From NCBI GenBank assembly GCA_025359635.1, contig JANYFV010000352.1, forward strand, positions 1 to 37,490: a stretch of 37,490 bases of DNA. The letters are read 5' to 3'. Position numbers and translations under genes: made by a program. Position 1 is the first letter of the stretch, and the number at the start of each line of letters is the position of its first letter. This document shows, one piece after another, positions 1 to 37,490 of the stretch. The notes below the pieces were generated by a model. The model was not told the DNA's origin and made no database searches. It saw nothing but the letters and a program-made list of their open reading frames with translations. Origin of the DNA: Undibacterium sp. (lineage in GTDB: Bacteria; Pseudomonadota; Gammaproteobacteria; Burkholderiales; Burkholderiaceae_D).

Positions 1-310
1 CTTCATCCAGCGGCACATAAGCATGACCATAACGACGGATACCTTTTTTATCCCCCATTGCGATGGCAAAAGCCTGCCCCAAGGTAATGCCAACATCTTC
101 CACTGTGTGATGCGCATCAATGTGGAGATCGCCCTTCGCTTCTATCTCCAGATCGATCAAACCATGACGGGCGATTTGGTCTAGCATATGATCCAGAAAT
201 GGCACGCCGGTATTGAGTTTTTGCTTGCCGGTGCCATCGAGATTGATGCTGACACTGATCTGGGTTTCGTTGGTATTGCGTGTGACTTGCGCGGTACGTT
301 GGGCTTGCAT
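1..310 (-). CDS. hisB: Imidazoleglycerol-phosphate dehydratase, N-terminal part (truncated by window edge)
   Basis: Reverse-strand translation from ATG at 310: [111 protein letters not shown] metal-binding motif; follows hisC. Confidence 0.95.
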
Positions 311-344
311 GATATTTGGCTTTGCTTCAGCGTTGGTATAAAAA

Positions 345-1415
345 TTACAAAGATGCTTTAAGAGCATCAAGAAAGAGGTCATTTTCGGCTGGAGTACTGA
401 CTGTAATGCGCAGACAATTCTCTAGCAAAGCATGCATTTTACCTACATTTTTGACTAATATTTTTTGTTTCAGCAAATTAGCGAACACTTGTTCGGCTTG
501 CGGCACCCGAATCAGCAGGAAATTTGCCGCAGAAGGGAAAACTTCTACACCCTTCAATTGTTGCAAAGCAGCCGCCAGCAAAGTTCTTTGCTCACGCAAT
601 AGTGCGGCTTGCGCATCCAATACAGCTACATGCTGCAACATGAATTCTGCCGCAGCTTCCGTCAATACATTGATATTGTATGGCGGCCGGACTTTTTCAA
701 ATTCGTTTAATAGCGCCTGACTGCCCGACATATACCCAAGGCGAATACCAGCCAAACCTAACTTGGAGACTGTGCGCATCACGATGAGATTATCAAACTC
801 AGCCAGGCGTGACATGAAACTGCTTAGTGCAAAGGGCTGATACGCTTCGTCGACAATCACCACGCCGCTGTCGCCAACTGCACGCAAGATATCTTCGATA
901 TCCGCGACTTCAAACAGGGTTCCGGTAGGATTATTTGGATACGCCAGATAGGTGATCGCAGGCCTATGCTCATGGATGGCAGCGAGCATCGCGGGCTTAT
1001 CCAGCGTCAGATCGGCACGCAATGGCACACCGACAAATTTCAAGCCGGCCAGACGTGCCGACATCGCATACATGACAAATCCCGGCACTGGCGCCAGCAC
1101 GCTCGCACCAGGTTTGGCACAGGCGACTGAGACCATGGAGATTAACTCATCAGAACCATTACCCAATACCACATCATAATTTACTGGTATGCCGAATTCT
1201 TTTTTGATCGCGTTTTTCAATGCCGAATAACTCGGCACCGGATAGCGATTCAAGTCAACTTGTGCCAAGCGTTCAGCGAGTGCGCTTTGCAGTGCTGCCG
1301 ATAAAGTGTAGGGATTTTCCATCGCATCGAGTTTTACAAAACCGGATGAATCTGCCACGTGATAGGCAGATAAATCACGGATTTCGGTGCGTATGATATT
1401 TTCGATTAACGACAT
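345..1415 (-). CDS. hisC: Histidinol-phosphate aminotransferase
   Basis: 356 aa PLP aminotransferase fold type I (NPNNPTG-like [19 protein letters not shown] lysine motif); his operon context. Confidence 0.95.
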
Positions 1416-1431
1416 GAGGGGTTCAATTCAA

Positions 1432-2367
1432 TTAAAAAATTAAGACCTTTTGCAAAGAGTCGGATGGTGCGTCGCTGGTCGCTGTTGGCGCAATTTTTGT
1501 TGCCGCTTTCTGTGAAATCTTTGCGCTTCGCTGACCTTTCTTTCCACTTTTTACGTTCGGAATTTTTTCCCGTACTGGCTCGGTCGGCAAATTACTTTGT
1601 ACTGACAATTGCGCTTCAGAAGACGCCAATCGTTCTTGAATGATCTGGCAGTATTCCGGATTCAATTCAAAGCCGACAAAATGTCGCCCGCAACGTTTAG
1701 CGGCAATCGCGGTAGTGCCGCTACCCATGAACAAATCTAGCACGACACCGCCAGGTGGGCAGGAGGCACGCACCATGCGTTCAATAATCTCTAAAGGTTT
1801 TTGGGTAGGATGATCGGCCCGTTCCGGATCTTCTTTGTGCAGACGCGACACGCTCCATACGTCTTTCGGGTTGTAGCCCAGTTCTAGCCATTTGGCGCCG
1901 ACAAAAATCGAACGTGAACGGGCTTTTTTGGTTTCGGCATCATACGGAATGCGCACGGCATCCAGATCAAAATAATAGCCTTTGTCCTTGGCAAAAAAAC
2001 CTATGGTGTCATGCACAGATGTAAAACTTCGGACACTGCCGCCCATCGACGGCACCCGCCTATCCCAGATAATTTCATTGAGCATCGTCATGCGTTGTTT
2101 CAGCATCACGAAGATTTCTGGCGAGTAGCGCCAGGTCAGGAATATGTATAAAGAACCGGCCGGCTTTAACTTAGGCAAGGCCGCAGCTATCCAGCGCTCG
2201 GTCCAGGCCAGGTAATCATTTGACGCCTGCTTATCGGAATCATTGCCGTAATCCTTGCCCAAACCATACGGCGGATCAGTCAAGATCAAATCGATACTTC
2301 CGTTTGGGATGCGCTCCAGACCGGCTAAAGCATCTTCATTGAAGATCTGATCGATGTAGCTATTCAT
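1432..2367 (-). CDS. Orphan site-specific DNA methyltransferase (beta-class amino-methyltransferase, N6-adenine or N4-cytosine)
   Basis: Catalytic motif IV DPPYGL near N-terminus and SAM-binding motif [29 protein letters not shown] near C-terminus (beta-class order); start overlaps hisD stop by 8 nt; no restriction gene nearby. Confidence 0.93.
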
Positions 2368-3709
2368 TGCATATTTCAGGTGATAATTTCAAACGATATT
2401 CAGCGCTACGGGCATGCGCCTGCAGGCCTTCGCCATAGGCTAATTCGGCAGCGACTTTACCGAGGCTTTGCGCGCCCTGCTGGCTGACATGGATCATCGA
2501 AGAGCGTTTTTGAAAATCATAGACGCCGAGCGGTGACGAAAAGCGTGCCGTGCGCGAAGTTGGCAACACGTGATTAGGTCCGGCACAATAATCACCCAGC
2601 GCTTCCGAGGAATATCGGCCAAGAAACATGGCGCCGGCATGGCGAATTTGGTCCGCCCATTGTTGCGGATTTTCAGCGGAAATTTCCAGATGCTCGGCCG
2701 CGATATTATTCGCGATATCACAGGCTTCCTGCATATCGCGCACCTTGATTAAAGCACCTCGATTGGCCAAAGAAGTGCGAATAATTTCCTGACGTGGCAT
2801 GGCCTCGATTAACTTGGCAATACTGGCACTGACCGCATCCAGATAGGCGGCATCCGGGCACAGTAAGATCGATTGCGCGAGCTCGTCATGTTCAGCCTGG
2901 GAAAACAAATCCATCGCGACCCAATCAGGGTCAGTGGTGCCATCGCAGATCACCAGAATTTCAGACGGGCCGGCGATCATGTCGATGCCCACCGTGCCAA
3001 ACACCCGGCGCTTGGCGGCCGCGACATAGGCGTTACCCGGCCCGACAATTTTATCCACTTGCGGTATCGTCTGAGTACCATAGGCCAAAGCACCAACCGC
3101 CTGCGCACCACCTACAGTGAACACACGATCCACACCGGCGATAGCCGCGGCCGCAAGTACCAGAGAATTTTTTACGCCATCCGGTGTCGGCACTACCATG
3201 ATGATTTCTTTGACGCCTGCCACTTTGGCCGGTATCGCATTCATCAATACCGAAGATGGGTAAGCCGCTTTACCACCAGGCACATAGATGCCAACGCGAT
3301 CGAGCGGGGTGACTTTTTGCCCGAGCACTGTACCGTCTGCCTCGGCGTAAGAGAATCCAGCCGAACCACATTCTGTTTTCTGAATTTCATGGTAGCTACG
3401 TACCCGCTGCGCTGCAGTTTCCAGCGCACTACGGCGTTCAGGTGACAGAGAAATTAATGCCGCATGCAGCTCTGCCTGCGGGATCTCCAATTCAGCAATA
3501 CTGTGCGCTGTCAGCCGATCAAAACGATTCGTAGTCTCGAGCACGGCGGCATCACCGCGCTTTTTCACGTCCAGCAAAATTTGCGCAACGACACGGTCAA
3601 TCGCCTCATCTTCATTCGCTTCAAATGCCAATAAGCTCGCCAGCTTTTCAGAAAAATCTGCCTGACTTGAATCGAGCCTAGCGATCAATGATGGAGTGAT
3701 TTGCGACAT
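2360..3709 (-). CDS. hisD: Histidinol dehydrogenase
   Basis: 449 aa; motifs [61 protein letters not shown]. Confidence 0.97.
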
Positions 3710-3780
3710 AATGAATACTTTCGAGAAACGCCGTACTTACCGTTCAAACTACACTAAAACTATCAGCCAAATAAATTAAG

Positions 3781-4440
3781 TCAGCTTGGATGGAGCGCTT
3801 TAGAAGCGCGGTCAAAGGCCTCAAGTATCGGTTGCAAACGTTCACGTTTCATTTTCAAGGCAGCCTGATTTACCACCATGCGCGAAGAAATATCCATGAT
3901 GTGTTCGACTTCAACCAGGTTATTTGCGCGCAAGGTGTTGCCTGTGCTGACCAGATCAACTATCGCGTCTGACAAACCAACTAGCGGAGCGAGCTCCATC
4001 GAGCCGTACAATTTAATCAAATCCACGTGCACGCCTTTGTTAGCGAAATGCTGGCGCGCGATCTCAGTGTATTTGGTGGCAACGCGCAAACGAGCACCAT
4101 GGCGCACCGCGGTGGCATAATCAAAACCGACCGAGACGGCTACCGACATTCTGCAGTTGGCGATATTGAGGTCGATAGGCTGGTACAAGCCCTCCCCGCC
4201 ATGCTCTTGCAACACGTCTTTACCGGCAACGCCAAAATCGGCCGCGCCATATTGCACGTAAGTTGGCACATCTGATGCGCGCACAATAATCACCCGCACG
4301 GCAGGATCGTTGGTCGCCAAAATCAATTTACGTGAAGTTTCAGGATCTTCAGTGACGCGGATCCCTGCAGCTTCAAGTAGCGGCAAAGTCTCTTCAAAGA
4401 TGCGGCCTTTGGATAAGGCCAGGGTCAGTTGTTGGTTCAT
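3781..4440 (-). CDS. hisG: ATP phosphoribosyltransferase catalytic subunit, short form
   Basis: 219 aa; [46 protein letters not shown]. The short form is known to need HisZ, which is not in this window. Confidence 0.96.
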
Positions 4441-4450
4441 ATCGTGTGTT

Positions 4451-5701
4451 TTATTTTACTCGTTGTATGTGGGCGCCAACGCCAGACAATTTCACTTCCA
4501 TTTTGTCGTAACCGCGATCCAGATGATAAATCCTGTCGATCAGGGTCTCGCCCTCTGCTGCCAGACCTGCGATCACCAAAGAGGCGGAAGCCCGTAAATC
4601 AGTTGCCATCACCGGTGCACCAACCAATTTATCTACCCCGGTAACAATCGCGGTATGGCCGTCAATTTCAATGTGCGCACCAAGACGATTCATCTCTTGC
4701 ACGTGCATGTAGCGGTTTTCAAAAATCGTTTCCGTGACCCGGCTGACACCATGGGCGATGCAATCGAGCGCCATGGATTGCGCTTGCATATCGGTAGGGA
4801 AGCCCGGGTATTCCGTAGTACGGAAACTCACGGCCTTAGGACGCGTGCCCATTTGCGCCCTGATCCAATCAGGGCCGCTGGTGATAATCACACCGGCTTC
4901 GCGCAATTTATCCATCGCCACGTCGAGAATATCGCTACGGGTATTTTTTAAAGTAATGTCACCACCTGCCGCTGCCACGGCACACAAAAAAGTCGCAGTC
5001 TCGATACGGTCTGCCACGACGGTGTGGGATGCCCCATGTAAACGATCGACACCTTGAATGACTAAACGATCGGTGCCAACGCCTTCAATTTTTGCACCCA
5101 TAGAAACTAATAGATGCGCAAGATCAGTGACTTCTGGTTCGCGCGCCGCGTTTTCTAAAATGGTTTCGCCGTCAGCCAGTGCCGCGGCCATCAAGAAATT
5201 TTCAGTCCCTGTCACGGTGATCATGTCGGTGACGATTTTTGCGCCTTTCAGGCGCTTGGCTTTGGCGTGAATATAACCAGCCTCAATATTGATTTCGGCC
5301 CCCATCGCTTGCAGACCTTTGATATGCTGATCAACTGGCCGTGAACCAATGGCGCAACCGCCAGGCAAAGACACTTTTGCTTCGCCAAAACGAGCCAACA
5401 ATGGGCCGAGTACCAGAATAGACGCACGCATGGTTTTCACCATATCGTAAGGCGCTTCCCAGTTATTGACTCCAGCACCGTTGAGGGTCACGATGCCGTC
5501 TTCTTGCGTCACCGCCAGGCCCATTTGACGCAACAACTTCAGCATCGTCGAGACATCTTGCAAGGACGGCACATTGCTCAGAACCAGATCATCGGCAGTC
5601 AACAAGCCCGCACATAAAATCGGTAAGGCCGCGTTTTTTGCGCCAGAAATCATCACATCGCCATTCAGGCGATAACCTCCGGTAATCAGTAACTTATCCA
5701 T
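4451..5701 (-). CDS. murA: UDP-N-acetylglucosamine 1-carboxyvinyltransferase
   Basis: 416 aa; [58 protein letters not shown]. Confidence 0.97.
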
Positions 5702-5703
5702 GC

Positions 5704-5979
5704 TTATTTTCCTGCCTGCAGAAATTCTTCGGGAGTATGCGTCTTCATCGACAGCGCGTGAATTTCTTCGCGCATGCGGTCGCCCAAGGCAGCGTAGACA
5801 ATTTGGTGGCGCTGTATCAAGCGCTTGCCGACAAATGCGGACGAGACAATCACCGCAGTGAAATGCTGGCCATCACCTTCGACTTCGAGGTGACTGCATT
5901 CCAGGCCGGCAGCGATATATTCTTTGATTTGTTCAGGAGTAGGAAACACGGTTTTTCTCTTAGTAATAATTTTGTTCAA
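5704..5979 (-). CDS. BolA/IbaG family protein
   Basis: Small BolA-fold protein: [48 protein letters not shown]; adjacent to murA, as is common for ibaG-type genes. Confidence 0.88.
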
Positions 5980-6024
5980 TGTCGAATGGTGCAGCGTCCG
6001 ACTTTAATTTTTTTATTCAATAAC

Positions 6025-6777
6025 TTAATGACGTAACTTATATCCGCGTTTCAACATCTGTATGGCGATCGTCGCCAGCAAAATAAAGAAAGAAAATGCA
6101 ACTGCGGCACTCGTCCACGGGCTCACATCAGACTGCGCAAAAAAGCCGTAACGGAAGCCATCTATCATGTAAAAGAAGGGATTAAAGCGCGACAAATTTT
6201 GCCAAAATGGCGGCAAGGAATGAATTGAGTAAAACACACCGGACAAAAATGTCGCCGGCATAATAAAGAAATTCTGGAAGGCTGCCAGTTGATCAAATTT
6301 TTCTGCCCAGATTCCGGCGATCAAACCCATGGTACCCAAAATGGCCGCGCCCAATAAGGCAAAAATGATGATCCAACCTGGTGCTGAAAAACTGAGGCTT
6401 GCCATCCAGGCGGTAACCACAAACACACCTGTACCAACCGCCAGACCACGCACTATCGCCGCCAGCACGTAGCCATTAAACAAATCCCAATGGCTTAAAG
6501 GGGTCAGCATGACAAACACCAGATTGCCGGTAATCTTAGATTGGATCAGCGATGAAGAGGCATTCGCAAAAGCGTTTTGCAAGATGCTCATCATCACCAG
6601 ACCTGGGATCAAAAATGCCGTGTATTTGACCCCTGAGACTTGCACATGCCCTTCCAGCACATGGCCAAATATCAGCAGATACAACATCGCCGTGACGATC
6701 GGTGCGGTGATAGTTTGGGTTGCCACTTTCCAGAAGCGCAAAACTTCCTTGTAAAACAGCGTTTGAAAGCCGGTCAT
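6025..6777 (-). CDS. ABC-2 type transporter permease
   Basis: 250 aa polytopic protein with ABC-2 membrane-domain character (YLLIFGHVLEGHV..., AFLIPGLVMMSILQNAF, NFFIMPATFLSGVFYSIHSLPPFWQ); 4-nt overlap with the ATPase gene. Confidence 0.93.
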   Translation of the reverse strand: MTGFQTLFYKEVLRFWKVATQTITAPIVTAMLYLLIFGHVLEGHVQVSGVKYTAFLIPGLVMMSILQNAFANASSSLIQSKITGNLVFVMLTPLSHWDLFNGYVLAAIVRGLAVGTGVFVVTAWMASLSFSAPGWIIIFALLGAAILGTMGLIAGIWAEKFDQLAAFQNFFIMPATFLSGVFYSIHSLPPFWQNLSRFNPFFYMIDGFRYGFFAQSDVSPWTSAAVAFSFFILLATIAIQMLKRGYKLRH

Positions 6778-7685
6778 TGTTGATCTCCCATGATTTGCAG
6801 GAAGACGTCTTCCAGATCAGCCTGTTGCAGTTGCAGATCTTCCATCACGCAACCGGCAGTTCTTAGACTGGCGAGTATCGGTTCAACCTCAGCGTAATCG
6901 GTGACGCGTAACAGATATTGTTTATCGACTACCGACCCTTCGTGCGAAATAAGCAAAGGCGCCAAGTTCGCGGGCAAGTCGCCTTGCGCCAAAGTAAACT
7001 TCATCTGTGATCCAGAAATTCTTTTGATCAGTGCCGACATGCTGTCTAGCGCCACCACCTTACCCGCCTTGAGCATGGCAACGCGGTTGCACAAAGCCTG
7101 CGCCTCTTCGAGGTAATGCGTAGTCAGGACCACGGTATGACCTTCTTTATTCAAACGCGCGATAAACTTCCAGAGTGTTTGACGCAATTCGACGTCGACG
7201 CCAGCGGTTGGCTCATCGAGCACGATCACTGGCGGTTTATGCACCAGTGCTTGCGCTACCAATACCCGGCGTTTCATTCCGCCAGACAAGGCACGCATAT
7301 TCACATCCGCTTTATTCGTTAGATCGAGGTTATCCATCACCTCGTCGATCCACTTATCGTTATTCTTTACGCCGAAATAACCTGACTGCATGCGCAAAGT
7401 CTCGCGCACTGTGAAGAAAGGATCAAACACTAATTCTTGCGGCACCACACCGATATTTTTTCGCGCAGCGCGATAGTCGGTAACGACATCGTGCCCCTGT
7501 ACCGTGACGCTGCCGGCATCGGCACGATTCAGGCCAGCGATGATGGAAATTAATGTAGTTTTACCAGCACCGTTTGGTCCCAGCAAGCCAAAAAATTCCC
7601 CCTCTTCAATCGACAAGGAGACACCACCCAGCGCCTTCAAGGACTGGTAGCTTTTTTCAATATTGGTAATTTGTATGGCGGCCAT
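6774..7685 (-). CDS. ABC transporter ATP-binding protein (multidrug/export type)
   Basis: Walker A GLLGPNGAGKTTLI, signature LSGGMKRRV, Walker B VIVLDEPTAGVD. Confidence 0.95.
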   Translation of the reverse strand: MAAIQITNIEKSYQSLKALGGVSLSIEEGEFFGLLGPNGAGKTTLISIIAGLNRADAGSVTVQGHDVVTDYRAARKNIGVVPQELVFDPFFTVRETLRMQSGYFGVKNNDKWIDEVMDNLDLTNKADVNMRALSGGMKRRVLVAQALVHKPPVIVLDEPTAGVDVELRQTLWKFIARLNKEGHTVVLTTHYLEEAQALCNRVAMLKAGKVVALDSMSALIKRISGSQMKFTLAQGDLPANLAPLLISHEGSVVDKQYLLRVTDYAEVEPILASLRTAGCVMEDLQLQQADLEDVFLQIMGDQQ

Positions 7686-7717
7686 CTGGCAACACGATTT
7701 GTGCGTAAAAGGTAGAG

Positions 7718-7749
7718 CGCCGCAGCTGCGGCGAAAACCTTCGATTATA
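7718..7749 (-). promoter_or_regulatory. Candidate promoter/leader of the ABC exporter operon: TATAAT box followed by a 16-bp perfect palindrome
   Basis: Minus-strand CCCCTATAATCGAAGGTTTTCGCCGCAGCTGCGGCG; -10-like TATAAT at 7744-7749, palindrome CGCCGCAGCTGCGGCG at 7718-7733. Confidence 0.45.
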
Positions 7750-7828
7750 GGGGATTTTTTGGAACAGGATAGCCGCTTATCTGATTCTTCCTTAAGGATT
7801 AGCTAAGCGCCAATAGAAAACAGCAGGA

Positions 7829-8110
7829 TCAATGTCGCTCGGCGACTGTCGTGGTCAAGAGCTCGGAGAGGCCATACAGTTCTATCAGACTGCTGACATT
7901 TGCAGGTACGCTACGAAAAGTGATCACTTTACCCAAGCGTTTTGCCGCGCGTTGCCATTCCAACATAACTGCAACCGCGGATGAATCTACTACAGTAAGC
8001 GCAGACAGATCAAAATCTATCTGACCTTGTGCAATTGCAGCCAAACCAGCTTGCACTGAATTGACCGCATTTTGCAAACTTAGCTCTTGAGCCGGTTGAT
8101 ACATGCACAC
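7829..8110 (-). CDS. mlaB: STAS-domain protein, MlaB-like
   Basis: STAS signature IDFDLSALTVVDSSAVAVMLEWQRAAKRLGK; last gene of the mla cluster. Confidence 0.88.
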   Translation of the reverse strand: MCMYQPAQELSLQNAVNSVQAGLAAIAQGQIDFDLSALTVVDSSAVAVMLEWQRAAKRLGKVITFRSVPANVSSLIELYGLSELLTTTVAERH

Positions 8111-8115
8111 TCCAA

Positions 8116-8757
8116 TTATTTCGCTGCAGTCTTGCTGGCGCTAGCCGTCGCAAGCTTTTTGTTTTTTTCAACCAGTATCTTGATCAAGCCATCGATGCCA
8201 GATTTAGTCACTTCAGCGGCAAAACTGCCTTTGTAAGTTTCCACCAACCAGGCACCAAGTACGTTGATATCGTATATTTTCCAGCCGGTCGCCGACTTTT
8301 CCAGACGATAACTCAATTGCAAGGGTTCGCCACGCGCTTGAATGACCTGGCTCTTCACTTCCACTTCGGTATCATCTGGCGCACCGCGAAATGGCTTGAA
8401 TTCCACTTTTTGGTCTTTAATCTGAGAAATCGCGCCCGAATAGGTATGCACCAACAGTGTGCGGAATTCGTTAATCAATTGTTTTTGCTGCTCTGGCGTA
8501 GCATCGCGCCAGTTTTTTCCTGCTGCCAATGAGGTCATGCGAGTAAAGTCGATATACGGCAAGACTTTGGCCTCAACCAATTCGAAGACCCGCTTTTGAT
8601 TGCCGGATTGAATATCCTTATCCGTCTTGGCGATATCAAGAATTTCCTGACTGAGGCGCTTAATTAGCTGATCAGGCGCTTCGTCCGCTGCAAAAGAACT
8701 GACAGCGAAACTTAAACTAGCGAGTACACACAAAAGAATTTTATTAAACAGTTTCAT
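8116..8757 (-). CDS. mlaC: Periplasmic phospholipid-binding protein MlaC
   Basis: Signal peptide; VEAKVLPYIDFTRMTSLAAGKNWRDATPEQQKQLINEFRTLLVHTYSGAI, WKIYDINVLGAWLVETYKGSFAAEV. Confidence 0.94.
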   Translation of the reverse strand: MKLFNKILLCVLASLSFAVSSFAADEAPDQLIKRLSQEILDIAKTDKDIQSGNQKRVFELVEAKVLPYIDFTRMTSLAAGKNWRDATPEQQKQLINEFRTLLVHTYSGAISQIKDQKVEFKPFRGAPDDTEVEVKSQVIQARGEPLQLSYRLEKSATGWKIYDINVLGAWLVETYKGSFAAEVTKSGIDGLIKILVEKNKKLATASASKTAAK

Positions 8758-8884
8758 TTTTTAACTTCCCAATGACGCAACATGCGTCTATCAATAGTAA
8801 GTAACTAATCACTCAGAGGTACAAGTGGTTGACACTCAATTACAAATTCATTACGGATTCGTTGCAAATTGCATCAGCCCCGTA

Positions 8885-9703
8885 TCAATCTTCATCAGGA
8901 TTAACTTCTGCAGCACGGCGTTGCAAATAGGCGTCACGGATAAACACGTATTTATCCAGAGCCGCTTCTTCAATCAAACTACCCGCATCGAGAAACGAGG
9001 CGCGCTTATCCACCAAGCGGACAACCGATCCTACATTGCGGGTACTGACCGGAGTAGTATAGCTCCACAAATCCGCTTTGAAATCGAGTGGCGTAGCGAT
9101 CACATCGCGCAAGGTTGAGGCACCAAGCAATGGCAACACAACATACGGTCCCGACCGCATACCCCAAACTCCTAAAGTTTGGCCAAAATCTTCCCTGTGC
9201 TTTGGAATGCCACCTGCGGAAGCGATATCAATCAAACCGCCCAAACCAAAGGTAGAGTTTACCGCAACACGCATAAAGTCATTCACACCATCCGTGACCT
9301 TACCCTGTAGTAAATTATTCACCGCAGTCCAAACATCGCCGATATTGCCAAAAAAATTGCCAATTGCAGTCTGCACAAACGAAGGTACCACCGCCTGATA
9401 GGCTTGCGCGACCGGCTTTAACGCTATCTCATCGAGTTTTTCGTTGAAGCCGAACATGGCCCGGTTAAAGCCTTCAAGCGGATCACGGGGATTATTCCCT
9501 ATCCCAGTTTTCACACTAATCTTGTCTAAGGTTTTTACGGTACCAGTCTTAATCGTATCGATAGTCGCAGTGGCGCCAGTTTTTATGCTGCTTACCGTAG
9601 TGCAGGCACCAAGAGACATGCTCAAGACCAGAATGCTCATCAAGCGCATGATGTTTGATTGCCTACGTGGCAAGCTAAACTCATGTTGCATAGTCAATCT
9701 CAT
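8885..9703 (-). CDS. mlaA: Outer-membrane lipoprotein MlaA (VacJ)
   Basis: Lipobox-like LGACTTV; DPLEGFNRAMFGFNEKLDE, REDFGQTLGVWGMRSGPYVVLPLLGASTLRD. Confidence 0.95.
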   Translation of the reverse strand: MRLTMQHEFSLPRRQSNIMRLMSILVLSMSLGACTTVSSIKTGATATIDTIKTGTVKTLDKISVKTGIGNNPRDPLEGFNRAMFGFNEKLDEIALKPVAQAYQAVVPSFVQTAIGNFFGNIGDVWTAVNNLLQGKVTDGVNDFMRVAVNSTFGLGGLIDIASAGGIPKHREDFGQTLGVWGMRSGPYVVLPLLGASTLRDVIATPLDFKADLWSYTTPVSTRNVGSVVRLVDKRASFLDAGSLIEEAALDKYVFIRDAYLQRRAAEVNPDED

Positions 9704-10173
9704 TTACTTTCTTCCTTACCCTCTGCCGCCTTACTGAACAGGAATTGACTGATCAGGTTTTCTAACACGACGGCAGACTGTGTCATTTTTATACGGTCAC
9801 CGGCAACTAAATTTGTGGCATCACCACCTGGCTCTAAACCGATGTACTGTTCACCCAACAAACCTGAGGTAAGTATTTTTACCGAGCTGTCTTTGGGAAA
9901 TTTATAGCGATTTTCCATTTTCAAAGTTACTGTGGCCTGATAAGTTTTATCATCAAAACGAATCTCGCCAACTCGCCCGACCACCACGCCGGCACTCTTC
10001 ACCGGCGCTTTTGGTTTCAAGCCACCGATATTATCAAAACGAGTAATCACCTCGTAAGTGCTATCAAAAGACAAGCTACTCATATTGCCCGCTTTCAGCG
10101 CTAAAAACAGCAAAGCGGCAGCGCCCAGCAAGACAAATAAACCAACCCAGACATCCAAAGTTTTACGGTGCAT
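9700..10173 (-). CDS. mlaD: MCE-domain phospholipid transport protein MlaD
   Basis: N-terminal TM helix; MCE domain: FDNIGGLKPKAPVKSAGVVVGRVGEIRFD, SGLLGEQYIGLEPGGD. Confidence 0.95.
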   Translation of the reverse strand: MHRKTLDVWVGLFVLLGAAALLFLALKAGNMSSLSFDSTYEVITRFDNIGGLKPKAPVKSAGVVVGRVGEIRFDDKTYQATVTLKMENRYKFPKDSSVKILTSGLLGEQYIGLEPGGDATNLVAGDRIKMTQSAVVLENLISQFLFSKAAEGKEESK

Positions 10174-10229
10174 ACATCATTTCCTAAATTTTGCGGACAG
10201 TAAGCGCTGCCCAACACATCAATTATTAA

Positions 10230-11012
10230 TTATTTATTAAACATCAAGGCAGTAAGAATAAAATCAAACAACCAGACCGACAAAGAAGCGATGACAACGG
10301 TACGGGTAGTCGCACGCGACACATCTTCAGGCGTCGGCTGTGCATGATAACCTTGGTACAGCGCGGTAAAAGTCACGATAATTCCGAACACGAAGCTTTT
10401 GATCACTCCATTCGCAATATCGTTCCATATATCGACACCATCTTGCATCTGCGACCAAAATGATCCTTCATCCACACCAATCATTTGCACGCCAACTAGG
10501 TAGCCCCCCATCACGCCGACCGCTGAAAACACTGTTGCCAGCACTGGCATCGCAATAATACCGGCCCAAAAGCGTGGTGCCAGTATGCGCTGAATTGGAT
10601 TCACCGCCATCATTTCCATGGCAGACAATTGCTCACCGGCTTTCATCAAACCGATTTCTGCCGTCAGCGAAGTACCTGCACGCCCTGCAAACAACAAGGC
10701 CGTCACAACCGGGCCCAATTCACGTGTCAAAGACAGGGCAACCAGCAAACCCAAGGCTTGTTCGGAGCCATATTTGTTCAGAGTGTAATAACCCTGTAAG
10801 CCAAGCACCATGCCCACAAACAAACCAGAGACGACAATGATGACGAGGGAGTAATTGCCAATAAAGTGGATCTGTTCAGAAATCAAACCTGGCCGACGCA
10901 TCGCCCCTGGCAACATCCTAATCAAATTAAAAAACCAGCGAGTGGCGGCACCGACGCTCTCGACTTGCTCACGCAGGAAACCGCCGATGGCACGTAAAAA
11001 GTTAGCGATCAT
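10230..11012 (-). CDS. mlaE: Phospholipid ABC transporter permease MlaE
   Basis: 260 aa; GLFVGMVLGLQGYYTLNKYGSEQALGLLVALSLTRELGPVVTALLFAGRAGTSLTAEIGLMKAGEQLSAMEMMAVNP. Confidence 0.96.
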   Translation of the reverse strand: MIANFLRAIGGFLREQVESVGAATRWFFNLIRMLPGAMRRPGLISEQIHFIGNYSLVIIVVSGLFVGMVLGLQGYYTLNKYGSEQALGLLVALSLTRELGPVVTALLFAGRAGTSLTAEIGLMKAGEQLSAMEMMAVNPIQRILAPRFWAGIIAMPVLATVFSAVGVMGGYLVGVQMIGVDEGSFWSQMQDGVDIWNDIANGVIKSFVFGIIVTFTALYQGYHAQPTPEDVSRATTRTVVIASLSVWLFDFILTALMFNK

Positions 11013-11821
11013 GTGCGCGCCTCCAAGCCCAAATCATCGCCCAGATTGCGACCAGGATAATGGAAAGGCACAGGGCCGTCCGGTTCTGCATTGACGAATT
11101 GCTTCACGTAGGGGTCTTCCGAAACACGCATCTCAGCTGGCGTACCTTGTGCGACGATTTTTCCGGCAGACATAAAATACACAAAATCAGCGATCATGAA
11201 ACACTCGTGCACATCGTGTGAGACCAGGATAGAAGTTGAACCGAGTGCGTCATTGAGCTTGCGTATCAGATTTGCAGTGACGCCCATAGAAATTGGATCC
11301 AGACCAGCAAACGGTTCGTCATACATAATTAATTGAGGATCCAAGGCCACCGCTCTGGCGACCGCGACACGACGCGCCATACCACCTGAAATTTCCGCTG
11401 GCTTGAGATGCGCGGCGTTGCGCAGACCAACTGCATGCAGTTTGAGCAAAACTAAATCGCGGATCATGCTTTCGGGAAGTTGCGTGTGTTCGCGAATCGG
11501 AAACGCCACATTCTCAAAGACCGTCAGGTCTGTAAACAAAGCACCGAACTGAAACAGCATGCCCATCTTGCGGCGCAATTTATACAAATCATCAGTATCG
11601 AGTTTGTGCACCACGTTGCCATCGACAGTGACGGCACCTTGCTGAGGTTGAATCTGTCCACCAACCAAGCGTAACACCGTAGTTTTACCACAGCCAGAAC
11701 CGCCCATTACGGCAATCACTTTACCGCGTGGAAAATCCATGTGCAAGCCAGACAAAATAGTCCGGTCACCATAGCTAAATTGTAGATCACGAATTTCGAC
11801 GAGATTAGTCACAACTGGCAC
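11009..11821 (-). CDS. mlaF: Phospholipid ABC transporter ATP-binding protein MlaF
   Basis: Walker A GGSGCGKTTVLR, signature ISGGMARRVAVARA, Walker B LIMYDEPFAGLDP; overlaps mlaE by 4 nt. Confidence 0.96.
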   Translation of the reverse strand: MPVVTNLVEIRDLQFSYGDRTILSGLHMDFPRGKVIAVMGGSGCGKTTVLRLVGGQIQPQQGAVTVDGNVVHKLDTDDLYKLRRKMGMLFQFGALFTDLTVFENVAFPIREHTQLPESMIRDLVLLKLHAVGLRNAAHLKPAEISGGMARRVAVARAVALDPQLIMYDEPFAGLDPISMGVTANLIRKLNDALGSTSILVSHDVHECFMIADFVYFMSAGKIVAQGTPAEMRVSEDPYVKQFVNAEPDGPVPFHYPGRNLGDDLGLEART

Positions 11822-12063
11822 TTTTGATGGAAAACCAAGATTGTAATCCAGATCAGGGAATCAGGTTTGTATCGGATTGTGCAAAAAATGTAACGGAAAT
11901 TTAAATATTCTGAAATTTTCAAAAATACAAAATAAAAGCAAGCTTAAAATTTAATTTAAGAATTTAATTCTGTTTAACGATTGCAAATTTATGAAAATAA
12001 ATGAACTTCGAGTCAGATATATTTTATATTGCAATTTAATTACGATTAACTTGCAACGATATT

Positions 12064-12104
12064 GAAAAAAGCCAATGGCCTGAACTTCACCATTGGCTTT
12101 TTAT
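12064..12104 (-). terminator. Rho-independent terminator downstream of the thiolase gene (T-tracts on both sides, possibly bidirectional)
   Basis: AAAAAAGCCAATGGCCTGAACTTCACCATTGGCTTTTT: stem GCCAATGG/CCATTGGC flanked by A- and T-tracts. Confidence 0.85.
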
Positions 12105-12119
12105 CTACCACAGAAAAAA

Positions 12120-13301
12120 TCAAAGACGTTCAAAAATCACTGCGATCCCTTGGCCTCCACCGATACACATCGTCGCCAGTGCGTATTTACCGCCAGTGCG
12201 ATGCAATTCATAAATTGCCTTGGTGGCGATAAAGGCACCGGAGCAACCGACAGGATGACCGAGAGCAATGGCCCCACCGTTCGGGTTGGTCTTGGCCGGG
12301 TCAAGGCCAAGAGCCTTATTCACAGCGATGGCTTGTGCCGCAAAAGCTTCATTGGCTTCGATGACGTCAATCTGATCCAAAGTTAATCCGGCTTTTTTGA
12401 GCGCTAACTTAGTTGCCGGGATCGGACCTTCACCCATGATTTCGTTCGGCACGCCAGAAACTGCATAAGACACGATGCGTGCCATCGGTTTCTGCCCCGC
12501 CTTGGCGGCGACATCAGCGGCAGCCAGCACGAAAAAGGCAGCACCATCGTTGATACCGGAAGCATTACCCGCGGTGACAGTGCCATCTTTCTTGAAGGCC
12601 GGTTTCATCTTGGCCAGCGATTCCATCGTGGTGTTGGCTTTGCCATGTTCATCCACTTCAAAAACCACTTCACCTTTACGCGTTTGCTGAACCACAGGCA
12701 CGATCTGTGACTTGAAGCGTCCTTCGGCAATCGCAACTGCGGCACGGCGTTGCGATTCAACTGCGAACGCATCTTGCTCTTCGCGCGAGATGTTCCATTT
12801 AGTCGCCAGGTTTTCTGCCGTGATGCCCATGTGACCCACGCCAAACGGATCGGTCAGCACCGCGACCATCATGTCGATCGCCTTGGCATCACCCATACGT
12901 GCGCCGGAACGTAATGCCGGCATCATGTAAGAGCCGCGCGACATGACTTCAACGCCGCCGCCGATACCATAATCAAAATCACCGAGCATGATGTTTTGCG
13001 CTGCAGTCACGATACCTTGCAAGCCAGATGAACATAAACGGCTTACCTGCATGGCGATAGAATCCATCGGCAAACCGGCCTGGATAGAAGCCACGCGCGA
13101 GACATAGGCGTAACGCGAATCAGTAGGGATGCAGGTACCGACCACGGCATTGCCAATCAATTGCGCATCGACACCGGAACGGGCGATGGCTTCCTTCATC
13201 ACGATACCTGCCAGCTCGGCCGGTTCCATGCTGGATAAGGAACCGCCAAATGCGCCAATTGCGGAACGAACTGCGCTTAGGACAACAACATCTTTGCTCA
13301 T
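12120..13301 (-). CDS. Acetyl-CoA C-acyltransferase / beta-ketothiolase
   Basis: 393 aa; catalytic motifs SRLCSSGLQGIVTAAQNI, EANEAFAAQAIAV, NPNGGAIALGHPVGCSGA, CIGGGQGIAVIFERL. Confidence 0.94.
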   Translation of the reverse strand: MSKDVVVLSAVRSAIGAFGGSLSSMEPAELAGIVMKEAIARSGVDAQLIGNAVVGTCIPTDSRYAYVSRVASIQAGLPMDSIAMQVSRLCSSGLQGIVTAAQNIMLGDFDYGIGGGVEVMSRGSYMMPALRSGARMGDAKAIDMMVAVLTDPFGVGHMGITAENLATKWNISREEQDAFAVESQRRAAVAIAEGRFKSQIVPVVQQTRKGEVVFEVDEHGKANTTMESLAKMKPAFKKDGTVTAGNASGINDGAAFFVLAAADVAAKAGQKPMARIVSYAVSGVPNEIMGEGPIPATKLALKKAGLTLDQIDVIEANEAFAAQAIAVNKALGLDPAKTNPNGGAIALGHPVGCSGAFIATKAIYELHRTGGKYALATMCIGGGQGIAVIFERL

Positions 13302-13435
13302 ATAAAAACTCCTATAAATAATTGTTCAAGCAACCGCAAATGTGGCGAGTTATAACAACAAATCTAAAACGCCAATCTGTGTAAAATAAATCCCATAGCA
13401 TTTTACGTGAATTCAAAGGCAAATTCATGTAGCGA

Positions 13436-13592
13436 TGAATAGATCAGAAAAACAGATCGGGAACGAAGCAAGGTAGCCCGAATTGAGCAAACTGTAGAAA
13501 AACTTAACGCTGAACTATCAATCGACAGTCCAGCACAATGGAAAATAGTCTCCCGCTTAATTCACGCGATATCTAGTTCGCCATCATGCTGA
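13436..13592 (+). pseudogene. Possible decayed plus-strand coding remnant overlapping the 3' end of the LuxC-like gene
   Basis: The frame after TAG at about 13439 reads IRKTDRERSKVARIEQTVEKLNAELSIDSPAQWKIVSRLIHAISSSPSC*. Protein-like composition, no start codon or RBS. The '(A/V)RxIHA' ending resembles the N-terminal region of the CobH/CbiC precorrin isomerase family, but this is recalled and not tested. Confidence 0.3.
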
Positions 13593-14874
13593 CTAATTGC
13601 GCCAAGTCGTAACTCCCGTCATGCGGTTCTACAGAAGAGGCTAATGCCATCTCACCAAATGAACATAATCTGGTAACGCCGAGAATTCTGGCCATACTAA
13701 GCAATTGGGCGCGTTCGCTCTCTGACGCACCATAGGCCATCGTTTGCATCCAATATTTTTCATCCTTCAGTCCTTGAAGGATAGTGGAAAAATCTGAAAA
13801 TTTTACAATATGTAAAAAGCGACAAAGAGGCGATGGAATCAAACCAGACTTCCAATTTGTCCACAAAGCCATCGACCAAGAATTTTCCACAGGACAAACG
13901 AGCCTGACTCCATCAGAAATAATACCTTCTGCCTTAATTAACTCTCTGGCACTTAAAATATCCACATAATCGTCAGTGGTTCTGACTGGTGGTGCATCAT
14001 CGTAGACTGCCTGAAACGTCAGTTTCAAGCAGTCCAAAAACATCTGTAATTGTTCTGCCGGAATTTTGTCTTCTATAAATAAGGCTTGTAAGCTATTGCA
14101 TGCCTTTTGATCCCACATACTGACATCCATAACAATGTTCTTGCAGAGCACTTCTAATTTAACGCCTTGTAATCCCGCTTTGGTCAATACACCTATGCCA
14201 TATTTAGGGCCGTGACTCAATACCTGAGCGGAATATCCCAAATCCGTTTTCCAGCTCATTACTGCATCAACACCACCCCAAACAATAATACGATCAACAT
14301 TCGCTTTAAACAGCGCCTCGATGTCCTTTTCGCCACCCTTCCACCAAAAAGCGGCAAGTCGCGAGACCAAGATTTTTTCCTCATCGGCAGAAAACAGACT
14401 ATCAATAAAAATCCCCGGTATACCTCCGTCCGGACTAGAAAATTTATAAAAATTTACATTGCCGCTTAATAGACCATCAACCAGCCCATCTAATCCAGCC
14501 ACCAAAGTGTTGGTCGCACCAATATGTAAAACGATACCGACTGGAGCGGCACTTCTATTACCAATGGCATTTCGCCATCTTTGCTCTAACGCTTCTTTTG
14601 AAAAGAATTTGGCGATTTCGTTAAAAAACAATTCGATAGAACTTGATACGATGCCCGCGTTGACAAGATGAGACTGAATCAGCTCATTGGCAGGGCTCTT
14701 GACATCCATCCAATTGGCACCAAGTCTGGCCAGAATTGCGATAATTTTTTCTAAAGGCGGTGGAGTAATCAAAGTGGCTCGTTTGCCGGTATCAATTAAG
14801 GTATTGAGATCGGTTGCATTAATGGGCGCCGCGCGCTCGATGATATGTCCAAATTGAAACGTCTTATTTAACAT
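13573..14874 (-). CDS. LuxC-like acyl-CoA reductase (aldehyde-forming)
   Basis: PVGIVLHIGATNTLVAGLDGLVDGLLSGNVNFYKFSSPDGGIP, KNIVMDVSMWDQKACNSLQALFIED, RLCSFGEMALASSVEPHDGSYDLAQLVSMM are typical of the LuxC family. Start taken as MLNK at 14874, overlapping the LuxE-like stop; the ORF track extends to 14889. Confidence 0.87.
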   Translation of the reverse strand: MLNKTFQFGHIIERAAPINATDLNTLIDTGKRATLITPPPLEKIIAILARLGANWMDVKSPANELIQSHLVNAGIVSSSIELFFNEIAKFFSKEALEQRWRNAIGNRSAAPVGIVLHIGATNTLVAGLDGLVDGLLSGNVNFYKFSSPDGGIPGIFIDSLFSADEEKILVSRLAAFWWKGGEKDIEALFKANVDRIIVWGGVDAVMSWKTDLGYSAQVLSHGPKYGIGVLTKAGLQGVKLEVLCKNIVMDVSMWDQKACNSLQALFIEDKIPAEQLQMFLDCLKLTFQAVYDDAPPVRTTDDYVDILSARELIKAEGIISDGVRLVCPVENSWSMALWTNWKSGLIPSPLCRFLHIVKFSDFSTILQGLKDEKYWMQTMAYGASESERAQLLSMARILGVTRLCSFGEMALASSVEPHDGSYDLAQLVSMMAN

Positions 14875-16063
14875 GACCGCTCCCGGCAATATATTGTTCT
14901 GCGTTCAATGCGCAGGTCATCGGTTTTTTTGACCCCCCGCGTCCGTCAATTCTCAGGAAATCGCTGGCTCGTCCACATTCACAATTTTTTTCCAGACAAC
15001 CAAGATCGGAAGTCAGCAAGGACCCCGAAGGGTAACTTTGCAGAACAGGAGAAAAAAGTTGAACCAAGCCGGTTTCACCATAAGGCAAAACCTTCATCGT
15101 CTTGACATCGCGAATCACGACATGTGCCAAAGCAGATACATGGAGTTTATTTTTCTCGCACGCGACATAGAGCACCGGGTGCTCAACTAAAGAATAAGAG
15201 TCGCGCACGGAGGACGCCTGAATATTACTGAACTCGCTAAGAAAGGCATACAGATTAAAATCCTCGCCGTAAGAACGAGCGAATTCCTTCCAGCCACCAC
15301 CGCTCAAGATAAAGCTATTTTCCGGACAAATTAACTTGCCATATTTCTCATGATAGGCCGTCACTATTTCACAAACATAATGAAGAAATCCCAGTATTCT
15401 GATCGGAATACCTGCCTGTACATATTCTCTTAGTTGCTCAACAGATTCATCTTTCAAAAATACCGTCTTGCCACTTTCAGTCAGATCTAGCGCATAAAAA
15501 GCACTTCGCCGCGGAGTCAGATGTGACACTACCTGATCTGTGCCTGCAGTACCGGCGCCATTCGATGCCTCTGGGCTGTATCCAGCAAAAAGATAATTTG
15601 CTTCCTGCGCACTTGCCAGTCCCAAATCACTGTAGACCTTAAAAATACCAGAGACAATACGCACCAGTGAAACTTCATCTATCGATATGTTCGCTCGTTG
15701 CCCCGTGGTGCCAGACGATGTCACTGTTAGCGCATGTTGTTCATCGGCCGAGCTACTAAAATTATACTTTTTCAGTACTGCCGATGTGATGTAAGGAATG
15801 TGGGAAATATCGTCGAAATGCTGTAAAGACTCAACATCGAATCCAGATAAAGTCATCAGATCTTTATAAAAAGCATAATTTTTTTGTTGTCCCAGTATTG
15901 TTTCACGCATTGCGATAAGAAATGCGTCTTTCCAGGCATCGTCTTTATTCGCACTATCACAGTGGTATAGTCGATCCACGGGATTCGAAATGTTCTGACA
16001 TTGAAGATGTACTTTTGCAAGTAACAACTCCGGTGAAGAAATAAGATTATTTAGCTCGTCCAA
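14864..16063 (-). CDS. LuxE-like acyl-protein synthetase (fatty acid / acyl activation)
   Basis: TVTSSGTTGQRANISID adenylate-forming P-loop; LSGGGWKEFARSYGEDFN as in LuxE-family proteins; directly upstream of and overlapping the LuxC-like gene. RBS AAGGAG lies inside the track ORF (16084), so TTG at 16063 is the better start. Confidence 0.85.
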   Translation of the reverse strand: MDELNNLISSPELLLAKVHLQCQNISNPVDRLYHCDSANKDDAWKDAFLIAMRETILGQQKNYAFYKDLMTLSGFDVESLQHFDDISHIPYITSAVLKKYNFSSSADEQHALTVTSSGTTGQRANISIDEVSLVRIVSGIFKVYSDLGLASAQEANYLFAGYSPEASNGAGTAGTDQVVSHLTPRRSAFYALDLTESGKTVFLKDESVEQLREYVQAGIPIRILGFLHYVCEIVTAYHEKYGKLICPENSFILSGGGWKEFARSYGEDFNLYAFLSEFSNIQASSVRDSYSLVEHPVLYVACEKNKLHVSALAHVVIRDVKTMKVLPYGETGLVQLFSPVLQSYPSGSLLTSDLGCLEKNCECGRASDFLRIDGRGGSKKPMTCALNAEQYIAGSGHVK

Positions 16064-16132
16064 GTTCGTCTCCTTATTGAACAATATTTATGCTGCTCAT
16101 TTTTAAATGAACAGAATCAATTTACATACAAC

Positions 16133-16462
16133 TTAATGTGCTGCGATTTTTGTGTAGATATTGAGTATGATCACACCAGCGACGATCAGAGAAATACCTA
16201 TCACAGATGGAATATCTAAACTCTGTTTATAAAACACCCATCCCGCCAGCGAAACCAAGACCACACCAACACCAGACCAGATCGCATAAGTAACGCCTAC
16301 CGGTATGACCTTCAAGGTAAGGGATAAACAGTAAAAAGCAACCGAATAGCCTATCACCACCAACAAGGAAGGAACAAGGCGGGTAAAACCTTCAGAAGCC
16401 TTGAGTGCAGAAGTGGCAATCACTTCGCCAACGATTGCAATACCAAGAATTAGCCAATTCAA
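16133..16462 (-). CDS. Small multidrug resistance (SMR/EmrE-QacE family) transporter
   Basis: 109 aa, four predicted TM helices; [49 protein letters not shown]. Confidence 0.94.
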
Positions 16463-16609
16463 TTTTCTATCCTTTAATAGTAAGTCAAAACACGAGTCAC
16501 CATAGTCATATTGATATCCTGCACTTTTCTATCCGTTACAGCAATCTAAATTTTTGCAACAAATAAAAAGTCTTTATCCCAAGAAATCTTATCCTATGAA
16601 TCGAAAATA

Positions 16610-16950
16610 TTAAAGTGATAAATTGACGGAAATATTAAGCAGCTTGCAGTGGCCAAATTCAGGACGCAACTCAGGAAACATGTCTCTCTGGACTGCGAAG
16701 TCAATCGAGATATTTTTAGATGAATTGATGCCGATACCTAAGGTCTTCCCAGTAAATCCACGAAAATCGTGGGAAGCGCCGGCTCGCCCAAATAACCACG
16801 GAAAAAACTGATGTTCAATCCCGACAAACAATGTCTTGCTCGACATCCTTGATCCTGGATTGTGAAAGCTACCCTGCAGATAATCAAGTTGATGATTCTG
16901 AATCTTGGCGATCTCAATGAAAATCTGGGTTAAATAATTGGTGCAGATTA
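16610..16950 (-). pseudogene. C-terminal remnant of an outer-membrane beta-barrel-like protein
   Basis: The open minus frame extends upstream of the track ORF: ICTNYLTQIFIEIAKIQNHQLDYLQGSFHNPGSRMSSKTLFVGIEHQFFPWLFGRAGASHDFRGFTGKTLGIGINSSKNISIDFAVQRDMFPELRPEFGHCKLLNISVNLSL*. Alternating amphipathic strands with hydrophobic terminal strand. 5' end stops at the terminator of the upstream gene. Confidence 0.45.
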
Positions 16951-16980
16951 AAAAATGCCGGATGCATCAAGCATCCGGCA
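16951..16980 (-). terminator. Rho-independent terminator of the acylase gene
   Basis: Minus-strand reading TGCCGGATGCTTGATGCATCCGGCATTTTT: stem TGCCGGATGC/GCATCCGGCA then T-run, 30 nt after the stop at 17010. Confidence 0.88.
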
Positions 16981-17009
16981 TAGTTATGTTTTGAGTGAAA
17001 TTTTCTTAT

Positions 17010-19517
17010 CTACCACTCACTGATAGTCACGCTTTTATATGCCGCATCGTTGCGAATATCAATTTCAGAAAACGGTAACTTTAGCCAATTCTTACTGGCG
17101 TATTTATCCGTGTAATTGCTGTAGCGCGGCGATGCCGGATCGTCTGAAAGCGAATACGTGAGGAAGGTATATGCTTCTACCCCGCTGTTACGGAAAGAAA
17201 CAACTTGCATATAAGTGCTACCGTTAGGATTTCCATCCATGCTATATCCGCCCTGATCCAGGCGATTCTCCGAACACGAGATCGTGAAATAACCCGGTTC
17301 TTCACAGCCACCATACAGACCGATCTTGCGCATATTACGTGTCACAAACAGAGTTTCACCGCGAGTTGCGGTCATGGAAAAACCACTGCGCTGAGCTCTT
17401 AATACGGCTGCGCCAAAAGCTTGTTGTAGAGCTTGCCCTGCACTTGTTTTCAGGTCGCGTGGCGTGTGAATTGCATCATTTGCATCAAACGGTACACTGT
17501 ACAAATCCGCTTCTGGCAGAAGAGCTACGCGACGCCAGAATTCATCCCAGATATGTGCACCACGCGCACCAGGGTTGCCGGTATTGTCCCAAGCGCGCAA
17601 AGCGGAACAGGCCGCGCGCACATCAACAGCTAACGGAGGAAAGCTTTCACCAGTTTCTGTATCGGCATTAATGCTAATGGTGGCTGTCGCACAAACCATT
17701 GGTAGCGCCTGCGCCTTGAATAACTCGGCAGTTAAAGCGCGGCTATTGAGCACCATTTGCTTGACCGTATCGACGCTTGCCTTGTTGCCTGGGTAGCCAT
17801 CGTTACCATCTAAACGTCCTTGTGCCATGGTATGGCCGAGACGGGTACGCATTGATAACGAGTGAGTACCGGCATCACCCATGATGTCGGGATAACCAGT
17901 CAAAAGGGCCTTGGGATTGGTGCTCCAATAACTGTCGTTCATATTTGCCACGTAGTCTGCACGTAGTAGACTAGGCATACGTGAAGGACCGATTGCACCA
18001 GTTTGCCTGGAATCCGCGTCAGTTTTCCAATCGCAAATACTTTGCGCACCATCGAAGAAAGGCACTCGTGGCAAGACTGTGCCTATCATGTAGCCGATGG
18101 GCGTCGTGCAAAGCTCTTGTTGCTGTGGCGAGACGTTGGGCACCGCACCTATATCGGCATACCAAGCCTTGCTACTATAGCGCCCGATTGCCGTGGTATT
18201 CACCCAGGGAATCGAGCTCTCTTCTTTTTGGATACGGATAAATTCATCTAAGGATGTGGCCTTGTTCCAGCGTAACCAGTTGCGGAAACTTCGGTTATTA
18301 CCGGCATTGATATCCCTGATCGCAAATGCCGTATAAGGATTCCAGGTAAGGTCGGGATTAAGCAAGCCCAAATTAGCGATAGGGCCGTGTTCGGAGCGAT
18401 ATAAGATTCGCTGTACCTTGCCAAGCCTGCCATCAGCCTGTTTGACAGTGATGGAAATCGGCACCGCCGTCATCTTCACTTTTTTGCCATCACGCATGTA
18501 ACTTGTTGCGTCATCACTAGCCAAGCTCAACTCAAAAAAACCAAAGCGGCGCGCCTCAGAGACCGTATGGCTCCACGCGATATTCTCATTGTACCCAATC
18601 AAAATCATAGGTACGCCAAGAAAGGAGCCTCCGCTGACATTGACTTTGCCGGGAATAGTCAGTTGTGCCTGATAGAACCGGTCGGCACCGCGCCAGTACC
18701 AATGCGGATTGCCGAACAGAAGTGGGCTGCCAGTATCAGTCGAGACGCTGCCGTACGCGATCATATTGCTGCCTACGCCGTTCTTGCCGCCAACCTGCAG
18801 CTTTGGTGTCTTGATCTGGTTTTGCTGCATTTTACCGATGACAGCTTTGCCCTGCAAAGGGGCATTGAACGTTAGGCCTGGCGGCTGAGCAGTGGCGATC
18901 ATATTCACAAAATTACTATAACCACCCGCCAGATTGGCGGCCATCATCCTGCGATAAATATCGTCACTACGGATCGGCCGCACCCACTCAGCATATCGGC
19001 AGGCGCTGTGTGCGGTATTGCTGCCGCCCTTGATCTGGCGAACATAACGATTGTAACCAGCAGCGAAGCCCGAGACCAGATCACGCAGATCCTGTGGCTG
19101 CTCTGCAATCATCGCCGATATGCCTTGTGCTGTAATGACATGGCGATGAAAAAAATCAGAATCAATATTTGCTGCCGCCTCTAGCGTGGTACCCGCAACA
19201 GGCCCGGCATCGGCACCGAAATAACGTGAACGTTCACCTCGATAGGTCAAAAAGGCATCTGCCATGGTGCAGAGGTTATCTTCTGCCTGCGCATAACCAT
19301 AACCGTAACCGAGATTAGCCCAATCGTCCGCCTTGATGTGTGGCACACCCATGGTAGTGCGTCTAATTTCCGCACGATAATTGGTATACGGACCAAAGCT
19401 TTCTGTAATTACATTACCGTCAGTATTTTGAGCCTGGACAGAAAATGGCAAACTTAATGCTAGCAACGCAAATGTTCGGCATCTGATGATTGGAATTAGC
19501 ATCTTGAGTATCGTCAT
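17010..19517 (-). CDS. Secreted penicillin acylase family Ntn-hydrolase (acyl-homoserine-lactone acylase-like)
   Basis: 835 aa, N-terminal signal peptide (IIRCRTFALLALSLPFSVQA), alpha-subunit motifs GVPHIKADDWANLGYGYGYAQAEDNL, autocleavage GVG|SNMIAYGS, LLFGNPHWYWRGADRFYQAQLTIPG, YNENIAWSHTVS. Confidence 0.9.
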   Translation of the reverse strand: MTILKMLIPIIRCRTFALLALSLPFSVQAQNTDGNVITESFGPYTNYRAEIRRTTMGVPHIKADDWANLGYGYGYAQAEDNLCTMADAFLTYRGERSRYFGADAGPVAGTTLEAAANIDSDFFHRHVITAQGISAMIAEQPQDLRDLVSGFAAGYNRYVRQIKGGSNTAHSACRYAEWVRPIRSDDIYRRMMAANLAGGYSNFVNMIATAQPPGLTFNAPLQGKAVIGKMQQNQIKTPKLQVGGKNGVGSNMIAYGSVSTDTGSPLLFGNPHWYWRGADRFYQAQLTIPGKVNVSGGSFLGVPMILIGYNENIAWSHTVSEARRFGFFELSLASDDATSYMRDGKKVKMTAVPISITVKQADGRLGKVQRILYRSEHGPIANLGLLNPDLTWNPYTAFAIRDINAGNNRSFRNWLRWNKATSLDEFIRIQKEESSIPWVNTTAIGRYSSKAWYADIGAVPNVSPQQQELCTTPIGYMIGTVLPRVPFFDGAQSICDWKTDADSRQTGAIGPSRMPSLLRADYVANMNDSYWSTNPKALLTGYPDIMGDAGTHSLSMRTRLGHTMAQGRLDGNDGYPGNKASVDTVKQMVLNSRALTAELFKAQALPMVCATATISINADTETGESFPPLAVDVRAACSALRAWDNTGNPGARGAHIWDEFWRRVALLPEADLYSVPFDANDAIHTPRDLKTSAGQALQQAFGAAVLRAQRSGFSMTATRGETLFVTRNMRKIGLYGGCEEPGYFTISCSENRLDQGGYSMDGNPNGSTYMQVVSFRNSGVEAYTFLTYSLSDDPASPRYSNYTDKYASKNWLKLPFSEIDIRNDAAYKSVTISEW

Positions 19518-19824
19518 CTTGTATCCTCATTAAAAAATCAAAGGGAGCAACAAAAAACATAGGAAACATGTTGTTTTCTATTAATTTCACGTCAATATTA
19601 ATTAGACTAGATATTATTAACATAAAATTTACTTTTTGAAATGACTAATGAGCAATTGATTTCAAATAGATAAAATTTCAATCATTTTCCGAATAACATC
19701 TAGCCGCTTTCTTGTTTTCAGAAAAAATACTCTTAATGATTTCATTTGAAAAAATTTTGATGCGAATGACGTACCTTGAACGGCCACTTTCTTGGATTGA
19801 CGTGATGGCTACACATGGAATAAA

Positions 19825-19856
19825 AAAAGCCCCAGTAATTCTGGGGCTTTTGCGTT
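19825..19856 (-). terminator. Rho-independent terminator of gltD
   Basis: AAAAAAAGCCCCAGTAATTCTGGGGCTTTT: strong stem GCCCCAG/CTGGGGC with flanking A/T tracts. Confidence 0.88.
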
Positions 19857-19881
19857 AAGGGGTACTTCAGCTATCGTTGAA

Positions 19882-21345
19882 CTAACGCGGCAACACCGAA
19901 TCACCCATCAAAGCCGCATCGACTTCGCGCGCACATTGACGTCCTTCACGGATCGCCCAAACAACAAGCGATTGGCCGCGGCGCATGTCGCCTGCGGCGT
20001 AGACATTGGCAACGTTAGTACGGTAACAACCGTCACCGTCAGTGCTGGCTTTAGCGTTGCCGCGGGCGTCTTTATCGACGCCGAAGGCTTCCAGCACTTG
20101 CGCTACTGGCGAGACGAAGCCCATCGCCAGCAAGACCAGATCAGCTTTCATTTCGAATTCAGAATCCGCCACTTCTTGCATCTTGCCGTCTTTCCATTCG
20201 ACGCGGCAGGCGATCAGTTTTTCTACCTTGCCAGCCTTACCTTCCAGACGTTTGGTGGCGACCGCCCAATCTCTATCGCAGCCTTCTTCATGTGAAGAAG
20301 AAGTGCGTAATTTAGTTGGCCAATACGGCCAGACCAAGGGCTTATTTTCTTGCTCTGGCGGTTGCGGCATGACTTCAAACTGGGCGACCGATTTGGCACC
20401 ATGGCGATTCGATGTGCCTACACAGTCAGAACCGGTATCACCACCACCGATGACGATGACGTTCTTGCCGCTGGCCATGATTTGATCTTTGACCTTGTCG
20501 CCGGCATTCACCTTATTTTGCAGTGGTAAAAAGTCCATCGCAAAATGCACGCCTTTGAGTTCACGGCCAGGCACCGGTAAATCACGTGGTGTCTCTGCAC
20601 CGCCGGCGATAATCACGGCATCAAAATCTTTTTGCAGTTGTTCTGGCGAGACAGTTTCTTTCGACCAGTTAGTGATCGTGCTTGGGAAATCTTTGCCGAC
20701 CAAAACGCTGGTGCGGAAAGTTACGCCTTCGGCTTGCAACTGCTCTACGCGTCGGTCGATATGCGATTTTTCCATCTTAAAATCAGGAATGCCATAACGC
20801 AGCAAGCCACCGACTCTATCATTTTTTTCAAACACGGTAACGTCGTGACCAACGCGCGCAAGTTGCTGCGCGGCTGCCAGACCTGCTGGGCCGGAGCCGA
20901 CAATAGCGACTTTTTTGCCGGTTTTGATGGCAGAAATCTGTGGTACTACCCAGCCGTTTTCCCAGCCTTTGTCAATGATGAAATGTTCTATCGATTTGAT
21001 ACCGACCGGGTCATCATTGATTCCTAAGGTACAGGCGGTTTCACAAGGTGCGGGACAGATGCGGCCGGTGAATTCAGGGAAGTTATTCGTTGAATGCAGA
21101 GTATCCAAAGCCAACTGGTAATTGCCGTTGTAGACCAGATCATTCCAGTCGGGAATGATATTGTTGACCGGGCAGCCGTTATTGCAGAATGGAATACCGC
21201 AATCCATACAACGTGCGCTTTGTACTTTGACTTGATCATTGCTCAAGTGCACAGAAAATTCTTTGTAATGTTTTTTGCGCGCCAGCGGCGCTTCGCTTGC
21301 TTCTTGCAAGCGTTGATATTCCATGAAGCCAGTTACTTTACCCAT
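19882..21345 (-). CDS. gltD: Glutamate synthase (NADPH) small subunit
   Basis: 487 aa; [78 protein letters not shown]. Confidence 0.97.
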
Positions 21346-21442
21346 TTTTCTACCTCAAATTTGTTGCGGACAATGTGCCCATTCATTCCTGAAATGCAGA
21401 GAAGATACGCGCCTGACTACATCGCCAGACGCATTCACCTTT

Positions 21443-24400
21443 CTATGCAGCGACTTTTTCTTTTTCAACGTTCAACTGTTTGGCGGCATACATCTCGACC
21501 AAAGCGCGCTTGTATTCGGTCGGGAAGACCTTGACGAATTTGGCGCGACTACGCGCCCAATCGTCTAACAAATTACGTGCACGGGTACTACCTGTATGCT
21601 TGAAGTGGCGCTCTAACAGGCTACGCACAATCGCCTCATCGGTTTCACTTTCGCCATCACGCAGGGCACTGTGCCAGAGCGCTTTCTCGACGCTGGCCAA
21701 CTGCACGTCACCAGCCAATACTGGTTCTAAAGTCACCATAGACATATTGCATTTGGCTTCAAATTCTCCATCAGGATCGTAGACATACGCGATACCACCC
21801 GACATACCCGCGGCAAAGTTGCGCCCGGTATTGCCCAACACAATTACCGTACCGCCAGTCATGTATTCACAACCGTGATCACCGGTGCCTTCAATCACTG
21901 CCACCGCACCAGAATTACGTACGGCAAAACGTTCACCTGCCACACCATTGATAAAGGCTTCACCTGCAATTGCACCGTAAAGAACAGTATTACCGCAGAT
22001 AATATTATCGACTGCCCAGCCACGGAACTCGGTGTTCGGACGAATGATGATGCGTCCGCCGGACAAGCCCTTGCCGACGTAATCATTGCCTTCTCCGACC
22101 AGATCCAAGGTCACACCGTGCGCCAGAAAAGCCCCGGCAGATTGGCCAGCAGTCCCTTGCAATTGAATATGGATAGTGTCATCCGGCAAACCTGCATGAC
22201 CGTATTTTTTCGCCACTTCACCTGACAACATCGCGCCGACTGTTCGATTACGGTTTTTGATCGGCGAAATAAACGATACTTTTTCACCCGAATCCAAAGC
22301 CGATTTGGCCTGCGCAATCAACTTCACATCCAGCGCTTTATCAAGACAATGATCTTGCACATCAATGTGGCGGATTTCTGTACCGGCAGGCATTTCAGGT
22401 TGATAGAAAATGCGGCTGAAATCCAAGCCCTTGGCTTTCCAATGTGTGATCGCATGGGATTTATCCAGCAGATCGACCCGGCCGATCAATTCATCATAAG
22501 TGCGTATACCCAACTGCGCCATGATCTGGCGTACTTCTTCAGCAACGAAGAAGAAATAATTGACGACATATTCAGGCTTGCCTGAGAATTTTTTACGTAA
22601 CTCAGGGTCTTGGGTCGCGACGCCCACCGGGCAAGTATTCAGGTGGCATTTGCGCATCATAATGCAGCCTTCAACCACTAGCGGCGCGGTAGCAAAACCG
22701 ATTTCGTCGGCACCCAACATGGCGGCGATGGCAACGTCGCGGCCAGTCTTCATTTGTCCATCTGCTTGTACCCGAACACGGCTACGCAAGCCATTCAATA
22801 CCAAAGTTTGCTGAGTCTCCGACAGGCCGAGTTCCCACGGTGTGCCGGCATGCTTGACGGATGACAAAGGCGAAGCACCAGTACCACCATCGTGACCGGC
22901 AATCACCAGATGATCTGCTTTGGCTTTGGAGACACCTGCGGCGACCGTACCGACACCCACTTCAGAGACCAGCTTGACCGAAATCGAGGCTTTAGGATTG
23001 ACGTTTTTCAAATCGTGAATCAGCTGCGCCAGATCTTCAATCGAATAAATATCATGATGCGGCGGTGGAGAAATCAAACCCACGCCAGGCACCGAGAAAC
23101 GCAATTTGGCAATGTAGTCAGAGACCTTATGTCCTGGCAATTGACCGCCCTCGCCCGGCTTGGCACCTTGCGCCATCTTGATTTGAATTTGATCAGCAGA
23201 AATCAAATATTCAGTCGTCACCCCAAAGCGGCCAGACGCGACTTGCTTGATGCGTGAACGTAAAGAATCGCCAGCGATCAAGGGAATATCCACTTGCACC
23301 ACGTCTTTACCGAGCATGGAAGCCAAGGTTGCGCCCTGCTTGATAGGGATGCCTTTGAGCTCTTGCTGATAGCGCGCCGGATCTTCTCCGCCTTCGCCGG
23401 TATTTGATTTGCCGCCGATGCGGTTCATCGCTACTGCCAAGGTTGCATGTGCTTCTGTGCTGATGGAACCTAGCGACATCGCGCCTGTGGCGAAGCGTTT
23501 GACGATTTCTTTTGCCGGTTCAACCTGGTCCAAAGGTATCGCTTTTGCCGGATCAATCTTGAATTCAAACAAGCCGCGCAAAGTCATATGGCGCTTGGAT
23601 TGATCATTGATGATCTGCGCATATTCTTTATACGAATTAAAGTTATTTGAGCGCGTGGAATGTTGCAGTTTAGCGATCGCATCCGGTGTCCACATGTGGT
23701 CTTCACCACGCACGCGGAAGGCGTATTCGCCACCGGCATCTAAGGCATTGGCCAGCACCGGGTCATTGCCGAAAGCCAGCGCATGTAAGCGCAAAGCTTC
23801 TTCGGCAACTTCAAATACGCCTATGCCTTCAACGTTCGATGCCGTGCCTTTGAAGTATTTATCGACCAGGGATTTATTCAGGCCGATCACTTCAAATATC
23901 TGCGCACCGCAATACGACATATAGGTAGAGATACCCATCTTCGACATGACTTTCATCAAGCCTTTGCCAATCGCCTTGGTGTAATTGTAGATGGCGGTTT
24001 CAGCAGACAAATCACCCGGCAGATCCTTCGCCATATCGGCCAGGGTTTGCATCGCCAGGTAAGGATGGACGGCTTCTGCGCCATAGCCTGCCAGCAAAGC
24101 AAAGTGATGGGTTTCACGCGCCGAACCGGTCTCTACAACGAGGCCGGTAATCGTGCGCATGCCTTTGCTGACCAAGTGCTGATGCACGGTCGAGGTGGCC
24201 AGCAATGCCGGAATCGCGACGTAGTTGGCATCCATCTTGCGATCAGTGATGATCACAATATTGTGGCCAGATTTAACCGCATCGACAACTTCTGCGCAAA
24301 TCGAGGCCAGACGCGCTTCGATACCGTCTTTGCCCCAGGTCACCGGATAACAAATATCGAGTTCGTAGGACTTAAACTTGCCGCCAGTATTCGCGCTGAT

Positions 24401-26134
24401 GTTGCGTAGTTTGGCAATGCCGGCAAAATCCAATACCGGTTGCGATACTTCCAGACGCATCGGTGGATTGATGTTGTTGGTGTCGAGCAAATTCGGCTTA
24501 GGACCAATGAAAGAGACCAGCGACATCACCATCGCTTCGCGAATAGGATCGATAGGCGGATTGGTCACCTGCGCAAACAATTGCTTGAAGTAGTTATACA
24601 ACGGCTTGAGCTTGTTCGACATCACCGCCAGCGAAGAATCGTTGCCCATCGAACCGGTGGCTTCTTCACCACCGACAGCCATCGGTGCCATCAGGAATTT
24701 CAGATCTTCCTGGGTGTAGCCAAATGCCTGCTGTCTATCTAACAGCGTGGCAGTTTCTAGCGTATTGTCTTGCTCGCCCTTGAGTTCATTGAGCTTGATA
24801 CGCACCGATTTAATCCATTGCTTGTAGGGCTTGGCATTGGCATAGGTATCCTTGATTTCTTTGTCGTCGATGATACGGCCAGCTTCCAGATCAATCAAAA
24901 ACATTTTGCCCGGCTGCAGACGCCATTTCTTGATGATCTTCGATTCCGGGATCGGCAAGACGCCGGATTCTGACGCCATTACCACCAGATCGTCATCCGT
25001 GACGATGTAACGCGCCGGACGCAAGCCGTTGCGATCCAGCGTGCCGCCGATTTGACGACCATCGGTAAAAGCCATGGCGGCCGGGCCGTCCCACGGCTCC
25101 ATCATCGCTGCATGGTATTCGTAGAAGGCACGGCGGTTGTCGTCCATCATGGTATGATTTTCCCATGCTTCAGGGATCATCATCATCATTGCCTGGGCGA
25201 TGGGATAACCGGCCATGACCAGTAATTCCAGCGCATTGTCAAAACTTGCGGTGTCAGACTGGCCTTCAAAAATCAGCGGATACAGCTTTTGCAAATCGTC
25301 ACCGAGTACAGCCGATTTCATCACGCCTTCACGCGCCCGCATCCAGTTGAAGTTACCTTTGACCGTGTTGATCTCGCCGTTATGCGCAATCATGCGGTAT
25401 GGATGGGCCAGTGGCCATTCCGGGAAAGTATTGGTAGAGAAGCGCTGATGCACCAACGCCAATGCGGAGATGCAGCGCTCGTCTTGCAAATCTTTGTAAT
25501 ACACGCCAACTTGGTCGGCCAGCAGCAAACCTTTGTAGACGATAGTACGTGCCGACATCGACGGCACGAAATATTCTTTACCGTGGATTAGCTTCAAGGC
25601 CTCAATCGCATGCACGGCCGATTTTCGGATCACATATAACTTACGTTCCAGCGCGTCTGTCACCATAATATCCGGGCCGCGGCCGATGAAGATCTGGCGT
25701 ATTACAGGCTCTTTTTCGCGCACAGTCGGCGACATCGGCATCTCGCTATCTACCGGCACATCGCGCCAGCCAATCACAACCTGGCCTTCAACGCGCACTG
25801 CGCGCTCAATCTCTTGCTCGCAGGCTAAACGGGATGCGTGCTCTTTCGGCAAAAAGATCATGCCTACGCCGTATTCACCAGGCGGCGGCAAAACTATTCC
25901 TTGCTTGGCCATTTCTTCGCGATAGTACTGGTCTGGTATCTGGATCAAGACACCAGCACCGTCGCCCATCAGCGCGTCTGCACCGACGGCACCCCGGTGG
26001 TCGAGGTTTTTCAGAATCAGCAAACCTTGCTCAATGATGGCATGCGATTTTTTGCCCTTGATATGCGCGACAAAACCTACACCGCAGGCGTCGTGTTCGT
26101 TTGCTGGGTCGTACAGGCCTTGTGCTTGCATCAT
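21443..26134 (-). CDS. gltB: Glutamate synthase (NADPH) large subunit
   Basis: 1563 aa; N-terminal class II amidotransferase domain ([12 protein letters not shown]), [22 protein letters not shown]-terminal GXGXG repeats. Confidence 0.97.
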
Positions 26135-26297
26135 GCTGCTCCATTAATTAAGGTAATCCGTAGAATAGTGCAGCGCAACAGAATACACAACAAGAAAAAT
26201 TAGGGTCGGAGTAATAATTAAAACAGAAGATTTTGGCGTTATTTTAATTGGGGACATAGCAAATACAATCAAAAAATATCGGAAAGCTATTTTTTCT

Positions 26298-26996
26298 TTA
26301 ACCCGCCTTAATCAGCTTGCGCGGGCGTCCGCGCTTGATAGGCTCGACTCGCCTTGCGGTTAACTTCGTCATTTCAGCCTTAAAGACATCGGAACCTAGC
26401 ATCCAGCCCTTCAGCGTTGCATTCGTCAAGGCCTGTATCTGTGCGGCTGAGAAGCCAGCTAACATCATTTCTTTATACGCCGCTTCGCGTTGAAATGGCG
26501 TATTCCCCAATCCCCAATAAGCGGGATGATCAGTGACTAAGGGATTGGTCTTGAGGCCGATATGATGTTGGTAACTAGACCAGGGATAATCCACCGCGTC
26601 TGTGACCAAAGCTGAGCGAACCGGGTTCGATTCCATATATAAGCTACAGCGTAATAAATATTGATTTGCTTCCAGCACAGTAGCTTTGTAACGCCCTTGC
26701 CAAAGCGTGCCCTGGCGTTGATATTTGCCATTAAAATAAGGGACATAGTGTCGCCCTATCCATTGCATCATCTTTCCCAAGCCAGTTTCATCGCTCGGCG
26801 TTGCTAATAAATGCAGGTGATCTGGCATGAGCACGTAGGAGTGAATCGCCACCTTAAACTGACGGGACGCCTCGCCCATCCAGGCAAGAAACGAAGTGTA
26901 ATCCTCGTCATCAACAAAAATCTGCTTCCCATCAATGCCACTTTGAATAATGTGATGTAGCTGGTGAGGAATTACGAGACGGGGGAGTCGTGCCAT
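26298..26996 (-). mobile_element. REP-associated tyrosine transposase (RAYT)/Y1-type transposase
   Basis: MARLPRLVIPHQLHHIIQSGIDGKQIF..., HSYVLMPDHLHLLATP (HUH-like HLH), GRYKATVLEANQYLLRCSLYMESNPVRSALV. The internal ATG at 26996 matches the family N-terminus; the track ORF extends to 27062. Confidence 0.92.
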
Positions 26997-27062
26997 GGGA
27001 TGCAAGCTATCAGTAATGAGACTGCGGTATTGTAAAGCAGACAGGAAATTGATGCGTGCCAA

Positions 27063-27097
27063 ATAAAAAAGCCCTATCGGTGTTTGTCCGTCAGGGC
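27063..27097 (-). terminator. Rho-independent terminator for the small orphan ORF
   Basis: Minus-strand reading GCCCTGACGGACAAACACCGATAGGGCTTTTTTATT: imperfect stem GCCCT..CGG/CCG..AGGGC followed by T-run. Confidence 0.7.
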
Positions 27098-27174
27098 TTC
27101 ATTTACAACTAGAGAAGATTTAGTCTTACTTGATTTTAGCGCTGGTCCGAAGTGTGAACCAAGCGCGGTGACAA

Positions 27175-27513
27175 TTAAGCCGCGATAAATTCCGCCGACT
27201 TCTTTTTCGCCTGGATTACCTGTTTTGCGTCATTTGCAACAGGCACGCTGGTCAAATGTGTCGCGCCGCCCATTAACTGCGCTATTTTATTTTTCAAGGC
27301 ATCTTGCTGAGTTGCCAAAATAAAATGTGCTGCACGTTTTGTCTGAACGATGCTCCAGCGAACTAGCGGTGAACGCCCGGTTCCATCTAGCAAAGCGATG
27401 TCGCGCATCCATTTTTCAAACGATCTGGTCGGCAAATCGCTTTCGATCCAGATCAGATGATCTGAGGTCATCTTCTTGTTATACGATGGACGGACCAATA
27501 TTTCGTAAATCAT
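27175..27513 (-). CDS. Hypothetical protein (~112 aa)
   Basis: Track ORF begins at 27639, but CAGGAG RBS 7 nt before ATG at 27513 supports MIYEILVRPSYNKKMTSDHLIWIESDLPTRSFEKWMRDIALLD...; own terminator downstream; no family recognised. Confidence 0.7.
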   Translation of the reverse strand: MIYEILVRPSYNKKMTSDHLIWIESDLPTRSFEKWMRDIALLDGTGRSPLVRWSIVQTKRAAHFILATQQDALKNKIAQLMGGATHLTSVPVANDAKQVIQAKKKSAEFIAA

Positions 27514-27705
27514 TTTGAGACTCCTGTAAGGGAATCTTCGCTTTAAAGTCACTGCATGCAAAGATTCTTTAGTAGCCAAAACGCACGGTTTAGAGAATCC
27601 GTTGACACAAAACGATACAAATAGACCTAAATTGCTCAAAATTCTTTCTTTTGATAATTAAAAGCTAAGTTTTGCACTAAAAATATCACTTTAATTAGCT
27701 ATTCA

Positions 27706-29193
27706 TTAATTCATTGTAGGCTTGATGGATTGCAGAAAACGGGACAACATTGGCGAATCCGCGTAGGCCACATTGAAGCGAAACCAAACAGACTCAGGTT
27801 TTCTTAACATGAAGAAATCGCTAGGCGAAAGCAAAATGCCAGATTTCAGCGCGAGATCGGCGACCAGCTTGCCATTACACGTTTCACTCGGCTCGACTTG
27901 CCAGCCAGCACTGACAAACATACCGCCGCGCGGCCGGGCGACTGGCAGCATTCCTACATCTGCCAATTTTTCGATCGCCCGTTCGCGCCCCGCGTCGAGC
28001 TGAGTAATCAATTTTTCTACCATGCGGCGATACGGTCGTGCAGAGAGCGCGTGATACACCGCCCGCTCATTGATCTCCGAGGTGGTCAATCCCGCCAGCA
28101 TTTTGACGCGCGCGAGTTCGGGCAACAAGACATTTGAGGCGGAGATTGATCCTACCCGTAGCACTGGTGACAAGGTTTTTGAAAAACTGCCAACGCGGAT
28201 GACTCTGCGCAAGCCATCCATTGCCGCCAGAGAAGCTTCGCCACTCGCGGCCAATTCGCGATAAATGTCATCTTCCACCAGACAAAAATCAAATTGCTCG
28301 GCCAGGCCAAGCAGGCGATGCGCTTGCGCCAGACTCAGAGAAGTGCCGAGGGGATTTTGCAAAACCGTGTTGACGAACATCAGTTTAGGTTGTGTCGTGA
28401 CCAGTTGTTGTTGCATGAAATCCAGATCCAGACCGGCCTCGCCACGGGGAATACCAACCGGGCTGCAGCCGTGGTGCCGTATCAGCGACAAGAGATTACT
28501 GTATCCAGGGTCTTCGACAAACACGGTATCGCCAGGTTTGGTCAAGGTACGCAAAACCAGGTCAAAAGCATGGGTCGCGCCATGTGTCAGCAAAATCTGA
28601 TCCGCTTCAACCGCATACAATTTATCCGTTAAAGTCGCCGCCAGATGCTGGCGCAAACTAGGGAAACCTAGCGGATGACCATAACCACGCAGCCGGTTCG
28701 CCGGTATTTTCATTGCATGCCGTACCGCTTCCAGAATCGTCGCCTCGCCATACCACTCTGGCGGCAACCAGCCCGCACCAACTGGTAAGGCATCTGATAC
28801 ACCTGTATATAAATCGGGGGTAAGCGCATCGATCGCGGTAGGAGTCGCCTGAAAAACCAGCTTCTGCGACACCAGAGCGACTTCATTGCGTGCCACGGTG
28901 TACCCAGAACCGCGCCGTGAAGACAGCAAACCGCTGGTCACAAGATGGCCATATGCCTCCACAACTGTGAAGGTACTCACGCCATTACACTTGGCAAGTT
29001 GACGTACTGACGGCATTTTTGCGCCTATCCGCAACTCCCTGCGACTCACCATTAAACTGATCGCATCGACAATCTGCTCGACCAGACTAAATTGCTTGTT
29101 GCGCTCTAAATTTAGAATAGGCCAGGCAGATTCTGCTAAGCCAGGGCGTAGCTGTTCAGTTGCTTTAGCGATCTGCTTCATGCGATTACCCAC
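27706..29193 (-). CDS. MocR/PdxR-type GntR-family regulator with aminotransferase-like domain
   Basis: N-terminal wHTH (LVEQIVDAISLMVSRRELRIGAKMPSVRQLAKCNGVSTFTVVEAYGHLVTSGLLSSRRGSGYTV) fused to fold type I aminotransferase domain (VEDDIYRELAASGE, RVGSFSKTLSPVLRVGSI). Confidence 0.93.
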   Translation of the reverse strand: MGNRMKQIAKATEQLRPGLAESAWPILNLERNKQFSLVEQIVDAISLMVSRRELRIGAKMPSVRQLAKCNGVSTFTVVEAYGHLVTSGLLSSRRGSGYTVARNEVALVSQKLVFQATPTAIDALTPDLYTGVSDALPVGAGWLPPEWYGEATILEAVRHAMKIPANRLRGYGHPLGFPSLRQHLAATLTDKLYAVEADQILLTHGATHAFDLVLRTLTKPGDTVFVEDPGYSNLLSLIRHHGCSPVGIPRGEAGLDLDFMQQQLVTTQPKLMFVNTVLQNPLGTSLSLAQAHRLLGLAEQFDFCLVEDDIYRELAASGEASLAAMDGLRRVIRVGSFSKTLSPVLRVGSISASNVLLPELARVKMLAGLTTSEINERAVYHALSARPYRRMVEKLITQLDAGRERAIEKLADVGMLPVARPRGGMFVSAGWQVEPSETCNGKLVADLALKSGILLSPSDFFMLRKPESVWFRFNVAYADSPMLSRFLQSIKPTMN

Positions 29194-29345
29194 TTTCAGA
29201 GAATCTTTAAAACTGTTATGTTATCACCACCTGTACGGTTGTCGCGTTTTAGTCTTTGTGTATCTGTGCCATTGATCTGAGTCTATCTATGATGACTCCA
29301 TCAACTCAAAAAAATTAGCCTTGCATCACCATTAATGGAGAGACC

Positions 29346-30662
29346 ATGAACGAAAGCAAACCAGCATCCATGAACGCGTTTTGGATGCCATTTACCAATA
29401 ACCGCGATTTCAAGGAAAATCCGCGTTTGATGGTAGCGGCAGAAGGCATGTATTACCGCGATGTCGATGGTAATCAGGTTCTTGATGGCACAGCCGGTCT
29501 ATGGTGCGTACCTTGCGGCCACGCACAGCCAAAAATTGTTGGTGCCGTGCGCGAAATGATAGGTCAGCTCGATTTTGCCCCAACCTTCCAGATGGGTCAC
29601 CCCGCTGCCTTTGATCTGGCCGAAAAGCTCATCGCGTATACCAACAATAGATTTGCCCAAGTGTTTTACACCAACTCTGGTTCAGAAGCGGTCGATACCG
29701 CATTGAAGATGGCGCTGGCTTACCACAAGGCACGTGGCGAAGGATCACGCACTCGTTTGATCGGGCGTGAGCGTGGCTATCATGGAGTAGGCTTTGGCGG
29801 AATGTCGGTCGGTGGCATTGGTGGCAACCGCAAGAGTTTTGGTCCCTTGTTGGGTGGTGTTGATCATCTGCCACACACACATAATCTGGCGATGAATGCG
29901 TTTACCCGCGGCGAACCAGAACACGGCATGAACCTGGCCGATGAACTTGAGCGTATCGTCGCCCTGCACGATGCATCGACGATTGCTGCCGTCATCGTCG
30001 AGCCAGTCGCTGGTTCAACCGGCGTATTGATACCGCCAAAAGGATACTTGAAGCGCCTGCGCGAACTCTGCACCAAATACGGCATCTTGCTGATTTTTGA
30101 TGAAGTCATCACCGGCTTTGGCCGCCTGACTACGCCGTTTGCCAGTGATTATTTTGACGTTGAACCAGACATGATGACGACCGCAAAAGGATTGACCAAC
30201 GGCGTCATCCCTATGGGCGCGGTCTTTTCCAAACAGTTTATCTACGATACTTTCATGCAAGCCCCGGCCGGCATAGAACTGTTCCACGGCTACACCTATT
30301 CAGGACATCCAGTGGCCTGTGCAGCCGCACTTGCGACCCTGGAAGTATTTGAAGAACAGAAAATATTACAGCACGCCAAGAGCATACAAACCCATTGGGA
30401 AGATGCGGTTCATTCACTCAAGGGATTGCCGCACGTAATCGACCTGCGTAGCATAGGTGTGATTGCCGGCATAGAGTTGGAAAGCATTGCCGGCAAGCCC
30501 GGTGCACGCGCCTTCAACGCCTTCAAGCAAGCATTTGCCGATGGCATCTTGATACGTACCACCGGCGACATCATCGCGCTCTCGCCACCGCTGGTACTGG
30601 AGAAAAAACACATCGATGAGTTGTTCGGCAAACTCACTACCGTCTTAAAAAATTTAGCATAA
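29346..30662 (+). CDS. Class III omega-amino acid aminotransferase (beta-alanine--pyruvate transaminase-like)
   Basis: 438 aa; [94 protein letters not shown]. Confidence 0.92.
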
Positions 30663-30682
30663 AAATTACTCAAGAAAATCAT

Positions 30683-32185
30683 ATGAACGCACTGAACACC
30701 ATCACCCATTACGTCAATGGCGAACACATAGACACGCAAAGTGGCCGTTATGCCGAGGTCTACAATCCAGCTTTAGGTGAACCAATTGCACGCGTCGCAC
30801 TCGGCACCGCGGAAGACGTCAACACTGCCGTAGCAGCTGCCTCCGCCGCGTTTCCGGCATGGTCGGCAACACCACCGTTGACACGTGCGCGCGTACTGTT
30901 TAAATATCTGCAACTGTGCCAGCAACACACCGATGAATTCGCCGCCATGATCACGCGTGAACATGGCAAGACCTTCGCCGATGCGCAAGGTGAAGTCGCG
31001 CGCGGTATCGAGATGGTGGAATTTGCCGTCGGCATTCCGCAATTACTCAAAGGCGAATTCACCGATCAGATCGCACGTGGTATCGATGCCTGGTCTATGC
31101 GTCAGGCACTTGGCGTGGTCGCGGGCATTACTCCGTTTAACTTCCCGGTGATGGTGCCGATGTGGATGTTCCCGGTCGCTATCGCTTGTGGCAATTGTTT
31201 TATTTTAAAACCATCTGAACGCGATCCATCCGCTTCAATGCTGCATGCAAAATTATTGACTGAAGCTGGCTTGCCAAAAGGTGTGTTTAACGTGATTCAG
31301 GGCGACAAGCTTACGGTAGATGCCCTGCTTGACCATGCAGATGTACAAGCCATCAGCTTCGTCGGCTCTACTCCAATCGCAGAATACATCTATGCACGCG
31401 GCTGCGCCAAAGGCAAGCGGGTACAAGCCCTGGGCGGTGCCAAAAACCATATGGTCGTGATGCCAGACGCTGATATGGAAATGACGGTCGATGCCTTAAT
31501 CGGCGCTGCCTACGGTTCTGCCGGTGAACGTTGCATGGCGATCTCTGTGGTGGTCGCGGTCGGTGACGCCGGAGACAAAATCATCAAGGCTTTGGCCGAG
31601 CGCACCAGTGCCTTGAAGATACGCGACGGCATGGCGGCAGATGCCGAAATGGGCCCAGTGGTGTCGGCACAAGCCAAACAACGTATAGAAAAACTGATCA
31701 CTGAAGGCGAACAACAAGGCGCAACTTTAGTAGTAGATGGACGCAACTGCAAAGTAGCTGGACGCGAGAACGGCTTCTTTGTCGGCGGCACACTGTTTGA
31801 CCATGTCACAGCGGACATGAGCATCTATACAGAAGAAATATTTGGCCCAGTACTATGCGTCATGCGCGCACCGGATATCACTTCCGCAATCAACACCATC
31901 AACGCCAACGAATACGGCAATGGCGTTGCTATCTACACCCGCGACGGCGGCGTCGCACGCGAATTTGTGCGTCAGATACAGATCGGCATGGTCGGCGTTA
32001 ACGTACCGTTGCCGGTACCGATGGCCTTCAATAGTTTTGGCGGTTGGAAGCGCAGCATGTTTGGCGATCATCACGCGTATGGCCCGGAAGGTGTGCGCTT
32101 TTATACGCGCCATAAAGCAGTCATGCAACGCTGGCCTAACACGGCTAGTGCCGGTGTCGAGTTCGCCTTCCCACAGATGAAATAG
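30683..32185 (+). CDS. mmsA: CoA-acylating methylmalonate-semialdehyde dehydrogenase-like protein
   Basis: 500 aa; [64 protein letters not shown]-terminus [34 protein letters not shown]. Confidence 0.93.
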
Positions 32186-32198
32186 ACGCGTATTTTTC

Positions 32199-32549
32199 AT
32201 GAAAAAAATACTTAAATTTGACGCCAGCGATGCGCCTGCTGAAGAGTATTTTCTGGCTGCAGAAAAACTCATCAGCGGCAATCCGCAGCAAACCATCTGG
32301 CAGCATTACACCGACCCTAGCGCAAAATTTCTAACCGGTATCTGGCAAAGCGAAGTGGGTAAATGGCGCATCAATTACACTGAAGAAGAATATTGTCAGA
32401 TACTTCAAGGCTCAAGCATACTCACTGATGAACTTGGTAATGCAGTCACCGTTTCTAGTGGCGAAAATTTTGTCATACCACGGGGTTTTAACGGCACTTG
32501 GGAAGTGGTGCAGAAAACACGGAAAATTTATGTGATCTATGAGGCTTGA
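32199..32549 (+). CDS. Small cupin-domain protein
   Basis: 116 aa; GIWQSEVGKWRINYTEEEYCQILQGSSILTDELGNAVTVSSGENFVIPRGFNGTWEVVQKTRKIYVIYEA, typical of the DUF861-type cupin_3 group. Confidence 0.85.
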   Translation: MKKILKFDASDAPAEEYFLAAEKLISGNPQQTIWQHYTDPSAKFLTGIWQSEVGKWRINYTEEEYCQILQGSSILTDELGNAVTVSSGENFVIPRGFNGTWEVVQKTRKIYVIYEA

Positions 32550-32558
32550 GAATATTTG

Positions 32559-33692
32559 ATGAATCTCCTTCGGCATGCATGTTCACTTGTATTTTCCATG
32601 TCTTCCCTGATGGCACTCGCCTCTGAAATTGGTGTCAGCGATAAGAAAATTTTATTGGCACAATCTGCAGTATTTAGCGGTGACTCAGCAGAACTCGGGC
32701 TCCGCGCAAACCTTGGAGCGCGGGTATTTTTCGATGCTTTAAATGCCCGTGGCGGAATCGCAGGTCGCAAGATAGAATTGATCAAAGACGACGATAATTT
32801 CGAACCGTCAAACGCGGCTGAAAATACGACAGGTTTCATTGAAGGAGACAAAGTATTTGCGCTCTTCGGCTACATCGGCACTACTACCAGCAACGCAGCT
32901 TTGCCAATTCTAGTCAAAGCGAAAGTGCCGTTTTTTGCACCTTTTTCTGGGGCACAAACACTTCGTGAACCCAGCAATCGCTATGTATTCAATATTCGCG
33001 CCAGTCTGTTTGACGAGACTCACTATATGGTTGAGCAACTGGCGATTATGGGAATGAAACGTATCGCCGTATTTTACCAAAATGACGCTGATGGAAAATC
33101 TGGTTTAGACGCTGTAGTGCTGAGCGCAAAGAAAGCCGGGTTGGCTGTTGTTGAAAGCATCTCAGTCGAACGCAATGCCATGGGTGTGGCCGGTGCCGGT
33201 TCAAAATTATTGGCAAAAAATCCCGACGCAATCATCCAGCTTTGTACCTACTTACCTAGTGCAACATTAATTAAAGAAATGCGTAAGCTCGGCTATTTGG
33301 GGCAGTTCTATAATACCTCGATGGTCGGCAGCGGCGCACTTGCGGAAGACTTGGGCAAGGAAGGGGTTGGCGTCACCATTTCGCAAGTCGTTCCCCTGCC
33401 TTGGAAATCGCAATTTGCGATAGTCAATGAATACCAAAAAGCAATGCAAAAAGCAGGGCATAAGGATTTCGACTTCACTAGTCTTGAAGCCTATATCGCA
33501 GCCAAAGTATTTTCTGAAATAGCAGCCAAGGTCGGCAGTGATCTAACCCGAGAGCGATTTATCAAAGTCGCGGAATCAATGGGGCTTATCGACCTTGGCG
33601 GCTACACGGTCAACTTTAGCGCCAGCAACCATCAAGGTTCAAATTTTGTAGATATGGTAGTCATTGGAAAAAATGGAAGTTTTTTACATTAA
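32559..33692 (+). CDS. ABC transporter substrate-binding protein (periplasmic binding protein type 1, amino-acid-like)
   Basis: Signal peptide; ILLAQSAVFSGDSAELGLRANLGARVFFDALNARGGIAGRKIELIKDDDNFEPSNAAENTTGFI, VFALFGYIGTTTSNAALPIL. Confidence 0.9.
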   Translation: MNLLRHACSLVFSMSSLMALASEIGVSDKKILLAQSAVFSGDSAELGLRANLGARVFFDALNARGGIAGRKIELIKDDDNFEPSNAAENTTGFIEGDKVFALFGYIGTTTSNAALPILVKAKVPFFAPFSGAQTLREPSNRYVFNIRASLFDETHYMVEQLAIMGMKRIAVFYQNDADGKSGLDAVVLSAKKAGLAVVESISVERNAMGVAGAGSKLLAKNPDAIIQLCTYLPSATLIKEMRKLGYLGQFYNTSMVGSGALAEDLGKEGVGVTISQVVPLPWKSQFAIVNEYQKAMQKAGHKDFDFTSLEAYIAAKVFSEIAAKVGSDLTRERFIKVAESMGLIDLGGYTVNFSASNHQGSNFVDMVVIGKNGSFLH

Positions 33693-33699
33693 ACCTCGA

Positions 33700-34989
33700 T
33701 TAAAAATAATCACGCAAGCGATAGTAAGACATCCCTACAGCTTGAAACAAAGCACCCAAGGTTTCTCCACCAGGGAAAGCGGGATTCTTTAGCGCCGTAA
33801 ATAACTTAAGATGTGTCTCATCGCCATTGATTGCCTCGGCCAACACCCGCCCTGCCACGCAAGTGGGAACAATGCCATGACCAGAAAATCCTTGTGCCCA
33901 ATACACATTATCCAGCCGGCCAAAATCAGGCGTGCGCGGCATGGTAATGTCAATATGTCCGCCCCAGGTAAACGCGATCTTGGTCTTCGCTAACTGCGGA
34001 AAAACTTTCAACATATCTTGCCGCAGGCCTTCAGTCAGATTATTCGGTGTACGCCCGGTGTAAGAACATTTACCGCCGAACAGTAAGCGATGGTCTTTAG
34101 TCAAACGAAAATAATCGAGTACAAATTGATTGTCTGAAACAGCGTAACCGCTGGGCAAGAGTTGGCGCGCTGCCGTCTCACTTAGCGGTTCGGTGGCAAT
34201 CATGTAAGTTCCAACTGGCAGAATCTTCCCTTGTATGCGGCGATCAAGTTGATCGATATAGGCATTACAGGCAAGCACCAATTTATTGGCACGGATCTGG
34301 CCTTGCGCCGTCTGCACCGTAACGCCATCGATATCTGCCTGGTAGCCCAGCGCCTTGGTGTTGTCGAATATCTTGACGCCTAGTTGCTCTGCCGCTCGCG
34401 CCAAACCTAGCGCATACTTGAGCGGATGCAAATGACCACCTTGCGGATCGAGCAACGCGGCTTGATAGCGGTCTGAATCGATGTGCTGTGGCAGATCACT
34501 TTTTGGGATGAATTGCAGTTGATCATAGCCCCACTTGTGTGCCGCTTCGTGCTGCCAGTCCGTGAGTATCTTCACCCTGCGTTGCTGCACTGCTGTCCAG
34601 AGATGGCCCTCAGTTAAATCACAGGCGATCTGGTGCCGTGCAATGCGCCGGCGAATTTCGCTCGCGGCATCTTGCACCAGTTGCCACACCTGCCTGGCAC
34701 CGTCTTGCCCGAGTGCTGCCTCGAAGGGTGGCATGTCGCAAGAAAAACCGGGAATAATTTGCCCACCATTGCGGCCAGACGCGCCCCAGCCAACCCGGCT
34801 AGCTTCGATGATCATAACCGATTTACCCGCTTCGGCAAGATTTAAGGCGGTATATAAACCGGTATATCCCGCACCGATGATAACAACATCGACCTGCAGA
34901 TTTTCTTCTAAAGAGGCGCGCGATATCTGCTCATCACGGCAACTGGCGGCGTAATAACTATCGATATAGTCTGAGCTGGATTCGAACAT
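33700..34989 (-). CDS. puuB: FAD-dependent gamma-glutamylputrescine oxidase-like protein
   Basis: VDVVIIGAGYTGLYTALNLAEAGKSVMIIEASRVGWGASGRNGGQIIPGFSCD (DAO family), VYWAQGFSGHGIVPTCVAGRVLAEAINGD; next to agmatinase and puuA-like genes. Confidence 0.88.
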   Translation of the reverse strand: MFESSSDYIDSYYAASCRDEQISRASLEENLQVDVVIIGAGYTGLYTALNLAEAGKSVMIIEASRVGWGASGRNGGQIIPGFSCDMPPFEAALGQDGARQVWQLVQDAASEIRRRIARHQIACDLTEGHLWTAVQQRRVKILTDWQHEAAHKWGYDQLQFIPKSDLPQHIDSDRYQAALLDPQGGHLHPLKYALGLARAAEQLGVKIFDNTKALGYQADIDGVTVQTAQGQIRANKLVLACNAYIDQLDRRIQGKILPVGTYMIATEPLSETAARQLLPSGYAVSDNQFVLDYFRLTKDHRLLFGGKCSYTGRTPNNLTEGLRQDMLKVFPQLAKTKIAFTWGGHIDITMPRTPDFGRLDNVYWAQGFSGHGIVPTCVAGRVLAEAINGDETHLKLFTALKNPAFPGGETLGALFQAVGMSYYRLRDYF

Positions 34990-34998
34990 GGCTCGAAT

Positions 34999-35937
34999 CT
35001 ATGCCAAACGTTTTTTGATCTGTCCACATAAATACGTCCAGACAAAAATCGACGCAGCGTTGCTGGTGAGCTCTGCATGATCATACGGCGGCGAAACTTC
35101 GACACAATCCATCCCACACCAGTTGAGATCGACCAGTTCTTCGATGATGGACAGGACTTGCGCAGAAGTCATCCCGCCCGGCTCTGGAGTGCCGGTACCG
35201 GGTGCAAATGCCGGATCAAGGCAATCGATATCGAGCGTTAAATACACTGGCGGATTACCTGCGTGTGCCATGCGCGCGCGGATTTCTTCCAACACTGGCG
35301 CGAGTTGCAATGGGCTTTCAAGTCCGCGTAATTCACGTGCTGTAAACACCCGACCTCCAACTGTATTCACATACTCGCGTGCTTCGCGCTCACCCGATGA
35401 GCGTATCCCGATTTGCATAGACGCTTCTGGAATTAATAAGCCTTCTTGCATCGCTTCATAGACCCAGGTGCCATGACCTGATGGCTCACTGAAATGATTG
35501 GTCCAGGTATCGCAATGCGCATCAAAATGCACCATCGCCACTGGGCCACCATTGACTTTATTCAACGCGCGTAATAACGGTAGTGTCACTGAATGATCAC
35601 CACCCAGCCAAACCATATGATGCGCCGCGAACAGTTCCATGGCTTGCGGCATCAATGCAGCGCGCATCGCCTCCAAACCTGTATTCGGCATCGGTAAATC
35701 ACCGGCGTCACACAGATGCCCAAATGGGCTGGTATCAAAATGAGGATGCGTTGCATCGCATAACATTTGCGATGCCAGACGGATTGCCTGCGGCCCAAAG
35801 CGCGCACCTGGTCGATTCGTGACAGCGCCATCAAATGTTAAACCCGCCAACGCGAATGGCATGTCGGGCGCATCCTCACGCCGTGGTCCGTTTAAGTATG
35901 TACCGCTGGAACGATAAGCGAATTCATGATTGGCCAT
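34999..35937 (-). CDS. speB: Agmatinase / ureohydrolase family protein
   Basis: Mn-binding motifs WLGGDHSVTLPLLRAL, VHFDAHCDTW, TLDIDCLDPAFAPGTGTPEPGGM. The ATG at 35937 has better RBS spacing than the track start at 35946. Substrate (agmatine versus another guanidino compound) not determinable from sequence. Confidence 0.87.
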   Translation of the reverse strand: MANHEFAYRSSGTYLNGPRREDAPDMPFALAGLTFDGAVTNRPGARFGPQAIRLASQMLCDATHPHFDTSPFGHLCDAGDLPMPNTGLEAMRAALMPQAMELFAAHHMVWLGGDHSVTLPLLRALNKVNGGPVAMVHFDAHCDTWTNHFSEPSGHGTWVYEAMQEGLLIPEASMQIGIRSSGEREAREYVNTVGGRVFTARELRGLESPLQLAPVLEEIRARMAHAGNPPVYLTLDIDCLDPAFAPGTGTPEPGGMTSAQVLSIIEELVDLNWCGMDCVEVSPPYDHAELTSNAASIFVWTYLCGQIKKRLA

Positions 35938-36042
35938 GATGTGCATCCTGAGAGTTGAAATATTGCCGGGCTTTCAGTGTTTCGGCTTAACTGTCTTACC
36001 TATTTTTTATCGCTTATTATCTGAGGTCAACTCAGTTAATGA

Positions 36043-37377
36043 TTATGTTTGCGGTGCCAGAAAACGCCTCTCCCAGGCGCCGATTTCATACAAGTAACTC
36101 TTATACTCAAGCTGTTTTACAGCAGTAAATGCAGTGATAAACCGCTCACCCAGTAATTTTTTTGCAGACACGCTATTACTCATTTGTTCGTGTGCCGCCA
36201 TGAAAGTCGGCGCCAGATCGTGACTACAATCGTAAGCGCTTCCTGCTACTGCGTCACTTGGCTGTAACTTCTCTTCTATACCAGCGAGGCCAGCAGCAAG
36301 CGAGGCGGCAATGGCCAGATACGGATTTGCATCGGCACCTGCAATACGGTTTTCTACCCTTCGCGCGACAGCTCCACTTAGCGGAATGCGTAAACCGGCA
36401 GTGCGGTTATCCATACCCCATTGCAAATTGATCGGTGCCTGGCTGCCAGGAATAAAGCGACGGAACGAGTTCACTGACGGGGCAAAAATTAACATCAAAT
36501 CCGGCAAATAAGCTTGCAAGCCACCGATGAAATGGTGAAAGCGCGCGCTATTGCTGCCGTCTTCATCGCAAAAAATATTCTTACCACTGGAGTCCACCAC
36601 ACTTTGGTGCAAGTGCATGGAGCTGCCTGGCTGACCGGCAATCGGTTTGGCCATGAAGACGGCATTCATACCATGTTTGATGGCGATTTCTTTGGCTGCA
36701 TACTTAAATAAAAACGCCTGATCGGCCAACGCCAATGGATCTCCGTGCACCAGATTAATTTCATATTGAGAAAGCCCGACTTCATGTATCCAGGTATCGC
36801 CACGAATGCCCAAGGCATCGATAGCTGAATTAAATTCATCCCAAAATGGCGCAAGCTCGTTCAGCATATTCAGGCTAAACGCCGACTGGCCATTTTCCGC
36901 CCTGCCATTTTTTGCTGTTGGTGCGACAAAAGGCAACTCTGGATTCGTATTTGGTGCAATAAGATAAAACTCGATCTCGGGCGCAACGACTGGCGTCAAA
37001 CCAAGCGCCGAATAACGTGCCAATACATTTTTCAAAATTGATCGCGGAGCAAACTGGCAATATGATCCATCAAGCTCAACACAATCGTGAATAGCAAACG
37101 CGCGTGGCACGCTACTCCAAGGTATCATTTTAAGAGTGCTGTAATCTGGCACCAAACGAATATCCGGATCAGCATCGGGGAAAATGGGGTGATACGAATA
37201 ATCACCAGTAATCGCCTGCATAGGAATCGCCTGCGCGATGCGCAACTCATCACCTTTAGCAAAACTACGCGCGGGCATCAGCTTACCGCGTGGGTAGCCC
37301 GAGACATCCGGAAAAATGCATTCGACGTCGCGCACAGGATGTTGCTGGAAAAAATTTTGAAGTTCGGTTTGAATCAT
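36043..37377 (-). CDS. puuA: Glutamine synthetase family, gamma-glutamylputrescine synthetase-like
   Basis: 444 aa; VAPEIEFYLIAP, GDTWIHEVGLSQYEINLVHGDPLALADQAFLFKYAAKEIAIKHGMNAVFMAKPIAGQPGSSMHLHQSV, NRTAGLRIPLSGAVARRVENRIAGADANPYLAIAASLAAGLAGI. Confidence 0.87.
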   Translation of the reverse strand: MIQTELQNFFQQHPVRDVECIFPDVSGYPRGKLMPARSFAKGDELRIAQAIPMQAITGDYSYHPIFPDADPDIRLVPDYSTLKMIPWSSVPRAFAIHDCVELDGSYCQFAPRSILKNVLARYSALGLTPVVAPEIEFYLIAPNTNPELPFVAPTAKNGRAENGQSAFSLNMLNELAPFWDEFNSAIDALGIRGDTWIHEVGLSQYEINLVHGDPLALADQAFLFKYAAKEIAIKHGMNAVFMAKPIAGQPGSSMHLHQSVVDSSGKNIFCDEDGSNSARFHHFIGGLQAYLPDLMLIFAPSVNSFRRFIPGSQAPINLQWGMDNRTAGLRIPLSGAVARRVENRIAGADANPYLAIAASLAAGLAGIEEKLQPSDAVAGSAYDCSHDLAPTFMAAHEQMSNSVSAKKLLGERFITAFTAVKQLEYKSYLYEIGAWERRFLAPQT

Positions 37378-37450
37378 GGTATTTAATTTCTAGTAATCTT
37401 TAAGAAAGCGTACATTTCATTACATCACGTTACGGCGCTGCACTTTAGCC

Positions 37451-37490
37451 CCCTCTCCCGTTAGCGGGAGAGGGTTGGGGTGAGGGTGGT
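37451..37490. repeat. REP-like palindromic element (CCCTCTCCCG TTAG CGGGAGAGGG followed by TTGGGGTGAGGGTGGT)
   Basis: Perfect 10-bp inverted repeat, 4-nt loop, with the GGTTGGGGTGAGGG tail typical of dispersed intergenic repeats; runs to the window edge. Confidence 0.85.

Follow-up and report, generated by a model that had tools for sequence, protein, structure and literature searches.

A luciferase-free LuxE–LuxC gene pair in Undibacterium: an accessory cassette and putative carboxylic acid reductase

The luxE–luxC locus and its neighbourhood

The stretch of DNA analysed here (hereafter the window) comprises 37,490 nucleotides of contig JANYFV010000352.1 from Undibacterium sp., a betaproteobacterium that is not luminous. 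On its minus strand it carries two overlapping genes of the LuxE and LuxC families, together with an SMR gene and terminator-like hairpins on either side:

13507–13536, minus strand: terminator-like hairpin (consensus scan), 37 bp past the luxC stop; 13 pairs, then a T-rich tail
13573–14874, minus strand: LuxC-family acyl-protein thioester reductase, 433 aa (PF05893, E = 2.1e-51)
14864–14874, minus strand: overlap, with 11 bp shared by luxE (3' end) and luxC (5' end) (from the sequence)
14864–16063, minus strand: LuxE-family acyl-protein synthetase, 399 aa (PF04443, E = 1.5e-29)
16133–16462, minus strand: efflux protein of the SMR family, Qac/EmrE-like; its gene lies 69 bp upstream of luxE (PF00893, E = 2.7e-33)
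16955–16981, minus strand: strong terminator-like hairpin (consensus scan), after the upstream acylase gene

The luxE gene starts with a TTG at 16063, with an AAGGAG ribosome-binding site 5' of it, and stops at 14864; its homologue in the congeneric genome G294 starts at the corresponding residue. The luxC ATG, at 14874, falls within the final luxE codons and is closely preceded by a GGGAG inside luxE, the luxC stop being at 13573. The overlap described in the initial annotation is thus confirmed and, together with the internal GGGAG, is read as translational coupling. In the one other intact copy, that of G294 (L017), the luxE–luxC order is the same and the overlap amounts to 7 bp.

The hairpin at 13507–13536 is the probable end of the transcript, and that at 16955–16981 separates the acylase gene from SMR–luxE–luxC. 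Since hairpins flank these genes and the consensus scan found none between SMR and luxE, the three could form one transcript, and the SMR gene may be co-transcribed with the pair in the window, as initially suggested. The further proposal that the transporter exports the product of the pair, or confers tolerance to it, found no support: no SMR gene was found in the 20-kb region with the G294 copy or in the 12-kb region with the copy of a third carrier, G1047, and a functional SMR–LuxE–LuxC unit is therefore not supported.

Several other features of the window deserve mention. Positions 17010–19517 (minus strand) encode a penicillin-amidase-family acylase, PvdQ-like (529.5 bits; cut-off 950), which lies in a variable slot and is missing there in G119, the closest relative compared. 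This acylase was considered as a supplier of fatty acids and rejected, given the intervening terminator and the lack of any acylase match near the other copies (G294, G1047). A 118-codon open frame at 16610–16966 (minus strand), with no Pfam match, looks by eye like the C-terminus of an outer-membrane protein and is a possible gene remnant in the variable slot. Downstream of gltB, a Y1 (IS200-like) transposase gene (26298–27062, minus strand) occurs at the same place in G119. Additionally, the region 27706–37377 encodes a MocR-like regulator, a class-III aminotransferase, an aldehyde dehydrogenase, an EutQ-like cupin, a substrate-binding protein, a DAO oxidase, an arginase-family enzyme and a glutamine-synthetase-like protein, a set suggestive of polyamine catabolism, whose aldehyde dehydrogenase probably has no connection with the LuxC product. 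The pair itself had no PADLOC match to anti-phage defence.

Enzyme families, catalytic residues and the absence of luciferase

The assignments of both proteins, made initially from the sequence alone, were borne out together with their coordinates. LuxC belongs to PF05893, by a profile match of 175.5 bits (cut-off 21) that covers positions 3–400 of 401 and by the conserved Cys259; it is a single-domain protein, without an AMP-binding fusion. LuxE belongs to PF04443, by a match of 103.5 bits (cut-off 24.9), the AMP-binding loop SSGTTGQ (residues 116–122, conserved) and Cys384. The best solved relative of both is the LuxC–LuxE complex PDB 7xc6 (chain A against LuxC, E = 1.1e-10; chain E against LuxE, E = 6.8e-14). 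Single-sequence AlphaFold models reached pLDDT values of 37 and 34, too low to be of use.

In the alignments, the LuxC nucleophile Cys259, within DQKAC, is invariant in 17/17 homologues, as are Gln256 and Asn122. The acyl-accepting Cys384 of LuxE, in a C-terminal TCA motif, is kept in all 14 homologues aligned, across which Lys98, Cys302, His308, Cys363 and a GGWK motif are also invariant. The published acylation sites, LuxE Cys364 and LuxC Cys286 within YDQQACFSTQ (PMC8301110), correspond to the TCA and DQKAC motifs, respectively, of the window proteins. Judged by these residues, catalysis by both proteins looks intact.

The loop around the LuxC nucleophile does deviate, reading DQKACNSLQ where QQACSSPQ is usual. 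This departure from CSSPQ, in combination with a chemistry that runs via acyl-enzymes, would fit a pair that forms an acyl-enzyme and passes the acyl group to another acceptor, LuxC completing no reduction. However, LuxC conservation extends over the whole ALDH-like fold, including the invariant residues, and the family profile is matched end to end, which makes such an acyltransferase very unlikely.

Compared with the intact G294 copies, the two window genes differ at 56–60% of third and 18% of second codon positions, with dN of about 0.24, dS near saturation and an LWL85 dN/dS of about 0.12–0.14. This codon-position pattern and the low dN/dS indicate that both genes are under strong purifying selection as proteins.

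A scan of the main window genes revealed no luxA, luxB, luxD or flavin reductase, in agreement with the initial annotation; luxD and flavin reductase were looked for in the window only. Across the window's genome (G000, 99.83% complete), the luciferase family PF00296 had no match, neither a second LuxE nor a second full-length LuxC was found, and the weak PF05893 matches elsewhere include the window's own aldehyde dehydrogenase gene. The pair is thus not part of a luxCDABE operon, and the lack of PF00296 in G000 implies that it does not serve light. The earlier suggestion of an aldehyde-making pair serving another purpose gains from this genome-wide result and from the conserved catalytic cysteines.

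In this regard, the bioluminescence fatty acid reductase LuxC–LuxE of Photobacterium and Vibrio (PDB 7xc6) has in common with the window pair the two families, the residues of the acyl-Cys relay and the two-enzyme logic. The relationship is nevertheless remote, and the window pair differs in gene order, in the overlap of its genes and in having no adjoining luxD, luxA, luxB or luxG. Against the NCBIfam equivalogs for bioluminescence LuxC and LuxE (NF052251 and NF052244), it scores 57.7 bits (cut-off 750) and 58.5 bits (cut-off 550). Such scores, together with identities of 24–32% to every other LuxC or LuxE found outside the genus copies, do not imply a long-chain fatty acid as the substrate. 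The same scores count against the pair being the relic of a lost luciferase operon, an idea for which the gene content (LuxC, LuxE) speaks and nothing else. The order also differs, luxE preceding and overlapping luxC here, whereas luxCDABE has luxC first and luxE after luxAB; moreover, G000 is devoid of luciferase, and the sole PF00296 protein of G294 is an MsnO8-family (PRK10508-type) monooxygenase located 0.83 Mb from the pair. We regard this origin as strongly disfavoured, with next to no probability.

An accessory cassette within the genus

LuxC of the window type occurs in three of 44 congeneric genomes (G000, G294 and G1047), at two different chromosomal sites. In G119, the same bktB–gltD slot is occupied not by luxC–luxE–SMR–acylase but by genes that, from their translations and not from a family search, were named pirin- and OsmC-like, within surroundings (mla genes, bktB, gltDB) that share 86–88% DNA identity with the window. 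In G294, the pair is flanked by mnmE on one side and by type II secretion genes on the other; it is absent downstream of mnmE in five other congeners with sequence there, the G000 contig being too short to tell. The pair proteins of G294 are 66–68% identical to those of the window, compared with 91% for mnmE and 98% for bktB. The two sites, the absence from these congeners and the lower conservation fit separate acquisitions. The order and overlap kept at the unrelated G294 site indicate that the pair itself is the unit, and no other genes travel with it in the regions around the G294 and G1047 copies.

From within luxE onwards, G1047 and G294 share 99.6% DNA identity over 9.7 kb, as against 82% upstream. 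In G1047, luxC is intact, and luxE lacks about 0.7 kb and is out of frame, in fragments with frameshifts (L054:2339-4045); we read these sequences as a recent exchange between species with ongoing loss of luxE. Together, these findings mark the pair as an accessory cassette, probably one that is exchanged horizontally. Its rarity, its low GC content (0.43–0.44 against about 0.48–0.54 in its neighbours) and the broken LuxE of G1047 could also suggest an insert that is passively exchanged or decaying and does nothing at present in the window strain. Both window genes are, however, open and of full length, and their dN/dS relative to the other intact copy is low, so that we consider this highly improbable.

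Relatives elsewhere and the proposed function

In both the LuxE and the LuxC trees, the window and G294 sequences form their own clade with 100/100 support; with identities of 24–32% to all others found, they are a separate, deep branch of the two families. The LuxE tree groups the pair more closely with the acyl-protein synthases than with the ACP-linked ones (98/95), and the LuxC tree leaves the placement unresolved. The relatives come from samples of genomes: sampling at order and phylum level yielded no additional genome at E<=1e-30, and at class level a single relative, 26% identical. Scans of genome contigs with LuxC and with a two-sequence alignment, which depend on exact peptide patterns, returned no relatives, which is weak evidence of absence; a scan of viral contigs was empty, and phage records gave one remote match.

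LuxE and LuxC without luciferase are already known from O-antigen and flagellin-glycan loci and from natural-product-like clusters, so that the oddity implied by the initial annotation was overstated. Genes for ACP, ligase, LuxE and LuxC have been described in flagellin-glycan islands of Aeromonas and enterobacteria (PMC7874193, PMC4875605), and Vibrio cholerae RfbN has a LuxE domain, for O-antigen tetronate (stated in PMC4772473). The flagellin-glycan island and the luciferase-free modules L028 and L029 likewise represent LuxE–LuxC in non-luminous bacteria. They differ in that these modules carry ACP and AMP-ligase genes, the islands also having 3-oxoacyl-ACP reductase and glycosyltransferases, whereas no ACP, SDR or AMP-ligase gene lies beside either intact copy (window, G294); the LuxE tree also splits L028 and L029 from the window pair (98/95). 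Further luciferase-free pairs are SDR-linked (L038, L043, L044).

The closest LuxE relatives, at 30–32% identity, belong to GNAT–MFS–LuxE–LuxC:AMP-ligase clusters (L027, L034) with a PaaK-like ligase, from family relatives and a Streptomyces plasmid, in which LuxE lies directly upstream of LuxC, as in the window. There, however, LuxC forms a fusion with an AMP-binding domain and the two have GNAT, MFS and ligase genes as neighbours, whereas the window LuxC is unfused and the pair stands alone. A LuxE, a LuxC:AMP-ligase fusion and a PaaK-like ligase of that type are also present on the conjugative IncF plasmid CP053580 of Salmonella enterica (L035, 8548–13830), with HlyD and peptidase-ABC transporter genes nearby. 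On the Streptomyces europaeiscabiei plasmid NZ_CP109155 (L045, 1956–10656), LuxE–LuxC is accompanied by YcaO, a DUF692 iron enzyme, an MBL-fold protein and small hypothetical proteins, a cluster whose product is possibly a peptide with a reduced carboxylate. The peptide-precursor (RiPP) idea that L045 suggests was rejected for the window pair, which no biosynthetic partner adjoins. Similar in layout is the Chloroflexota plasmid pair (CP069395, L036), with two genes in the same order, overlapping ends and no obvious adjoining biosynthetic genes; at 29% (LuxE) and 24% (LuxC) identity, it groups in the acyl-protein synthase clade, apart from the window pair.

These comparisons bear on the substrate. 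The pair might reduce a non-fatty carboxylate, such as a small hydroxy-acid, a sugar acid or a peptide C-terminus, for a decorated glycan or secondary metabolite, with its partner genes elsewhere in the genome. Most luciferase-free relatives do sit in clusters of this kind (flagellin-glycan, RfbN, L027/L034, L045), beside whose acyl-protein synthases the LuxE tree places the pair. On the other hand, neither intact copy adjoins a gene for biosynthesis, a carrier protein or a precursor peptide, and the Chloroflexota plasmid pair likewise lacks obvious adjoining ones. We hold this to be a serious alternative of clearly lower probability than our preferred reading, namely that the pair is a self-contained Lux-type carboxylic acid reductase in an exchangeable accessory cassette, the aldehyde being used by host enzymes (probability of about 0.6).

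In LuxE/LuxC chemistry, an acid and ATP yield an acyl-AMP, the acyl group passes through a LuxE thioester to a LuxC thioester, and NADPH reduces the latter to the aldehyde. By analogy, the window LuxE would use ATP to convert a free carboxylic acid into acyl-AMP and load the acyl group onto its own Cys384 as a thioester; the acid is most likely a fatty acid of medium or long chain. The acyl group would then move to Cys259 of LuxC, where NADPH would reduce the thioester to a free aldehyde. Since neither a luciferase nor a dedicated downstream gene is present, this aldehyde would probably pass to host enzymes, either housekeeping or scattered ones (alcohol or aldehyde dehydrogenases), or be released as such. 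That the pair stands alone at two sites argues that it draws on acids common in the host and leaves the aldehyde to enzymes of the host. The likeliest substrates are fatty acids, a pathway-specific acid being a further possibility. The points that weigh against a reductase are the low sequence identities, the low equivalog scores, the DQKACNSLQ loop and the occurrence in G1047 of LuxC with a broken LuxE.

As regards the fate of the aldehyde, the alkane-type product raised initially, via an aldehyde-deformylating oxygenase, was discarded as unsupported, none of the three carriers (G000, G294, G1047) having a PF11266 match. It is also conceivable, though unlikely, that the minimal mobile cassette alone makes a secreted aldehyde or alcohol, as a volatile or lipid signal or as a compound toxic to competing bacteria, and has spread from strain to strain as a selectable trait.

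Taken together, the pair gives no pointer to a hidden bioluminescence in this Undibacterium; instead, it extends the luciferase-free LuxE/LuxC enzymes by a deep branch that had not been grouped before, in which the two-gene core alone acts as an exchangeable unit. As a putative compact two-enzyme acid reductase, it is also a candidate biocatalyst.
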